A stretch of 59,062 nucleotides of DNA, taken from assembly GCA_947623505.1 (NCBI GenBank), contig CANQGT010000012.1, positions 1 to 59,062 of the forward strand, read 5' to 3'. Each line of letters starts with the position of its first letter. Position 1 is the stretch's first letter. Below, in pieces: positions 1 to 59,062 of this stretch. The notes beneath the pieces were generated by a model. The model had not been told where the DNA came from. It ran no database searches and saw only the letters and a program-made list of their open reading frames with translations. A program made the translations under genes and the position numbers. The stretch is from an uncultured Clostridia bacterium (GTDB lineage Bacteria > Bacillota > Clostridia > Oscillospirales > Acutalibacteraceae).

Positions 1-98
1 CCTCACTCCTACCGAAAATATCCTCTTCAAAAACCGAACATTGAAAAATTACTTACACACTTTACTTGACAAACCCTGCAGTCGAGGAATCGGCTGCA

Positions 99-599
99 TT
101 ACTTTTTGTGTATTTTATTGTATCTATCTTTTGTCAAAACAACAAATGCATCATCCTCACGAATAAATCCGACTTTTGAAAATACCTTTTCTGCTGCTAT
201 GCGACTCGCAGGAAAATCATCATATATTTTATCAAGTTTCAATTCATTAAATGCAACATTACACAATAAATTCAACGCTTCTTTTGCATAACTCTTACCA
301 CGATATTTTGCCTCAATAACTATTCCGATAATATGCTTTTGACAGTATCCACTCCAATGAATATCGACCTCACCAATAGGCATATTATCGTTTTTATGAA
401 TTATGTAAGCATAATAATTCTTAGTTCCGTTATTCCAATTCTTATACCACTCTTTCATTTGCTCCATAGTTTGATAATAACAACCTGTTCCGTCGTCACC
501 ATAACCGATATTATAATTCATCGTTTCCTTATCAGAAATTAAGTGCCTGCGATATTCAAGTTCATTTTCATTTGGTATGTGTAATTCTATATTACTCAT
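99..599 (-). CDS. GNAT family N-acetyltransferase
   Basis: A 166-residue protein of the GNAT (Acetyltransf_3 / RimJ-like) type, which transfers acetyl from acetyl-CoA to an amine. The acetyl-CoA region is recognisable near residues 90-110 (GIVIEAKYRGKSYAKEAL, equivalent to the R/Q-x-x-G-x-G/A loop), followed by the usual NxxS/A-x-x-V-x-x-K-x-GF ending (ASRIAAEKVFSKVGF). The start is an ATG with GAAAGGAT upstream. The gene is clearly more AT-rich than the genes after position 1100, its codon use differs, and it lies on the 3' side of a tRNA gene, so horizontal acquisition is plausible. The substrate cannot be told. Confidence 0.85.
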   Translation of the reverse strand: MSNIELHIPNENELEYRRHLISDKETMNYNIGYGDDGTGCYYQTMEQMKEWYKNWNNGTKNYYAYIIHKNDNMPIGEVDIHWSGYCQKHIIGIVIEAKYRGKSYAKEALNLLCNVAFNELKLDKIYDDFPASRIAAEKVFSKVGFIREDDAFVVLTKDRYNKIHKK

Positions 600-780
600 T
601 AACTTATCCTTTCAATAAACAAAAAGAAATTTGAACTAAATCAATGTTGATTCTCAATACATTCTATAATTTTGTTTTTATCCCGTCAAACATTCATTAA
701 AATTATAATTATTTTTTCATATCTATTTAATTTATAAACACTTTTTTCATAGTTTAATATTTTGATAACTGATTAGTGTC

Positions 781-794
781 GGCAGAGGTATAAG
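781..794. repeat. 14-bp direct repeat of the tRNA-Gln 3' end (att-like)
   Basis: GGCAGAGGTATAAG at 781-794 is identical to 928-941, which covers the 3' acceptor arm and CCA region of the tRNA gene, in the same orientation. Integrases of the tyrosine family often use tRNA 3' ends and leave such duplications. No integrase is visible in the window, so this is an att-like remnant at best. Confidence 0.45.
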
Positions 795-885
795 AACCTG
801 CCTTGCGGTGCAAGGCAGAACCTTGGCGTTCGCACGCCTTTGCGCGCTCGGCTAAAGGATTCTTCGAATCCTTTTACAATCATAT

Positions 886-921
886 TAAACAAAGAACAGC
901 AAGCGTAAAGCCGGCTGTTTT
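886..921 (-). terminator. terminator of tRNA-Gln
   Basis: Read on the minus strand just after the CCA end: AACAGC, a GC-rich loop, GCTGTT, then CTTTGTTT. Confidence 0.6.
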
Positions 922-926
922 TCGTT

Positions 927-1000
927 TGGCAGAGGTATAAGGATTCGAACCTTAAATGACGGAGTCAGAGTCCGGAGTGTTACCGTTACACTATACCTCT
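927..1000 (-). tRNA. tRNA-Gln (anticodon CTG), CCA encoded
   Basis: The minus strand folds as a cloverleaf. The acceptor stem is AGAGGTA/TACCTCT. The D arm is GTGT/ACAC. The anticodon loop is CTCTGAC, giving CTG at positions 34-36 (reads CAG, Gln). The T arm is TAAGG-TTCGAAT-CCTTA. The discriminator is G and CCA is encoded at 929-927. The top pair of the anticodon stem is a C/T mismatch. A terminator follows at 886-921. Confidence 0.9.
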
Positions 1001-1100
1001 ATATTCGTTTTTCAACGCTTTTTTATTATACCTTATTATTCGCATTTGTCAAGCGGAATTTTAATTTACCGTAAAATTTGAATAAACAATTTATAAATTG

Positions 1101-1129
1101 TTGTTTTTAAGGCAAAGTTATTGTATAAT
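1101..1129 (+). promoter_or_regulatory. sigma-A promoter of the ymdB operon
   Basis: TTGTTT (1101-1106), 17-bp spacer, TATAAT (1124-1129). The -10 box covers the most distal in-frame TTG codon at 1121, which rules that codon out and supports the start at 1163. Confidence 0.7.
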
Positions 1130-1162
1130 TATCTAAATTATGTGCGGAAAACGGTGTTTGAA

Positions 1163-1936
1163 TTGAAAATACTTACCATCGGCGACGTCGTTTCAAAACC
1201 CGGGTGCGAATATCTGAGGGAAATGTTGCCGCGTCTTAAAAGGGAATACAAAGCGGACGCCGTTATTGTAAACGGCGAAAATTCCGCGCCGGGCAACGGA
1301 ATACTTCCGCAAAGCGCGGACTTTATTTTTGAGAGCGGCTCTGATGTTATAACTCTCGGCAATCACGCTCTGAAGCGGCCTGAGATATACGATTATCTTG
1401 ACGAGAAAAAATATATAATCCGCCCCGCCAACTATCACCCGAGCGCCCCGGGGAGAGGTATGACGGTTATAGACAAGGGGTATGTGCGCGCCGCCGTGAT
1501 AAATCTTCAGGGGGCGGTGTTCTCCGAGCCCATACGCAATCCTTTCGATGTTGCCGACTCGCTTATCGAAGAGGCCGAAAAAGAGGGCTGCAAAATAAAA
1601 ATAGTGGATTTTCATGCCGAGGCTACAAGCGAAAAAAGAGGTATGGGATTTTATCTTGACGGCAGGGTATCCGTCATTTTCGGAACGCACACACACGTTC
1701 AGACCTCAGACAATCAGATACTGCCCAAGGGCACGGGATATATAACCGATATAGGAATGACAGGCCCGCTTCATTCGGTTTTGGGGGTTTTGCCGGAGCT
1801 CGCGATAGAAAAAATGCGCACCGGTCTTCCGGTGAGATTTAAAAACGGCGACGGGGTATGCACAATAGAGGGCTGTTTTTTTGAAATTGACGATAAAACC
1901 GGAAAAACGCTGAAAACCGAAATATTCAGGAGGTAA
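1163..1936 (+). CDS. ymdB: YmdB family metallophosphoesterase (cyclic-nucleotide phosphodiesterase)
   Basis: A 257-residue member of the TIGR00282/YmdB family, calcineurin-like enzymes that hydrolyse 2',3'-cyclic nucleotides and influence RNase Y-linked RNA turnover and biofilm fate in Bacillus. Visible metal-binding motifs are IGDVVSKPG at the N-terminus, VNGENSAPGNGI, LGNHAL, FHAEATSEK and FGTHTHVQTSD. The TTG at 1163 is chosen because it gives the conserved family beginning MKILTIGDVV and lies downstream of the predicted transcription start. The Shine-Dalgarno is weak. In Bacillus ymdB sits next to rny (ymdA); here rny is about 18 kb away. The next gene begins 2 nt after the stop. Confidence 0.92.
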   Translation: MKILTIGDVVSKPGCEYLREMLPRLKREYKADAVIVNGENSAPGNGILPQSADFIFESGSDVITLGNHALKRPEIYDYLDEKKYIIRPANYHPSAPGRGMTVIDKGYVRAAVINLQGAVFSEPIRNPFDVADSLIEEAEKEGCKIKIVDFHAEATSEKRGMGFYLDGRVSVIFGTHTHVQTSDNQILPKGTGYITDIGMTGPLHSVLGVLPELAIEKMRTGLPVRFKNGDGVCTIEGCFFEIDDKTGKTLKTEIFRR

Positions 1937-1938
1937 AA

Positions 1939-3435
1939 ATGGCAAAGAAAACGGCCGCATTTATTATATGCCTTGTTATGACGCTTGTTTCGCTCACCGC
2001 CTGCTCACAGGAAGCTCCGTCCGAAAACGAGGAAGAACTCAACACATTCGTAAACGAGAGCGATATTCCCGAGGACGACAGTTCCTTTAAACTCAGCTAC
2101 ACTCAAACGGACAGCCTTGATCCGTATGAGGCGGAAACTCTCAACAATCATATACTCGCGCAGCTTGTTTTTTCAGGCCTGTTCACGCTGGACGACAGCT
2201 TTGCCGCAAGCGGAGAAATTGCGGAAAGCTACCGCTATCCCGACAAGGAAACTATTGAGGTAAAGCTGAAAAGCGGAGTGCTTTTTTCAAACGGCGAGCC
2301 TCTTACGGCGGACGATGTGGTTTATTCGTTTAATAAGGCCGCCGATTCGGATTATTGGGAAAATTCGCTTGCCGGGATTCGCTCCTGCTCAAAAGAGTCG
2401 GACGATACCGTTATATTCAATTTGCGCTATCCGAACGCATATGCCCAAAATTTGCTTACTTTTCCGATTTTGAGCCGCGATAAAACCGAAAGCGGCTATC
2501 CGATAGGCAGCGGAAGATACCGCTTTGAGGACGGAGACGGCTCCGCGGTTTTAAAGGCCGTCAAGGGAAACGGTTTTTATCCGCATATAACGACTATCCG
2601 CCTTGAAAACATTATTTCCTATGAATCAATCGACAATGCGGTGAATATAGGGAACATAAGCTTTGCTTTCCGCGATCTCGGCAGCGGCTCCGATATGAAA
2701 ATGACCTGCAAAAGCAAAGCCGTGAATATGAATAATCTTGTTTATTTGGGTGTAAACGGAAAAGAGGGTATTACCCGAAACGCTCAAATCAGAAAAGCCG
2801 TTTCGCTCGCAATAGACCGCGAGGCTCTCGCAAAAGGCCCTTATAACGAATATGCCGTTGCCGCCGAAAGCGTTTTCAATCCGAAATTCGAGCTTTCGCA
2901 GGCGAAAATATTTTCCCTGAGCGCTGACATAAGCGCCGCAAAGCAGGCCATTGAAAAAAGCTCATATTCCTCGCCGTCTCTTTCTCTTATAGTAAACGCG
3001 GAAAACGCCGACCGCGTAAGCTGCGCAAAGCTGATAAAAATGCAGCTTGAGGAAGTCGGCTTCAACGTCAGGCTTACAGAGGTCTCTTCGTATGAAAAAT
3101 ATGCCGAAAGAATAAAAGAGGAGAGCTTCGACCTTTATCTCGGGGAGACGCGCATATCGCCCGATATGTCGCTTCAAACGTTTCTTTCGTCAGACGGGGC
3201 AACGTCGTACGGTATAGACACGAACGGCAGCGAAACGGCAAAGCAATATGAAAATTATATAAACGGAAAAACGGATATGGGGGCTTTCCTGCTCGCTTTT
3301 TCTGAGGAAATGCCGTACATTCCACTTGTTTACAGAAACGGAATGATATGCGCGTCAAACGCTATGAAAGGCGATATTCAGGGCTCGTTTACCGATTGCT
3401 TTAAAAATATAGAAAACTGGTATTTTGCCGAATAA
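1939..3435 (+). CDS. family 5 extracellular solute-binding lipoprotein (oligopeptide/dipeptide type)
   Basis: A 498-residue lipoprotein. The signal peptide ends in lipobox LTAC with Cys near residue 22. The body has the SBP_bac_5 pattern: an LDPYEAETLNNHILAQLVFSGLF-like start, KLKSGVLFSNGEPLTADDVVYSF near residue 115 and IRKAVSLAIDREAL near residue 285. It should bind a peptide or similar solute outside the membrane and deliver it to an ABC permease. No permease or ATPase gene is adjacent. AGGAGG overlaps the last codons of ymdB and the start is 2 nt downstream, so it is co-transcribed. Its presence between ymdB and asp23 is unusual. Confidence 0.88.
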   Translation: MAKKTAAFIICLVMTLVSLTACSQEAPSENEEELNTFVNESDIPEDDSSFKLSYTQTDSLDPYEAETLNNHILAQLVFSGLFTLDDSFAASGEIAESYRYPDKETIEVKLKSGVLFSNGEPLTADDVVYSFNKAADSDYWENSLAGIRSCSKESDDTVIFNLRYPNAYAQNLLTFPILSRDKTESGYPIGSGRYRFEDGDGSAVLKAVKGNGFYPHITTIRLENIISYESIDNAVNIGNISFAFRDLGSGSDMKMTCKSKAVNMNNLVYLGVNGKEGITRNAQIRKAVSLAIDREALAKGPYNEYAVAAESVFNPKFELSQAKIFSLSADISAAKQAIEKSSYSSPSLSLIVNAENADRVSCAKLIKMQLEEVGFNVRLTEVSSYEKYAERIKEESFDLYLGETRISPDMSLQTFLSSDGATSYGIDTNGSETAKQYENYINGKTDMGAFLLAFSEEMPYIPLVYRNGMICASNAMKGDIQGSFTDCFKNIENWYFAE

Positions 3436-3489
3436 GCGCATTATTTGCCGTTTTGGGTTTCTGCGACGGACGATTTGCGATACTTCGTC

Positions 3490-3518
3490 TTGATAAGTCG
3501 ATAAAAATGTATTATTAT
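3490..3518 (+). promoter_or_regulatory. sigma-A promoter of the asp23-fakA-recG operon
   Basis: TTGATA (3490-3495), 17-bp spacer, TATTAT (3513-3518), 32 bp before the asp23 start. Confidence 0.7.
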
Positions 3519-3550
3519 ATTATTAAATTCAACAGACAGGAGGTTCGTTT

Positions 3551-3907
3551 ATGGTTAAATTTGAAAATCCGAACGGATACATTGAAATCACAAACAACTA
3601 TTTTGCCACGCTCGTCGGCAAAGCCGCCCAAGCCTGCTTCGGCGTTACGGGTATGGTCAGTTCAAATCCTCTTCAAAGCATCAAAACGATAATCAAAAGC
3701 CGAAACGACGAGGACAATTTGTGCCAGGGCGTAACTGTAAAGAGTTTTAACGGAAGTCTGCTCGTCGATCTGCACATTTCCGTTTCATACGGGGTTAATA
3801 TTGCCGCCATTGCGGACAGTATCACAAATAAAGTGAGATACACCGTTGAATCCGCAACGGATCTTAAAGTATCAAAGGTCAACGTGTTTGTTGACGCCAT
3901 AAATTAA
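3551..3907 (+). CDS. Asp23/Gls24 family envelope stress protein
   Basis: A 118-residue protein of the Asp23 (DUF322, YloU) family. It opens with IEITNNYFATLVGKAAQACFGVTGM and ends with the conserved VNIAAIADSITNKVRYTVESATDLKVSKVNVFVDAI. Members are small soluble proteins linked to envelope homeostasis. AGGAGG precedes the ATG. The order asp23, DAK2 kinase, recG matches the yloU-yloV-recG neighbourhood of other Firmicutes, which supports the call. Confidence 0.92.
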   Translation: MVKFENPNGYIEITNNYFATLVGKAAQACFGVTGMVSSNPLQSIKTIIKSRNDEDNLCQGVTVKSFNGSLLVDLHISVSYGVNIAAIADSITNKVRYTVESATDLKVSKVNVFVDAIN

Positions 3908-3924
3908 AGGAGATTATTCGTAAT

Positions 3925-5583
3925 ATGATTACAGGTAAAATGTTTCGTGACGGAATAATTTCCGCATCAAACAATATCGCAAACAGCCGCCAGGCGGTGG
4001 ATGCGCTTAATGTTTTTCCCGTACCCGACGGGGACACGGGAACAAATATGAGTATGACTATCGGCGCCGCGGCAAAGGAAATGAGCGTTTTGCCCGACGA
4101 CTGCACCATCGGGGAAGCCTCTAACCGCTGCGCGTCCGCTCTTCTCAGAGGGGCAAGGGGAAACAGCGGCGTTATCCTTTCGCTTATTTTCAGAGGCTTT
4201 TCAAAGGCGTTCAAGGGGCTTGACGAAGCGGGAGGAAAGGCGGTGGCAAAAGCCTTTTCCGAAGGCGTTGACGCGGCTTACAAGGCCGTTATGAAGCCCA
4301 CGGAGGGAACAATTCTCACCGTTATACGCAAAGCGTCGGAGGCGGCGCAGGAGCGTGTTAAGATAGATGATAACCCGATAGAGGTCTGCCATATGGCGCT
4401 CAGAGCCGCGAAAGAGGCTCTTGCCAGAACCCCCGAACAGCTGCCGGTTCTTAAAAAGGCCGGCGTTGTCGATGCGGGCGGTCAAGGTCTTGTGCTGATA
4501 CTTCAGGGCTTTGAAAGCGTTTTTGATAACAACACTCTTGTTCAGCCTGTTAAAGGCAGCGAAATTACCCCCGTTTCGATTCCCGACAAGAGCACCGTGG
4601 CAAACGCTTCGGGCGATATAAAATTCGGCTACTGTTCGGAATTTCTGATTGAAAAGGATCCGTCCGCCAAGGAAAAGGACGCAATAAGGCTCCGCGCTTT
4701 TCTTGAATCAATAGGCGATTGCGTTGTTGTTGTGGACGACAGCGATATAATAAAAGTTCACGTTCATTCAAATCAGCCGGGAAACGTTATTCAGGCGGCG
4801 CTGAAATACGGCCAGCTCATAAACATAAAAATAGACAATATGCGCTATCAGCACAGAAACGCGCAGGAGGGAGTTAAAGAGGGCGAGCAGCCGATAGTTC
4901 CCGAGGCGGAGCCGATAAACGAATACGGCTTTGTTGCGGTGTGCGCGGGCGAAGGGCTTACCGAATTGTTTAAGGATATAGGCGCCGACATAGTGGTGAG
5001 CGGCGGCCAGACGATGAATCCCTCAACGGACGATATACTTAACGCGATAATGGCAACGCCGGCAAAAACGGTTTTCGTGCTGCCGAACAACAAAAATATA
5101 ATTATGGCGGCGGAGCAGGCGATACCCCTTGCCGAGGGCAGAGACGTTCGCGTTCTTCAAACAAAAACGGTGCCGCAGGGTATATCCGCGATGCTGATGT
5201 TTGACGAGGGAGAGGACGCCGACGCAAACCAGATGAATATGATGGAGGCGGCGGAAAATGTTTCAACCGCTCAGGTGACCTTTGCCGCGCGCGACAGTGA
5301 AATTGACGGAAGAACAATAAAGCAGGGCGAAATAATGGGCCTTTGCGACGGTAAGATACGTTTCATAGGGAAAAATATAGCCGACGTTGCTTACAGATCC
5401 GCCGACAGGATATTCAAGAAAAATCAAAGCAGCATAATCACCATAATTTACGGCGAGGATACCGACGAAAAAACGGCCAAAGAGGTTGAGAAAAAACTGC
5501 GCGCCAAGCACGGCGACGATATAGACATACGTATTGTCGACGGCGGCCAGCCGATATACTATTTAATTATTTCGGTGGAATAA
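3925..5583 (+). CDS. DAK2 (DhaL)-domain protein, FakA-like fatty acid kinase subunit
   Basis: A 552-residue protein with an N-terminal DhaL/DAK2 ATP-binding domain (residues 1-200; DALNVFPVPDGDTGTNMSMT, RGARGNSGVILS and VDAGGQGLVLIL). The Asp cluster in PDGDTGTN should bind Mg-ATP. A central domain follows (CSEFLIEK, DSDIIKVHVHSNQPG), then a C-terminal DegV-like region (ADIVVSGGQTMNPSTDDIL, PNNKNI). Length and order match YloV/FakA, which phosphorylates FakB-bound fatty acids from outside sources. No fakB gene is in the window. AAAGGAG lies ahead of the ATG; recG starts 3 nt after the stop. Confidence 0.9.
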   Translation: MITGKMFRDGIISASNNIANSRQAVDALNVFPVPDGDTGTNMSMTIGAAAKEMSVLPDDCTIGEASNRCASALLRGARGNSGVILSLIFRGFSKAFKGLDEAGGKAVAKAFSEGVDAAYKAVMKPTEGTILTVIRKASEAAQERVKIDDNPIEVCHMALRAAKEALARTPEQLPVLKKAGVVDAGGQGLVLILQGFESVFDNNTLVQPVKGSEITPVSIPDKSTVANASGDIKFGYCSEFLIEKDPSAKEKDAIRLRAFLESIGDCVVVVDDSDIIKVHVHSNQPGNVIQAALKYGQLINIKIDNMRYQHRNAQEGVKEGEQPIVPEAEPINEYGFVAVCAGEGLTELFKDIGADIVVSGGQTMNPSTDDILNAIMATPAKTVFVLPNNKNIIMAAEQAIPLAEGRDVRVLQTKTVPQGISAMLMFDEGEDADANQMNMMEAAENVSTAQVTFAARDSEIDGRTIKQGEIMGLCDGKIRFIGKNIADVAYRSADRIFKKNQSSIITIIYGEDTDEKTAKEVEKKLRAKHGDDIDIRIVDGGQPIYYLIISVE

Positions 5584-5586
5584 AAA

Positions 5587-7614
5587 ATGTTGAATTTCGG
5601 CAGCGATATAAAATACATTAAAGGAGTCGGAGAAAAAAGAGCCGAGCTTTTCAATAAGCTCGGCCTTTATGACGTTCGCGGGCTTTTGGAATTTTACCCG
5701 CGCAGATATGACGACAGATCCCACGCGAAAACCGTTTCTCAATGTGAAAACGGCGAGACGGCGGCGATAAAAGCTATGATGATGACTCCTGTAAAGGAAC
5801 ATCTTATCCGTAAAGGCTTAGCCATTTACAAGTGCGATTTTTCAGACGGGGAGACAGTTATACACGTCACTCTTTTCAACAATAAATATCTTGCGAAATC
5901 GCTGTGTCAGTATGAAGAATATATGCTTTGCGGAAAGGTGGAAAAAAGGCTCACCTCGGCCGATATGAGCGCCCCGAGCATTGAAAAGGCGCAGGGCTTT
6001 ACGGAAATATTGCCCGTTTATCACACCACGGGCAGGCTTAATTCAAAGGCCATCGGCAAAACGGTAAAAACGGCGCTTGAGGCTCTGCCTCCCGTTGAGG
6101 AGACGCTGGACACGGAATTTCGCCTGAAATACGGGCTTGTATCACGCGATTTCGCTGTCAGGCAGATACATTTTCCGAGCGATTCCGAAAGCCTTGAGAA
6201 AGCGAGATACCGCCTGATTTTTGAGGAACTGCTCACTCTTCAGCTCGGACTTTTGAAATTAAAGGGAAACAAAAGGGCCGAAACGCACGTTCGTCTTAAA
6301 AAAGACTTTACCGATGAATTTTATTCGCTGCTTCCGTTCGAGCCCACAAACGCCCAAAGGCGCGCCGTTGCGGACTGCGTTAAAGATATGAGCTCCGGAA
6401 GCGCGATGAACAGGCTGATTCAGGGCGACGTAGGCAGCGGAAAGACCGCCGTTGCCGCGGCGGCGATATATTCCGCCGTGAAAAACGGGTTTCAGTGCGC
6501 GCTGATGGCTCCGACAGAGATACTCGCATCTCAGCATTGCGAAACGGTAAACAAACTGCTTTCGGGAACGGGCATTAAAACGGAACTGCTCACGGGCAGC
6601 ACCTCGCAAAAGGAAAAGCGCGAAATAAAAGAAAGGCTCATAACGGGCGCAGTCGATCTTGTTATAGGAACGCACGCTATTATTCAAAACGACGTTGAAT
6701 TTGCGAGGCTCGGCCTTGTTATAACGGACGAACAGCACCGCTTCGGCGTAAATCAGCGGGCCAATCTCGCAATGAAAGGCGAAAATCCGCACACTCTTGT
6801 TATGAGTGCCACGCCGATACCGAGAACGCTTGCGCTTATGATATACGGCGATCTTGATATTTCGGTTTTGGACGAGCTGCCGGCGGGCAGGCGGAAAATA
6901 CGCACGGACGTTGTTGATTCAAGTTATCACAAACGGATTTACGAATTTGTCAAAAAGGCCGTGGCAAGAGGGGAACAGGCATATATCGTTTGCCCGCTTG
7001 TGGAGGAGGGCGAAAACGATTTGCTGCCGGCGACGCAGTATGCCGAAAAGCTTTCGCAGACGGCGTTTCGCGGCTATAATCTCGGTTTGCTGCACGGAAG
7101 GATGAAAGCAAGGGAAAAGGACAGGGTGATGAACGCCTTTGCCGACGGAGACGTTAAAATACTCATATCAACAACGGTTATCGAGGTCGGCGTGGACGTG
7201 CCGAACGCCACGGTAATGATTATAGAAAACGCCGAGCGCTTCGGGCTTTCGCAGCTGCATCAGCTTCGCGGCAGAGTGGGCAGGGGAAAGGCGCAGTCAT
7301 ACTGCGTGCTTGTTTCGGACAGTAAGAGCGAAACCGCGCGTAACAGGCTTGCCATAATGAAAAAATATTCCGACGGTTTTATGATAGCCGATGAGGATTT
7401 GAGGCAGCGCGGGCCCGGTGATTTTTTCGGGAACCGCCAGCACGGACTGCCCGATTTAAAAATCGCGGATATGCTTGCCGACACGAAAACGCTCGCCGTT
7501 TGCCGAAAGGCGGCGGAAGAAATTCTTGAAGAGGATTTCGGGCTTGATATGCCGAAGAACGCCGCGCTTGCCGATGAAATTTCCGATATGTTCAGAAATG
7601 CCGTTTCAAATTGA
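5587..7614 (+). CDS. recG: ATP-dependent DNA helicase RecG
   Basis: A 675-residue RecG of normal length. An N-terminal wedge/OB region (residues 1-230; IKYIKGVGEKRAELFNKLGL) is followed by helicase domains: Walker A GDVGSGKTAVA, DEQHRFG (DExH motif II), SATPIPRTL (motif III), TTVIEVGVDVPNATVM and QLRGRVGRG (motifs V-VI). It remodels stalled replication forks and branched recombination intermediates. GGTGGA acts as a weak ribosome binding site 3 nt after the upstream stop. The final codons form part of the operon terminator. Confidence 0.97.
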   Translation: MLNFGSDIKYIKGVGEKRAELFNKLGLYDVRGLLEFYPRRYDDRSHAKTVSQCENGETAAIKAMMMTPVKEHLIRKGLAIYKCDFSDGETVIHVTLFNNKYLAKSLCQYEEYMLCGKVEKRLTSADMSAPSIEKAQGFTEILPVYHTTGRLNSKAIGKTVKTALEALPPVEETLDTEFRLKYGLVSRDFAVRQIHFPSDSESLEKARYRLIFEELLTLQLGLLKLKGNKRAETHVRLKKDFTDEFYSLLPFEPTNAQRRAVADCVKDMSSGSAMNRLIQGDVGSGKTAVAAAAIYSAVKNGFQCALMAPTEILASQHCETVNKLLSGTGIKTELLTGSTSQKEKREIKERLITGAVDLVIGTHAIIQNDVEFARLGLVITDEQHRFGVNQRANLAMKGENPHTLVMSATPIPRTLALMIYGDLDISVLDELPAGRRKIRTDVVDSSYHKRIYEFVKKAVARGEQAYIVCPLVEEGENDLLPATQYAEKLSQTAFRGYNLGLLHGRMKAREKDRVMNAFADGDVKILISTTVIEVGVDVPNATVMIIENAERFGLSQLHQLRGRVGRGKAQSYCVLVSDSKSETARNRLAIMKKYSDGFMIADEDLRQRGPGDFFGNRQHGLPDLKIADMLADTKTLAVCRKAAEEILEEDFGLDMPKNAALADEISDMFRNAVSN

Positions 7615-7634
7615 TTGAAGAAACGGCATTTTTT
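7597..7634 (+). terminator. intrinsic terminator of the asp23-fakA-recG operon
   Basis: AATGCCGTTTC (7597-7607) pairs perfectly over 11 bp with GAAACGGCATT (7620-7630), followed by a T run. The recG stop codon lies in the loop. Confidence 0.9.
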
Positions 7635-7639
7635 AAATC

Positions 7640-7970
7640 ATATATGTTCCGCGGTTCGCTGTATAGAAAAATGCCTGTTCGGGAAATACGTCTACGGTAT
7701 ATTGAACCCGATAAGTCCCACGGCGGTTCTTTTTGGTTATTTTCCCCCTTTTCTTCTTGACGTCATTTCGATGATTTGCAAAATATTTCCCGGCGCGAAA
7801 TTCAATATTACTCTTAATTCAAATGAAAAGCCCGAATATCACAACCTTTTGAATATGAAATTATCATATAAAAAGCGGAAAAAATCAGTTCCGTTTGAGG
7901 ATACAGAGCTGCCCATTCCTCCCGGTTTGCCGAATATCTTACACATTGGTACGGTGAAAATTATATGTAA
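7640..7970 (+). pseudogene. decayed LicD-like fragment
   Basis: No intact frame crosses this segment. One frame gives KKRKKSVPFEDTELPIPPG (about 7868-7925) and another, one shift later, gives AEYLTHWYGENYM and a stop at 7968-7970. Joined, they resemble the C-terminal signature of LicD-family phosphotransferases (FEDIEVPIP...YLTxxYGDYM). Upstream sequence in a third frame (MPVREIRLRYIEPDKSHGG) may belong to it too. The 140-codon frame open from 7615 begins with a TTG inside the recG terminator and has no ribosome binding site, so I do not accept it as a gene. The family call rests on short motifs only. Confidence 0.4.
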
Positions 7971-8061
7971 ATACCGAAGATTTCCTCAAGAAAATCGGGG
8001 CATAAGCTTGCGCTTATGGATATGGGCGGATACATAAATCCGTAATTAAAATCGAATATAA

Positions 8062-8118
8062 AAAATGAAAGCCCCCGGTCGGACAATGAAATTGACGTCT
8101 GAACCGGGAGCTTTATTT
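8062..8118 (-). terminator. terminator of the PASTA kinase-like gene (possibly bidirectional)
   Basis: On the minus strand AAAGCTCCCGGT (8115-8104) pairs with ACCGGGGGCTTT, followed by CATTTTTTATA. Confidence 0.75.
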
Positions 8119-8161
8119 TGTCTAACAACATATTTTTAGATAAGCTTTATTATGAAATCCG

Positions 8162-9853
8162 TTACTGAGTTGCCGACGGCTGATTGGCTTCGGGCTGCGT
8201 GGAAGGCTCTGTCTCTGGTTCGGTCACAACCCGGCCGTAAACCTGAATTATAACCTCTTCTCCCTTCGGAACCGTACTGCCCTCCTGCGGGGCGATACCG
8301 CCGTTTGATTTTACATTGTCGTAAGTGCCGGAGCCGTCGTTATAAACGGTTACGGTTTTCACCTTGAATCCTGCTTTCTCAAGTTGAGAAACAGCCTCGG
8401 TTCTGCTCAGGCCGCCGACGTCTGGCACGTCTACCATCTCAACGCCCTTGCTTACGGTGAGCACTATATCGGAGCCTCTGCTCACTTCGGTTTTCGGCGC
8501 TACGCTCTGTTTGAAAACCACTCCTTTTTCAAACTTCGAAGAAAATTCATATGTGAAAGTGATATTGAATTGAGAATTCCAAGAAGCGGTGTTGCTTATA
8601 TCTTCCTCAAAATAACCGGCCGAGCAGAAATTTGGAACCGTAACCGTTGAGGAAGACGGCAGCGTGGTTTCGTTTCCCGCTCCTCCACCGCCGGAAAAGC
8701 CTATAAGCGCGGCTATGGCGGCAATAAGAACAACGGCCGCGATTATCCCCACGATTATAACGTTTCTCTTATTAGCGAAAAACTTGTTTTTTGATGAATG
8801 CTCTTCAAATTCATCGTCTTCATCATCTTCAACGGGATTTCTCGGTCTTTCCTTTATCGGAGCAGCGGCGGCAACCGCCTGAGCGACTACGGAAGGAGCG
8901 GCCGAAAGCAGTTCTCTGAAATCCTCGATGGACTGTATTCTGTTTTCGGGGTAGATTTGCAATCCGCCGCCCAAAGCTCTTATAACGTGGGCGGGTATTT
9001 TTTCCGCTATGCTGTTTGGTATCATAAGCTTGTCGTTTATTTCTCTTTCGGGAGCCTCCGGCGGGTTCGTTCCGACGAGAGCCCGGTAAATGCAGGCGGA
9101 AAAGGCGTAGATATCCGTCGCGGGGCACAGCTTGTGAGCGTTTTGATACTGCTCCAAAGCGCTGTATCCGGGAACGGGGTTAAATTCAAGCTCGCCGGCC
9201 GCCTCGCAGCATTCGCTTATGCAAAAGCCCGCAAGGCGCACCTTTCCGTCTCTGCAAAGCACAAGATTATCCGGATTTATCGCGCCGTGGATTATTCCCC
9301 TTTTGTGCAGATTCTCAAGCGTTGTGAGGATCGGCATAAACATAAGCCTCGCCTTATCCCAAAGAATGTTATTGTCCGTATTCCTGATAAGAAAATCACG
9401 CAGGGTTACCGTGTCCATCTTTTCACAAACCGCATATGCCGTTTCGTTTGACTCAAAAACGTCGAGAACGGGTATAACGGCGGAAAGGGAATTTAGCTCT
9501 TTGAGAGTTTTCCACAGTTTTATGAAAGAATCTTTATATTTCAGATAATTTTTCTTGTATCTTTCCCTGACGTGGACGTCGTAATTTCCCTCAAGGCGGT
9601 TGGTTATATTTTTGGGCAGAAATTCACGAACGGTAACAACCGCCATACGTTCCGTGTCGTAGCCGATGTATGTGACGGCGTCGCTCTCGTATGAAATTAT
9701 GTTTCCGACGACGTATCTGTTTATCAAAACCGCCTTTAGAGGCAGATAAAGCGCGTCCCTTATGGTATCGTTGTCAAACCCGCAGTTTCTGCAAACGCAT
9801 CCCGCGGTCAGTTTTTCAAAACAATTCATACACAAGTTATCCGTGAAATCCAT
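8162..9853 (-). CDS. membrane PASTA receptor with a degenerate Ser/Thr kinase domain and N-terminal zinc ribbon
   Basis: 563 residues in the order zinc-ribbon-like Cys cluster (C8xxC11, C21xxC24), kinase fold (about 40-320), acidic linker, one transmembrane helix (about 363-385), two PASTA repeats, and a Pro/Glu/Thr tail. It should sit in the membrane with PASTA repeats outside to sense muropeptides, as PrkC/Stk1 do. The kinase core lacks key residues. The beta-3 Lys is Arg (R76 in VTVREF), HRD reads H189-G190-A191 (HGAINPDN) and DFG reads A208-G209-F210. The Asn of the catalytic loop and PGYSALEQY remain, so the fold is kept while phosphotransfer is probably lost. The gene stands alone, without the usual phosphatase or rsgA partners. 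GGAGG precedes the ATG. Confidence 0.88.
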   Translation of the reverse strand: MDFTDNLCMNCFEKLTAGCVCRNCGFDNDTIRDALYLPLKAVLINRYVVGNIISYESDAVTYIGYDTERMAVVTVREFLPKNITNRLEGNYDVHVRERYKKNYLKYKDSFIKLWKTLKELNSLSAVIPVLDVFESNETAYAVCEKMDTVTLRDFLIRNTDNNILWDKARLMFMPILTTLENLHKRGIIHGAINPDNLVLCRDGKVRLAGFCISECCEAAGELEFNPVPGYSALEQYQNAHKLCPATDIYAFSACIYRALVGTNPPEAPEREINDKLMIPNSIAEKIPAHVIRALGGGLQIYPENRIQSIEDFRELLSAAPSVVAQAVAAAAPIKERPRNPVEDDEDDEFEEHSSKNKFFANKRNVIIVGIIAAVVLIAAIAALIGFSGGGGAGNETTLPSSSTVTVPNFCSAGYFEEDISNTASWNSQFNITFTYEFSSKFEKGVVFKQSVAPKTEVSRGSDIVLTVSKGVEMVDVPDVGGLSRTEAVSQLEKAGFKVKTVTVYNDGSGTYDNVKSNGGIAPQEGSTVPKGEEVIIQVYGRVVTEPETEPSTQPEANQPSATQ

Positions 9854-9879
9854 TTTTTGCCTCCGTATTATTGTAACAT

Positions 9880-9990
9880 TTGAAAGGGCGCTGTACGCCT
9901 TTTCCTTACGGCGGGATCTGCGATATTCCGCCGAAGCCGGCAGCGCCCTCGGTAAACTCCGATGTCAGGGCTTTGCCATTGTTTAATACA
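9880..9990 (-). promoter_or_regulatory. structured 5' leader of the PASTA gene, class not recognised
   Basis: The predicted transcript starts near 9990 and has about 137 nt before the start codon. In transcript sense it holds a small TCGG/CCGA hairpin (9962-9949), then a domain closed by GGGCGCTG (9948-9941) and CAGCGCCC (9893-9886), which contains an inner GGCGG/CCGCC hairpin. I compared it from memory with SRP RNA, cobalamin, c-di-GMP, ydaO, glycine and T-box consensus elements and found no match. There is no terminator, so any control would be translational. Confidence 0.5.
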
Positions 9991-9996
9991 GATTAT

Positions 9997-10025
9997 AGTT
10001 TATCAATGATAAATAAATTTGTCAA
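9997..10025 (-). promoter_or_regulatory. promoter of the PASTA receptor gene
   Basis: On the minus strand TTGACA (10025-10020), 17-bp spacer, TAAACT (10002-9997). It faces away from the promoter at 10057-10085. Confidence 0.75.
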
Positions 10026-10056
10026 GAACGGTAAAACGGTCTTAACTTTAAATTGT

Positions 10057-10085
10057 TTGATTTAAAACGAAAGATGTTATATAAT
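10057..10085 (+). promoter_or_regulatory. promoter of the yhaM-prmA-hydrolase operon
   Basis: TTGATT (10057-10062), 17-bp spacer, TATAAT (10080-10085). Confidence 0.75.
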
Positions 10086-10128
10086 TAAGACGGATAAGAA
10101 AAAACTTTTAAAATCTGAGGTGTGGCTT

Positions 10129-11094
10129 ATGAATTTCATCAATCTGCCAAACGGTATGTGCGACGGATTTGCCTTGCTGAAAAAGTGCGAGGAAAAGAAA
10201 GCGAAAAACGGCTCCGTTTATCTTGATCTCATTTTGGGAGATAAGGACGGCGAAATTCCCGCAAAGCTGTGGGATTACAACGGCTCTTCTGCGTTTGAGG
10301 CCGAAATGATAGTGAAGGTTAGGGGCGTTGTTGAGCAATACAACGGAAAGGATCAGTTCAGGATAGCGCAGATGCGTCCCGCCGCGGAAAGTGACAGCTA
10401 TAATTTATCCGATCTCGTTCCCGCGTCTGAGGTGAGCGGAGAGCGGATATTCGGTTTGCTTATGAAGCGTGTTTCGGAATTTAAGGACGATGATCTGAAG
10501 CGTATAGTTTCGGGTATTATGGAAGATAAAAAAGACGATCTTATCTGTTTCCCCGCGGCATTCAGACTTCACCACGCGATGATAGGCGGGCTTATGCTGC
10601 ACACCGTGTCCATAGTGAGAATGGCGGAAGAGATTTGCAAAATATATCCTAACGTCAACAGGGAACTTCTGCTTTCCGGCGCTATACTTCACGACGTTGC
10701 CAAAACAGAGGAATTTAATCTCAGTAAATCCGGCCTTGTAAAGAGCTACACCGTAAAGGGCGAGCTGATAGGGCACCTTGTTATGGGCGCTTATATGATA
10801 GAGGAAAAGGCGAAAGAGCTTGGCATAGAAAGTGAAAAAGCAACGCTTTTGCAGCATATGCTGCTAAGCCACCACGGCGTGCCGGAATACGGTTCGCCCG
10901 TAAAGCCTATGTTCCTTGAGGCGGAGATACTTTCGGCTCTCGATTCCCTTGACGCGGCAATATATGAAATAAACGACGCCTCGTCCAAAACGCAGGTAGG
11001 AGGCTTTTCCGAAAGGCAATGGGCGCTGGACAACAGAAAGCTCTATAACCACGGGCTTTCTCCTGCGGAGCATAAGGTAAATATCGAGGAATAG
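10129..11094 (+). CDS. YhaM-like 3'-5' exoribonuclease (OB fold plus HD domain)
   Basis: 321 residues: an N-terminal OB-fold nucleic-acid-binding region (about 1-95; AKLWDYNGSSAFEAEMIVKVRGVVEQYNGKDQFRI) and an HD phosphohydrolase domain (about 145-300; HHAMIGGLMLHTVSIVRMAEEI, then SGAILHDVAKTEEF with the HD pair). This architecture matches YhaM/CBF1, a metal-dependent 3'-5' exonuclease acting on RNA and ssDNA ends. ATG 10129 is used because GAGG ends 8 nt before it; an in-frame GTG at 10120 overlaps that site. It is the first gene of a three-gene operon with 3-nt spacing to prmA. Confidence 0.88.
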   Translation: MNFINLPNGMCDGFALLKKCEEKKAKNGSVYLDLILGDKDGEIPAKLWDYNGSSAFEAEMIVKVRGVVEQYNGKDQFRIAQMRPAAESDSYNLSDLVPASEVSGERIFGLLMKRVSEFKDDDLKRIVSGIMEDKKDDLICFPAAFRLHHAMIGGLMLHTVSIVRMAEEICKIYPNVNRELLLSGAILHDVAKTEEFNLSKSGLVKSYTVKGELIGHLVMGAYMIEEKAKELGIESEKATLLQHMLLSHHGVPEYGSPVKPMFLEAEILSALDSLDAAIYEINDASSKTQVGGFSERQWALDNRKLYNHGLSPAEHKVNIEE

Positions 11095-11097
11095 GGT

Positions 11098-12042
11098 ATG
11101 GAAAACGTTTACGAAAGCTGGACGGAGATAAAAATAACCGTTTCGTCAAAAGACGTAGAAACGGCGGGGAATATAGCGAATATGACTGTGCCTTACGGCA
11201 TATATATTGAGGATTATTCGGCTCTTGAGGAGGAAACGCTTGAGATTGCCCATATAGACCTTATCGGCGAGGAACTGCTGAATAAGGACAGAACGAAGGG
11301 CATAGTCCATATTTATATTAACCCGCAGGAAAACCCGCTTGAAGCCGTTTCTTTTATAAAAGAACGGCTCGAAGCCGAGGGATTAAGTTATTGCATCGAA
11401 ACGGCGGACTGCAAAACCGAGGATTGGGTGAACAACTGGAAGAAGTATTACCACTCCATGACGATCGGTAAAAAGCTGCTTATCCGCCCTCTTTGGGAAA
11501 GCGGCCCCTCGCCGGACGGGCGCGCCGTGCTGAACATTGAGCCGGGGCTCGCTTTCGGAACCGGGAGCCATCCCACCACAAGGCTGTGCCTTGAAACGCT
11601 TGAGGAATACATAGACGGCAATTCAAAAATGCTTGATATAGGCTGCGGCAGCGGAATACTTTCCATAGCCGCTCTGCTGCTCGGCGCAAAATCCGCGCTC
11701 GGTGTTGATATAGATAAGCTCGCCGTGAAAACGGCGCTCGCGAACGCCGCGGAAAACGGCTTTTATCCGCCCGTTTTTAACGCGGTTGAGGGCAATCTGT
11801 CGGATAAAGTCAGCGGAAAATACAACGTTATCGCGGCGAATATCGTGGCTGATATAATTATGGAATTTAATACTCAGGTAGGCGAATTTCTTGAGGAAAA
11901 CGGCGTATATATTACCGGCGGCATTATTGAAAGCAGAAAAGATGAAGTCGCCGCGTCGTTTGAGAAAAACGGTTTTGAGATTGTCTCCAACCGCGAGGAT
12001 AACGGCTGGAACGTGTTTGTTTGCAAAAGGAGGGCAAAATGA
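11098..12042 (+). CDS. prmA: ribosomal protein L11 methyltransferase
   Basis: 314 residues. PrmA uses S-adenosylmethionine to trimethylate ribosomal protein L11. The N-terminal L11-recognition domain (WTEIKITVSSKDVETAGNIA, residues 4-80) leads to the methyltransferase core with GLAFGTGSHPTTRLCLETLE (about 153-172), the SAM motif I MLDIGCGSGILSIAA (about 180-194) and the NIVADIIMEF stretch. GAGG precedes the ATG. The stop overlaps the next ATG by 4 bp (ATGA). Confidence 0.96.
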   Translation: MENVYESWTEIKITVSSKDVETAGNIANMTVPYGIYIEDYSALEEETLEIAHIDLIGEELLNKDRTKGIVHIYINPQENPLEAVSFIKERLEAEGLSYCIETADCKTEDWVNNWKKYYHSMTIGKKLLIRPLWESGPSPDGRAVLNIEPGLAFGTGSHPTTRLCLETLEEYIDGNSKMLDIGCGSGILSIAALLLGAKSALGVDIDKLAVKTALANAAENGFYPPVFNAVEGNLSDKVSGKYNVIAANIVADIIMEFNTQVGEFLEENGVYITGGIIESRKDEVAASFEKNGFEIVSNREDNGWNVFVCKRRAK

Positions 12043-12995
12043 ATACCTTTGTTATTGTGATTCTTTCGGCAGCCGCGGCGCTGATACTTATACTGTTTGC
12101 AGGCTGCGGATTTATCTTCAATCAACTGTTGTGGAAAAAAACCGTGCCCGTGCCGAAATTTATTATGGATTCGCTCGCGGGCAGCGAAATGCCCGACGAA
12201 TACGACGCGGCCGCAGAAAAGGCGATGGAAAAGCTGAAAAAACTGCCCTTGGAGCGTGTTGAGATGACCGCGCCGGACGGCGAAAAACTTATCGGGCATA
12301 TACTCACGCCCGAAAAAAGCAACGGCCGTCTTATCCTCGCCTGCCACGGCGCGAGGAGCAGCGGTTTGGGTGAATTTTGCCTTATCTCGCATTATTTTTA
12401 CGAAAACGGCTACACGGTAGTTATGCCGGATCATAGGGGCTGCGGCGAAAGCGGAGGAAAATTTATGGGCTACGGCACCCACGAATCGAAAGACGGTTTC
12501 CTTTGGATTGATTACGCGAAAAAGCGTTTCCCCGGGCTTGATATTTTCCTTTTGGGCGTGTCGATGGGCGGAGCGACGGTGCTTATGATGAGCGAAAAAG
12601 CGGACGATCCCTGCATAAAGGGCGTTATTGCCGACTGCTCTTACACCTCCGCGTGGGATGAATTTTCTTATCAGTTAAAAACTTCATTTCATATGCCCGA
12701 TTTTCCGATTATGCACATCTGCAATATTTACTGCCGCGTTTTCGCGGGGTATTCTTTTAAGGACGCGTCGCCCCTTGAATCCGTAAAGCGCGCGAAAAAG
12801 CCTATTCTGTTTATTCACGGCGGAGCCGATGATTTTGTGCCGTCATATATGGAAAAAATTCTTTACGACGCCTGCCGCACGGAAAAGGAAATGGTAACGG
12901 TGGAAAACGCCGTTCACGCAAGAAGCTATTTTGAAAATCCCGCTCTTTACGAAAACTCGATAAAGTCGTTTATGGATAAGTATTCCACAAGGTAG
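12039..12995 (+). CDS. membrane-anchored alpha/beta hydrolase (YqkD-like)
   Basis: 318 residues. A hydrophobic N-terminal anchor (residues 3-26) is followed by an alpha/beta hydrolase fold. Visible are LACHGARSSG (oxyanion region), MPDHRGCGESGG, the nucleophile elbow GVSMGGATVL, the acid in IHGGADDFV and a catalytic His in ENAVHARSYF. It is a serine hydrolase facing either side of the membrane; the substrate is unknown. ATG 12039 overlaps the prmA stop and has AGGAGG 6 nt upstream, so translation is coupled. Confidence 0.88.
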   Translation: MNTFVIVILSAAAALILILFAGCGFIFNQLLWKKTVPVPKFIMDSLAGSEMPDEYDAAAEKAMEKLKKLPLERVEMTAPDGEKLIGHILTPEKSNGRLILACHGARSSGLGEFCLISHYFYENGYTVVMPDHRGCGESGGKFMGYGTHESKDGFLWIDYAKKRFPGLDIFLLGVSMGGATVLMMSEKADDPCIKGVIADCSYTSAWDEFSYQLKTSFHMPDFPIMHICNIYCRVFAGYSFKDASPLESVKRAKKPILFIHGGADDFVPSYMEKILYDACRTEKEMVTVENAVHARSYFENPALYENSIKSFMDKYSTR

Positions 12996-13008
12996 AATAA
13001 CAAAATGT

Positions 13009-13041
13009 AAGCCTCTCCTTGCACGGGAGAGGCTTGTTTTT
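13009..13041 (+). terminator. terminator of the yhaM-prmA-hydrolase operon
   Basis: AAGCCTCTCC, loop TTGCAC, GGGAGAGGCTT, then GTTTTTG. Its loop and arms resemble the repeats that follow, so it may itself derive from one. Confidence 0.75.
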
Positions 13042-13059
13042 GCAGATATGTTCTTTAAC

Positions 13060-13480
13060 CGCTTTGGCTCCCCTGTGCAAGGGGAGCTGTCTGCAATTAT
13101 GCAGACTGAGGGGTTGTCGATATAATCTTTAACCGCTTTGGCTCACCTGTGTAAGGGGAGCTGTCTGCCGCAGGCAGACTGAGGGGTTGCCGCTATAATC
13201 TCTAACCTCTTTGGCTCACCTGTGCAAGGGGAGCTGTCTGCATTTATGCAGACTGAGGGGTTGGTCAGTTACAATAACGCTATTGTAGCAGAAACTACAA
13301 CCCTTCCGTTTCGCTCTCGCTCAACACCTCCCCTTACACAGGGGAGGCATTGGGAGAGGAGGGATTGTTCGCTTGACATAACCTTACACAGGGAAGGCTT
13401 GTTTTTGCAGATACGCTCATTAACTTCTTTGGCTCACCTGTGCAAGGGGAGCTGTCTGCCGCAGGCAGACTGAGGGGTTG
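13060..13480. repeat. left cluster of palindromic repeats
   Basis: Non-coding. Four near-identical A units of about 55 bp start at 13062, 13136, 13208 and 13427. Each carries two stem-loops, GCTCxCC/GGGGAGC and GTCTGC/GCAGAC, and ends in TGAGGGGTTG. Inverted B units lie at about 13299-13348 and 13379-13400. The short ORFs predicted here only read through the repeats. The last A unit ends 4 bp from the stop codon of the dockerin gene. Confidence 0.9.
13213..13348. mobile_element. MITE-like element, copy 1 (136 bp)
   Basis: It begins GGCTCACCTGTGCAAGGGGA and ends with an inverted version of that (CCCCTTACACAGGGGAGGC). A perfect TTACAATA/TATTGTA hairpin lies in the middle (about 13268-13287). 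It matches copies 2 and 3 in order and length. No ORF inside. Confidence 0.6.
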
Positions 13481-13483
13481 TTT

Positions 13484-15541
13484 TTATTTGATCTTATCAA
13501 AGCTGTCAATTATCCCTGCGATTTTTTGCATTATGATCAACGCGTCTAACGGGTCTATGTTTCCGTCGCCGCTTACGTCGGCACGCGCAAACGCATCGCC
13601 GTCAAGCTTAGCATCATCGTATCCTGCGATATATCTCTTGACAATAAGCACGTCTAACGGGTCTATATTTCCATCTCCGTTCACATCGCCGAGTTCGCCC
13701 TTGAATTCGGAAGCTTCCGCTTTCAGCATATATTCGCTGAAATGCTCCGTTGTGAATACCATATAGCCGTCTTTATATGCGGCGTTCATATCCGTCATCG
13801 TTCCGTCGGATTCTACGCGGTAAACCTTTACGCTTTCGCCGTCCATCGTTTCGGGTACGGGTATTTTAACCGTTACGCTTCCCGTCGGCTGAACCTCAGC
13901 ACCGCCCGACCGGAGTGAAATATCATATGTAACGCTGTCCTCCGTTTCTTCCTTTACGGTAACAACAAGTTCTGTATCTGTCGGCAATTCGCTCTTGTCG
14001 GTATCTACAGTTATTCCGCTTTCTTCGTCACTGAAAATATTAACGGGCGGGAGCGTTACATCGGCAATCGCTTCCGAATCGTCGGCAAATTTATCGGCAT
14101 TCGCGGGGAAGTTTTTGCCGCATTCCGTGCAATGATTGTATGCTATATTGCCGGGCTCGGTCTCTGTAGGTTCTATTGCTTCATATACCTCAAACTGATG
14201 CCCCGTCGCGGGGATTTCTTCGGTCTTTTCCTCTCCGCACACAGTGCAGATGTAAGTTTTAATGCCCGCATCCGTACAGGTGGCGGCTTTCGTGACCTTG
14301 CCGGAATCCCATGTGTGGGTAATTGCATTTGCAATTGTTATTGCATTTATTTCATAACAAGTTGTGTTTCCGCTTTTATCATATGCATAAATATGGGTAG
14401 CATAAACCCCTGTTTCATTTTTATGGTCACTTGTTTTAACAGTAAATGTATATGTATCTCCTTCTTTTGTGCCTGATGCTTTTGTTGAAGTTCCCCAATC
14501 CCGTAATAGATCATCCTGACCATTATATAATGTCCATGTAGGAAATTGTACTCTGTCTATGCCATCATTATCGGTAACCTTACAAGAAACCGTATATCCA
14601 TTATGGCTATTAGTAACCGTTACATTACTGATAACCGGTTTTGTTGTATCCTTTGGTATGTTGACAATTTTACTGCCAATACAAGGATTGTTTCCGCTAA
14701 CTGTATTTAATGCATAAACATAAACAGATTGATTTCCTGTTTTATTTGTAGGAATTTTAACATCAAATCCATGATTGTCACCGCAACCATAAACTTTGTT
14801 TACATCTGCTCTTGTTGCATTGGCATAAATTGTTTTACCACTTATATCCACATGATGTTCTTCTGCACCGCTTTGACCGGCTCCTCCACCAATGTAAACA
14901 TGAATAGCAACATTCTTTGATTTTTCATCAGGGTCGAATGCCCAGCCTCTTATATGAATATATCCATATCCTGCGTTAATTTCATCAAAGGAACCTATTG
15001 GGTCATTATTGTTATCACTTCCATATCTAAATATATAAGTCCAATTTGAACCACAATTTGCAACATTTATTTCTCTACCTGTTTGATCACCAGGATAATT
15101 ATCGTCATATATGTCTATATAACCCATATGAGCACCTACACTTTGATTATTACCTATATATATCTCGGTATGACCATTTCTCCATAATATATCTCCTCTC
15201 TGACAATTCGACAGGCCTGTGAAGCTATGCCGGGTAAATCCTTTGGAAGTTAATATATTACCCATTGTACTTGTTGTAAACCACCCCACGCCAAATCCAA
15301 CTGAGTTAAGTGCCGCTGCAACTAACGATGAACAGTCATAATCCGGATTTCCATACCTTCTTCGTTGGCTATAGCCATGTGAATTATCATTTGCAATATT
15401 AATTGCATACTGTATTGCTTGCTCTATTTTTGAATTTGTTGCAAAAGCAGTCAGACCCGCAAGGGGAATTGATGAAATAATCATCATCACCGCGAGAAGC
15501 AGTGATATTACTCTTGATTGTTTTAATGTTCTTTTTTTCAT
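13484..15541 (-). CDS. secreted NlpC/P60-like peptidoglycan hydrolase with type I dockerin
   Basis: 685 residues. Signal peptide (KKRTLKQSRVISLLLAVMM, cleavage after AFA). The Cys-His peptidase domain is at about 30-170: nucleophile in NPDYDCSSLVAAAL, His in NGHTEIYIG, then SVGAH; it resembles NlpC/P60 or Amidase_5. Then come a GWAFDPDEKSKN-type module (about 180-300), a GBS_Bsp-like repeat (about 305-410) and a ZnF-like ATC..CGEEKTEEIPATGH repeat. The C-terminus is a type I dockerin with two Ca-binding repeats (GDVNGDGNIDPLDVLIVKRYI, then ADVSGDGNIDPLDALIIMQKI). It should cut peptidoglycan stem peptides and dock onto a cohesin. GGAGGAAG precedes ATG 15541; a longer ORF upstream runs through the leader and is rejected. 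The interior is more AT-rich than neighbours. Confidence 0.88.
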   Translation of the reverse strand: MKKRTLKQSRVISLLLAVMMIISSIPLAGLTAFATNSKIEQAIQYAINIANDNSHGYSQRRRYGNPDYDCSSLVAAALNSVGFGVGWFTTSTMGNILTSKGFTRHSFTGLSNCQRGDILWRNGHTEIYIGNNQSVGAHMGYIDIYDDNYPGDQTGREINVANCGSNWTYIFRYGSDNNNDPIGSFDEINAGYGYIHIRGWAFDPDEKSKNVAIHVYIGGGAGQSGAEEHHVDISGKTIYANATRADVNKVYGCGDNHGFDVKIPTNKTGNQSVYVYALNTVSGNNPCIGSKIVNIPKDTTKPVISNVTVTNSHNGYTVSCKVTDNDGIDRVQFPTWTLYNGQDDLLRDWGTSTKASGTKEGDTYTFTVKTSDHKNETGVYATHIYAYDKSGNTTCYEINAITIANAITHTWDSGKVTKAATCTDAGIKTYICTVCGEEKTEEIPATGHQFEVYEAIEPTETEPGNIAYNHCTECGKNFPANADKFADDSEAIADVTLPPVNIFSDEESGITVDTDKSELPTDTELVVTVKEETEDSVTYDISLRSGGAEVQPTGSVTVKIPVPETMDGESVKVYRVESDGTMTDMNAAYKDGYMVFTTEHFSEYMLKAEASEFKGELGDVNGDGNIDPLDVLIVKRYIAGYDDAKLDGDAFARADVSGDGNIDPLDALIIMQKIAGIIDSFDKIK

Positions 15542-15721
15542 AATTCTTCCTCCGTAAAATAAAAAAGTGCGCAGCCGAAGCCGCGCATGAAAAACACAGC
15601 TCCGTTGCTGCAACACAAATTTCACATCTACCACGAAAGCATGCGAAAATAGAGCCTGTATTTTTACCTAAAATAAAAATACACGCTTTAGCGGCAGATA
15701 AAATTATGAAATTTGTGTTGC
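15542..15721 (-). promoter_or_regulatory. attenuator-type leader RNA, unknown class
   Basis: Read on the minus strand, the transcript is predicted to start at 15721. Its first 15 nt (GCAACACAAATTTCA, 15721-15707) pair perfectly with TGAAATTTGTGTTGC (15624-15610), closing a domain of about 112 nt. Inside are a second pair, ATCTGCC/GGTAGAT, a CGC-TAAA-GCG hairpin and a long GTATTTTTA/TAAAAATAC hairpin. A short GTTG-CAG-CAAC hairpin can compete with the 3' arm of the closing stem. An intrinsic terminator follows just before GGAGG. The layout is that of a transcription-attenuating riboswitch, but I recognise no known consensus. Confidence 0.6.
15555..15587 (-). terminator. leader terminator (attenuator) before the dockerin hydrolase gene
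   Basis: On the minus strand TGCGCGGC (15587-15580), TTCG loop, GCTGCGCA (15575-15568), then CTTTTTTATTTT. It ends 14 nt before the start codon, so it must be bypassed for expression. Confidence 0.75.
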
Positions 15722-15727
15722 GATTAT

Positions 15728-15755
15728 ATTATATCACATTTTTCCTCTCTTGCAA
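15728..15755 (-). promoter_or_regulatory. promoter of the dockerin hydrolase leader
   Basis: Minus strand TTGCAA (15755-15750), 16-bp spacer, TATAAT (15733-15728). Seven nt downstream is 15721, the first base of the long leader stem. Confidence 0.7.
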
Positions 15756-15839
15756 TGATTTTGTTGATTTTTATTTCGCATGCGTTAAAAGCGTTTAAGA
15801 TATAAAAAAGGGGCTGTAAAAAACAGCCGAAAAAAAGAT

Positions 15840-15875
15840 GACTGCAAGTCGGCCGAAGAGGTAGGCTTGCAGTCA
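15840..15875. repeat. inverted repeat ahead of the IS remnant
   Basis: GACTGCAAG and CTTGCAGTC flank an 18-nt loop. A smaller GGCTGT/ACAGCC palindrome lies at about 15815-15830. These could be old IS-end or terminator structures. Confidence 0.4.
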
Positions 15876-15893
15876 ATTTTGTATAATATAATT

Positions 15894-16043
15894 GTGAAAA
15901 AAAGTAAATACCAACGAGAATATCGACCTAAAAAATATCTTGCCGTTAATGAAAGCAGGACAGGTCGTAAAAGATATGATTCAGAAATCTTGCTCAAAGT
16001 AATACTGTTTGCATTTATGGAGACTGAGGGGTTGTCGATATAA
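15894..16043 (+). pseudogene. N-terminal stub of an IS transposase
   Basis: From the GTG at 15894 the frame reads VKKSKYQREYRPKKYLAV, then NESRTGRKRYDSEILLKV and ILFAFME. This resembles the beginning of IS1182/IS5-like transposases, where a conserved LL.xxLxAxMxxG segment follows. After GAG at 16019-16021 the sequence turns into the A-type repeat and the frame stops at 16041. Only about 43 codons remain, with no DDE residues. A promoter-like TATAAT lies just upstream. The family assignment is approximate. Confidence 0.6.
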
Positions 16044-16057
16044 TCTTCAACCGCTTT

Positions 16058-16194
16058 GGCTCACCTGTGCAAGGGGAGCCGGCTGCCGCAAGGCAGGCTG
16101 AGGGGTTGGTTAGTTACAATAACGCTGTTGCAACAGAACAGAACAACCCTTCCGTTTCGCTCTCGCTCAACACCTTCCCTTACACAGGGAAGGC
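16058..16194. mobile_element. MITE-like element, copy 2 (137 bp)
   Basis: Same structure as copy 1. The right terminal repeat has drifted to CCTTCCCTTACACAGGGAAG. The central hairpin is also altered (CAATAACGCTGTTGCAAC). Confidence 0.55.
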
Positions 16195-16222
16195 TTGCTT
16201 TTGCAGATACGCTCACTCCTTT

Positions 16223-16358
16223 GGCTCACCTGTGCAAGGGGAGCCGGCTGCCGCAAGGCAGACTGAGGGGTTGGTCAGTTACAATAACGCTATTGTAACA
16301 GAAACTACAACCCCTCCGCCTCACATTCGTTCGGCACCTCCCCTTACACAGGTGAGGC
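16223..16358. mobile_element. MITE-like element, copy 3 (136 bp)
   Basis: It has the best preserved ends, GGCTCACCTGTGCAAGGGGA on the left and CCCCTTACACAGGTGAGGC on the right, with a perfect TTACAATA-ACGC-TATTGTAA hairpin at 16278-16297. Confidence 0.6.
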
Positions 16359-16483
16359 AATAAAGGAAATCATATGCAACCCTTCCGTTTCGCTTACGCT
16401 CAACACCTTCCCTTACACAGGGAAGGCGGAGATAGGAGGGAATGTTCGCTTGCCATAACCTTGCACAGGGAAGGCGGTTTTAG

Positions 16484-18424
16484 TTACAACGCTTTTCTCT
16501 CAATCTCTTCGGTTATCTTAGAGATAAATTCCTCAACCGTAACGGCGCCCTGCTCGCCGTCCTTTCTTGAACGGACGGAAACGGTGCCGTTTTCAATATC
16601 CTTATCGCCGACTATCAGCATATAGGGCACTTTTTCAAGCTGCGCGGCGCGAATCTTGAAGCCTATCTTCTCGCTTCTGTCGTCAACCTCAACGCGCACG
16701 CCCGCCTTTTCAAGCTCTTTCTTTATTTCATACAGTCGGTCAAGATGCCTGTCGGCAATCGGCAGCATTTTTACCTGAACGGGGGCGAGCCACGTCGGGA
16801 AAGCCCCCGCGTATTTTTCTATAAGAAGCGCAAGCGTTCTCTCGTAGCAGCCTATGGATGTTCTGTGGATAATATAGGGATTTTTCTTTGAGCCGTCTCT
16901 GTCCGTATATTCCATACCGAATTTTTCGGCGAGCATCTGATCTATCTGAATGGTTATCAGCGTGTCCTCTTTGCCGAAAACGTTCTTTATTTGAATATCG
17001 AGCTTGGGGCCGTAAAACGCCGCCTCGCCGATGCCGATTTTGTAATCGAGGCCGAGGTCGTCAAGAATATTTTTCATAACGCCCTGCGCTTCGTCCCATT
17101 GTTCGGGAGTGCCGATATATTTTGCCCTGTCGTTGGGATCCCACTGGCTGAAGCGGAACGAAACGTCCTCATAAAGACCGAGAGTTTTGAGCATGTACTC
17201 GCAAAGCTCAAGGCAATTTCTGAATTCGTCTTCAAGCTGCTCCGGCGTGCACATAAGGTGACCTTCGGAAATGGTGAACTGGCGGACGCGTATAAGGCCG
17301 TGCATCTCTCCGCTGGCTTCGTTTCTGAAAAGAGTTGAGGTCTCGTCGTATCTCAAAGGCAGATCCCTGTATGAACGTGGTTTGTTGAGATACGCCTGAT
17401 ACTGAAACGGGCAGGTCATCGGCCTTAAAGCGAAAACTTCCTTATCCTTTTCCTCATCGCCGAGAACGAACATACCGTCCTTATAATGATCCCAGTGGCC
17501 TGAGATTTTATATAAGTCCGATTTCGCCATAAACGGAGTTTTTGTCAGCTGCCAGCCGCGCTTTGCTTCCTCATCCTCCACCCAGCGCTGCATTATCTGA
17601 ATGATTTTCGCGCCCTTGGGCAGCATAATCGGCAAGCCTTGGCCGATATAATCAACGGTGGTAAAAAGCTCAAGCTCGCGCCCCAGCTTGTTGTGATCGC
17701 GCTTTTTTGCTTCCTCAAGCGCCGCAAGATGCTCCTCAAGCATAGAAGCCTTAGGAAACGCCGTGCCGTAAACGCGGCAGAGCATCTTTTTGCTTGAGTC
17801 ACCGCGCCAATAAGCGCCTGTGGTCTGCGTAAGGGCAAAAGCCTTTACAGGCGAAACGCTCATTAGATGAGGCCCTGCGCAAAGCTCCGTAAATTCGCCC
17901 TGCCTGTAAAAGCTGATAGCCTCGCCTTTTTGCGCGTGCTCATCTATAAGCTCAACTTTATAGGGCTCGTCTTTTTCTTTCATAAGAGCCGCGGCCTCGT
18001 CGGGGGAAAGCTCAAAGCGCTCAATATCAAGCCCTTCTTTTACTATTTTTTTCATTTCGCCCTCTATTTTTTTGAGGTCGTCGGGAGAAAACGGGGAATC
18101 GCCGCAGTCAAAATCATAGTAAAAGCCGCTGTCCACGGCGGGGCCGATAGTGAGCTTCACTTCGGGATAAAGCCTCTTTACGGCCTGCGCCATTATGTGA
18201 GAAGCGGTATGGTTGAAAACGTGCCTGCCGTCCTCGTCATCGAAAGTGAGTATCTCAAGCGCGCAGTCGCCGTCTATTACGGTTCTTAGATCCTTTACCT
18301 CGCCGTTTACTTTGCAGGCGCAGGCGTTCCTGTAAAGCCCCATAGATATTTCTTTGGCAATCTCCGCCGCGGAAAGAGCGTTTTCAAATTCGCGTTTTTC
18401 TCCGCCTTTTAAAGTAAGTTTCAT
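16484..18424 (-). CDS. thrS: threonyl-tRNA synthetase
   Basis: 646 residues, full length. TGS domain (1-60), the SAD editing domain with HTASHIMAQAVKRLYP (about 71-86) and the HxxxH/C zinc-type editing residues, then the class II catalytic core: motif 2 DLPLRYDETSTLFRNEASG and LIRVRQFTISEGHLMC, motif 3 IGCYERTLALLIE, and the anticodon-binding domain (VQVKMLPIADRHLDRLYEIK...RSEKIGFKIRAAQLEKVPYMLIVGDKD). It charges tRNA-Thr. GGAGG precedes the ATG. It is controlled by the T-box upstream. Confidence 0.98.
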   Translation of the reverse strand: MKLTLKGGEKREFENALSAAEIAKEISMGLYRNACACKVNGEVKDLRTVIDGDCALEILTFDDEDGRHVFNHTASHIMAQAVKRLYPEVKLTIGPAVDSGFYYDFDCGDSPFSPDDLKKIEGEMKKIVKEGLDIERFELSPDEAAALMKEKDEPYKVELIDEHAQKGEAISFYRQGEFTELCAGPHLMSVSPVKAFALTQTTGAYWRGDSSKKMLCRVYGTAFPKASMLEEHLAALEEAKKRDHNKLGRELELFTTVDYIGQGLPIMLPKGAKIIQIMQRWVEDEEAKRGWQLTKTPFMAKSDLYKISGHWDHYKDGMFVLGDEEKDKEVFALRPMTCPFQYQAYLNKPRSYRDLPLRYDETSTLFRNEASGEMHGLIRVRQFTISEGHLMCTPEQLEDEFRNCLELCEYMLKTLGLYEDVSFRFSQWDPNDRAKYIGTPEQWDEAQGVMKNILDDLGLDYKIGIGEAAFYGPKLDIQIKNVFGKEDTLITIQIDQMLAEKFGMEYTDRDGSKKNPYIIHRTSIGCYERTLALLIEKYAGAFPTWLAPVQVKMLPIADRHLDRLYEIKKELEKAGVRVEVDDRSEKIGFKIRAAQLEKVPYMLIVGDKDIENGTVSVRSRKDGEQGAVTVEEFISKITEEIERKAL

Positions 18425-18460
18425 AAAAATTCCTCCAAATTTCCGCCGAAAGACGGATAA

Positions 18461-18681
18461 AATAAAAATTCACCCTGCAAAAAACAGGGTGAAAAAAATT
18501 CCACGGTTCCACCTGAATTGCGCAAAAGCGCCGCTCAAAGCCCTTAACGCGGGAAACGGCCGTTATTGGCGGCACTCGGGGATGGTGGCTTGCGGCATTT
18601 TATGCGCTTTTTTCAGCAAACAAAGCGCTCTCTGAATAAAACTCTCCGCAGTCTTGTTCCCGTCAACGTTTTACGTTTAAC
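18461..18681 (-). promoter_or_regulatory. T-box riboswitch of thrS
   Basis: Minus-strand leader from about 18681. Stem I includes GCGGAGAG, then AGAGAGCGC and GCTGAAAAAAGCGC. The T-box sequence AGGTGGAACCGTGG lies at 18515-18502. The terminator is TTCACCCTG/CAGGGTGAA (18493-18485 with 18477-18469) with a T run. The T-box base-pairs with the 3' end of uncharged tRNA and prevents termination when tRNA-Thr is uncharged. An ACC triplet in GCCACCATC is a possible specifier, but I could not place it in the stem I loop with certainty. Confidence 0.93.
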
Positions 18682-18687
18682 AGAAAT

Positions 18688-18715
18688 ATTATAACACTTT
18701 TTTTCGATATGTCAA
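18688..18715 (-). promoter_or_regulatory. thrS promoter
   Basis: Minus strand TTGACA (18715-18710), 16-bp spacer, TATAAT (18693-18688). Confidence 0.8.
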
Positions 18716-18790
18716 TCAAAATATGCGCGATTTTATCCGCCGAAAAAGGCGCTGAAACTCGGCAAAAATTTAATTAAAATATATAAAAAC

Positions 18791-18819
18791 TTGACAGATA
18801 CAAGATATAGGTGTATTAT
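18791..18819 (+). promoter_or_regulatory. rny promoter
   Basis: TTGACA (18791-18796), 17-bp spacer, TATTAT (18814-18819). The leader to the start codon is about 180 nt. Confidence 0.75.
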
Positions 18820-18844
18820 ATTTTAGAAGTTCTATATGGTGAAT

Positions 18845-18894
18845 AAAACACATAAGTTTCGCGCCCGTTTTTTCAAAGCGCGTAAGTGTTTTTT
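18845..18894 (+). terminator. terminator-like hairpin in the rny leader
   Basis: AAACAC and CGCGC on the left pair with GCGCG and GTGTTT on the right, with a short internal loop, and TTTTTT follows. It sits 19 nt past the predicted transcription start. It may attenuate rny or end a short RNA. A second palindrome, GGGCG/CGCCC, follows at about 18952-18973. Confidence 0.5.
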
Positions 18895-19007
18895 GGAATT
18901 TCAAAATTTTATTTTGCATTTAAACTGTACCTTTTCTGATGATTGACAAATCGGGCGTTTCGATATTTCGCCCAAAAAATTAAAAACAGAAGGAGGTGCT
19001 ATTGATT

Positions 19008-20561
19008 ATGGAAACAAGAACCGTTATTATCATCGCCGTTGTTTGCTCCGTTCTGTTTTTCTGTGTGGGTTTTGCCGTCGGCTCCTACATAAGAATGAAA
19101 ACAAGCGAAAAGCAGATAGGCTCCGCCACGCAGGAAGCAACGAAGATAATAAATAACGCATTGTCTGAAGCAGAAGCTACAAAGAAAGCAAGCCTTATCG
19201 AGGCTAAAGATGAAATTCACAAGCTGCGCTCCGACGCGGATAAAGAAATACGCGAAAGGCGAAGCGAGATCCAAAGGCAGGAAAACCGACTTAATCAGCG
19301 TGAAGAATATCTCGACAAAAAAGCGGATTCCCTTGAGGCAAAAAGTGAAAACCTGAGCGCGAAGCTCAAGGAAGCAGAAGATAATTTACATGAAATCGAT
19401 AGCATCAAGAAAAGCCAGTTTGATATGCTGGAGCGCATTTCGGGGCTTACTCAGGAGCAGGCAAAAGCTCAGCTTTTGAGCTCTCTTGAGGAAGAGCTTG
19501 ATACCGAAAAGAGCAGGAAGATACTCGAATACGAGCAGGAGGTCAGAGACCAAAGCGAAGTGCTCGCACGAGAGATAATCAGCACTGCCATTCAGCGCTG
19601 CGCGGCAGACCATACCGCAGAAACGACAGTTTCGGTAGTTGCCCTTCCCAACGATGAAATGAAAGGCAGAATAATCGGAAGAGAGGGGCGCAACATACGT
19701 TCCCTTGAAACAATTACGGGCGTTGAGCTTATTATCGACGATACGCCGGAGGCTATTACGATAAGCTCATTTGATCCCGTAAGGCGAGAAATCGCAAGGC
19801 TTACTCTTGAACGCCTCATTCAGGACGGAAGGATTCACCCGACCCGCATTGAGGAAATGTTTGAGAAATCCACAAAAGAGGTAAACGCCACCATCAAGCA
19901 GGAGGGCGAAAAGGCGGTGCTTTCCGCCAACTGCGGCTCAATACACCCTGAGCTTGTAAAGCTCCTCGGAAAGCTGAAATACCGCACATCCTACGGCCAG
20001 AGCGTGCTTAAGCACAGCCTTGAGGTAAGCTATATCGCGGGGCTTATGGCCGCCGAAATCGGCGCCGATGAAAAGCTTGCCCGCCGCGCGGGTCTGCTGC
20101 ACGATATAGGCAAGGCGCTCGACCATCAAATGGAAGGCTCTCACATTCAGCTCGGCGTTGAGTACGCCCGCAAGTATAAGGAAAACGAGCAGGTAGTTCA
20201 CGCTATCGCCGCGCACCACGGCGAAATCGAATGCAAAACGATCGTTGCCTGCCTTGTTCAGGCGGCGGACGCCGTTTCGGCTTCGCGCCCGGGCGCAAGG
20301 CGCGAAAATATAGAAAGCTATATCAAGAGGCTCCAGCAGCTTGAGGAAATTTCCGAAAGCTTTGACGGAGTTGAAAGGGCATATGCCATTCAGGCGGGCC
20401 GCGAGGTCAGGGTAATGGTTAAGCCCGACGCGGTAAGCGACGAAAAAATGCCTTTCATTGCGCACGAGATAGCCAAGAAAATCGAAAACGATCTTGAATA
20501 TCCCGGCCAGATCAAGGTTAATATCATTCGCGAATCGCGCGCATACGATGTCGCAAAATAA
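19008..20561 (+). CDS. rny: ribonuclease Y
   Basis: 517 residues. An N-terminal membrane helix (VIIIAVVCSVLFFCVGFAVG), a long charged coiled coil (about 25-200), a KH domain (MKGRIIGREGRNIRSLETITGVELIIDDTPE, about 215-270) and an HD nuclease domain (RRAGLLHDIGKALDHQMEGSH, about 360-380, with a later AHHGEIE). It is the membrane endoribonuclease that starts mRNA decay in Firmicutes. AGGAGG (18991-18996) lies 11 nt from ATG 19008; a TTG at 19002 has shorter spacing and cannot be excluded. Confidence 0.97.
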   Translation: METRTVIIIAVVCSVLFFCVGFAVGSYIRMKTSEKQIGSATQEATKIINNALSEAEATKKASLIEAKDEIHKLRSDADKEIRERRSEIQRQENRLNQREEYLDKKADSLEAKSENLSAKLKEAEDNLHEIDSIKKSQFDMLERISGLTQEQAKAQLLSSLEEELDTEKSRKILEYEQEVRDQSEVLAREIISTAIQRCAADHTAETTVSVVALPNDEMKGRIIGREGRNIRSLETITGVELIIDDTPEAITISSFDPVRREIARLTLERLIQDGRIHPTRIEEMFEKSTKEVNATIKQEGEKAVLSANCGSIHPELVKLLGKLKYRTSYGQSVLKHSLEVSYIAGLMAAEIGADEKLARRAGLLHDIGKALDHQMEGSHIQLGVEYARKYKENEQVVHAIAAHHGEIECKTIVACLVQAADAVSASRPGARRENIESYIKRLQQLEEISESFDGVERAYAIQAGREVRVMVKPDAVSDEKMPFIAHEIAKKIENDLEYPGQIKVNIIRESRAYDVAK

Positions 20562-20566
20562 CAATT

Positions 20567-20597
20567 AAAATAGGCGGTGTTTCCGCCTATTATTTTT
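20567..20597 (+). terminator. rny terminator
   Basis: AATAGGCGG (20569-20577) and CCGCCTATT (20583-20591), then ATTTTTG. Confidence 0.85.
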
Positions 20598-20618
20598 GCA
20601 CGGAAAGGAAATAAAAAT

Positions 20619-20912
20619 ATGATAAAACACATTGTTTGCTTTAAATTGAAGGATAACAGCGAGGAGAAAAAGCGGGAAGCAAAAAATCTTATTCTTTCAA
20701 TGGTCGGCAGGGTAGAGACGGTTAAGGCGTTGGAGGTTGGAACCGATTTTCTCGGCTCACCCCGTTCTTACGACGTTTTTATTCAGGTGACGCTTGACAG
20801 CAAGGAGGCGCTTGACGCCTATCAGCAGGACGATTACCACTGCAATGTTGTAAAAAAATATATGCACGCCGTAACGGAAAGCTCCGTAGCGGTGGATTAT
20901 GAACTCGATTAG
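20619..20912 (+). CDS. Dabb (stress-responsive alpha/beta-barrel) domain protein
   Basis: 97 residues of the Dabb family (PF07876): MIKHIVCFKLKD at the start, then VGTDFLGSPRSYDVFIQVTLDSKEALDAYQQ and the conserved HxxVVKKYMHAVTESSVAVDYEL end. Members are small ferredoxin-like dimers of unclear role. ATG 20619 has GGAAAGGAA upstream. It follows the rny terminator, so it depends on readthrough or a weak promoter. Confidence 0.9.
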   Translation: MIKHIVCFKLKDNSEEKKREAKNLILSMVGRVETVKALEVGTDFLGSPRSYDVFIQVTLDSKEALDAYQQDDYHCNVVKKYMHAVTESSVAVDYELD

Positions 20913-20925
20913 TTTATATAGGCGA

Positions 20926-20972
20926 GCGCCCGAGAAGTCGTCTGACCTCTCGGGCATTCTTATTCTTATTTG
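20926..20972 (+). terminator. terminator after the Dabb gene
   Basis: GCCCGAGA (20928-20935) and TCTCGGGC (20948-20955), then ATTCTTATTCTTATTT. An outer TATAGGCGA/TCGCCTATA pair reaches into the last codons of the convergent serpin gene. Confidence 0.75.
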
Positions 20973-20973
20973 T

Positions 20974-22254
20974 TTATTCGCCTATATCGAGCGCCGTGCC
21001 GATAAAGAGCGGAAGATTTGTTGAATTGTCAACTATCATATATACAAAGGGTCTGTCAAGAATGACGGATTTTACGGGTTCTTCCGCCGCGCTCTCCTTC
21101 ATAATGACCGAGGACGCGGCCGCCGCTTTTGTGCCGTTTTCATCTACCTCGATAAAGGTCTTGTGAATTACCCGATCGATAAACAGCTTTCCGTTATCCG
21201 ACGAACCCATTTTTCCGAAATCGGCTTTTTCGCCGTCAAAAGCCGTTTTCATTCCGAGATCGGAAAGTATTTTCTGAAGCTCTACTCCGTATTCGGCGGA
21301 AAATTTTGGAATTGCGGCAACGACCTTTTCCGCTTTTGCCCCGCCGAGCGTCGCTTTTATGCCGTCTCCCGAAAGCGAGCTTATGAAATCGTATATGTCC
21401 GTTTCCTCATTCGGAAGCAGCGCGGCAAAGCTGTATTCGCCGCCTTTGTAATTTTTTCTGATACCTACCGCGTTTTCTGTTTCGATATACGAATTTTCAA
21501 CAGAATACATCATTTTTGCGTTTGTTTTTTCGCCGCTTTCGCAGGTAAAGCTGCCGTCGGTAACACTGTTTTTTTCATAAGGTGTTTCCCATTCGGCCTC
21601 AAACGCCAGCGCGTTTATCAGATACATAAGCTCATCGCCGTCAACGCCGTCAATAATTTTGCCTATCATACCGTCGGTTTTTTCCTTTACCCAGCGATTG
21701 ATATCTTCGGGCATAGAGCCGTCAAACGCTCTTTTATATGCCTGCGCGGAGTAATAATCGGCGTTTGTCTGCAAAAAATCACCGTTAACAGCAATCCTGC
21801 CGTCGTCACGAAACCAAATCGAATTTGCGATTTTTAACGGGCTTTTTTCGCCGCCCGCAAGCCTTTTGGCATAAGCGTAAAAATATTCGTTGAGCTCGCT
21901 TATATCCATTCCTCCGCCGAGCAGAGCCTCCATTTCGGCTTTTGTCTCTCCGTTTGCTCCGTTAGCGGTCATAGCAAGCGCGAGGGCAACGGAAAGCGGT
22001 GAAACAAGCACATTTTTTCCGCTTTTCTCTTTTGCGCAGGCTTTGAACAGCTCCGCGGCAAGCGCGTCCTGCGAAGCGATGAATTTATTATCCGCAGCCA
22101 TCCCCGAAACGCTGTTCGGCTTGATGTTTTCCATAAGGTCGGCCGCCTGCGCCTCAACAGCACAGCCCGACACCCCCAAAATCATTGACACTATCAGCGC
22201 AAAGCTGATGAGCACCGTTATAATAGAATTTCTTTTTGTCATTAGCTTTTTCAT
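20974..22254 (-). CDS. serpin-family protease inhibitor, lipoprotein
   Basis: 426 residues. The signal peptide ends in lipobox VSGC, so it is anchored on the outer face of the membrane. The serpin fold is clear: SPLSVALALAMTANGANGETKAEM, LINALAFEAEWETPYE, FIEVDENGTKAAAASS (hinge of the reactive loop) and DRPFVYMIVDNSTNLPLFIGTA. The small-residue hinge predicts a true inhibitor. Counting from the hinge Thr as P14 puts the cleaved bond near KES-AAEE, which is approximate. GGAAAGGATT precedes the ATG. It follows the sigma/membrane protein pair by 59 nt and is probably in their operon. It may protect surface enzymes from host or own proteases. Confidence 0.93.
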   Translation of the reverse strand: MKKLMTKRNSIITVLISFALIVSMILGVSGCAVEAQAADLMENIKPNSVSGMAADNKFIASQDALAAELFKACAKEKSGKNVLVSPLSVALALAMTANGANGETKAEMEALLGGGMDISELNEYFYAYAKRLAGGEKSPLKIANSIWFRDDGRIAVNGDFLQTNADYYSAQAYKRAFDGSMPEDINRWVKEKTDGMIGKIIDGVDGDELMYLINALAFEAEWETPYEKNSVTDGSFTCESGEKTNAKMMYSVENSYIETENAVGIRKNYKGGEYSFAALLPNEETDIYDFISSLSGDGIKATLGGAKAEKVVAAIPKFSAEYGVELQKILSDLGMKTAFDGEKADFGKMGSSDNGKLFIDRVIHKTFIEVDENGTKAAAASSVIMKESAAEEPVKSVILDRPFVYMIVDNSTNLPLFIGTALDIGE

Positions 22255-22313
22255 TGATGTAATCCTTTCCGCGTCATTAAGAGCAAAATCTTTTTCACGC
22301 TCTTATTTACGCC

Positions 22314-22859
22314 TTATTTGTTTTTGATTTTTTCAACGGTCGTTAAAAATGAGGATAACTGCTCGTCCGATAGAGCGACAGATTTATTGTCGTTTTCATA
22401 ATACAGCTTATTTCCGATAAGAGCAAAGACGGACTTTTCGCCGTTTTCCTTTATGAGCTCTATCGTGAGCGTTATTTTGGACTCGTCTTTTGAAATTACG
22501 CTTTCTTCAAGAATCTCGTCATAATCCTGAGTATCCTTTGTGCTTTCTCCCGAATACTCGGCATAAACGCTAAGCTCGGCTATTCTCTCACCGTCATCGC
22601 AGACATAGCTGTTTGAGCTTGAATCGGTGATAACGGCTTTGACGAATTGCTGTTGGGCGCCATTCTCATATTCGAGCGTCTGCGAATGCGGGTTATCATT
22701 ATTTTTGCGCGGCTGATAAACCGCCGCCGAAACGCTGCCGACGCTCAGCAAAAGAACAAGGCATATCGCCGCAATCCTTTTTCTGTTTCTCTTTATTTCC
22801 CTTATTCGCTGCTCGCTGCGGCGGAAAATTTCCACGCGGCGGCTTTTAAAATCTCTCAT
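22314..22859 (-). CDS. single-pass membrane protein coupled to the ECF sigma factor, possible anti-sigma
   Basis: 181 residues. A basic N-terminal cytoplasmic segment (about 1-28), one transmembrane helix (IAAICLVLLLSVGSVSAAV), then a polar outer domain of about 130 residues. I recognise no family and no ZAS zinc motif. The gene overlaps the sigma stop by 4 bp (ATGA), the arrangement typical of sigma/anti-sigma pairs. An alternative is a target lipoprotein-like stress protein. Confidence 0.65.
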   Translation of the reverse strand: MRDFKSRRVEIFRRSEQRIREIKRNRKRIAAICLVLLLSVGSVSAAVYQPRKNNDNPHSQTLEYENGAQQQFVKAVITDSSSNSYVCDDGERIAELSVYAEYSGESTKDTQDYDEILEESVISKDESKITLTIELIKENGEKSVFALIGNKLYYENDNKSVALSDEQLSSFLTTVEKIKNK

Positions 22860-23407
22860 AATTCAAAATCACCGTTCTTTCCAAGTATGGCTTTCAGTTC
22901 CTTTTTGGCGCGATAAAGTAAATTGTCAACCTGCTTTTTGCTTTTTTTCATTATCTTTGCCGCCTCTTCGTAAGTAAGCTCCTCCAAACAGACAAGGTGT
23001 ACTGCGAGACGCATATCTTCCGGCAGGGAATCTAACGCGCCGTTTATCAAACGCTTTTGCTCGTTTGCGAGGACAAATTCCTCCGGAGTCATTCCGCCGT
23101 CGGCTATGAAGTCCGCCTGCGAAAGCTCAACAAATTCTATTTTCTTTTTGTGCTTGAGCCAGTTAAGCGCACGGCTTCGCCCTATCATAAAGAGATAGGT
23201 TTTCAGCGAGACTTTGAAATTATAGCGCTGTTTGTGAACTATCAAATCGGAAAAAGCGTCTATTGCGATATCCTCGGCTATCTGAGCGTCGTGAACATAA
23301 CGCTCAATGAAAAAAACAAGGCTGTCAAACAATTCCTTTATTATTTCGTCAAAAGCGCTTTCATCGCCGTCGAGGAAACGGCGGTAGCTACCGGCGCCGT
23401 TGTCCAT
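22856..23407 (-). CDS. ECF-type RNA polymerase sigma factor
   Basis: 183 residues. Region 2 (about 15-85): DESAFDEIIKELFDSLVFFIERYVHDAQIAEDIAIDAFSDLI, then SLKTYLFMIGRSRALNWLKHKKK. Region 4 (about 125-175): INGALDSLPEDMRLAVHLVCLEELTYEEAAKIMKKSKKQVDNLLYRAKKEL. There is no region 3 or 1.1, as in ECF factors. GGAGGAAACC precedes the ATG. Upstream on the same strand is TATAAT (about 23449-23444) with a GGAAACGG element at -35 distance, which recalls the GGAAC motif of ECF promoters and hints at autoregulation. Confidence 0.92.
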   Translation of the reverse strand: MDNGAGSYRRFLDGDESAFDEIIKELFDSLVFFIERYVHDAQIAEDIAIDAFSDLIVHKQRYNFKVSLKTYLFMIGRSRALNWLKHKKKIEFVELSQADFIADGGMTPEEFVLANEQKRLINGALDSLPEDMRLAVHLVCLEELTYEEAAKIMKKSKKQVDNLLYRAKKELKAILGKNGDFEL

Positions 23408-23505
23408 ATATGGTTTCCTCCAATTCCGAGGGATCTTGCCCCCTCATCTATTATACAATCGAACCGAGTCCGTTTCCTTATAAATTTTGAAAAAATTTTA
23501 ATTGA

Positions 23506-23547
23506 AAAAAGCTTCGCACGGCTGTACGAAGCTTTAAATTTTTTGCT
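23506..23547 (-). terminator. terminator of the NSS transporter pseudogene
   Basis: AAAGCTTCG (23508-23516) and CGAAGCTTT (23527-23535). T-rich ends exist on both strands, so it can work both ways. Confidence 0.75.
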
Positions 23548-23548
23548 T

Positions 23549-23989
23549 TTAAAAAACGCCTATCGATTTTACAAACAGCACCGCAAGCATCGCGGGAGCT
23601 ATATATTTTATCATTACGCGGTAAAGCGTTTTTCTCCCCATTTTTTTGCCTGTTTTTTCAACCTCGTCTATAATCGTTTTAGGCTTTAATACTTAGCCCA
23701 TAAGTACACAGGCCGCGATGCCGAGATTTTTCCATTTTTTGTTTAATACCCCGTATGCGGTAAGCGGGCTTTGCTTTGTTTTTCTGCCTATCGCCACCTC
23801 GGTTATAAGCAAGGTAAAACCGAAGGTAAGTGTAAGAATAATATAAATGAAAAGGAAAGTTCCCCCGCCGTCTCTCGCGGCAAGGTAGGGAAACCGCCAT
23901 ATGTTCCCAAGCCCGACTGCGCTGCCCGCAGCGGCAAGAACAAAACCTACAGAACCGGTGAACGAATGTCTTTCGCCGCTTTTTTCCAT
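23549..23989 (-). pseudogene. neurotransmitter:sodium symporter, internally deleted
   Basis: The N-terminal 98 codons (23989-23696) are a normal start of a bacterial NSS transporter: FTGSVGFVLAAAGSAVGLGNIWRFPYLAARDGGGTFLFIYI, including the Na-binding GNIWRFPY motif of TM1. They end in a TAA at 23695-23693. The same frame then continues as VLKPKTIIDEVEKTGKKMGR and TLYRVMIKYIAPAMLAVL to a TAA at 23551-23549, which looks like the transporter's C-terminus. About 300 residues from TM3 to TM11 are missing, and the two ends meet in frame except for one stop codon. It cannot transport. Confidence 0.8.
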
Positions 23990-24093
23990 ATATTATCCCT
24001 TAAAATTTTGTCAACAGTATGTAAAGCTTGTATTTTAAATTATATAATATGGCGCGCCTCAATTAAATTGAAATTTTTATACTTCTTCCATAC

Positions 24094-24122
24094 TTGAATA
24101 TGACGTCCGTTTGAGATATTAT
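24094..24122 (+). promoter_or_regulatory. promoter of the second GNAT gene
   Basis: TTGAAT (24094-24099), 17-bp spacer, TATTAT (24117-24122). Confidence 0.65.
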
Positions 24123-24140
24123 AGCTGAGGAGGATATTTT

Positions 24141-24653
24141 ATGAAACTGTTGACGAAAAGGCTTGTTATTCGAGATCTCTGCGAAGCCGATTATCCGCAA
24201 TTTGAGCGAATACTTAATGACGCGCAGAAATCGGCTTTCGGAAGCGGAAAGGGATTTCTTAAATGGTTAATATCGCAATATGCCGATATGGATATTTCAG
24301 GCGGCTCCCTCTCTTTCGGAATTTTTGAGAGGCAAACCGGAAAATTTGCCGGCATAGTAGGTGTCGGCGACCATGACGACCTATATGAGCCGGAAATCTT
24401 CTATCATTTATTACCGGAACAGCGAGGAAAAGGCTTTGCCACCGAAGCCGCCGAGAAAATAACCGAATGGGCACTTGAAAATTATGATATTGAATATCTG
24501 ATAGGTACGGCTGCCATAGATAATTTAAAATCGCAGCATGTTTTAGAAAGGTGCGGCTATCGGTTCATTGAGGCGCGTTCGCTTTTGATTCATATTACAA
24601 ATGAAAGAAAAGATTTTAATTATTACAGATATTATAAAAAGCAAACGGAATAG
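24141..24653 (+). CDS. GNAT family N-acetyltransferase (RimJ/RimL-like)
   Basis: 170 residues. It starts with the RimJ/RimL pattern MKLLTKRLVIRDLCEADYPQFERIL, has EIFYHLLPEQRGKGFATEAAEKI (acetyl-CoA binding loop RGKGFA, about residue 95) and ends with NLKSQHVLERCGYRFIE. It transfers acetyl from acetyl-CoA to a protein N-terminus or small amine; the substrate is unknown. GAGGAGG precedes the ATG. It is monocistronic, with no terminator seen. Confidence 0.88.
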   Translation: MKLLTKRLVIRDLCEADYPQFERILNDAQKSAFGSGKGFLKWLISQYADMDISGGSLSFGIFERQTGKFAGIVGVGDHDDLYEPEIFYHLLPEQRGKGFATEAAEKITEWALENYDIEYLIGTAAIDNLKSQHVLERCGYRFIEARSLLIHITNERKDFNYYRYYKKQTE

Positions 24654-24789
24654 GGAATAAACCAATATTGCAAAATTTGTTAATGAAATGTTTACATAAG
24701 TTGAAATAAGGAAAAACGGAGTAAATTGCTTTATTTGTAAAATACTGCCATATATGTAGTTGCCCGAGCGTGAAAGGGAGGACGGAAGA

Positions 24790-25551
24790 ATGAACATAAA
24801 TCAGGTTTTGCGCGTTGTAAAGGATTTTTTCAATCCAAACAGATATGAGTTTGAAGCATTCCTCATACGAGGCGGTGAGAAAAAGCCGTTTGCTCTTATC
24901 CTGCCCGGAGGAGGATATGAGGCGGTTTGCACCGAAAACGAAGGCGTTCCGTATGCCGAAGAGTTGAATAAATTGGGATATTCCGCTTTCGTGCTGTCTT
25001 ACAGAGTGAGGAAAAAGGCGAAATTTCCCGCCCCGCTTGACGACGCCGCGAGAGCGGTTCGGTATATAACGGAAAATGCCGAAAATCTGGGAGTAGAAGT
25101 AAAAGGCTATTCCGTTTGGGGCTCATCGGCAGGAGGGCATCTCGCGGGCGCGTTTGCTTCTAAAACGATAGGCTATAAAAAATACGGCTTGCCTAAGCCT
25201 GCCGCCGTTATTCTTGCCTATCCCGTTGTCACAATGGGAAAATTCACTCACGAGGGAAGCAAAATAAATCTTATCGGCCTGAATGCCTCGCGTGAGTTGG
25301 AGGAAAGCACAAGCGTGGAAAAGCTTGTTGACAAGGATTATCCCGCAACGTATATCTGGTTTTCGGATTCCGACAAAACGGTCGATCCGAAAAACAGCAC
25401 GATGCTTGCCGACGCGCTTGCCGAAAACGGTGTGCGTCACATTTGCCGCGAGTTTGAATCCGTTGAGCACGGAATAGGGCTCGGAAAAGGCAGCGAATGC
25501 GAGCCGTGGTTTGCCGAGGCAGTGAATTTTTGGGAAGAAGAATATAAATAA
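24790..25551 (+). CDS. alpha/beta hydrolase, carbohydrate-esterase-like
   Basis: 253 residues. ILPGGGYEAVCTENEGVPYAEELNKLGY (oxyanion GGGY, about residue 40), SYRVRKKAKFPAPLDDAARAVRYI, the nucleophile elbow GSSAGGHLAG (about 115), then catalytic Asp and His near SDSDKTVDP and VEHGIG. This pattern is common in acetyl-xylan and BD-FAE-type esterases found near glycoside hydrolases. No signal peptide, so it is cytoplasmic. GGGAGG lies 8 nt before ATG 24790; an upstream in-frame TTG has no site. It likely begins an operon with the next two genes. Confidence 0.88.
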   Translation: MNINQVLRVVKDFFNPNRYEFEAFLIRGGEKKPFALILPGGGYEAVCTENEGVPYAEELNKLGYSAFVLSYRVRKKAKFPAPLDDAARAVRYITENAENLGVEVKGYSVWGSSAGGHLAGAFASKTIGYKKYGLPKPAAVILAYPVVTMGKFTHEGSKINLIGLNASRELEESTSVEKLVDKDYPATYIWFSDSDKTVDPKNSTMLADALAENGVRHICREFESVEHGIGLGKGSECEPWFAEAVNFWEEEYK

Positions 25552-25654
25552 AAAAACGCTTTCAAAAAAGAGGCAATATAAAAATCCGCAAAGGCGCACC
25601 GCATAAGCATGTATTTTGCTGACGTTATGGGATTAAGCGATAGGAGGCGTGAAG

Positions 25655-26596
25655 ATGAAATATGAGATAAACGGAGATTTTAAGCATATATGCATGCTTA
25701 CATTTCCGCTGTCCAAGCCGCTCGCGCATATCGCAGAGCCGGTTTTGGGAGCGCTTTTTAAAAGGGAACGCTCCGATAAAAAGGTAACCGTCACGTGCTG
25801 CAAAATAAATGCAGACGGCAGGAATATAAACGCGCTTTTGTATCAGCCGAAAGGCCGTGAAAACGTTTCTTCGGCGGTCGTTTATTATCACGGCGGCGGT
25901 TTTGTGTATAAAGCGGCTCCGTATCAATTTAAGCTTGTTAGGGAATACTGCGTTAAAACACCCTGTAAGGTTCTGCTTGTCGATTACGGCCTTGCTTATA
26001 AATATCCTTATCCCGCGCCGTTCAACGATTGTTTTCGCGCGTTGGAATGGCTTGTTGAAAATTCCGAACGCCTTGGGATAGACAAATCAAAAATTGCCGT
26101 TGCGGGCGACAGCGCCGGCGGAAATCTTGCCGCGTCCGTCGCTATTGCAGCGAGGGACAGGGGACTTGTAAAGCTTTGCGGGCAGATGCTCGTTTATCCC
26201 GTTATAGACAGGCGTATGAAAAGCGATTCAATGAAAAAATATACCGACACGCCGATATGGAACGGCAGGCTTTCGGAAAAAATGTGGCGAATATATCTGC
26301 CAAATTCCGACGGTGCAAATATCGGATACGCGTCTCCTATCGAGGCGGCGGATTTGTCCTGCCTGCCGAATACATATATCGAAATTGCGGAGTTCGACAG
26401 CCTGCACGACGAAGGAGTCGAATACGCGAGGGCGCTTGAGAAAGCGGGCAACCGCGTTTTTCTCAATGAAACGAAGGGTACCGTCCACGGCTACGATATG
26501 GCGGCGAAAAGCAAAACGGTAATTGAAAGTGTTGACAAAAGGATAAAATTTTTGCAAAATATATTTTACGGCGGTTTTGAAGGAGATCAATTATGA
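25655..26596 (+). CDS. alpha/beta hydrolase, hormone-sensitive-lipase family esterase
   Basis: 313 residues. HSL-family signature YYHGGGFVYKAAP (oxyanion HGGG, about residue 85), VDYGLAYKYPYPAPFNDCFRALEWL, and nucleophile elbow AVAGDSAGGNLAASVA (about 150). The acid is in EIAEFDSLHDEGVEYA and the His in GTVHGYDM. It hydrolyses short-chain esters. Cytoplasmic. AGGAGG lies 7 nt before ATG 25655, while the in-frame GTG two codons earlier is too close. The stop overlaps the next start by 4 bp. Confidence 0.9.
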   Translation: MKYEINGDFKHICMLTFPLSKPLAHIAEPVLGALFKRERSDKKVTVTCCKINADGRNINALLYQPKGRENVSSAVVYYHGGGFVYKAAPYQFKLVREYCVKTPCKVLLVDYGLAYKYPYPAPFNDCFRALEWLVENSERLGIDKSKIAVAGDSAGGNLAASVAIAARDRGLVKLCGQMLVYPVIDRRMKSDSMKKYTDTPIWNGRLSEKMWRIYLPNSDGANIGYASPIEAADLSCLPNTYIEIAEFDSLHDEGVEYARALEKAGNRVFLNETKGTVHGYDMAAKSKTVIESVDKRIKFLQNIFYGGFEGDQL

Positions 26597-27204
26597 ACAT
26601 AGATAAAAAATTATGGAAATGGACTCGAAAGCCTGAAAAATATTTTATCGGCGATGAAAGAATAGAAATAATAACCGAGCCGCATACGGATTTGTGGCAG
26701 AGAACTTATTATCATTTTTGCAACGACAACGCGCCCGTGCTCCAAATTGAAACGGCCGAAAAATACTTTTCGTTCACCGTTAAAACGGAATTTGAAAGCA
26801 AACGCCGTTTTGACCAGTGCGGCGTTGTGGTTTATCTTGACAGTGAAAATTGGATAAAGGGCTCGATTGAATATGAAAACGACCGCTTTCAGCATCTCGG
26901 AAGCGTTGTGACAAACAACGGCTATTCCGATTGGGCTACAACCGAGATAGATGCGGCTGTCAAGTCAATGTGGTACAGGCTCAGCAGGCGCGAGGACGAT
27001 TTCTGCATAGAATCCTCTCGCGACGGAATTACTTTTTCACAGATGAGGATTTGCCACCTGGCAAAAGCGCAGGATAAAATCAATTTCGGAATCTATGCCT
27101 GCTCGCCTGAAAATTCATCGTTTAAAGCGGTATTTTCCGATTTTAAAATTTGCGAATGTCAATGGCTCGCGCACAACGGGCAGGCGCCCGACAGCGAAGA
27201 ATAA
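26593..27204 (+). CDS. DUF1349 concanavalin A-like protein
   Basis: 203 residues of the DUF1349 / 'regulation of enolase' family with a ConA-like beta-sandwich: LWQRTYYHFCNDNAPVLQ, FDQCGVVVYLDSENWIKGSIEYENDR, WYRLSRREDDFCIESSRDGITFSQMRICHL, NFGIYACSPENSSFKAVFSDFKI. Related folds occur as C-terminal domains of GH43 enzymes, so a sugar-binding or isomerase-like role is possible but unproven. AAGGAG precedes the ATG and overlaps the upstream gene, so it is translationally coupled to the esterase. Confidence 0.85.
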   Translation: MNIDKKLWKWTRKPEKYFIGDERIEIITEPHTDLWQRTYYHFCNDNAPVLQIETAEKYFSFTVKTEFESKRRFDQCGVVVYLDSENWIKGSIEYENDRFQHLGSVVTNNGYSDWATTEIDAAVKSMWYRLSRREDDFCIESSRDGITFSQMRICHLAKAQDKINFGIYACSPENSSFKAVFSDFKICECQWLAHNGQAPDSEE

Positions 27205-27333
27205 TACAGCCGCAAGCGAAATAATGAAAATAATTTTTGCCGTTTGAGTTTTTGCCTTAATTTGCAGATTTTTAAATTATTTTGCGCAAAGGCAAAAATT
27301 TACAAAAAAATTATTTTCCGCGGGCGTAAAATA

Positions 27334-27342
27334 TGGTAAAAT
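27334..27342 (+). promoter_or_regulatory. extended -10 promoter of the FucO-like gene
   Basis: TGG followed by TAAAAT (27337-27342). The -35 region is poor. A large AATTTTTGCC/GGCAAAAATT inverted repeat lies just upstream at about 27230-27300. Confidence 0.45.
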
Positions 27343-27393
27343 AAAATACGGAGCGGTTCGCCGCTTAAATTTAAAGCAAAGGGGTAATAATCA

Positions 27394-28542
27394 ATGGCAA
27401 ATCGTTTTGTTCTCAACGAAACAAGTTATCACGGCGCGGGAGCGATAAAAGAAATTCCCGCGGAGGTAAAAGGGCGTGGCTTTAAAAAGGCGTTTGTATG
27501 CTCCGATCCCGACCTTATAAAATTCAACGTTACAAAAAAGGTTACGGATATTCTTGACGATGCGGGTATCGATTATGAGATATACAGCGAAATCAAGGCT
27601 AATCCGACAATCGAGAATGTGCAGACGGGCGTTGCCGCGTTTAAGGCGAGCGGCGCGGACTGCATTATCGCGATAGGCGGCGGTTCATCAATGGATACGG
27701 CTAAGGCTATCGGCATCATAATCAAAAATCCCGAATTTGCCGACGTTCGTTCGCTTGAGGGCGTTGCTCCCACAAAAAATAAATGCGTTCCGATAATCGC
27801 CGTTCCCACCACGGCGGGCACAGCGGCAGAGGTAACGATAAATTACGTTATAACCGATACCGAGAAAAACAGAAAAATGGTGTGTGTAGACGTTCACGAT
27901 ATTCCGATAGTCGCCGTTGTCGATCCCGATATGATGAGCACAATGCCGAAAGGCCTTACGGCGGCAACGGGTATGGACGCTCTTACCCACGCCATTGAGG
28001 GTTATATCACCGCGGGAGCGTGGGAAATGAGCGATATGTTCCATCTCAAGGCGATAGAAATTATTGCAAAGCACCTTCGCGGCGCGGTCGAAAACACTCC
28101 CGAGGGCAGAGAGGGAATGGCTCTCGGTCAGTATATCGCGGGAATGGGCTTCAGCAATGTCGGGCTCGGTATAGTTCATTCAATGGCTCATCCGCTCGGA
28201 GCGGTTTATGATACTCCGCACGGCGTGGCAAACGCGATAATTCTGCCTACGGTTATGGAATACAATGCTCCCGCTACCGGCGAAAAATACAGAGACATAG
28301 CAAAAGCCATGGGCGTTGACGGTGTTGACGCGATGACTCTTGACGAGGCGAGAAAAGCCGCTGTTGACGCGGTGAGAAAGCTCTCGCTGGACGTGGGCAT
28401 TCCGAAGGATTTGAAAGAAATCGTAAAGCCCGAAGATGTTGATTTCCTCGCGCAGTCCGCGTATGACGACGCCTGCCGCCCCGGCAACCCGAGGGAGACG
28501 AGTGTTGAGGAAATAAAAGAGCTTTATCTTTCGCTTATGTAA
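27394..28542 (+). CDS. iron-containing alcohol dehydrogenase, lactaldehyde reductase (FucO) type
   Basis: 382 residues, the normal FucO length. The start MANRFVLNETSYHGAGAIKEIP is typical of lactaldehyde reductase. The NAD-binding GGGSSMDTAKAIG is at about residue 96. The iron ligands are in TGMDALTHAIEGY, GIVHSMAHPLGAVYDTPHGVANAI. It reduces L-lactaldehyde to 1,2-propanediol, the last step of anaerobic fucose or rhamnose breakdown. A GH95 fucosidase lies 13 kb away. No fucose isomerase or aldolase genes are near. AAAGGGG precedes the ATG. It is monocistronic with a terminator. Confidence 0.9.
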   Translation: MANRFVLNETSYHGAGAIKEIPAEVKGRGFKKAFVCSDPDLIKFNVTKKVTDILDDAGIDYEIYSEIKANPTIENVQTGVAAFKASGADCIIAIGGGSSMDTAKAIGIIIKNPEFADVRSLEGVAPTKNKCVPIIAVPTTAGTAAEVTINYVITDTEKNRKMVCVDVHDIPIVAVVDPDMMSTMPKGLTAATGMDALTHAIEGYITAGAWEMSDMFHLKAIEIIAKHLRGAVENTPEGREGMALGQYIAGMGFSNVGLGIVHSMAHPLGAVYDTPHGVANAIILPTVMEYNAPATGEKYRDIAKAMGVDGVDAMTLDEARKAAVDAVRKLSLDVGIPKDLKEIVKPEDVDFLAQSAYDDACRPGNPRETSVEEIKELYLSLM

Positions 28543-28562
28543 AAAAATGATTTCGCAAAGCC

Positions 28563-28590
28563 GCCTCCGATTAAAATCGGAGGCTTTTTT
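28563..28590 (+). terminator. terminator of the FucO-like gene
   Basis: GCCTCCGATT, AA loop, AATCGGAGGC, T6. A perfect 10-bp stem. Confidence 0.93.
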
Positions 28591-28610
28591 ATATTATTTT
28601 CTGCAGTCTA

Positions 28611-28640
28611 TTGACATTCGGAATTATTAAATGATATTCT
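28611..28640 (+). promoter_or_regulatory. promoter of the GH36 gene
   Basis: TTGACA (28611-28616), 18-bp spacer, TATTCT (28635-28640). Confidence 0.6.
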
Positions 28641-28745
28641 TATCTTAAATCGGGAACGATGCCGTTTTCAAGAGGCGGAAGATTCGGTTTTCGCAAATAA
28701 AACGCATAATCTTCGGCGAGCGCCGAACAGTATCAAGGAGGATTT

Positions 28746-30833
28746 ATGAGCAGAATTATACCAAAGGGCGATATTTTCGTGCTTGAAACGGAAAACACCC
28801 ATTATGTTTTGGGCGTTGACAAAAGCGGATTTAGCCGCCATATCCATTGGGGAGGAAAATGCTGCGCCGACGATTACGTTATCGATTTTAACGGCGGCGA
28901 AAGTTCGCAAAACACGTTTCTTGATGAAATATCGCAGGAATACACCGTTTTCGGCTCCACAATGTATCGCGGCTGCGCATTGAAAGCGGAGTTTTCCGAC
29001 GGCTGCCGCGAGGTCGATTTGAAGTTTCTCGGCTATGACGCAAGCGAAAGGGAGCTTGTGCTGAAATTTGCCGATTCCTATTATCCGCTTGAAGTTCACC
29101 TGTGCTATAAGGTGACTGACGGGCTTGACATAATAGCGAGGCACGCCGTTATAAAAAACAACGGAAAAGATAAAATTTCATTTGAAAAGCTGTTCAGCGC
29201 GGAGTTTACGCTCCCCTCAAAAAAGCCGTACATTTTCAAAAATACCAATGGCAGTTGGGGTTCGGAATTTATTGAAACAAATAATACGGTAGAGGCGGGC
29301 TCTTGCGTTTTCGAGAGCAGAAGAGGAATTTCGGGGCACAATAATTCTCCGTATTTCATAGCTTATCAAAACGCCGATGAAAAAACGGGCGACGTTTATT
29401 TCGCGAGCCTTGCATACAGCGGAAATTTCAAAGTCGAGGCCTCAAGGGACGCTTTCGGCACAACAAGAGTTATCCTCGGAATGAACGATTTTGATTTTGA
29501 TTACGTTCTCTCCGCGGGCGAGAGCTTTGCCACGCCTGAGGTGTTCTGCGGTATGACGCAGGGCTTTGGCGAAATGACAAGGCAGATGAACAGATTTGCT
29601 ATAGATAATGTTTTTCCGAAGCCGTATAACAAAACGCCGCTGCCCGTTCTTTACAATTCGTGGGAGGCCACGTATTTCAACGTAAGCAGCGAAAATCAGT
29701 GTGCCCTCGCGGAGCTTGCCGCCGAAATCGGCGTTGAGCTTTTCGTTATGGACGACGGTTGGTTCGGTCAGCGAAAGGACGATCACGCGGGCCTCGGCGA
29801 TTGGTATGTCAACAGGGAAAAATTCCCCAACGGGCTTACGGAGCTGATTGAAAAAGTAAATTCTTTGGGAATGGATTTCGGCTTGTGGGTGGAGCCCGAA
29901 ATGGTGAATCCAGACAGCGATCTTTACAGAGCTCACCCCGACTGGGCGTATCATTATCCTCATAGGGACGCCCACGAGCTCAGAAATCAGCTTGTGCTCA
30001 ATATGACGAGAAAAGACGTTCAGGAATACATATTCGGCTTGCTTGACGCTCTGCTCACCGAAAACAATATTAAATTCTTCAAATGGGATATGAACAGACC
30101 GCTCTCGGAAACGGGCGCCGAAAATCTTGAAGAGCCGAAAATGCTTTGGTATCTCCACACTAAGGCGGTTTATGATATTGTTGACAGGCTCAAGGCAAAA
30201 CATCCCGATGTGACGATAGAAAGCTGCAGCTCCGGCGGCGGTCGCTCCGACCTCGGCGCGCTTCAGCACTACGATATGGTATGGACGAGCGACAATACCG
30301 ACGGTATCGACAGAATGGTTATCCAAAAGGGCTATTCGCTTCTCTGCCCGGCAAAGGCGATGAGAGCGTGGGTAACCGATATCGAGGGTATAAATAAGCC
30401 GTGCTCGCTTGATTTCCGCTTTGCCGTGGCAATGCAGGGCTCGCTCGGAGTGGGCGGAAATCTGCTCAAATACAGCAAAGAAGATATGGAAATATGCAAA
30501 AAGAATATCGCTCTTTATAAGAAAATCCGCGATATTGTTCAGTTCGGCGATCTTTATCGCATACTTGATATCGACAGGGATGAGGTACTGCTCAATCAGT
30601 ATGTTACGCCCGATAAATCGAGAAGCGTCGCTTTCTTGCTCGCAAACGGCACAAGGTTTTATAAAAAACGCATTCCCGTCTGCTTTATGGGGCTTGATGA
30701 CGAGGCGCGCTACAGCCTCACCATTCAGGGAAAAACCTACGAAAAGAGCGGGGCGTATCTCAAAAATGTCGGCTTCCCGCTTCATATTCGCGGCGTGGAT
30801 TACAACGAGATAATCCTTATCGAGCGTGTTTGA
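28746..30833 (+). CDS. GH36 alpha-galactosidase
   Basis: 695 residues, usual for GH36. No signal peptide, so it acts in the cytoplasm. An N-terminal beta-sandwich (1-290) leads to the barrel with FVMDDGWFGQRKDDHAGLGDWYVNREKFPNGL (about 335-365), nucleophile Asp448 in KWDMNR, ESCSSGGGRSDLG (about 495) and acid/base Asp in WTSDNTDGIDR (about 515). It cleaves terminal alpha-1,6-galactose from melibiose and raffinose-type oligosaccharides. AAGGAGG precedes the ATG. It stands alone, with promoter and terminator; no transporter is adjacent. Confidence 0.95.
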   Translation: MSRIIPKGDIFVLETENTHYVLGVDKSGFSRHIHWGGKCCADDYVIDFNGGESSQNTFLDEISQEYTVFGSTMYRGCALKAEFSDGCREVDLKFLGYDASERELVLKFADSYYPLEVHLCYKVTDGLDIIARHAVIKNNGKDKISFEKLFSAEFTLPSKKPYIFKNTNGSWGSEFIETNNTVEAGSCVFESRRGISGHNNSPYFIAYQNADEKTGDVYFASLAYSGNFKVEASRDAFGTTRVILGMNDFDFDYVLSAGESFATPEVFCGMTQGFGEMTRQMNRFAIDNVFPKPYNKTPLPVLYNSWEATYFNVSSENQCALAELAAEIGVELFVMDDGWFGQRKDDHAGLGDWYVNREKFPNGLTELIEKVNSLGMDFGLWVEPEMVNPDSDLYRAHPDWAYHYPHRDAHELRNQLVLNMTRKDVQEYIFGLLDALLTENNIKFFKWDMNRPLSETGAENLEEPKMLWYLHTKAVYDIVDRLKAKHPDVTIESCSSGGGRSDLGALQHYDMVWTSDNTDGIDRMVIQKGYSLLCPAKAMRAWVTDIEGINKPCSLDFRFAVAMQGSLGVGGNLLKYSKEDMEICKKNIALYKKIRDIVQFGDLYRILDIDRDEVLLNQYVTPDKSRSVAFLLANGTRFYKKRIPVCFMGLDDEARYSLTIQGKTYEKSGAYLKNVGFPLHIRGVDYNEIILIERV

Positions 30834-30865
30834 GATTTTCGTAAAAATCAATATTTTATATAATG

Positions 30866-30905
30866 ATGCGGACGCTGTTATCGACAGCGTCCGCGTATAT
30901 TTTGT
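30866..30905 (+). terminator. hairpin between convergent GH36 and GH2 genes
   Basis: GCGGACGCTGT (30868-30878) and ACAGCGTCCGC (30884-30894). T content is moderate on both sides, so it is probably bidirectional. Confidence 0.65.
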
Positions 30906-30963
30906 ATAAATTTATAGTTTTTATTCAGAAAATCAAAACGCGGGAATGTAAAGGAGAAATACT

Positions 30964-32562
30964 TTACAGGTTTTGAAGCAGTCTGTACGACGGCTTTTCG
31001 TTGCCGTAAAGATCTGTTGAGCCGTGAACACGTCTGCGCAGCTTGCCTTCGCCTTCTTCGCCGCAGTGCGTGCGGTAATCGTTAAGCGAAAACCACATAT
31101 ATCCGCAGATATTTTTGATTTTTGAATACATACCGAGGCGTTCTCTCAAAATTCTCGAACGCTCCTCGTCTCCGCCCTTAAAATGCGGCTCGCAAAGCCC
31201 GAATTCCGAAACAACAAGGGGCATACCCGCGGCTTTTTCGCAGGTTCTTTTCATATGATTTTCTATATCGTCGCTCGGCTCCCAAAGGCCGAGATAATCG
31301 TTCCACATCGCTATATCGCCGTAAAGCGTCGCGTCGTCTTTTTCGGCGTTTTCAACTCTGCTCAGCGTGTTGGAAACATAGTTTACGAGCCTTCTGCCGT
31401 CCATATCCTTGAAATATGCGACCATTGATTTAACATATTCTATCGTAGGTTCGCTTTCCGCTCCAAGCTCGTTTCCGACGCCCCAGCAGATGATAGACGG
31501 ATGATTTGAATGATAATAAACCATTTCGTCCGCCTGCTGTTTGGCGATTTCAAGCTGTAACGGAGCAGCCTGCTTCGGGTAGCCCCAATAGGGGATTTCC
31601 TCCTGAACAAGAAGCCCGTTTTCATCGCACCAATCAAAAATTCCGTCGTCCTGCTGCCAATGAAAGCGAGTGAATACGCAACCCGCGTTTTTCAACTGTT
31701 TAAGGCATTTTATACTTTGTTCAAGCGGCTCCGCCATACCGAAATCGGGGTGCGAGCCGGGCATCCATTCACAACCCTTGAGATATATTTCCTCGCCGTT
31801 CAGCAATACTTTTTCGCCGTTTACCTCAATTTTTCTCAGACCCGTGCGGATTTCATAATGGTCGTTCTCTGTTTCAAGCGATATTCTGTAAAGAGCGGGG
31901 GAATAGCAACTCCAGAGCTTGAGTTTCTCAAAATCAACGGTGATTTCGTTTTCTATAACATCAAAATGTTTTTTGATTACGGTCTTGTTGCTTGAATAGT
32001 CGATTATGCTTACCGTGCCGCTGTGGGGCTTGCCGTCAAGAAACGCGGTTTTGATTAAAAGACTGCCTGCGCACGCATCGCCGCTTATTGATTTTATGTT
32101 TTCTTCAACACGGATGTATTCTATCGCGTCGTTTTCAAGAAAATGAAGCTCGGCTTTTCTGATTATTCCGCCGTCGTCCGCCCAGTCGAAATCACCGTTG
32201 TGCGGCAGCATTTCGTCGATATGCGTGTTGTCAACGGTCACCTTTATTTTGTTGTTATCACCGAATTTTATCAGGTCGGTTATATCTAACCTAAAAGGCG
32301 TGTAGCCCGAACGCGAATGTTTTCCCGCCGATTTGCCGTTTATATAAACCTCGGCCGTGTGATAAACGGCGTTAAAGGCTATAAAAGCCCTTTTGCCGCT
32401 GAGTTCGCCGCCTATGAATACCGAAGTTTCGTATTCGGCTTCGCCTTGGTAGTCCATAACGCCGTTGTCAACGTTCCATGTATGCGGCGTTGTAACCTTT
32501 GCCGAATAATTCAGCTTGCCAATTTTAAAATCCCATTTGTTTAAAGAAATATCGTGTCTCAT
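30964..32562 (-). CDS. GH2 family glycoside hydrolase
   Basis: 532 residues, short for GH2 because no large C-terminal domains follow the barrel. An N-terminal jelly roll (about 20-135; YETSVFIGGELSGKRAFIAFNAVYHTAEVYING) is followed by an Ig-like domain and the barrel with LKGCEWMPGSHPDFGM, acid/base Glu in CWGVGNELGAE (about 365) and nucleophile Glu in PLVVSEFGL (about 450). The specificity could be beta-galactosidase, beta-glucuronidase or beta-mannosidase. No signal peptide. AAGGAG precedes the ATG. It lies 16 nt after the DUF5107 gene in the same operon. Confidence 0.92.
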   Translation of the reverse strand: MRHDISLNKWDFKIGKLNYSAKVTTPHTWNVDNGVMDYQGEAEYETSVFIGGELSGKRAFIAFNAVYHTAEVYINGKSAGKHSRSGYTPFRLDITDLIKFGDNNKIKVTVDNTHIDEMLPHNGDFDWADDGGIIRKAELHFLENDAIEYIRVEENIKSISGDACAGSLLIKTAFLDGKPHSGTVSIIDYSSNKTVIKKHFDVIENEITVDFEKLKLWSCYSPALYRISLETENDHYEIRTGLRKIEVNGEKVLLNGEEIYLKGCEWMPGSHPDFGMAEPLEQSIKCLKQLKNAGCVFTRFHWQQDDGIFDWCDENGLLVQEEIPYWGYPKQAAPLQLEIAKQQADEMVYYHSNHPSIICWGVGNELGAESEPTIEYVKSMVAYFKDMDGRRLVNYVSNTLSRVENAEKDDATLYGDIAMWNDYLGLWEPSDDIENHMKRTCEKAAGMPLVVSEFGLCEPHFKGGDEERSRILRERLGMYSKIKNICGYMWFSLNDYRTHCGEEGEGKLRRRVHGSTDLYGNEKPSYRLLQNL

Positions 32563-32578
32563 TTTTTTCTCCTTAAAA

Positions 32579-35500
32579 TTAAAATAATATCTTATAATGC
32601 GTTGCTATCTGAAAGGCGTTGCGGTTTATTTCAAGCGCCTTTTCAAACAGAGCTTTGCTTTCTTGAATTCTGTTCAGCCCGTATAGACCGAGCGCCTTCA
32701 TAAACAGGCAGTGAAGTTTGTTTTTAATGTTTAAATCCTCTTCAAACACAAGCATGTCAGGCAGCGAAACGGCGAAATAATCTATTGTTACATTGTCGTT
32801 TATATGAGCGTCGGCATAGGAAATCAGTTTATTGAAACGTGCGTCCGCGTTTTCCGTATCGCCGAGTTTCAGCAACGCCAAGCCCTGATAAAATATAGTT
32901 TCGGGCGGTCTGTCGTTGTAATATACGGCAGATACGGGTTCCGATATGCCTTTTGACGCTTTTTCAAAATATTCCTTCGCGCTTTTTTCGTCTTTCAGCA
33001 TTTCAAAAGCGATGCCGCAGAAATAATCCTGAATATTTTCCTGAGAACCGTACAGCTTGCCCTCGCCGAGATTTTCGGGATATTTATATGTGCTTTTCAG
33101 ATATTTGAGCGCCTCTTTCGGTCGGGCGTTTGTTATTTCCTCAGCACCGAGCGCGATATTTGAAATAATATATTGCTCCGTAACCTTGCCTTCACCGCCC
33201 TCCCACGGATGAAATTTTCTTTTAAGCAGCATCTCAAGTGCGCCGCCGTAATTGCCCGTAAGGTTGAGCAGCGAAATGTATTCAAGGTATAGGTCATCGC
33301 GCTCTTTGACTTTATTCAAACGGCTTTGTAAAAATTCAAGTCTTTCTTTCGGAGGTATGCCCATTCGCTTTTTCAGCAGGTCAAGCTCATACAGCACACG
33401 GGCGTCGGATTCATCGGCGGCATACGCCTTTTCCATAAGTTCAAGCGCTTTCGCGCTGTCGTTTTTTCTGTTGAAATATAAAAGTGAAAGGTTGCGCAAA
33501 GGAGTAGGAAAATCGCAGCCTCTCGCAACGGAAAGCTCAAAGCATTTCGCGGCGTCGCCGTGGCGTTCCCTGTCATAAAGCAGATTTCCGAGATAGTAGG
33601 GGGCCTTGAAATCCTCCGCGTTTTTTTCAATGGCAAATTCGAGTACGGCTATATCGCTTATCCTGTTCGGGAAACAGCAATAGGGATCGTCTCCGATTGC
33701 TTTGGCGAGATGATCTTCGTATTCTTCTCCCGCCTTGTAAGAGTAATAGGCTTTATAATAATCCGTCATCGGTTTGCTGTCCTTTGCTTTTTTAAGCAGG
33801 GATATAGCTTGCTTGTAAAATCCCGCCGCCGAAAACTGCAAAGAAAGATCTATCAGCATATCCGAATTTATTATGTGCTTTGAAATATCCCTGCCGGAAA
33901 GAAACAGGGCGATTATGTCGAGCGGATCGAGAGAAAGGGTGTATTCGGCGCTGCCTATATAATCTCCGCCGGTCTCTTTCAAAAGCATCGTTCTGAGGTC
34001 GAGCGCGTTGAAATTGCGGGCGTTGCAGTCAAGGCATTTCCTCGTAAAATCAAGCGCTTTTTCGTATTCGCCTCTTTTTGAATGTATAAGCGCAAGAAAG
34101 AAGCAGGCGTTGCTTTTCGTTTCGCCGTTCCAAAGCGCTTTAAAGAAAGCGTCGTATGCCTCGTCATATTTTTCAAGGTAAAACAGCGCAAGACCCAAAT
34201 TGTAGAATATTTCACCGCTTATTGGGTTGGGATTGGAACGCGTCTGTTTTTCGGCGGCCGCCCTGAAATGCTTTACGCTTTCGTTCAAAAGCCCTTTTTT
34301 AAAAAGCAAAAGCCCCATGGCGTTGTTCAGGCGAATATCGGTTTTATCACGCCTTAGTCCCTCAGCGTAATAGTCCTCCGCCCGCCGTGTCGCGTGGCGG
34401 TATTGCTCTATGTGTGTTCCGTAAAGATACAAATCCTCAACGGTTTCGCATTCTTCGGGCAGGGGAGCGGGCTTTGCCGGCTCCGGGATTTTGTGCTTTT
34501 TAACATTTCCGTCAAACGCCAATACCGTTTTGCCGTTTTTGATAACCTCTATGGAAACATCCTCAAATTTCAGCCCCTTATTTTCTGTGCTTACCTCATA
34601 AGTGTTGGCGCATTCCAAATCAAGCGTTTCCGTGTGGAATTTGTTTATTGAAATATCGCATTTTCCAAGCGTGCCCGAGCAATAAAGCCTTACGGTTATT
34701 TTTTCGCCGACCTCAAGATTGAGCGATAAATCCTTGCTCGCGTTGTGAACGGTGCCCAAATCGTGATAAGGCATAAAATACTGCGTAAAATTGCGGCTCT
34801 CCATCGGCGCTATATAAGAGAAATCGGGCTGATTATCCGTAAAGCAGCCTGTCATAAGTTCTATATACGGCCCGTCGTTATCGGTAAGGTTTCTGTCCCA
34901 AGCCTTGCCGAAATCGCCGCAGCCCCAAGTCCATTGCTTCTTGCCCGGAGATATTCGGTGATCGGCAATATGAAGTATTCCGGCCTTTTTTCCCTCATCG
35001 TATCCGCCCACAAAATCGTAATCGCTCTTTGCCGCCATATATGAGGTTGGAACGGGCAGGTTTATATATTTTGAAATATCCGTGCCTTTTGAATAATCCA
35101 CTTTATAATAAGTGCCGGTCGCTATGGGAAAAGAGGAAACATCGCGTTTGCCGTGGTCGGTTACCGCGGTTACGTCGGGCGGAAAAATACTGCGGTAGTT
35201 TTCGTTTACGGATACGGCGGGATTTGCCCACCATAAAAACGTTTGGCGCACGCCCGTCCTGTTGAAAAGATGATTTTTAAGTTCCAAATACGCCTTATCG
35301 GGGTAAAGTATAAATTCCGTTTCGCCTTTTGTGTGAAACATATTTTCAATTTCGCTCACAACGACCTCGGCGCTGCCGTCCGCGTTTTCACGGAACGTAT
35401 AATTTACCTCGTCAAATGTGCTCGGTCTATGGTGCTGAGGCCAGTTAAATTCTATTCCTCCCGAAATCCACGGCCCCGCGAGACCGACAAGCGCCGGCTT

Positions 35501-35806
35501 TATAACATGATTGTAATATACGAAATCGTAATCCGCCGTTTTGTCGTAAGCGCGCTGAACTCTGCCGCCGAGGGAGGGAAGTATCATTATTTTCAGATAA
35601 TCGTTTTCCAAAAACACGGCTTTGTAGGTTTTGTCGGTCTTAGTGTCGCTGATTTTGTCGATGACAGAATGGGGATAAACCTTGCCGCTGCTGCCCTGAT
35701 ACACTCTTTTTTCAAGAAACAGCGGATTTTTGTCTGGCTTGCCCGCCTCGTATGTGGGAATAACGATATTTTCCTCCCACACATTAACTTTAGAAATATT
35801 ATTCAC
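32579..35806 (-). CDS. DUF5107-TPR protein
   Basis: 1075 residues. The N-terminal DUF5107 domain (about 1-420) has a beta-sandwich of galactose-mutarotase type: YLKIMILPSLGGRVQRAYDKTADYDFVYYNHVIKPALVGLAGPWISGGIEFNWPQHHRP. The rest (about 450-1075) consists of TPR repeats, for example AMGLLLFKKGLLNESVKHFRAAAEKQ and YNLGLALFYLEKYDEAYDAFFKAL. Genes of this type are often paired with GH2 or GH43 enzymes. A role in recognising or converting oligosaccharides is inferred. The start is a GTG with GGGAG 10 nt upstream. It is divergent from the AraC gene. Confidence 0.9.
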   Translation of the reverse strand: MNNISKVNVWEENIVIPTYEAGKPDKNPLFLEKRVYQGSSGKVYPHSVIDKISDTKTDKTYKAVFLENDYLKIMILPSLGGRVQRAYDKTADYDFVYYNHVIKPALVGLAGPWISGGIEFNWPQHHRPSTFDEVNYTFRENADGSAEVVVSEIENMFHTKGETEFILYPDKAYLELKNHLFNRTGVRQTFLWWANPAVSVNENYRSIFPPDVTAVTDHGKRDVSSFPIATGTYYKVDYSKGTDISKYINLPVPTSYMAAKSDYDFVGGYDEGKKAGILHIADHRISPGKKQWTWGCGDFGKAWDRNLTDNDGPYIELMTGCFTDNQPDFSYIAPMESRNFTQYFMPYHDLGTVHNASKDLSLNLEVGEKITVRLYCSGTLGKCDISINKFHTETLDLECANTYEVSTENKGLKFEDVSIEVIKNGKTVLAFDGNVKKHKIPEPAKPAPLPEECETVEDLYLYGTHIEQYRHATRRAEDYYAEGLRRDKTDIRLNNAMGLLLFKKGLLNESVKHFRAAAEKQTRSNPNPISGEIFYNLGLALFYLEKYDEAYDAFFKALWNGETKSNACFFLALIHSKRGEYEKALDFTRKCLDCNARNFNALDLRTMLLKETGGDYIGSAEYTLSLDPLDIIALFLSGRDISKHIINSDMLIDLSLQFSAAGFYKQAISLLKKAKDSKPMTDYYKAYYSYKAGEEYEDHLAKAIGDDPYCCFPNRISDIAVLEFAIEKNAEDFKAPYYLGNLLYDRERHGDAAKCFELSVARGCDFPTPLRNLSLLYFNRKNDSAKALELMEKAYAADESDARVLYELDLLKKRMGIPPKERLEFLQSRLNKVKERDDLYLEYISLLNLTGNYGGALEMLLKRKFHPWEGGEGKVTEQYIISNIALGAEEITNARPKEALKYLKSTYKYPENLGEGKLYGSQENIQDYFCGIAFEMLKDEKSAKEYFEKASKGISEPVSAVYYNDRPPETIFYQGLALLKLGDTENADARFNKLISYADAHINDNVTIDYFAVSLPDMLVFEEDLNIKNKLHCLFMKALGLYGLNRIQESKALFEKALEINRNAFQIATHYKILF

Positions 35807-35869
35807 CGAAAAGCATCTCCCGTTTGACTTTTGCTTGCTTTTATTGTAGTATTTTTTGTGGAAGATTTG

Positions 35870-35888
35870 TTTTGATATATTATCAAAA
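35870..35888. promoter_or_regulatory. palindromic candidate operator between DUF5107 and araC-type gene
   Basis: TTTTGATA-TAT-TATCAAAA, a perfect 19-bp palindrome centred in the divergent intergenic region. It could be an operator for the AraC regulator, although AraC sites are more often direct repeats. Confidence 0.4.
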
Positions 35889-35953
35889 AATTTAGAAATC
35901 TTATTTTATTTGATATGGATCTTGAAGGAAATGGGCTCAGCAAGGGCTCGCAT

Positions 35954-36745
35954 ATGTATTTTTATACTCCGTCGCAGAGCGCCAAAAAGCTGCTGTATTA
36001 TCCGATAGCTGTCGGAGAGTTTTATTGCAACGGCGAATATAATGTTGAAAGAGATAATTATGACAGTATTCTCGCTATTTATATCCTTGACGGAAGCATA
36101 ACTTTGGTGCAAAACGGTATAAGGTCAAGCGCGCAAAAGGATGAATTGCTGTTGATAGACTGCTACACGGCGCACAGATATTTTGCCGATTCAGTTGCTC
36201 ATACGCTGTGGGTGCATTTTGACGGCAATAATTCAAGGCCGTGGTTTGATGAGATAAAGGGCAAAAAGGGTCAAAAAATAAAATGCACCCGTCAAACGGC
36301 GGAGTACATTTTTGATATTATTAAGCATATCAAGTATGATCACAGCGAATACAGTATCTCTAACGGGCTTTATTCCATGCTTTGCGATATAAGCAGCGAA
36401 AATGCCGCAAATCGGGAAAGCCGGCGCTTCGCTCATATTGAAGCGGCGAAGAAATTGATAATTTCAAATTATGATAAAAATATATCTCTTTGCGAGATGG
36501 CAAATGCCTCGCATATGAGCGTTTCGTATTTTTCAAAAATTTTTAAGGAGGCAGCCGGCTCGTCTCCTTATGATTATCTGCTGACCGTGCGCCTTGATAA
36601 AGCCAAGGAAATGCTGCGGCAAACGGACTGTTCCATCGAAACCATAGCGTATAAAACAGGCTTCAACAGCGCGTCGAATTTCATTTATTTCTTTAAAAAG
36701 GAAACGGGAATATCGCCGCTTAAATTCAGAAATCTTAAATTTTAA
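35954..36745 (+). CDS. AraC family transcriptional regulator
   Basis: 263 residues. An N-terminal cupin-like sensor (about 15-150; AIYILDGSITLVQNG, LIDCYTAHRYF, TLWVHFDG) and a C-terminal double helix-turn-helix (about 165-260): ISLCEMANASHMSVSYFSKIFKEAAGSSPYDYLLTVRLDKAKEML, then SIETIAYKTGFNSASNFIYFFKKETGISPLKFR. It probably senses a sugar and activates the divergent DUF5107-GH2 operon. ATG 35954 has AAGGG 7 nt upstream; the in-frame ATG at 35915 has no ribosome binding site. Confidence 0.92.
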   Translation: MYFYTPSQSAKKLLYYPIAVGEFYCNGEYNVERDNYDSILAIYILDGSITLVQNGIRSSAQKDELLLIDCYTAHRYFADSVAHTLWVHFDGNNSRPWFDEIKGKKGQKIKCTRQTAEYIFDIIKHIKYDHSEYSISNGLYSMLCDISSENAANRESRRFAHIEAAKKLIISNYDKNISLCEMANASHMSVSYFSKIFKEAAGSSPYDYLLTVRLDKAKEMLRQTDCSIETIAYKTGFNSASNFIYFFKKETGISPLKFRNLKF

Positions 36746-36750
36746 AGCAA

Positions 36751-36787
36751 AATCCGCAAACGGCTTTGCCGCTTGCGGATTTTTTTC
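36751..36787 (+). terminator. terminator between the AraC gene and the TetR operon
   Basis: AATCCGCAA...TTGCGGATT with an inner CGG/CCG pair, then a T run. Confidence 0.88.
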
Positions 36788-36798
36788 GCTTATTGAAT

Positions 36799-37551
36799 TT
36801 ATTTCAGCTTGCCGTAATCTTCATCGCTCACGGGCTCAAGCCATTCGTTCGAGGTCTCCTCGCCCGCGATTTCAAACGCGAGGTGGGAAAACCAGCTGTC
36901 CGCGGCGGCGCCGTGCCAATGCTTTACCTCGGCGGGTATGTTTACAACCGTTCCCGGCGTCATCTCAACGGGCTCCTTGCCCCATTCCTGATACCAGCCG
37001 CGCCCGCCCACGCATATGAGCATCTGCCCGCCGCCGCTTTTCGCGTGGTGGATATGCCAGTTATTTATGCAGGCGGGTTCAAAGGTAACGTTAAAGCAGG
37101 GCGCTTGCTCTTTTGAGACAGGCGCAAGATAGCTTTTGCCGCTGAAATATTTTCCGTAAGGGTTTTCCTCTCCGATGGGAAAGAATATCTCATTTTGGAA
37201 AGCGTCCTTAGGGCTTGCGGGCGCGTCGTCGTCTTTCCAAATTTCCTTTGCGAGGTTGAACACCGCCCAGCCCTTCGGCCAGCCCGCGTAAAACGCCGTG
37301 TGGGTAATAACCGCCGCTATCTCCTTTTTCGTAACGCCGTGATTTTTCGCGTTTTGCAGATGATGCGAAAGCGAGCTGTCCGTAATTCCCGAAGCCATAA
37401 GAGCGGTTACGGTTATGATACAGCGTGTCTTTACATCAAGGTCGCCGTTGTTCCAGTTTTCCCCGAAGAGAATATCGTCGTTATAGTGCGCAAATTCGGG
37501 GGCGAAATCGCCGAGCATTTCTCTGCCCGCGGTCTGAATTATTTTTTTCAT
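36799..37551 (-). CDS. carboxymuconolactone decarboxylase-cupin fusion protein
   Basis: 250 residues. The N-terminal half is a CMD/AhpD-like helical domain (about 25-110; DVKTRCIITVTALMASGITDSSLSHHLQNAKNHGVTKKEIAAVITHTAFYAGWPKGWAV). It lacks the AhpD CxxC pair; single Cys is seen in TRCIITV. The C-terminal half is a cupin (about 150-235) with metal ligands in WHIHHAKSGGGQMLI and PAEVKHWHG. It may act on a lactone, peroxide or electrophile; this is inferred. AAGGAG precedes the ATG. It is the last gene of the TetR operon. Confidence 0.9.
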   Translation of the reverse strand: MKKIIQTAGREMLGDFAPEFAHYNDDILFGENWNNGDLDVKTRCIITVTALMASGITDSSLSHHLQNAKNHGVTKKEIAAVITHTAFYAGWPKGWAVFNLAKEIWKDDDAPASPKDAFQNEIFFPIGEENPYGKYFSGKSYLAPVSKEQAPCFNVTFEPACINNWHIHHAKSGGGQMLICVGGRGWYQEWGKEPVEMTPGTVVNIPAEVKHWHGAAADSWFSHLAFEIAGEETSNEWLEPVSDEDYGKLK

Positions 37552-37563
37552 AATATTATCTCC

Positions 37564-38088
37564 TTAATTGTTTTTCAATTTAAATTCAACTGAAGCATTA
37601 CCATTGCCGAGAGCTTCCTCAAGCCCCTGCGGATTCCGTATTTTTCCTATACGGGTATAGCTATAGACGGTGGAAAAATCCTTGTAAAACAAAACTATGC
37701 AGTCGTTTCCGTAAAGCATAATGTCGCCCGCGTGTATTTGACCGACGCTTTGGCTGTCGGACGGGAAAGCGTCTTTTAAATAATGATACTTCTCGTTTCC
37801 GTTCAGCTCGCTCATATCAAGTGTAAGCGGCAGGCGAGCGGCAAAGGCCGTTGCTGTTTCATTGTTCTCCAAAACGGCTGAAAAGGATTTGCCCTTTACA
37901 ATAATTTCAATCATACCGGTTTCCTTTCGCGGCGCCTCATTCTCCGCATTTTGTGTTGCATCGGTAGTTTTTTCTTCGGTTTGCCCCGCTTCCGGATTAT
38001 CCGCCGCGTTATTTTTACACGAGGAAAATGCAAAAAGCATAAAAACGCTCAACACGAGCGCGGTAAGCCCGATAAAATAATTCTTCAT
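37564..38088 (-). CDS. cyclophilin-like fold lipoprotein
   Basis: 174 residues. A lipoprotein signal (MKNYFIGLTALVLSVFMLFAFSSC) and a low-complexity linker lead to a cyclophilin_like2 domain (about 65-170; IEIIVKGKSFSAVLENNETATAFAARLPLTLDMSELNGNEKYHYL, GDIMLYGNDCIVLFYKDFSTVYSYTRIG). This is not an established prolyl isomerase; function is unknown. ATG 38088 gives a standard signal peptide. An alternative ATG at 38106 overlaps the upstream stop and has AAGG too close. Similar proteins often accompany Fe-alcohol dehydrogenases and cupins. Confidence 0.83.
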   Translation of the reverse strand: MKNYFIGLTALVLSVFMLFAFSSCKNNAADNPEAGQTEEKTTDATQNAENEAPRKETGMIEIIVKGKSFSAVLENNETATAFAARLPLTLDMSELNGNEKYHYLKDAFPSDSQSVGQIHAGDIMLYGNDCIVLFYKDFSTVYSYTRIGKIRNPQGLEEALGNGNASVEFKLKNN

Positions 38089-38096
38089 ACGGCTTT

Positions 38097-39266
38097 TTAC
38101 AGGCATGCCTTGAAAATATTTTTGATTTCGTCGCGATCAAGCACCTTGTAGCCGCCGCCCATTATAAGGGTGGCGTCCGCAAGCCCGTCTATCATATCCG
38201 CGTTAGCGCCGAGCTCCGTTATATTCATCGCGAGGCCAAGCTCTTTCATCCAGCTTTCCATAGCGGCAAGCCCTTCAAGAGCCGTCTGCTCGTCTGTTTT
38301 TCCGTTCGGGTCTATGCTCCACACCTCGGTAGCAAAACGCTTGAATTTTGCGATGCCGTAGGGCAGTATATAGCGGTAATACGGCAGGGAAACGGCGGAA
38401 AGCGTCATACCGTGGGTGGCGTCGGTGTAAGCTCCGACAGCCTGCCCGAGCATATGCACCATCCAATCGGTTGTTTTGCCCTTTGCTATAAGGGTATTCA
38501 GCGCCCAAGTAGCGCTCCACATAATATTTGAACGCGCCTCGTAGTCCATAGGATTTTTGTTTGCGATGCGCGAGCTGTTGATGACGGAGCGCATAAGCCC
38601 CTCGCTTATATAGTCGCTTGTGTTATCGTCCCCGCCTGAAAAATACTGCTCGCAGATGTGATTGAAAATATCGTAAATTCCCGCAACCATCTGGCGATGC
38701 GGAAGTGTCATTGTAAATTCGGGGTCGAGAATTGAAAATCTCGGCATAATTTTTTCGTCTGCGAAAACGTGGCCTATTTTCAGCTTGCTTTCGTGATTTG
38801 TGATAACGGAGCCCGCGTTCATTTCCGAACCGGTGCCCACCATTGTGAGAACACAGCCTACCGGCAGAGTCTCGCAGTCGGGCTCTTCAAAGCGGATATA
38901 GTATTTTTCCCACGGGTCATCATCGCAGTTTACGGAAACCGAAACGGCTTTCGCGTAATCGCAGCATGAGCCGCCTCCTACGGCAAGCAGAAGATCCGCT
39001 TTGTTTTCCCTCGCTTTTTTAATACCGTCTCTCAGCTTATCCACGGTGGGGTTCGGCATAACGCCGCCGTCGTCTATAATGCTTTTGCCGTTTGCGCGAA
39101 GTATCTCAACGACCTTGCCGTAAATGCCGTTTTTCTTGATTGAGCCTCCGCCGTATATCAGCTGAACGTTTTTGCCGTATTTTGGCAGTTCGTCGTTCAG
39201 ATATTTCAGCGAATCCTTGCCGAAATAGAGTTTAGTGGGGTTGCAGTAACTGAAATTTCCTAACAT
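38097..39266 (-). CDS. iron-containing alcohol dehydrogenase (YqhD/Bdh type)
   Basis: 389 residues. MLGNFSYCNPTKLYFGKDSL is the family start. The NADP site is GGGSCCDYAKAVS (about residue 97). Then TMVGTGSEMNAGSVIT. The metal-site region is GIYDIFNHICEQYFSG, and HMLGQAVGAYTDATHGMTLSAV holds the later His ligands. YqhD-like enzymes reduce a broad range of toxic aldehydes with NADPH. GGAGG precedes the ATG. It lies 19 nt after the tetR-type gene. Confidence 0.92.
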   Translation of the reverse strand: MLGNFSYCNPTKLYFGKDSLKYLNDELPKYGKNVQLIYGGGSIKKNGIYGKVVEILRANGKSIIDDGGVMPNPTVDKLRDGIKKARENKADLLLAVGGGSCCDYAKAVSVSVNCDDDPWEKYYIRFEEPDCETLPVGCVLTMVGTGSEMNAGSVITNHESKLKIGHVFADEKIMPRFSILDPEFTMTLPHRQMVAGIYDIFNHICEQYFSGGDDNTSDYISEGLMRSVINSSRIANKNPMDYEARSNIMWSATWALNTLIAKGKTTDWMVHMLGQAVGAYTDATHGMTLSAVSLPYYRYILPYGIAKFKRFATEVWSIDPNGKTDEQTALEGLAAMESWMKELGLAMNITELGANADMIDGLADATLIMGGGYKVLDRDEIKNIFKACL

Positions 39267-39285
39267 AAAAATACCTCCGTTTTCT

Positions 39286-39912
39286 TTATCGGTTTTTCAG
39301 CATTTTGCTTACGAATTGATAAACTATTTCATATATCGTCATTTCGGGAAAGCGCAAATCCGCCTGTTTCATTGAGCTTTTCTGCTTTTCCGTTATAACC
39401 GTGTACGGGTAGATGCCGAACATAAACGGAAAAAACGAATAGATAAAATCCGTTCGTTCACGCCCGTCCATTTCGGGGAAAAATTTTATAAGGCATTCAT
39501 CTACAGCGTCCAGCGTTTTTTTGTAGGCGCGCTTAAATTCCACAAGGTTTTCAAGGCGGCTGTTCGTCTCCATATCATAGTGGTTCATCGAAAGAATTTT
39601 TAAAAGCTGCGGCCTTTTATCAAGCGATTTTGCGAGCAGCGCGGCAAATTCCGATGCGGTAAGCCTTTTGCCCGATTCCGCCTCCGTGAGCAGTTCGTTT
39701 GCCCAGCCTTCGTATTCCCTTTGCAAAAGGGCAAGGAAAATTTCTTCCTTCGTGGTGAAATAATTGTAAATCGAAGTTCTTGTGAAACTGGTGGCGTTTC
39801 CTATTTCCTTTATCGTTATCTCTTTAAAGCTCATGGTTTTGTAAAGCTCGCCGCAGGCGTTTATTATCTCCTCCCTGCGGGCATTCGTGAGCTCCGTCGA
39901 ACCCTTTGGCAT
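39286..39912 (-). CDS. TetR family transcriptional regulator
   Basis: 208 residues. N-terminal HTH (about 10-60; RREEIINACGELYKTMSFKEITIKEIGNATSFTRTSIYNYFTTKEEIFLALLQREY) and an all-helical ligand domain of the TetR_C type. ATG 39912 has AGAGGG upstream; earlier in-frame ATGs lie before or over the operators. It should repress its own operon through the two palindromes at 39953-39965 and 39989-40001 and release on an aldehyde or electrophile signal, which is inferred. Confidence 0.93.
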   Translation of the reverse strand: MPKGSTELTNARREEIINACGELYKTMSFKEITIKEIGNATSFTRTSIYNYFTTKEEIFLALLQREYEGWANELLTEAESGKRLTASEFAALLAKSLDKRPQLLKILSMNHYDMETNSRLENLVEFKRAYKKTLDAVDECLIKFFPEMDGRERTDFIYSFFPFMFGIYPYTVITEKQKSSMKQADLRFPEMTIYEIVYQFVSKMLKNR

Positions 39913-39952
39913 AATAGTCCCTCTTTTCATAATGTGCGGCGCCGAATTCGGC

Positions 39953-40002
39953 TGACATTGTGTCAACATAATCAGCATAGCACATTTCTGACACCGTGTC
40001 AA
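39953..40002 (-). promoter_or_regulatory. promoter and twin operators of the TetR operon
   Basis: Minus strand TTGACA (40002-39997), 17-bp spacer, TATGCT (39979-39974) with an extended TGC. Operator 1, TGACACCGTGTCA (39989-40001), covers the -35 box and is a perfect palindrome. Operator 2, TGACATTGTGTCA (39953-39965), lies just past the start site with one mismatch. Centres are 36 bp apart. Confidence 0.85.
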
Positions 40003-40112
40003 TATTTTTTCGGAATGATTTTCAATCAGGCAAAATACGGCGTGTAAACTGCCGCGGAAAATTTTATTTTAATTTACCGCTTCAACGGCGGCGCTCCATT
40101 AGCCGTAATCAA

Positions 40113-40155
40113 ATATAAAATACGCGGACGCAAGGTATTTTTCCTGCGTCCGCGT
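40113..40155 (-). terminator. terminator of the GH95 gene
   Basis: ACGCGGACGCA (40122-40132) and TGCGTCCGCGT (40145-40155). On the minus strand ATTTTATATTT follows. Its arms resemble the hairpin at 30868. Confidence 0.8.
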
Positions 40156-40207
40156 CTGTTTTGCCGCGTTGCCGAAACGCGGCGGTTATTGCTTTTTTAT
40201 ATTGCTG

Positions 40208-42880
40208 TTACTTTAGGGAAAAAGTAACCTCTTTTGTTTCGCCCGCTTTAAAATCAAGGTCAAAGGTATCGTCCGAAAGCCCACAGGATACGGTTATCTT
40301 CTGCGCGGTGTCGGAGGTTATCCGCGCCGTGGCGGTCTTTGCATCGGTGTCCCATTCGAGTTTATCCACCGTTGCAAGAGTGCGCGCCTTTATGCCTGTT
40401 ACAGCGCCCTTGTCAAAGCCGCTGTTGAGCAGAGAGGGCAGCAATTCTATCTCGCCCTCGTTTGAATATACAAGGCTTTCGTTTATTATTCCGAGATAGC
40501 CTATTGCGAAGTCGGTGCAGTAGCAACTGCCTCGGTCGTAATCGTGGTTAGTCATAAGCGAATCATAGCGTATTTTATGGTTCATCAGCTTTGTAAGCGC
40601 GTCGGTCAGGCTTTCCCTGTCCTTGAGCCTTGCCGCGATAAGCGAACGGTGAACAAGCGCGTGGCTCGCCTCGTTTTCGCTCTCTCTGTTTTCTATGGCC
40701 TGAACGCAGGCTTTTGTAAGCTCTTCGTTCTTCTGCGTTTCAAACAGCGGCCATACGCAGTAAAGATGGCTCAAATGCCTGTGCTCGTTGTTTTCTTCAA
40801 AAGCGGTTGTCGCCCATTCCTTTAAAGCGCCCGTTTCGTCGTAGAGGTACGGCGGCAGATCATTTATCATCTGCTCCCATTTTGAGGCGTCGGCGTCGGG
40901 AGTCACATCTTTCATAACGCGTATAAGCATATTCAGATTATCCCTGCAAGCCGCTATATCTATGGCGCAGTTCGCGTCCGACGGGCTCGGATAGTTTGAA
41001 GGGTTGTTTTCCGGCGAATAGCTCGGCAGTATGCAGTAGCTCTCGCCGTCATCAAGCGCGGCTTTGCCCTTTTCGTAATGGATGCCGCCGTCTTTATCCG
41101 TATAATATTCTGGGCTCATAAGCTGATCCCAGTAGTTCGCGGATTTTATAAGCAAAGGCAGAAGTATATCTTCCTCAAGGCGAAGAGCTCCTCTTTGCCT
41201 TATTTCGTTTATCTGCGCGTCGGTCAGATCTTCCTCGACGGGGGAGAGAACGGATTTAAGGGCGTTGAGGTCAAATTCATCGCTCAAAGGTATGTTTATG
41301 TTTCCGTAGCATTGCAGCGTTTCGTAAAGGGGCTGTATCATCCAAGATGTGCCCGCGTTCCAGTATCTGAACGGATATGGGTAGCAGGTTTCCGTTATAA
41401 CGGCTTTGTCGCCGTCCGAATTTACGGGGGCCTGTATCGCGTCCTTATATCCGTGGGTGGCGTAAGCGTTTTCCTCCCAGTCGGGAAGCTGGCGCAGTAT
41501 AAAATACGCGTAGCCGACGGGGGAGGAGGAGATGTTGCCCGTGTTCATTGAAGAGGTTTGCAGATTTACGTTGGCGTCCATAGTGTATTTACTGCCCCAG
41601 CCCGTGTTCCATTCGCCTGTCCACATTCCGTAAAGGCGGCTTGTGGAATATCCGCCGCAGCAGAGATACGCGTATCTTCCCGCGTAATATGTTCTCTGCG
41701 CAAGGGCGGAATTTATCTTACCGCTGCCGCGCTGTTTGCTTAGCAGTTTTTCGTTTGACGCGTCACTGTCCTCAAGAGTGAGCGTTACGGCGTCGAATTG
41801 AGGCTTATATATCGCGAGATGATTTTCAAGCGCCTTGTCGTAATCAAAGCCATTATCATTTTTATATTTTTCAGCGATAGCCTGAGTTTTGCCTTTTAAT
41901 GAATCAAGAAGAGCAAAACTGTGTTGACTGTCAAAATCATCAAATTCGCCCATATTATAATCTCTGTCAGACATTGTAATGAGATAAATATAATCGGCAT
42001 CTGTTATATTTATACCCTCGTGCTGACTGCCCTTGAATTGACTTTCTTTATTTTTTTTGTCCATTTCAATTTTGGCTTTTTTGCCGTCTGTTACCACATA
42101 TGTAAGCGTTGCATAACCGCCGTTTTTCAGCTCGCTGTTTTCATAATTCGGATAGTGCGCCACAAAGGCAATGGCGTTTTCATCGTCGGTTATAAGCTTT
42201 TTGTATTTCAGATTTGTCTCATCGCTCTGCCCGAAATTCGCGAGCGAAGATATATCGTCAAACGAAAGCGTAAGATTCAGCTTCGCTCCCGTATCCGACG
42301 CGCCGAGCTTTGTTATAACAGCTCCGTCCGCCATAGAGGTAAATGAAGTTCTCTGCCATGCGCCGTCGCCGTTTTCATAATAAACGCCCACCTGCGAGGT
42401 TTCATAGTCGGTATATCGGGCGTAATTTGATTTTCCGCTGCCCTCCAAATCTATTCTCAGCTGAGCGCCCGGGTGGAAACGGTAAACGTCGTCGTAGCTT
42501 GCGTTGTCAACGATATTTTCACCGTTTACTATAGCCTGCTTCACCGTTTCAAGCTCGTTGAATGTTTCGGGGCAGTAACGCACGTTCACATTAGGCATAA
42601 TGAAGTGCATATTCTGAAAAATAAACGTATCGGAATAGGGGGAACCGCTTTCCACAAAGCCCTGAAGACCGTTGCCGGAAACCATTCCGTGCCTCCATTT
42701 ATCCGTATTGTTGCTTTTCGGAGACAACTCTTCGTATCTCGTGCTGTAGGAAATCTTGCTCTTGTCGGTAAAGAGCTTTTCAATCTGCGCTTTAGAAACT
42801 CCCGAAGAGCAGGCGGAGATTCCCATTGTAAAAGCGCCGAAAAGCGCAAGGCATAAAACAGCCTTTGCTTTTTTGTTCAT
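40208..42880 (-). CDS. GH95 alpha-L-fucosidase-like lipoprotein
   Basis: 890 residues. Lipobox GISAC anchors it outside the cell. GH95 features: N-terminal beta-sandwich (about 40-330), then an (alpha/alpha)6 barrel with LYGMWTGEWNTGWGSKYTMDANVNLQTSSMN (matching the family's SKYTxNINLQMNYW, with the paired Asn of NVN), the general acid Glu in GALKEWATTAF and the diagnostic HRHLSHLYCVWP. GH95 enzymes are inverting alpha-1,2-fucosidases, some alpha-galactosidases. The tryptophans after the Asn motif differ (TSSMN), so specificity may be shifted. AAAGGATG precedes ATG 42880. Confidence 0.88.
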   Translation of the reverse strand: MNKKAKAVLCLALFGAFTMGISACSSGVSKAQIEKLFTDKSKISYSTRYEELSPKSNNTDKWRHGMVSGNGLQGFVESGSPYSDTFIFQNMHFIMPNVNVRYCPETFNELETVKQAIVNGENIVDNASYDDVYRFHPGAQLRIDLEGSGKSNYARYTDYETSQVGVYYENGDGAWQRTSFTSMADGAVITKLGASDTGAKLNLTLSFDDISSLANFGQSDETNLKYKKLITDDENAIAFVAHYPNYENSELKNGGYATLTYVVTDGKKAKIEMDKKNKESQFKGSQHEGINITDADYIYLITMSDRDYNMGEFDDFDSQHSFALLDSLKGKTQAIAEKYKNDNGFDYDKALENHLAIYKPQFDAVTLTLEDSDASNEKLLSKQRGSGKINSALAQRTYYAGRYAYLCCGGYSTSRLYGMWTGEWNTGWGSKYTMDANVNLQTSSMNTGNISSSPVGYAYFILRQLPDWEENAYATHGYKDAIQAPVNSDGDKAVITETCYPYPFRYWNAGTSWMIQPLYETLQCYGNINIPLSDEFDLNALKSVLSPVEEDLTDAQINEIRQRGALRLEEDILLPLLIKSANYWDQLMSPEYYTDKDGGIHYEKGKAALDDGESYCILPSYSPENNPSNYPSPSDANCAIDIAACRDNLNMLIRVMKDVTPDADASKWEQMINDLPPYLYDETGALKEWATTAFEENNEHRHLSHLYCVWPLFETQKNEELTKACVQAIENRESENEASHALVHRSLIAARLKDRESLTDALTKLMNHKIRYDSLMTNHDYDRGSCYCTDFAIGYLGIINESLVYSNEGEIELLPSLLNSGFDKGAVTGIKARTLATVDKLEWDTDAKTATARITSDTAQKITVSCGLSDDTFDLDFKAGETKEVTFSLK

Positions 42881-42936
42881 AAAATCATCCTTTCGGTTTA
42901 CTTTGGTGTTTAAACGCAAAGAAATGCGCTGCGCAA

Positions 42937-42965
42937 ATTATATCATATCGTGTTAAGCAAATCAA
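42937..42965 (-). promoter_or_regulatory. promoter of the GH95 gene
   Basis: Minus strand TTGATT (42965-42960), 17-bp spacer, TATAAT (42942-42937). The GCGC palindrome region follows. Confidence 0.7.
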
Positions 42966-42973
42966 TCTACATA

Positions 42974-44143
42974 TTAAAGCTTATTTATCATCGACAAAAG
43001 GTTTATATAGAAATCCTTAACGTCGTTTTTTATAAAAAGCCCGCCCTGAAGAGACATATGATCGCCCCTGTATATCGGCATTATGTTCCAAACGCCCTTT
43101 TGGATATCGTTTTCGTCAAATTCCTTTGACGGCGCGCCAAAGGGGGCTTTTGCCGAAACCGTATTCACAAGTCCGTCGTTTTCAAGCCAGCTTTCGTCAA
43201 CCGTAAATCCCTTTTCAGTAGCGCCCGTAAGCCGTCCGAGGCGTTCGGCGCTGTTCAGAAAAGTGCTTTCGGTAATGCTTTTGTCGGGGAGGTAAGTGCC
43301 GTCCTCCGATTTTACCGTGGAGCTGCAGGCGTATGAAAAATAGTATATGTTGTCAAGAGTTTGCAGACTTTTGTTGAGCTCAAGCGCGTTGTCGATATAC
43401 ATATCGTATGATGCGTAGTCGCTTTCGTCCCTTCCGTCGGGCTGGGCGGCGGTATATTTTGAAACCATTTTCGACATAAAATCTCTGAAAGCGTTTGAGT
43501 TTTCTTTTTCTTCTTGCACGCCGTCGTCGGCAAGATAGGCGCTCGTGCCATTGTGGGGCGCGGCAAGCGTTACTACGCTGTAAATCCAATCGGCTTTTCC
43601 TCCGCTGAAAAGTTCGGAAAGCTCGCTTTCATCGGTTGCCGCCCGTTCGGCCTTACTGCCGTTTGCCATAAGCTCGCAAAGCATTCTGACCGTTGCGCCG
43701 CCAAATGAATGGCCTATTAGATTTATTTTGTTTTCAGCGCTCCAGCTCTCAATAAGCAGCTCGCCGCCGAAGTCCTTGCCGTATCTTTCGTGTTTGCAGC
43801 GTTCGCTGTGCTCCTTCCCGTAATCGACTGTTGAACCGGTGAGTTGAGCATAAAGCTCGCAGGCTCTGTCCCACGCGCTACCCTGAGGATCCACCGAAGC
43901 GGCGTAGCATTCAAAGCCTTGTTTGCCGAGATATTTCAGCAGATCTCCGTTGAACATTCCCCAGTATTTTAAATACCTGTTAGTTTTGTCATAGCTGCCC
44001 CAGCCGGAAAGACCGTGAACGAACACGTTTTTGTAATTTGTGTTCCACTTATCGCTTTTGACTGCGGAAACGGGCGCGGAGGAACACGAGCAGAGCAGCA
44101 GGCACAGCGCAATTATCAATGCCGTTACCGATGTTTTTTTCAT
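42974..44143 (-). CDS. secreted lipase, family I.5-like lipoprotein
   Basis: 389 residues. Signal peptide with lipobox LCSC. Alpha/beta hydrolase: FVHGLSGWGSYD near residue 45 (oxyanion region), nucleophile elbow NLIGHSFGGATVRML (about 145), VTLAAPHNGTSA (about 200), then a catalytic Asp in ENDGLVNTVSAKAP and His in YRGDHMSLQG. This resembles the large lipases of Bacillus and staphylococci (family I.5/I.6), which hydrolyse triacylglycerols with Ca and Zn. ATG 44143 is preferred because AAAGGAG lies 8 nt upstream; the GTG at 44152 overlaps it. Confidence 0.85.
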   Translation of the reverse strand: MKKTSVTALIIALCLLLCSCSSAPVSAVKSDKWNTNYKNVFVHGLSGWGSYDKTNRYLKYWGMFNGDLLKYLGKQGFECYAASVDPQGSAWDRACELYAQLTGSTVDYGKEHSERCKHERYGKDFGGELLIESWSAENKINLIGHSFGGATVRMLCELMANGSKAERAATDESELSELFSGGKADWIYSVVTLAAPHNGTSAYLADDGVQEEKENSNAFRDFMSKMVSKYTAAQPDGRDESDYASYDMYIDNALELNKSLQTLDNIYYFSYACSSTVKSEDGTYLPDKSITESTFLNSAERLGRLTGATEKGFTVDESWLENDGLVNTVSAKAPFGAPSKEFDENDIQKGVWNIMPIYRGDHMSLQGGLFIKNDVKDFYINLLSMINKL

Positions 44144-44237
44144 GGCTTTCACTCCTTTTGAATTTTCACATATATAGTTGTAATACGGAATATTATCGGC
44201 CGCATCTTTTTCGGCTTAAATCGGGCATTATCAAACA

Positions 44238-44280
44238 AAAAGCCCCGAATGCCTAAAATATCATTTTTCGGCACGGGGCA
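44238..44280 (-). terminator. terminator of the PIG-L/GH43 operon
   Basis: Minus strand GCCCCG, an inner TGCC/GGCA hairpin, CGGGGC, then TTTTTG. Confidence 0.85.
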
Positions 44281-44284
44281 TTGT

Positions 44285-45232
44285 TTATATATGATTTTCG
44301 TAGCGTTCGGCGGTGATAATACCGTCGTTGACATTAAGCTTGCATATCCTCGCGTTTCGCGCGTCAAACGCGCTGAGCAGTTTTTTTCTGTCGTAATCTC
44401 TCGCGTGATAAACGGCGTACCACTGCCCGTCTTCTTTTATCATTGAATGGTGACCTGTGCCCTCCTCAAACTCGTTTGCTTTGAGAACGGGCATATACGT
44501 TTTATCGTCGGGGTATTTTTCAAACTTTATTTTGGTGAGGTCTGTTTCGTCGGTTTTTGCTCTCGCGTAGCCTATGTAGTAGGTGGGTTTTTCATAGCAG
44601 TTGCCCGAATACATAACGTACTGCCAGTCGCCCTCCCTAAAATAGAACGCGCCTTCTATTGTGTGCCAGTGCTGACCCTTTTTATATCGGTTTTCCCTGT
44701 ATATATCCTCGTCGAGAGTGGGCTCAATTACCAAAACGGGCTTGCCCTCCGGCGTGTACGGATCGAGCATTCTGTCCACGTAAACGCAGGTGCCTATTCT
44801 TTCGCCGTCAAATCTGTTGGAGGAATAGAATATGAAAAGCCCCGATTCGTTTTTTACAACGTGAGCGTCTATCGAAAACGGGTGAAGTATCCGCCTTGTA
44901 TTCGTAAACGGCCCGAGCGGATTATCGGCAACGGAAACGTGCATAGCGCCGCGGTGGCCGCCCTTGTCGGGCTCGTCATCATATATTTCGATGGAGTTAT
45001 ACATATAGAATTTTCCGTCAAGCTCAATAACGCAGGGAGCCCAAAACGCCTTGTGATGCGGCATTGTAAGAACCTTGCCGCAGTATTCCCAGCCGTCAAA
45101 AAGCTCGTTTGATTGATAGGCGTAAACAGCGTCGTGGCCCGTGACGTAAATATAATATTTTCCGTTTGATTTCAGTATGTAGGGATCCGCCTGCCCCTGA
45201 TAATGGTGCTTTGTCGGTTTGATCAGATGCAC
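44285..45232 (-). CDS. GH43 family glycoside hydrolase
   Basis: 315 residues, a single five-bladed propeller without signal peptide or ConA domain. Catalytic triad of GH43: general base Asp in QADPYILKSNGKYYIY (about residue 16), modulating Asp in PFSIDAHVV (about 122) and acid Glu in HTIEGAFYF (about 198). Specificity is probably arabinofuranosidase, xylosidase or galactosidase. Start is GTG with AGAGGG 7 nt upstream. It lies 42 nt after the PIG-L gene. Confidence 0.9.
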   Translation of the reverse strand: MHLIKPTKHHYQGQADPYILKSNGKYYIYVTGHDAVYAYQSNELFDGWEYCGKVLTMPHHKAFWAPCVIELDGKFYMYNSIEIYDDEPDKGGHRGAMHVSVADNPLGPFTNTRRILHPFSIDAHVVKNESGLFIFYSSNRFDGERIGTCVYVDRMLDPYTPEGKPVLVIEPTLDEDIYRENRYKKGQHWHTIEGAFYFREGDWQYVMYSGNCYEKPTYYIGYARAKTDETDLTKIKFEKYPDDKTYMPVLKANEFEEGTGHHSMIKEDGQWYAVYHARDYDRKKLLSAFDARNARICKLNVNDGIITAERYENHI

Positions 45233-45274
45233 TTTTTTGCCCTCTTAATTCATAATATTTTAGAACCTTTAGGT

Positions 45275-47293
45275 TCATTTATATACCGCGAGCCTTTTTA
45301 TCAGCCCGTAATAATAATCAATCTGCATCGGGTAAGACCACAGCGCTTGCTCAAGCTTTTGCTTTCTGCGAAACGCGCGGCGCTTTTTCACGCTCGGATT
45401 GCTTATCCTTATACTGTCGCTCACCGACGGCTCATCATTGAGATAAACCGTTAGAATGCCCTGCTTTTCGGGCGGGCAGATTATTTCTATTTTTCCGTTT
45501 TCCCGCTTCGCCGAAATATCGCCGTCAACGGTAAGCTCCGCCGGCAGGGTGCTGTTTTCGGGATATGAGTAAACGGAAAGGCTGCATTTTCCCGAAATAT
45601 CGGTTATGTAATCAAAGCAAAAATCGTCGTTTTCGTCAACAAGCTTGATAAACTGCGGCTTTTTGCTTTCGGGGTGTTCAAACGCCTCGATTTTGAGGAG
45701 CGACGCAAAGCCCTCCCATTCTGTTACGCGAACGGTAATAACGTCGGTTTCAATCGGAGCGAAATCGTACACGAACGAGGTTTTGTTCCCCCGAACGGCG
45801 CCCGTTTCAAAGCTGAAATTCCCAAGCTCAACTCGGGCGTTCAGCACCTTGTTTTCTTCAATCGGGCTCGCGTAAAGCGCAACGCATGATACGCGCTTCT
45901 TTTCGGCAAGTCGAAACGTAACGGCGGGGGCGGCGTCATCTTTTTCCGCCGTCCATATCCCGTCAAACGGCTTTTTTTCCGCTTTTGCTATATCGCCGCA
46001 GTCAACCAGCTTGAATGAGGCGATGTTCGACGCGTCGCCGCTTGAGGCGCGGATTTCGGCGTTCAGCAGAACGCTGTCCGTTCTGCGCTTCCAAAAAACC
46101 TTATCGGAATTTAGTATTCCGTTCGCGTGGTCGGTAGCGGTCTGGCTTGAATAGTTCATCATAGCCTTATAAGACGAGCTGTTTTGCATAACTTTTGACA
46201 GCGCCGTTGATTCGGACGGAAATCGCACCCTGTCCGCCCAAGCGTAAACGCCGTTTTCCGCCATTCGCTCGCAGGGTTTGCGAAGATGTGTGGAAGCGGC
46301 GTTGGTACCGTAATAATCGTTAAGTCCGTTCCAAGCCGTCGAATAGGCGAATCCCTTAAAGACCTCCGGGCGATAGTCGCTTTTTGATTTGAGTATATCG
46401 TTCAAAGCCTCCTCAAAGAAAAGGCTTATGGCGCGGTGGTCGGCGTGGCCGTCGTAATCGCAGCAGAATATTTCATCGGGCATATATTTTAAAATAACGC
46501 TTTTCATATCCTCCGCGATATTTTCCCTTTTAAATTCGTGGCCGGTATAGGACGGGTGATTTTTTGTGCCGTAGGCGCGGCGGTAGCCCTTTTTTGAGAT
46601 GATCGCTTTGCCGTTCGGGCAATTATATATATGCTTTCCGTTTTTGTCAACAAGGCAGTCTCCGTAACCGAGAAAAATAATGTTTTCACGAGGTATGCCG
46701 TAGCTGTCGGCCACGTTGAGAGCCTCGTTTATTCTGATTTTGCCTATGCCGTAATTGTCGCCGTTTGTGGAAAATACTATTCTTACGGTCGAGCCGTGTT
46801 TTACGTAGCTTTCTATAATTCCGCCGTAAAGGTTTATTTCGTCGTCCTCGTGCGGAGCGAAGAGCATAACGTTTTTCCCCGAAAAAACGCCGCTCCTGTC
46901 CGTTTGCGGAAAATCGTAAACCGTGCCGGATTTAATATATTTTTCCGCGGCCGCCGTTGCCGCCGCGATAATTACCGCTACGGCAAGCACCGCGCCGAAT
47001 ATCGTATAAACAGCCGTTTTGGGCAGGGGAATAAACGCCGAAAGCGCGGTTAAAATATCAAGCAGGGAAAGTAGCATATAAATTTGCAGCATTCGCGATT
47101 CTATATGTATAAAATGGGCCGCGGCGCACATAATCGCCGCCGAGCAAAAATATTTTATAAGCACGGCGTCCGTTTTTATAACAAGCCCAGCCGCGAACAG
47201 AAAAACATAAAGTATGAGCAAAAAAATCATAACGGGAAGCGCAAATGATTTTTTCTCATACTTTTTTATTTTAGTCCAATTTACCGAAATCAT
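45275..47293 (-). CDS. membrane-anchored PIG-L/LmbE deacetylase with C-terminal beta-domains
   Basis: 672 residues. Four hydrophobic segments in the first 115 residues place it in the membrane. The PIG-L domain (about 140-370) has the zinc motif APHEDDE (146-152) and the second ligand set DGHADHRA (about 280). A discoidin/F5-8-like region (about 420-560; FKLVDCGDIAK, RVTEWEGFASLLKIEAFEHPES) and an Ig-like tail with a basic end follow. PIG-L enzymes deacetylate N-acetylglucosaminyl compounds. Which side of the membrane the domain faces is not certain. GAGG precedes the ATG. It starts the operon with GH43. Confidence 0.87.
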   Translation of the reverse strand: MISVNWTKIKKYEKKSFALPVMIFLLILYVFLFAAGLVIKTDAVLIKYFCSAAIMCAAAHFIHIESRMLQIYMLLSLLDILTALSAFIPLPKTAVYTIFGAVLAVAVIIAAATAAAEKYIKSGTVYDFPQTDRSGVFSGKNVMLFAPHEDDEINLYGGIIESYVKHGSTVRIVFSTNGDNYGIGKIRINEALNVADSYGIPRENIIFLGYGDCLVDKNGKHIYNCPNGKAIISKKGYRRAYGTKNHPSYTGHEFKRENIAEDMKSVILKYMPDEIFCCDYDGHADHRAISLFFEEALNDILKSKSDYRPEVFKGFAYSTAWNGLNDYYGTNAASTHLRKPCERMAENGVYAWADRVRFPSESTALSKVMQNSSSYKAMMNYSSQTATDHANGILNSDKVFWKRRTDSVLLNAEIRASSGDASNIASFKLVDCGDIAKAEKKPFDGIWTAEKDDAAPAVTFRLAEKKRVSCVALYASPIEENKVLNARVELGNFSFETGAVRGNKTSFVYDFAPIETDVITVRVTEWEGFASLLKIEAFEHPESKKPQFIKLVDENDDFCFDYITDISGKCSLSVYSYPENSTLPAELTVDGDISAKRENGKIEIICPPEKQGILTVYLNDEPSVSDSIRISNPSVKKRRAFRRKQKLEQALWSYPMQIDYYYGLIKRLAVYK

Positions 47294-47417
47294 AATAAAA
47301 CCTCAAAAAAGAACCGCCTTTTCATTTTACAAATGCCTATACTAACATAATTAAAGCCGACAGTAAACATTTTTCTGAGGATTTTTTGTAAATATTTTAA
47401 TAATATTTTTAAACGCC

Positions 47418-49088
47418 CTAAAACGCCGCTTTACCGCTTTTCGGAAAAACGACTGTAAAGGTCGTTCCCTTGCCGGGTTCTCCGTCAATTTTAACCGAAG
47501 CATTGTGCAGCATCGCCGCGTGTTTTACTATTGATAGGCCGAGTCCGGTGCCGCCTATTTCCTTTGAGCGGCTTTTATCAACTCTGTAAAAACGTTCAAA
47601 AACACGCTCGCGCTCTTCCGGAGGAATGCCTATGCCGGTGTCGGAAACAGTAAGAGTTGCCGAGTTGCCGCTGTCTTTTACGCTGACCGTGACATTGCCG
47701 CCTGTTTTATTGTATTTTATCGCGTTGTCGCAAAGATTGTATATTATCCCGCTCAAAAGCCTCGGTATGCCGTTTATAACGGCGCTTTCTCCCGTTAGTT
47801 CGGTCGATACTCCGGCTTTTTGAGCTTCAAGAGAAAGACTTTTTACAGTTTCGCAGGCAAGCGAATACAAGTCGGTATCTTCTCTTTTCATATCGTAAGC
47901 GCCCTCGTCAAGATGCGAGAGCTTTATTATATCGTCTATGAGGTTTATCATTCGCCGGGATTCCGAATATATACCGTTTGCAAATTCTTTTATGTCTCCC
48001 GCCTTGACTATTCCGTTCATGATAAGCTCCGCGCTGCCCGATATTGTTTGCAGCGGCGTTTTAAGCTCGTGGGAAACATTCGCCGTAAATTCTCTGCGAA
48101 GCTGTTCCGCGTGTTCCTTTTCCGTAATATCCGTTATTAGCAACACTATGCCTGATACTGTGCCGTCAATCGTAACGGGATTGGCGGAGAATTTGTATCT
48201 TGCGCCGTTTATCTCTGCAATCTTTTCGCAGAAGCTGCCTTTTAAAGAGCTTTCAATCGCCTCGTTAATCTCGGGGCGGCGGCATATGCTTAAAATATTT
48301 TTGCCTGCCGCGCTGTCCGCGCCCATAACGGAAGCCGCGGCTTTATTGCAGCTGAGTATTACTCCGCCGCGGTTCAGCAGCACTATGCCGACGGGAATGC
48401 CCGAAACAACGGTCTCAAATTCCTTTTGCTTTCTGAAAAGCTCGTCGCGCTGCATGCATATTTGCCGCTGCTGTGCATCTATCCTGCGAAGCAGGGGAGA
48501 CAGCTCCTCATATTCCTCGTTTTCAAGAGGATTGTCAAGATCAAGTTCATTTAACGGTTTTACGATTTTTTTTGCAAGTTTTGAAGCGAATATCAGCGAA
48601 AGTATAAGCGCGGCGGCAAAAACGACGCAAAGAGGCTGAAGCATTCCGAGGCAGAGAGTAAGAAGCGTGTTTTGCGATATGGAAAGCCGAAGCACGGAGC
48701 CGTCGGGCAAAAGCCTTGCGCAATAAAGGGAACGCTCCATAAGAGTTGAGGAATACCGTGAGCTTTCTCCCTCACCGTTTTTCAGCGCCTCCTTTATTTC
48801 CTCGCGCTCAAGGTGATTTTCCATTTTACTTTCGTCTGAGGCGCTGTCAAACAGCACGTCACCCGATTGGCTTATCCAGCTTATTCGGCATTTATCCGCG
48901 TCAAGGTTTTGAAGATATGCCTTTCCTATTTTTGCAACGCCCTGCGCCGCAAGTGAAGTCTGCGTTCGCAGCTGCTCCGTCTGCAAATCGGTGAAGTATT
49001 CATAGAGTATTCCCATAAAAATTGCCGCGCCTAACAGAAAAATGCTCATTGAAACAAGGCATATGGATTTGAAAATGCGCTTTGTCAT
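47418..49088 (-). CDS. phoR: phosphate-regulon sensor histidine kinase
   Basis: 556 residues. TM1 (about 8-30), an outer sensor loop, TM2 (about 148-168), a HAMP-like linker, a PAS domain (about 215-320; IPVGIVLLNRGGVILSCNKAAASVMG), HisKA with NVSHELKTPLQTISGSAE (phospho-His, about 340) and HATPase_c with NAIKYNKTGG (N box) and DTGIGIPPEERERVFERFYRVDKSRSKEIGGTGLGLSI. It phosphorylates PhoB/PhoP when phosphate is scarce. The ATG overlaps the phoB stop (ATGA), with GGAGG inside phoB. Confidence 0.92.
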   Translation of the reverse strand: MTKRIFKSICLVSMSIFLLGAAIFMGILYEYFTDLQTEQLRTQTSLAAQGVAKIGKAYLQNLDADKCRISWISQSGDVLFDSASDESKMENHLEREEIKEALKNGEGESSRYSSTLMERSLYCARLLPDGSVLRLSISQNTLLTLCLGMLQPLCVVFAAALILSLIFASKLAKKIVKPLNELDLDNPLENEEYEELSPLLRRIDAQQRQICMQRDELFRKQKEFETVVSGIPVGIVLLNRGGVILSCNKAAASVMGADSAAGKNILSICRRPEINEAIESSLKGSFCEKIAEINGARYKFSANPVTIDGTVSGIVLLITDITEKEHAEQLRREFTANVSHELKTPLQTISGSAELIMNGIVKAGDIKEFANGIYSESRRMINLIDDIIKLSHLDEGAYDMKREDTDLYSLACETVKSLSLEAQKAGVSTELTGESAVINGIPRLLSGIIYNLCDNAIKYNKTGGNVTVSVKDSGNSATLTVSDTGIGIPPEERERVFERFYRVDKSRSKEIGGTGLGLSIVKHAAMLHNASVKIDGEPGKGTTFTVVFPKSGKAAF

Positions 49089-49759
49089 CGCTTTTCCTCC
49101 ATTCGGTAGCCTACGCCGCGCACCGTTTCGATATATTCGGAAAGCTCTCCGAGTTTTGAACGCAGCGTGCCGATGTGAACGTCTACCGTCCTTGTTTCTC
49201 CGATATGTTCCGCTCCCCAGATAAGGTCGAGGAGCTGATCTCTTGTAAACACCCTTCCGATATTATCCATAAGAAGCTTTAGAAGCTCGTATTCCTTTAG
49301 AGTGAGCGAAAGCCTTTTTCCGTTGGCGGTCACGGTATGCTTGCTTTTATTAAGCTCCAGCCCGCCGACTTTTACCGTTTCTGTATTTTCGGCGCGCCCG
49401 GCCCTGCGCAGCACCGCTTTTATATGTGAAACCATTTCCATCATTCCGAAAGGCTTTGCAAGGTAATCGTCCGCCCCGCAGTCAAGCCCCGTTACCTTAT
49501 CGTATTCGGTAGTTTTTGCCGTTTCCATAATAACGGGTATATCGGAAAACCCGCGATTTGATCTGAGGCTTTTCAGAATGCTTATCCCGTCCTCTCCCGG
49601 CAGCATAACGTCAAGCAGTATAAGCTCCGGCTTTTCTTCTTTGAGCGCCTCAAACAGTTCATCCGAGTTTTCAAAACCTCGTGCGTCAAAGCCCGATGAA
49701 ATAAGAGTATAAATAATCAGCCCCCTTACGGAAGCGTCATCCTCAACGCAGTAAATCAT
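49085..49759 (-). CDS. phoB: phosphate-regulon response regulator, OmpR/PhoB type
   Basis: 224 residues. Receiver domain: acidic pair in CVEDD, phospho-acceptor Asp in ILLDVMLPGEDG (about residue 53), Thr in METAKTTEYDKV (the usual Leu before Thr is Glu) and Lys in LAKPFGMMEM. Winged-helix domain: LTLKEYELLKLLMDNIGRVFTRDQLLDLIWG and TRTVDVHIGTLRSKLGE...TVRGVGYRME. It binds Pho boxes, such as those before pstS. ATG 49759 has AAGGAG upstream; a longer in-frame start at 49789 overlaps nothing useful. phoP is the equivalent name in Bacillus. Confidence 0.93.
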   Translation of the reverse strand: MIYCVEDDASVRGLIIYTLISSGFDARGFENSDELFEALKEEKPELILLDVMLPGEDGISILKSLRSNRGFSDIPVIMETAKTTEYDKVTGLDCGADDYLAKPFGMMEMVSHIKAVLRRAGRAENTETVKVGGLELNKSKHTVTANGKRLSLTLKEYELLKLLMDNIGRVFTRDQLLDLIWGAEHIGETRTVDVHIGTLRSKLGELSEYIETVRGVGYRMEEKR

Positions 49760-49884
49760 AAAATCGCTCCTTTTTGACATATTAAACATAATCGCTGTTT
49801 AAAAACTTGCATATTTCAACGCCTTAAAACATATACTTTCGGACTTTGCCTTGCGATATTTTAAGAACGACGAATGTACGGGCG

Positions 49885-50637
49885 TTATCCGAATCTCCCC
49901 GTAGTGTAGTCCTCTGTTCTTTTGTCGGCGGGCGACGAAAATATTTTTTCCGTATCGTCAAATTCCACTATTTCGCCGAGAAGAAAGAACGCCGTCCTAT
50001 CCGATATTCTTGCCGCCTGCTGCATATTGTGGGTAACTATAATTATTGTGCGATCCTGTTTGAGATTTACGGCGAGTTCTTCAACCTGCGAGGCTGAAAT
50101 CGGGTCAAGGGCGGAAGTAGGCTCGTCCATAAGCAGTATTTTCGGCTCAACGGCAAGCGCTCTGGCAATGCAAAGCCTCTGCTGCTGACCTCCCGAAAGA
50201 CCGAGAGCGTTTTTCTTTAGCCTGTCCTTTACTTCATCCCATATTGCGGCGTCTTTGAGAGCGCGCTCAACGATAGCGTCAAGCTCGGCCTTTTTCTTTA
50301 TTCCGTGTGTGCGCGGTCCGTATGCCACATTGTCGTATATGCTCATCGGAAACGGATTGGGCTTTTGAAACACCATACCTATTTCCTTTCGCAGTTCGTT
50401 TACATCAACGCTTGTCGAGTATATGTCAATGCCGTTGTATAATATTTTGCCGCTTATATTTACATCGGGTATAAGGTCATTCATTCTGTTAATAGTTCTT
50501 AAAAATGTTGATTTTCCGCAGCCGGACGGCCCTATGAGAGCCGTTATGCTTTTTTCCGCTATCTCAAGGCTGACATTTTTAAGCGCCTGTACGGAGCCGT
50601 ACCAAAGGCTCAGATTTTTGACAGATAAAACGCTCAT
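49885..50637 (-). CDS. pstB: phosphate ABC transporter ATP-binding protein
   Basis: 250 residues, standard length. Walker [20 protein letters not shown] (about 37), Q-loop [22 protein letters not shown], signature [16 protein letters not shown] (about 148), Walker [16 protein letters not shown] and H-loop [13 protein letters not shown]. It powers phosphate uptake through PstCA. The ATG overlaps the pstA stop (ATGA). Confidence 0.98.
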
Positions 50638-51491
50638 TGATTTCTCCTCTTTTTGAAATATTTACTGACAAACAGCGTTAAAAAATTTATCAGCAGCGCC
50701 ATTATCATAAGTATTGCCGCAATGGCGAATGCGGCTGAGAATTCGCCTTCCACCTTTGCGTAAATGTAAAGAGCCACGGTCAGTGTAGCGCCCGGGCAGA
50801 AAAGTCCGTCTATCCCGTGAAGCGCATGGGCAAGCCCCGCCGTAAACAAAAGCGCTGCGGATTCGCCGATTATGCGCCCGACCGCCAAAATGCAGCCGGT
50901 TATAATTCCGTCCGCGCAGTCCGGAAGCACAACCGTCCTTATCATATGCCATTTTCCCGCACCGAGCGCGAACGCTCCCTCACGGTAACTTTGAGGAACC
51001 GTTTTAAGGCTCTCCTGAGTAGTGCGCATAATCGTCGGAAGATTCATTATCACAAGCGTGAGGGCTCCGGCCAGAAGCGATGTTCCAAGATTCAGAAAAT
51101 TTCTGAAAAACAGCATTCCGACAAGGCCGTAAATTATTGACGGTATTCCGGAAAGTGTTTCCGCCGCGTATTCAATCGCTCCTGCGAGTTTTTTGTTCTT
51201 TGCGTATTCGGTGAGATAAACAGCCGCGCCCGCGCCGAGAGGAACAGCGATTAACAGCGTGGCGAAAACGATATATACCGTGTTCAGTATATCAGGCAGT
51301 ATGCCTATGTGCCTGTCAAGATAACTCGGCTTTGTTGTTAGAAAATCAATGCTTATGTTAGGAACGCCTCTGTAAAAAATATACGTTATCAAAAAAATCA
51401 CAAGCGCGGCGGTAATAAGAACGCATAAAAACATAAGCGTTTTAATAACGGCAATGCGCAGTTTTCTTGCAAAAGAAACGCCTTTTTTCAT
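50634..51491 (-). CDS. pstA: phosphate ABC transporter permease PstA
   Basis: 285 residues, six membrane segments. Conserved PstA stretches: [108 protein letters not shown] (EAA loop). It forms the channel with PstC. ATGA overlaps with both neighbours indicate tight coupling. Confidence 0.97.
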
Positions 51492-52360
51492 TTAGCATCC
51501 CTCTTTTCGCATTTTAAAATGAAATTAAGAACGGCGTTTATCAGCATAATGAACAGGAAAAGCACAAGCGCTATCGAAAAAAGCGCCTGCCGCTGAAGCC
51601 CCTGCGAATAATCCATTTCGCTTGCCACGGCTGTTGTGAGAAAACGAACGCTTTCAAAAAGAGACGGCATATTGGGCGCGTTGCCTGAAACCATCATTAC
51701 TGCCATTGCTTCGCCGACGGCTCTTCCCACGCCGAGAACCACCGCAGCGGCGACGCCGCTTTTTGCAGCGGGAACGGATATTCTGAAATACGTTTCAACA
51801 GGCGTTGCGCCGAGGGCAAGCGAGGCGTCCTCGTATTCTTTGGGTACAGCCTCCAAAGCAGTTACCGACACCTTGACTATTGACGGTAAAATCATTATCG
51901 CCAAAACAATTATTGCCGCAAACAGGCTTGCCCCGTCGGACAGCGCGAACACTTTTCTTACTGCGGGCACAAGAACCGTCATTCCGACAAGGCCGTAGAC
52001 GACGGAGGGTATTCCCGCCAGCAGGCTTACTGCCGTTTCAAGCAATGCTTTAAGCTTAGGCGGAGCGAGCTTTGCCAAATAAACCGCGCACATAAATCCC
52101 ACGGGAACGCCGGCAACCAGCGCACCCGCGGTGCCGTAAACGCTTGAGAGTATAAATGGCAGTATTCCAAATTTCGGAACGCTTGCGGTGGACGCCCACT
52201 CCTTGCCGAAAAGAAAATCGAAAAGCCCTATTTTTCTGATTGCGGGCAGTCCCGAAACGACAAGATAAACGCTTATCAGCAAAACGAAGCCAACCGTTAC
52301 AAGGCCGAGCAAAAGAAATATTCCGTGAACAATATTTTCAATCAGTTGTTTCTTCTTCAT
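51488..52360 (-). CDS. pstC: phosphate ABC transporter permease PstC
   Basis: 290 residues, six membrane segments. LFDFLFGKEWASTASVPKFGILPFILSSVYGT, VSLLAGIPSVVYGLVGMTVLVP, and the EAA loop ALEAVPKEYEDASLALGATPVETYFRISVPAAKSGVAAAVVLGVGRAVGEAMAVMMVSG. ATG 52360 has AAAGG 7 nt upstream; a TTG two codons earlier is too close to it. The 49-nt gap after pstS carries a hairpin. Confidence 0.97.
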   Translation of the reverse strand: MKKKQLIENIVHGIFLLLGLVTVGFVLLISVYLVVSGLPAIRKIGLFDFLFGKEWASTASVPKFGILPFILSSVYGTAGALVAGVPVGFMCAVYLAKLAPPKLKALLETAVSLLAGIPSVVYGLVGMTVLVPAVRKVFALSDGASLFAAIIVLAIMILPSIVKVSVTALEAVPKEYEDASLALGATPVETYFRISVPAAKSGVAAAVVLGVGRAVGEAMAVMMVSGNAPNMPSLFESVRFLTTAVASEMDYSQGLQRQALFSIALVLFLFIMLINAVLNFILKCEKRDAK

Positions 52361-52409
52361 ATTCAAGCCTTTCGGCCCGCGGCGTTACTCACCGCAGGCT
52401 TTTTTTATT
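52361..52409 (-). other. pstS-pstC intercistronic hairpin
   Basis: On the minus strand a T-poor, A-rich stretch is followed by AAGCCT ... AGGCTT with a GC-rich inner part. It may protect the pstS message or damp pstCAB expression, as is common for binding-protein genes. Confidence 0.45.
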
Positions 52410-53219
52410 TTATTTTACGGGAACTGCTCCCGCGTTTCTAATAATATCCGCCGCTTTTTCCGAAGTCGCGAAGTCAAAGAATTTTTGAGCGGACTCCGAA
52501 AGAGGCTTGTCTTTTTTAGTTACCAAAACGAAGTCTCTCTGCACGGCGTAGCTTTTGTCCTTAACGGTTTTTTCGCTCGGGGAAACGCCGTTTACGGCTA
52601 TTGCCTTTACGGTATCTTTTACCGCGGACAGCGAAGCGTATCCTATCGCGGCGGGATTTCCCGCCACCGCTGTTATAACGTCGCCGGTAGAGGTGAGTTC
52701 CTGTTTGTACTTTATGGCATTCTCCGTACCCGTTATGCTCTCAAAGCCGTCGCGCGTTCCGCTTCCCGCTTCTCTTCCTATAAGAACTATCTCGCCGTCG
52801 TTTCCTCCGATCTCTTTCCAATTCTTGATTTTGCCTTTATAGATTTCGGCAAGTGTTTCAAGCTTAAGATCGCTTACGGGGTTTTCCGGATTAACGATTA
52901 TCGCTATGCCGTCATAAGCGATAACCGTCTGTTCAAGTCCGGAATCTAATTCTTCATTTTTCAGATCGCGGCTGGAAAGCCCTATATCACAGCTTCCGTC
53001 AAGCGCCGCTTGTATTCCCGAACCGGAACCGGTGGGGTTATATGTGAATGAAATTCCGTTTTCGGCCTCAAACGCCTCTCCGAGTGAATTTATAACGCTT
53101 TCCATTGACGTTGAGCCGTCGGTCGAAACGTTTTTTGTTTCATTTTTGCCGCAGGCGGCAAAAATCGCCGCAATCATAACTGCCGCAAGGCAAATCACCA
53201 TAGTTTTTTTAATTTTCAT
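52410..53219 (-). CDS. pstS: phosphate-binding lipoprotein
   Basis: 269 residues. Lipobox IFAAC. PstS-type motifs: STDGSTSMESVINSLGEAFEAENGISFTYNPTGSGSGIQAALDGSCDIGLSSRDLKNEE and IGREAGSGTRDGFESI (phosphate contacts SGSG and SGTRD). It captures phosphate outside the membrane for PstCAB. AGGAGG precedes the ATG. It is the first gene of the operon, behind Pho boxes. Confidence 0.96.
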   Translation of the reverse strand: MKIKKTMVICLAAVMIAAIFAACGKNETKNVSTDGSTSMESVINSLGEAFEAENGISFTYNPTGSGSGIQAALDGSCDIGLSSRDLKNEELDSGLEQTVIAYDGIAIIVNPENPVSDLKLETLAEIYKGKIKNWKEIGGNDGEIVLIGREAGSGTRDGFESITGTENAIKYKQELTSTGDVITAVAGNPAAIGYASLSAVKDTVKAIAVNGVSPSEKTVKDKSYAVQRDFVLVTKKDKPLSESAQKFFDFATSEKAADIIRNAGAVPVK

Positions 53220-53274
53220 TTTTTTATCCTCCTTTTTTGTTGTAAGCCGGTTTCTGTTTTATGCTTACGCTTGA

Positions 53275-53330
53275 ATTATATAGCCGCAAAATCAAGTCTG
53301 TTATCGCTGTAATGTAAAATCTGTGTAAAA
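53275..53330 (-). promoter_or_regulatory. Pho boxes and promoter of pstSCAB
   Basis: Minus strand: two TTTTACA repeats (53330-53324 and 53319-53313) 11 bp apart, then a weak -35 TAACAG (53303-53298) and TATAAT (53280-53275). TT(A/T)ACA repeats with 11-bp period, placed just upstream of a weak -35, are the PhoP-box pattern. Confidence 0.75.
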
Positions 53331-53370
53331 TTTGGATTTCTTTCTATGATATAAAATAATTGTAAAAATA

Positions 53371-53399
53371 TTGCTTTCGGGCAAAAGTAATGGTATTAT
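53371..53399 (+). promoter_or_regulatory. promoter of the polysaccharide deacetylase gene
   Basis: TTGCTT (53371-53376), 17-bp spacer with TGG just before TATTAT (53394-53399), an extended -10. A GCCGAAAA/TTTTCGGC hairpin lies in the leader (about 53411-53434). Confidence 0.65.
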
Positions 53400-53473
53400 A
53401 TTCTGTAGATAAAAGCCGAAAACGGGAGTTTTTCGGCATATATTATGCTTTGAATAAAGCGGGAAAGGAAAAA

Positions 53474-53515
53474 ATGCCGAATATTTTCGGAATGAGCGGC
53501 TGTTATGGAAGTTGA
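53474..53515 (+). CDS. short upstream ORF (13 codons) overlapping the deacetylase start
   Basis: ATG at 53474 has a good ribosome binding site (GGGAAAGGA) and encodes MPNIFGMSGCYGS, stopping at 53513-53515. It overlaps the start of the deacetylase gene (53505) by 11 nt. The deacetylase ATG itself has no clear Shine-Dalgarno sequence, so ribosomes ending the short frame may reinitiate there. Confidence 0.4.
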   Translation: MPNIFGMSGCYGS

Positions 53516-55037
53516 AGAAAAAGAATATTCAGACGAATTAAATAACTATGACACTTTAAGGCGTGAACTTCACATAAGAAAAAAGCGCAGGAAAAAGATC
53601 AGAAACGCGATAATAATTCTTGTTGCTTTGATTGCCGTAACCGCCGGCGTTTTCATTTGGGATTTTCTCAGCGGCAGTATTGATTTCAGCGGGGAGCAGT
53701 TTAACGATACAACGCTTGAATACGGCGAGGAATTTCGTTATCCTGAGGATAAGGTCTATTTTAAAAGCCGGATATTTTTCAGAAAAGGCGTGCCTGTCGA
53801 TTTAACCCGCGATGGCGACGCGGATGTTTCAAAGCTCGGAACATATGAGATTACATATTCCGCCACTTACAGGGGAAAAACAGAGACGAAAAAGCAGAAG
53901 GTAACGGTTAAAGATACGGTTGCCCCCGTAATAACTCTTGTTTCGGATCCGAACCATTTTACAAGCCCGACCAAGAAATATGAGGAAGAGGGCTTTTCGG
54001 CTAAGGATAATTACGACGGCGATATAACGTCGGCCGTTGTTTCGCAGGAAAAGGACGGAGTAGTTACCTACACGGTCAAGGACAGTTCAGGCAATACCGC
54101 CACGGTCACGCGCACGATAATTTACAAGGACGTTGTAAAACCGAAAATAACGCTCAAGGGCGGAACTGTTCAAATAGAAAAGGGCAAAAGCTATAAAGAT
54201 CCGGGTTATTCGGCTTCGGACGACGTTGACGGCGATATTACCTCAAAGGTAAAGGTGGAGGGCTCCGTAAATACGGACAAGGCCGGCGATTACACCGTTA
54301 TATATACGGTGGAGGACAGCTCCGGCAACAAGACCTCTGTTAAAAGAAATGTTTTGGTATATGTAAAGCAGAATAAGGATAATAAGAATCCGGTGACGAC
54401 GGTAACGCCGAACGGAAAGGTAGTTTATCTCACCTTTGACGACGGTCCGAGCTCAAAAACAAAAAAGCTCCTCGATATACTTGACAAGTACGGGGTAAAG
54501 GCAACGTTTTTCGTTACAAATCAGTTTCCGAAATATCAGAGTATGATAGCCGAGGAGGCAAGAAGAGGTCATACCGTCGCCATACATACTTACAGCCATA
54601 GCTACAAAAAGGTGTACGCGAGCGAATCGGCATATTTCAACGATCTTGAAAAAATGTCCAAAATATGCGAGGCGCAGACCGGAATTAAGCCGACCATAGT
54701 TCGTTTTCCGGGCGGCAGTTCAAACACCATAAGCTGTAATTACAGCAGGGGTATTATGTCAAGGCTCGCAAAGGATCTTGAGGCAAGGGGCTATAAGTAT
54801 TGCGATTGGAATGTCACAAGCGGAGACGCGGGCGAGGTGAGCACGGCGTCGGCAGTCGCAAATAATGTTATTCGGGGAATAAAGGCAAACCGTGTTCCCG
54901 TTGTGCTTCAGCACGATATTTACGGCTTCAGCGTAGAGGCGGTGGAACAAATACTTGAATGGGGCACCTCAAACGGGTACACGTTCCGCGCGCTTGACGA
55001 CAGCTCGCCTATGGTGCATCACAGAATAAATAACTAA
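53505..55037 (+). CDS. membrane-anchored polysaccharide deacetylase with Ig-like (DUF5011) repeats
   Basis: 510 residues. A basic cytoplasmic start, one transmembrane helix (about 33-53), three DUF5011-like beta repeats (about 62-300; each ends in a VTYTVKDSSGNTATVTR-type strand), then a NodB homology domain (about 310-505). The NodB motifs are complete: TFDDGPSS (metal Asp), HTYSHSY (H-x3-H), RFPGGSSN, DWNVTSGD, and a late catalytic His in LQHDIYG. It probably removes N-acetyl groups from peptidoglycan GlcNAc, giving lysozyme resistance. The start lacks a clear ribosome binding site; see the overlapping short ORF. Confidence 0.92.
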   Translation: MEVEEKEYSDELNNYDTLRRELHIRKKRRKKIRNAIIILVALIAVTAGVFIWDFLSGSIDFSGEQFNDTTLEYGEEFRYPEDKVYFKSRIFFRKGVPVDLTRDGDADVSKLGTYEITYSATYRGKTETKKQKVTVKDTVAPVITLVSDPNHFTSPTKKYEEEGFSAKDNYDGDITSAVVSQEKDGVVTYTVKDSSGNTATVTRTIIYKDVVKPKITLKGGTVQIEKGKSYKDPGYSASDDVDGDITSKVKVEGSVNTDKAGDYTVIYTVEDSSGNKTSVKRNVLVYVKQNKDNKNPVTTVTPNGKVVYLTFDDGPSSKTKKLLDILDKYGVKATFFVTNQFPKYQSMIAEEARRGHTVAIHTYSHSYKKVYASESAYFNDLEKMSKICEAQTGIKPTIVRFPGGSSNTISCNYSRGIMSRLAKDLEARGYKYCDWNVTSGDAGEVSTASAVANNVIRGIKANRVPVVLQHDIYGFSVEAVEQILEWGTSNGYTFRALDDSSPMVHHRINN

Positions 55038-55062
55038 CTAATATCAGAACGGACGCGGATAT

Positions 55063-56436
55063 ATGAATAAAAGAACGGACAGCAGAGAGATTTTTGAATC
55101 CCTGCCGATAGGAAAAGCGTTAAGGCTTATGGCGGTTCCGACCGTCATAAGCCAAATTATTGTGCTTATTTACAATTTAGCTGATACGTTTTTCGTTGGC
55201 AAAACAAACAATCCGTATATGGTTGCGGCAACGTCGCTGATATTGCCTGTTTTCAATATAACGCTATCGCTCGCGAGCCTTACGGGAACAGGCGCGGGCT
55301 CTCTTATATCAAGGCTGCTCGGCCGGAATATGCGCGAGGAAGCAAAAAAGGTAAGCGCTTTTGCCGTTTATCTGTCAATCGTAATAACGGCGGTGTTTTC
55401 TCTGTCGGCGGGCATATTTATGAAACCGATGCTCATTTTGCTCGGAGCGGGGAATAACACCTTTCTTTTCGCGAAGCAGTATGCTTTCTGCGTTATAGTT
55501 TTGGGCGGAGTGCCCACGGTGCTTTCAAACGTTATGTCAAATCTTTTAAGAAGCGCCGGTTTTTCGAGGCAGGCGGGTATCGGCATAACTATGGGCGGGC
55601 TTATAAATATCGCGCTTGACCCTTTGTTTATGTTTGCCATTCTGCCAAAGGGCAATGAGATACTCGGCGCCGGAATAGCCACCTGCCTTTCAAACTGCAT
55701 CGCCTGCGTCTATTTTATTGTCGTTATTGTAAAAATGAAAAAGAAGTCTTGCGTTATCACCTTCAGCGCAAGGCTCGGTATGCCCGAAAAGAAAAGCGTT
55801 GTCTCAATTTTCAACGTCGGCTTTCCCGCCGCGCTCGCGACGCTGCTTTTCGATCTCGATTATATCGTTGTGGACAGACTTATGGTTGCCTACGGAGATA
55901 TAGCTTTAGCGGCGGTGGGGATAGTTCTTAAAGCGGAGCGCCTGCCGCTCAACGTCGGCATAGGCATATGTCAGGGTATGATGCCGATTGTTGCCTATAA
56001 CTATTCCTCAAAAAATTATAAGCGTATGAATGAAACCGTGCGTTATTCAAGAAAAGTGGGCCTTATTTTTGCCGCCGCAAGCATAGTTTTTTATGAGCTT
56101 ACGGCGAAATATATAATAACGATGTTTATAAACGACACGGAAACCGTGGCGCTTGCAACGGATTTTCTGAGAATAAGGATACTCGCGACGCCGCTTATGT
56201 TTCTCAGCTTTTTCACGGTTTATCTCTTTCAGGCGTTCGGCAGGGGTGAGAGATCGCTTTTTCTCGGCGTTATGCGGTGGGCGGCGTTCAATATTCCCAT
56301 GCTGTTCATACTCAACGCTGTGATCGGGCAGTACGGAATAGTCTGGTCTCAGTCCGTGGCGGATATACTCACCGTCGCGCTTTCGCTCTTTGTTTACGGC
56401 AGATACTCAAAAAAGTTTAATAGTGTGGCAGAATAA
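55063..56436 (+). CDS. MATE family efflux transporter
   Basis: 457 residues, twelve membrane segments. MATE pattern: the start LPIGKALRLMAVPTVISQIIVLIYNLADTFFVG, then SLTGTGAGSLISRLLGRN, NVMSNLLRSAGFSRQAG and LNVGIGICQGMMPIVAYNYSSKNYKRM in the second half. It exports organic cations or drugs against Na+ or H+. The ribosome binding site is weak (GGA at -10). It follows the deacetylase by 25 nt and may share its transcript. Confidence 0.95.
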   Translation: MNKRTDSREIFESLPIGKALRLMAVPTVISQIIVLIYNLADTFFVGKTNNPYMVAATSLILPVFNITLSLASLTGTGAGSLISRLLGRNMREEAKKVSAFAVYLSIVITAVFSLSAGIFMKPMLILLGAGNNTFLFAKQYAFCVIVLGGVPTVLSNVMSNLLRSAGFSRQAGIGITMGGLINIALDPLFMFAILPKGNEILGAGIATCLSNCIACVYFIVVIVKMKKKSCVITFSARLGMPEKKSVVSIFNVGFPAALATLLFDLDYIVVDRLMVAYGDIALAAVGIVLKAERLPLNVGIGICQGMMPIVAYNYSSKNYKRMNETVRYSRKVGLIFAAASIVFYELTAKYIITMFINDTETVALATDFLRIRILATPLMFLSFFTVYLFQAFGRGERSLFLGVMRWAAFNIPMLFILNAVIGQYGIVWSQSVADILTVALSLFVYGRYSKKFNSVAE

Positions 56437-56462
56437 AGCCTCCGCCACGGCTTGTTTTTATC
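56434..56462 (+). terminator. terminator after the MATE gene
   Basis: AAGCC, 8-nt loop, GGCTT, then GTTTTTAT. A GTGGC/GCCAC arm overlaps it. Confidence 0.6.
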
Positions 56463-56475
56463 ATCTTGCATAATA

Positions 56476-56508
56476 AAGAAAAAACGCCCGTTTATTCGGG
56501 CGCTTTTT
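56476..56508 (-). terminator. bidirectional terminator at the end of the CmpB-type gene
   Basis: CGCCCG (56485-56490), TTTATT, CGGGCG (56497-56502) with T runs on both strands. The stop codon of the minus-strand gene is in the loop. Confidence 0.85.
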
Positions 56509-57373
56509 CAGTATTTTCCTGTTTTTCTTTTGAAGTTTTATCTTTTTCGGATATTTCGTCCTTAAGTCCCTGCACCGCCTCAGGCGTTCCGTAAAGCTTG
56601 ATGTCGGTTCTCTGTTTGCCCTCCTGCGGTTCGTCGAAAATTATCTCGAAAATATGCTTAAACCGCTCCAATGTGAAATTCGGGTATCTTCTGCGTATAC
56701 GCTGAATTATCGAGTTTTCGCTTTTGATTGATTTAGCGAAGCTTTTGAAGCTCTCCGTCTCTTTAATGCTGTTGACGGATTTCTTTATCGCCTCTTCAGT
56801 ATTGTCCATTCCCTTTTGCAGATTAGAGAAAATGAAATACTGCGCCTGTTTCATAACTTTTATCACGTTTTTAAGATCGGCAAGAGTAAGGCTTATATCC
56901 ACAAGCGCAATCGAGTAAACAATAAAGCAGATTATATAAAGCACATTGTCGGGTATCATATCGGTGAGCTTAACAACAAGCGGCTGTATCAGCTTAACTA
57001 TTACCACCGAGCCTATGCCGTAGCCGACAAGGCCCATAAGATAAACTCTGCCCTTAATGTTGAAGCGCCTGCCCGAATAATCCCACCACATTGCGTGAAA
57101 CAGCTTTTCCATAAGAAAATGGGTTATATATTCGATACTTCCGCAGGTCAGAAAGCCGAGCAGGAAAAGGAGAAATATGTTTTCAACCTTTCCGTAAAAC
57201 AGCAGAGAAAGTATGACCGCAGCCGTGCCGTAGATAGGGCACACGGGGCCGAACAGAAAGCCGCGTTTAACAAAATTTCTGTCCCTCACGGCGAACAAAA
57301 CAGTCTCCATAACCCAGCCGCCGACACTGTAAAGCATAAACCAGAAAAAATAAGTGCAAATCGTTTTAATCAT
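56492..57373 (-). CDS. CmpB-type (putative ABC transporter type IV) membrane protein
   Basis: 293 residues. Five to six membrane segments in the first 165 residues, with the family signature FFWFMLYSVGGWVMETV, RGFLFGPVCPIYG, GSIEYITHFLMEKLFHAMWWDYSGRRFNIKGRVYL. A long, charged C-terminal cytoplasmic tail follows. The family (PF06541) is named as an ABC transporter component but no function is established and no ATPase is near. GGAGG precedes the ATG, which overlaps the HD gene by 8 bp. Confidence 0.88.
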   Translation of the reverse strand: MIKTICTYFFWFMLYSVGGWVMETVLFAVRDRNFVKRGFLFGPVCPIYGTAAVILSLLFYGKVENIFLLFLLGFLTCGSIEYITHFLMEKLFHAMWWDYSGRRFNIKGRVYLMGLVGYGIGSVVIVKLIQPLVVKLTDMIPDNVLYIICFIVYSIALVDISLTLADLKNVIKVMKQAQYFIFSNLQKGMDNTEEAIKKSVNSIKETESFKSFAKSIKSENSIIQRIRRRYPNFTLERFKHIFEIIFDEPQEGKQRTDIKLYGTPEAVQGLKDEISEKDKTSKEKQENTEKAPE

Positions 57374-57875
57374 AGGCTTCGCACCTCCTGTTTATTTCGT
57401 AATATATGGGCAAAAAGGCTTTTGATTGCCCTATAAGATCCATATCGGCGCAGTGCTTGTCGCAGAATGTAAGAATGAACCCTCCAACGGAGCGCGGCGT
57501 TTTGGCAAGCGGCCACATATGATAAAGTATCATTTCACGCTGCATTTTGGTAAGGCTTCCGATATACTTTTCGGCGTTTATAACCGCCTGCTTGGGGTGA
57601 TACCACGCGTGGGGGATCTCATGCTTTGTTTTGTGCCAGTCGTAAAGATAAAAATCGTGGAGCAAAGCCGCACGCGTTATATCCGCGCAATCCTCGCGCT
57701 TTAATTTTTTCGCGATTCTGAAAACGCTGTAGGATACATATACGGTATGGAAATGCGTGTCTATTTTTCCGTGATGCGGATATTGCTTCATTTCCCGAAC
57801 CTTGGGATTATTCATAATATCTTTAACAATTTCGCAGTATTCAATTATATTTTCTTTTTCATAAATTTTATTCAT
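57366..57875 (-). CDS. HD domain phosphohydrolase
   Basis: 169 residues. HD motif: HFHTVYVSYSVFRIAKKL (first His), AALLHDFYLYDWH (HD pair), LYHMWPLA and the last Asp in CDKHCADMD. It is a metal-dependent phosphohydrolase of unknown substrate. ATG 57875 is chosen since the ATG at 57905 falls almost at the predicted transcription start; neither has a good ribosome binding site. Overlap with the CmpB-type gene suggests joint function. Confidence 0.85.
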   Translation of the reverse strand: MNKIYEKENIIEYCEIVKDIMNNPKVREMKQYPHHGKIDTHFHTVYVSYSVFRIAKKLKREDCADITRAALLHDFYLYDWHKTKHEIPHAWYHPKQAVINAEKYIGSLTKMQREMILYHMWPLAKTPRSVGGFILTFCDKHCADMDLIGQSKAFLPIYYEINRRCEAYD

Positions 57876-57915
57876 AGCAGTAAAATAACATAATTTATTT
57901 TTCATTTCAACAATG

Positions 57916-57943
57916 ATTTTAAGAATTTATAGTTTTTTGATAA
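57916..57943 (-). promoter_or_regulatory. promoter of the HD/CmpB-type operon
   Basis: Minus strand TTATCA (57943-57938), 16-bp spacer, TAAAAT (57921-57916). It diverges from the next promoter. Confidence 0.45.
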
Positions 57944-57960
57944 CTGAGATTGAAAAACTC

Positions 57961-57989
57961 TTGTTTATCACGGCGGTATGTGTTATCTT
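57961..57989 (+). promoter_or_regulatory. promoter of the EamA transporter gene
   Basis: TTGTTT (57961-57966), 17-bp spacer, TATCTT (57984-57989). Confidence 0.5.
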
Positions 57990-58036
57990 AAACGTCGGAT
58001 AAAAAATGTTGGTATTGATGGAAACGGAGAAATACT

Positions 58037-58948
58037 TTGAAAACGGAAAAAAGTAAAAAGACCTCGGCCGTTTTGATGATTTTGACCGCGGCGGCGGGTT
58101 GGGGCGTTATAGGCGTGTTTTCGCGCCCTCTTTCCGCGGCGGGGCTGACGTCCGTGCAGACAACTTTTGTAAGAAGCGTAACGGTAATGGCGGGAATGGG
58201 GATCTTCCTTTTGATTAAGGACAGGTCTCTGTTCAGAATAAAGCTAAAAGATATATGGATTTTCCTCGGCACGGGGCTTATAAGCATAATTTTCTTCAAT
58301 ATATGCTATTTTCTGACTATTGAACGCACAACGCTTTCGGCGGCGAGCATTCTGCTATATACCGCTCCGTGTTTTGTTATGATAGCCTCGGCGGTTTTAT
58401 TTAAGGAAAAAATTACGTTTCAGAAAATCACCGCCCTTGTTACGGCGTTTGCGGGCTGCGCGCTCGCCGGAGGCTTTGTCGGCGGCGATATAGGCGTTAC
58501 GGTGCTGCTTACGGGTCTCGGCTCGGGTCTCGGCTACGCGTCCTACAGTATTTTTGGCAAATTTGCCCTTGAAAAATACCATTCCTTTACCCTCGTTTTT
58601 TATACTTTTCTAATCTCATCAATAGGCTTGCTGCCGTTTTCAAATGCCTCAAAAGCCACTGAGATAGTTTTCGGCAGCGGTGAAACGGCGCTCGCGGCGT
58701 TGGGGCTCGGCGTTATTTCCACGCTTATGCCGTATATTTTTTACACAACGGGGCTTAAAAGCGTTGAGGCGGGCAAAGCCTCCGTTATGGCATTTGCCGA
58801 GCCGATGACGGCGGCGCTTGCGGGAACGCTGATATTTCACGAGACTCTCGGGGCAGTAAATATCGCGGGTATGCTGTTGATATTTATTGCCTTGATTCTG
58901 CTGAATATTCAATTCGGCGCACAAAAAAGAAAAGACGATAAAGATTAA
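58037..58948 (+). CDS. EamA/DMT family transporter
   Basis: 303 residues, ten membrane segments in two EamA repeats. The first repeat begins ILTAAAGWGVIGVFSRPLSAAGLTSVQTTFVRSV, has YFLTIERTTLSAASILLYTAPCFVMIASAVLFKEKIT; the second ends YIFYTTGLKSVEAGKASVMAFAEPMTAALAGTLIFHETLG. It exports or imports small metabolites; substrate unknown. Start is TTG with GGAG 7 nt upstream. A strong GC-rich hairpin (58955-58985) follows the stop. Confidence 0.93.
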   Translation: MKTEKSKKTSAVLMILTAAAGWGVIGVFSRPLSAAGLTSVQTTFVRSVTVMAGMGIFLLIKDRSLFRIKLKDIWIFLGTGLISIIFFNICYFLTIERTTLSAASILLYTAPCFVMIASAVLFKEKITFQKITALVTAFAGCALAGGFVGGDIGVTVLLTGLGSGLGYASYSIFGKFALEKYHSFTLVFYTFLISSIGLLPFSNASKATEIVFGSGETALAALGLGVISTLMPYIFYTTGLKSVEAGKASVMAFAEPMTAALAGTLIFHETLGAVNIAGMLLIFIALILLNIQFGAQKRKDDKD

Positions 58949-58954
58949 GCAACA

Positions 58955-58985
58955 CGCCGCGCACGGTTATCCGTGCGCGGCGTGC
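58955..58985 (+). repeat. GC-rich palindrome after the EamA gene
   Basis: CACGCCGCGCACGG, TTAT, CCGTGCGCGGCGTG. A perfect 14-bp stem without a T run, perhaps an RNA-end stabiliser. Confidence 0.6.
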
Positions 58986-58998
58986 CAGTCTGTCAAAG

Positions 58999-59044
58999 AA
59001 CCCCTGTTTAGATTAGGTAAAAGCAGGGGTTTTGTCGTATTTTG
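58999..59044 (+). terminator. terminator after the EamA gene
   Basis: AACCCCTG (58999-59006) and CAGGGGTT (59034-59041) with TTTTG following. Confidence 0.65.
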
Positions 59045-59062
59045 GGGATAAGAAAGAGAGCA

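Follow-up and report, generated by a model that had tools for sequence, protein, structure and literature searches.

In accounts of the preQ1-I, fluoride (crcB), and ZTP riboswitches, the fate of an intrinsic terminator depends on a 3′ segment, which either forms a pseudoknot with an upstream loop or enters an alternative pairing. The pseudoknot corresponds to the off state in preQ1-I and to the opposite state in the fluoride riboswitch. The ydaO (c-di-AMP) riboswitch is a leader attenuator that can control cell wall hydrolases in Firmicutes, clostridial c-di-GMP riboswitches offer an analogy for the control of adhesins, and LhrC-type small RNAs of Listeria are multicopy tandem units, each with a promoter and a terminator.

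Here, we report a leader RNA from the window, i.e., the whole analysed stretch of 59,062 nucleotides of an uncultured Clostridia bacterium. We propose, with a probability of about 0.75, that it is a promoter-coupled transcription attenuator choosing between two folds and that it belongs to a large, so far uncatalogued group of related leader RNAs in the class Clostridia. As in the accounts of preQ1-I, crcB, and ZTP, its 3′ segment, termed D, would choose between a pseudoknot and a terminator-deciding pairing, and the presumed direction of the switch (pseudoknot = off) is that of preQ1-I and unlike that of the fluoride riboswitch. In contrast to these three, the leader has a larger domain (P1 of ~14 pairs, and P2) without a match in Rfam, lacks a common metabolic gene, and has a promoter fixed relative to the element. 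With ydaO it shares the arrangement of an attenuator before a wall hydrolase, but neither the window nor 20 member loci have a ydaO match in Rfam, in line with the initial annotation, which had seen no ydaO core. Tandem promoter/terminator units are common to the family and LhrC-type RNAs; unlike LhrC, most leader copies adjoin a gene (120/206 within 40 nt, with a ribosome-binding site, RBS) and pair alternatively with their own terminator. Judged by sequence, the leader is in kind a transcription attenuator and a riboswitch candidate. The catalogues consulted contain no precedent for its sequence, its architecture, its coupling to a promoter, its tandem arrays, or its regulon of surface proteins.

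The window copy occupies positions 15755-15541 of the minus strand and comprises an extended −10 promoter, a folded domain, a terminator with a UUCG loop, and an NlpC/P60-like dockerin gene. A promoter scan places the promoter at 15755-15728 (TTGCAA at 15755-15750 and, after a spacer of 16 nt, TG-A-TATAAT, whose −10 hexamer is 15733-15728). The element proper is 161 nt long (15721-15561), starting with the 5′ arm of P1 and ending with the UUCG-loop terminator. The P1 arms lie at 15721-15705 and 15626-15610; the first base, 15721, is the predicted transcription start, and a 15-bp perfect stem beginning exactly there, as had been noted earlier, is accurate to the base (15 unbroken Watson–Crick pairs, 15721-15707 with 15624-15610), one U-G and one A-U pair bringing the helix to 17 pairs. 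Folding of the window sequence yields P2 (15698-15691 with 15634-15627). Within it lie segment A (15689-15675), whose partners, assigned from own-versus-swapped duplex energies, are B in a hairpin or, via the first part of A, C; segment B (15665-15651), for which pairing statistics and the swap test indicate two alternative partners, A and, in a pseudoknot, D; and segment C (15644-15636), the partner of A in the alignment. Downstream, the linker AGCAAC (15609-15604) joins P1 to segment D (GGAGCUGUGUUUUU, 15603-15590), which, by the duplex energies of the window copy, forms the pseudoknot with B or an antiterminator with E. Segment E (15587-15577) is the 5′ arm of the terminator with the first part of its loop, and segment F (15575-15561), supported by covariation of the E-F helix, is the 3′ arm with the U-run. 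The terminator stem (15587-15580 with 15575-15568) carries the TTCG loop, and the U-run extends to 15561. The terminator was thus rightly recognized before the ATG, while the originally given gap of 14 nt counts from the end of a longer T/A tract and amounts to 19 nt from the end of U6. An RBS, GGAGG, is seen in the sequence at 15553-15549, ahead of the gene (15541-13484, minus strand; ATG at 15541), whose 685-aa product is, by Pfam, a secreted NlpC/P60-like (Amidase_5/ELLD) protein with a GBS_Bsp-like repeat and a C-terminal dockerin; the NLPC_P60 model itself scores slightly below its cut-off. Dispersed repeats of 38–148 nt flank this gene on both sides (13013-13463 and 16005-16460).

The predicted fold of the domain noted earlier is far more stable than chance, with minimum free energy z-scores below −8 (−8.6 for 166 nt and −8.4 for 126 nt; 0/200 shuffles equally stable in each). 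Between 15400 and 16000, a scan picked out four terminator-like sites, that of the leader included, against 0.3 expected on both strands, and all four are on the minus strand; three promoter-like sites against 2.0 expected are not above chance.

The predicted pairings form a chain of exclusive alternatives: A with B or C, B with A or D, D with B or E, and E with D or F. Since D pairs either with B or with the 5′ arm of the terminator, the pseudoknot and the antiterminator are mutually exclusive. Transcription would begin at the first base of P1, and A would pair first with B, after which C would compete for A. With P1, P2, and A-C formed, B would be free for D just downstream of P1; the resulting pseudoknot would occupy D, so that the terminator E-F would form and the gene would be off. 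If B were held by A, D would pair with E, no terminator would form, and the gene would be read. Some cellular signal would tip the choice between the folds. The folding order, the direction (pseudoknot = off), and the existence and nature of the signal are what we infer. The likeliest route, at slightly under even odds, is direct sensing of a small molecule, i.e., a riboswitch, because the domain is complex and pseudoknotted; an aptamer-like domain with a complex fold is indeed conserved.

In the window copy, the duplex energies of B-D, D-E, and E-F are −14.0, −14.1, and −15.1 kcal/mol, respectively. Its 3′ part folds into the antiterminator (−20.5) when D is free and into the terminator (−14.6) when D is blocked. 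With D free, the antiterminator is preferred in 116/174 members of the family and the terminator in 58/174.

A blastn search with a 231-nt stretch hit 31 of the 60 genomes, the window's own included, and revealed a second copy, 73% identical, in the same genome, upstream of a secreted protein with BspA-type leucine-rich repeats (LRRs) and a Cohesin match (26.8 bits; cut-off 24.1). From the 31 loci inspected, 24 aligned leaders were used to build the covariance model R1. Left out were one locus with an interrupted terminator (L007), two divergent ones (L021 and L031, later matched by R1 at 66.0 and 41.6 bits), and four in which no such leader was recognized (L029, L030, L033, and L034). At L029 (G003:C99:9343-12371) the blastn match is confined to the RBS region, and the sequence before it resembles what we take to be a T-box leader. 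At E ≤ 0.001, R1 matches 49/60 genomes of the genus, 105/295 genomes (63/148 genera) of the order, and 100/391 genomes (57/223 genera) of the class; the window's own genome is counted, the three samples overlap, and the counts are lower bounds, as the filters were strict and few candidates were scored per genome. In the phylum-wide sample, scored under equally strict filters, R1 had matches in 0/397 other genomes (1/398 with the window's own). Up to 13 copies per genome were observed in the sampled genus. Among the 80 of 113 stretches listed by name, the carriers are metagenome-assembled or uncultured Oscillospiraceae, Ruminococcaceae, Eubacterium, Clostridiales, and similar bacteria, many from the ruminant gut. 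One leader (L127) is located on a Candidatus Eubacterium faecigallinarum contig and has the same score as the same-genus leader L037 (G075), which may hint at the identity of the window's genus. Overall, 217 aligned matches gave 206 distinct copies, of which 174 distinct copies entered the energy tests.

Covariation was assessed in a covariance-model alignment of 100 copies (99 distinct) from 85 loci, with duplicates left out. P1, A-C, and E-F guided the fitting of this alignment and are favoured by it; B-D and D-E did not enter the fit. For P1, A-C, B-D, and E-F together, 94.3% of cells are paired, compared with 37–47% when the partners are slid by 1–3 columns, and 36/46 pairs show changes on both sides. 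Individually, P1 is paired in 94.4% of cells (both-sided changes at 13/14 pairs), A-C in 91.6% (10/10), B-D in 93.1% (7/14), and E-F in 99.4% (6/8). The B-D pseudoknot, absent from the alignment model, falls to 37–62% upon sliding; its covariation of 0.230 compares with 0.163 for shuffled (0/500 reach 0.230) and at most 0.093 for slid alignments, while the number of its double-change pairs was reached by 33/500 shuffles. D-E is paired in 90.6% of cells, against 25–55.3% when slid, with a covariation of 0.236 against 0.220 for shuffles, 11/500 of which reach it; the other measures for D-E do not exceed the shuffles (two of them are reached by 284/500 and 466/500).

A further view was obtained by comparing the duplex energy of each member's own segments with that of segments exchanged within the same subtype (n = 174). 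Own pairings are the stronger for A-B (−9.95 vs. −7.38; better in 155/174), A-C (−11.09 vs. −5.51; 170/174), B-D (−15.27 vs. −12.63; 162/174, and 164/174 in a separate swap comparison), D-E (−12.52 vs. −11.67; 112/174), and E-F (−13.58 vs. −12.07; 150/174); three unrelated control pairings gave no own-versus-swapped gain. When swaps were restricted to the eight nearest relatives, A-B, A-C, B-D, and E-F stayed significant, whereas D-E did not (own better in 96/174, p = 0.11). The D-E complementarity is kept with little variation to test, and hence this link rests mainly on conserved complementarity. Within these bounds, D-E constitutes a conserved antiterminator that excludes the terminator, next to the promoter, leader, and intrinsic terminator before a coding sequence that are recognizable in the sequence. 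At the level of sequence comparison, the evidence shows the promoter geometry, P1, A-C, B-D, E-F, and the place before genes; D-E, and A-B as a competing state, are supported less strongly.

Two elements that had been annotated in the window copy did not carry over to the family and were dropped. The small GTTG/CAAC hairpin is present as GTTGCAGCAAC (15614-15604) and occurs in 1/174 members. CTGCCGC (15697-15691) and GCGGC (15584-15580), a suggested antiterminator, are present and complementary, but the family does not conserve a pairing between the P2 5′ strand and the terminator arm (−3.95 kcal/mol for own and −4.07 for swapped segments, with an advantage for own segments in 79/174). The alternative pairing that is conserved joins D (15603-15590) to either B (15665-15651) or the terminator arm (15586-15577). 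A further candidate, a fold-back in which P1 and P2 match in length, would require the two lengths to be positively correlated; it found no support, as rho = −0.25 (p = 0.0017) was obtained in the 152/163 copies measured, 11 having been dropped by length limits.

The promoter varies little across the 206 copies. T at −35 occurs in 99% of them, the window copy being an exception with its hexamer one base nearer (−34), and the extended −10 has T at −15 in 91% and G at −14 in 92%. A −10-like hexamer ends 5–9 nt before P1 in 175/206 copies (shuffled control fraction 0.267) and exactly 6 nt before it in 160/206; a −35 match at 16–19 nt is additionally present in 174/206. Given this fixed geometry, we count the promoter as part of what the family conserves and expect transcripts to begin at P1.

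The leaders are oriented toward genes. A same-strand ORF starts within 160 nt of 185/206 copies, 153 of them with an RBS-like motif, and an RBS-preceded ORF lies within 40 nt of 120/206, with a peak at 17–20 nt. The same procedure in the opposite, control direction gave 133 ORF starts, 37 with an RBS-like motif, and 4 within 40 nt. An ORF start within 160 nt is absent in 21/206 copies, some of which are at contig ends. The early description as an unrecognised attenuator leader holds in this respect too: it stands just before coding sequences, no known family in Rfam 15 matches it, and its stems are conserved and covary in related genomes. Two outcomes named beforehand as refuting, a significant Rfam hit and a lack of stem conservation, were thus both checked, and neither was observed.

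The downstream genes are diverse, and most are predicted to encode secreted proteins or lipoproteins; a simple, uncalibrated hydrophobicity/lipobox rule assigns 114/185 downstream proteins as secreted, membrane-anchored, or lipoproteins. In the window the leader fronts a dockerin hydrolase gene, as described, but control of such a hydrolase is too narrow a view of the family: clustering of 176 downstream proteins by similarity gave 111 groups, of which 96 have a single member. Domains were scanned in 142 downstream proteins whose genes start within 100 nt and have an RBS-like motif, after removal of duplicates and truncation to 330 aa; among the 25 of 63 families listed are 29 LRR_5, 4 CHAP, 2 M23, 2 SLH, 3 PIN7, 3 HTH_3, and 4 zinc ribbon proteins. 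Neither these 142 proteins nor the 176 clustered ones have a common metabolic theme, which would be unusual for a metabolite riboswitch. There is no defence theme either: the 142 proteins matched 31 PADLOC families, each in at most three members, most frequently of the HTH/regulator type, with single strong matches, e.g., mad3 (3.6e-24), mad8, and AriA.

This missing theme also bears on an unlikely but substantial alternative, namely, that the same attenuator is thrown by an RNA-binding protein gripping the core of P1 and the linker, or the A-B hairpin, rather than by a small molecule. When B, D, E, and F are set aside, conservation is among the highest in the outer pairs of P1 and in the linker next to them. 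P1 and this linker tend to change in step, defining two subtypes (53 and 41 copies out of 100): the linker is GACAGU in 27/53 copies with C at position 3 of P1 and AGCAAU in 20/41 with G there. Such covariation points to a tertiary core, as might be expected of either a protein site or a tertiary contact. On the other hand, no single regulator family recurs among the 142 downstream proteins (HTH_3 occurs in 3 among the families listed), and a LoaP-type NusG paralogue is not required in the genomes of the genus. NusG-domain matches were found in 52/60 of them, one in each of 51 and two in the window's genome only, so such a paralogue was rejected as a universal factor.

It is rather unlikely that the attenuator is sensorless, with readthrough depending on how fast the RNA folds or is transcribed, on temperature, on Mg2+, or on the supply of nucleotides, yielding constant low or noisy expression of surface proteins. 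The pseudoknotted off state is lower in energy than the best non-pseudoknotted fold by a median of 4.3 kcal/mol (2.5 in the window copy), pseudoknot penalty left out, and given this small gap before the penalty the two states are near balance. Over much of the inner domain, structure is kept but sequence is not, with moderate conservation of unpaired bases, and noisy expression is plausible for the many regulated surface proteins. However, a base-exact promoter and a pseudoknotted domain of ~110 nt, kept across many families, seem more than a set-point needs.

Another possibility, which we consider improbable, is that the element chiefly yields an autonomous small RNA of ~160 nt, with its own promoter and terminator (both present by sequence) and acting in trans, the neighbouring genes being incidental. 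Tandem arrays favour it. Sequences of G008 (4 units) and G077 (3 units) contain arrays without ORFs between the units, the latter followed by ~250 nt without a gene, and match positions indicate further arrays of 3 units in L100, 3 in L175, and 2 in several others; upstream copies in such arrays precede no gene. Against this, the excess of nearby RBS-preceded ORFs (120/206 vs. 4/206) is at odds with independence from the gene, and a trans-acting RNA would have no need of the D-E complementarity to its own terminator.

By analogy with known clostridial riboswitches, a c-di-GMP sensor of adhesin genes could be imagined, BspA-type LRR proteins being the largest recognizable group among the families listed (LRR_5 in 29/142), but this is very improbable and largely refuted for a general ligand, unless GGDEF detection failed widely, as GGDEF is absent in 24 of the 36 leader-bearing genus genomes with at least 90% completeness (present in 12); those lacking it include G015, with 13 leader copies, and G077 and G070, each with 5 copies and a reported completeness of 100%, and no c-di-GMP class matches in Rfam. 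Diadenylate cyclase (DAC) and RelA_SpoT domains do not discriminate, each occurring in 58/60 genus genomes; given this distribution of DAC, c-di-AMP is a possible ligand of the new fold. A phage or plasmid element was rejected after blastn gave no plasmid match and three scans of viral contigs gave 0 exact pattern matches, the patterns being strict and divergent copies missable. Compensatory changes, including G-U pairs, and the mostly one-sided location of genes argue for RNA and against a DNA palindrome or MITE.

A known Rfam family was excluded for the window and 20 member loci. In the window, Rfam 15 yielded only a tRNA at gathering level, the best sub-threshold match at the leader having 25.3 bits against a cut-off of 141; in the member loci, nothing overlapped the element at E ≤ 0.5. 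The consulted passages of the literature, including PMC11109978, PMC8632094, and PMC8040213, do not describe this family, with supplements and most subscription papers outside their coverage. According to its passages, PMC8040213 surveys structured RNAs of the human microbiome and reports 3161 candidates, cis-acting and terminator-containing ones among them; the leader family, not described in those passages, could be one of these, and an earlier unnamed detection is possible.

On the reading as a transcription attenuator, this adds a large leader-RNA family without a match in Rfam 15, would explain the switching of adhesin-like and cell wall proteins in such gut bacteria, and offers compensatory mutations and loci for tracing an orphan signal. 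Tentatively, and at somewhat less than an even chance, we suggest an abundant new riboswitch class (or a set of ligand variants) of gut Clostridia, with its own extended −10 promoter, a regulon of surface and accessory proteins, and a signal not known to act via RNA, spreading by tandem arrays and by duplication together with a signal-peptide sequence.

Several individual loci are of interest. In the window's genome, leaders front both a cohesin-LRR protein (L002, G000:C1:149975-153204) and the dockerin protein of the window (13484-15541), and co-regulation of cohesin–dockerin partners through two leader copies is possible. Three secreted proteins of this genome (L001, L002, and L003, G000:C13:2567-2590) have a near-identical signal-peptide start, MKKRTxKQxRVISLLLAVMMI; two of the genes carry the leader and none was seen before the third, as if leader and signal peptide were shuffled as one block. 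A 77–78 aa protein follows the leader at L068, L226, L230, L237, and L242, i.e., in five families, and two members scanned had no Pfam or NCBIfam match above cut-off. A PIN7-type gene also recurs behind the leader (L093 in G008, L056, L095 in G015, and L179), and in two of the genomes it follows a tandem array, of 4 leaders in one and 2 in the other. In the tandem pair at L097:877-1440, what follows the first copy is a relic of the beginning of the gene downstream; by this sequence, arrays may grow by duplication of the leader with the gene start. Finally, in G024 one common sequence interrupts four leaders at the terminator loop (L277, L278, L280, and L281; the first 60 bases of contigs C3, C9, and C28, and C8:29322-29375). 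It occurs six times, at least five of them close to a contig end, and probably represents one end of an insertion element present in several copies and directed at the terminator loop of the leader.
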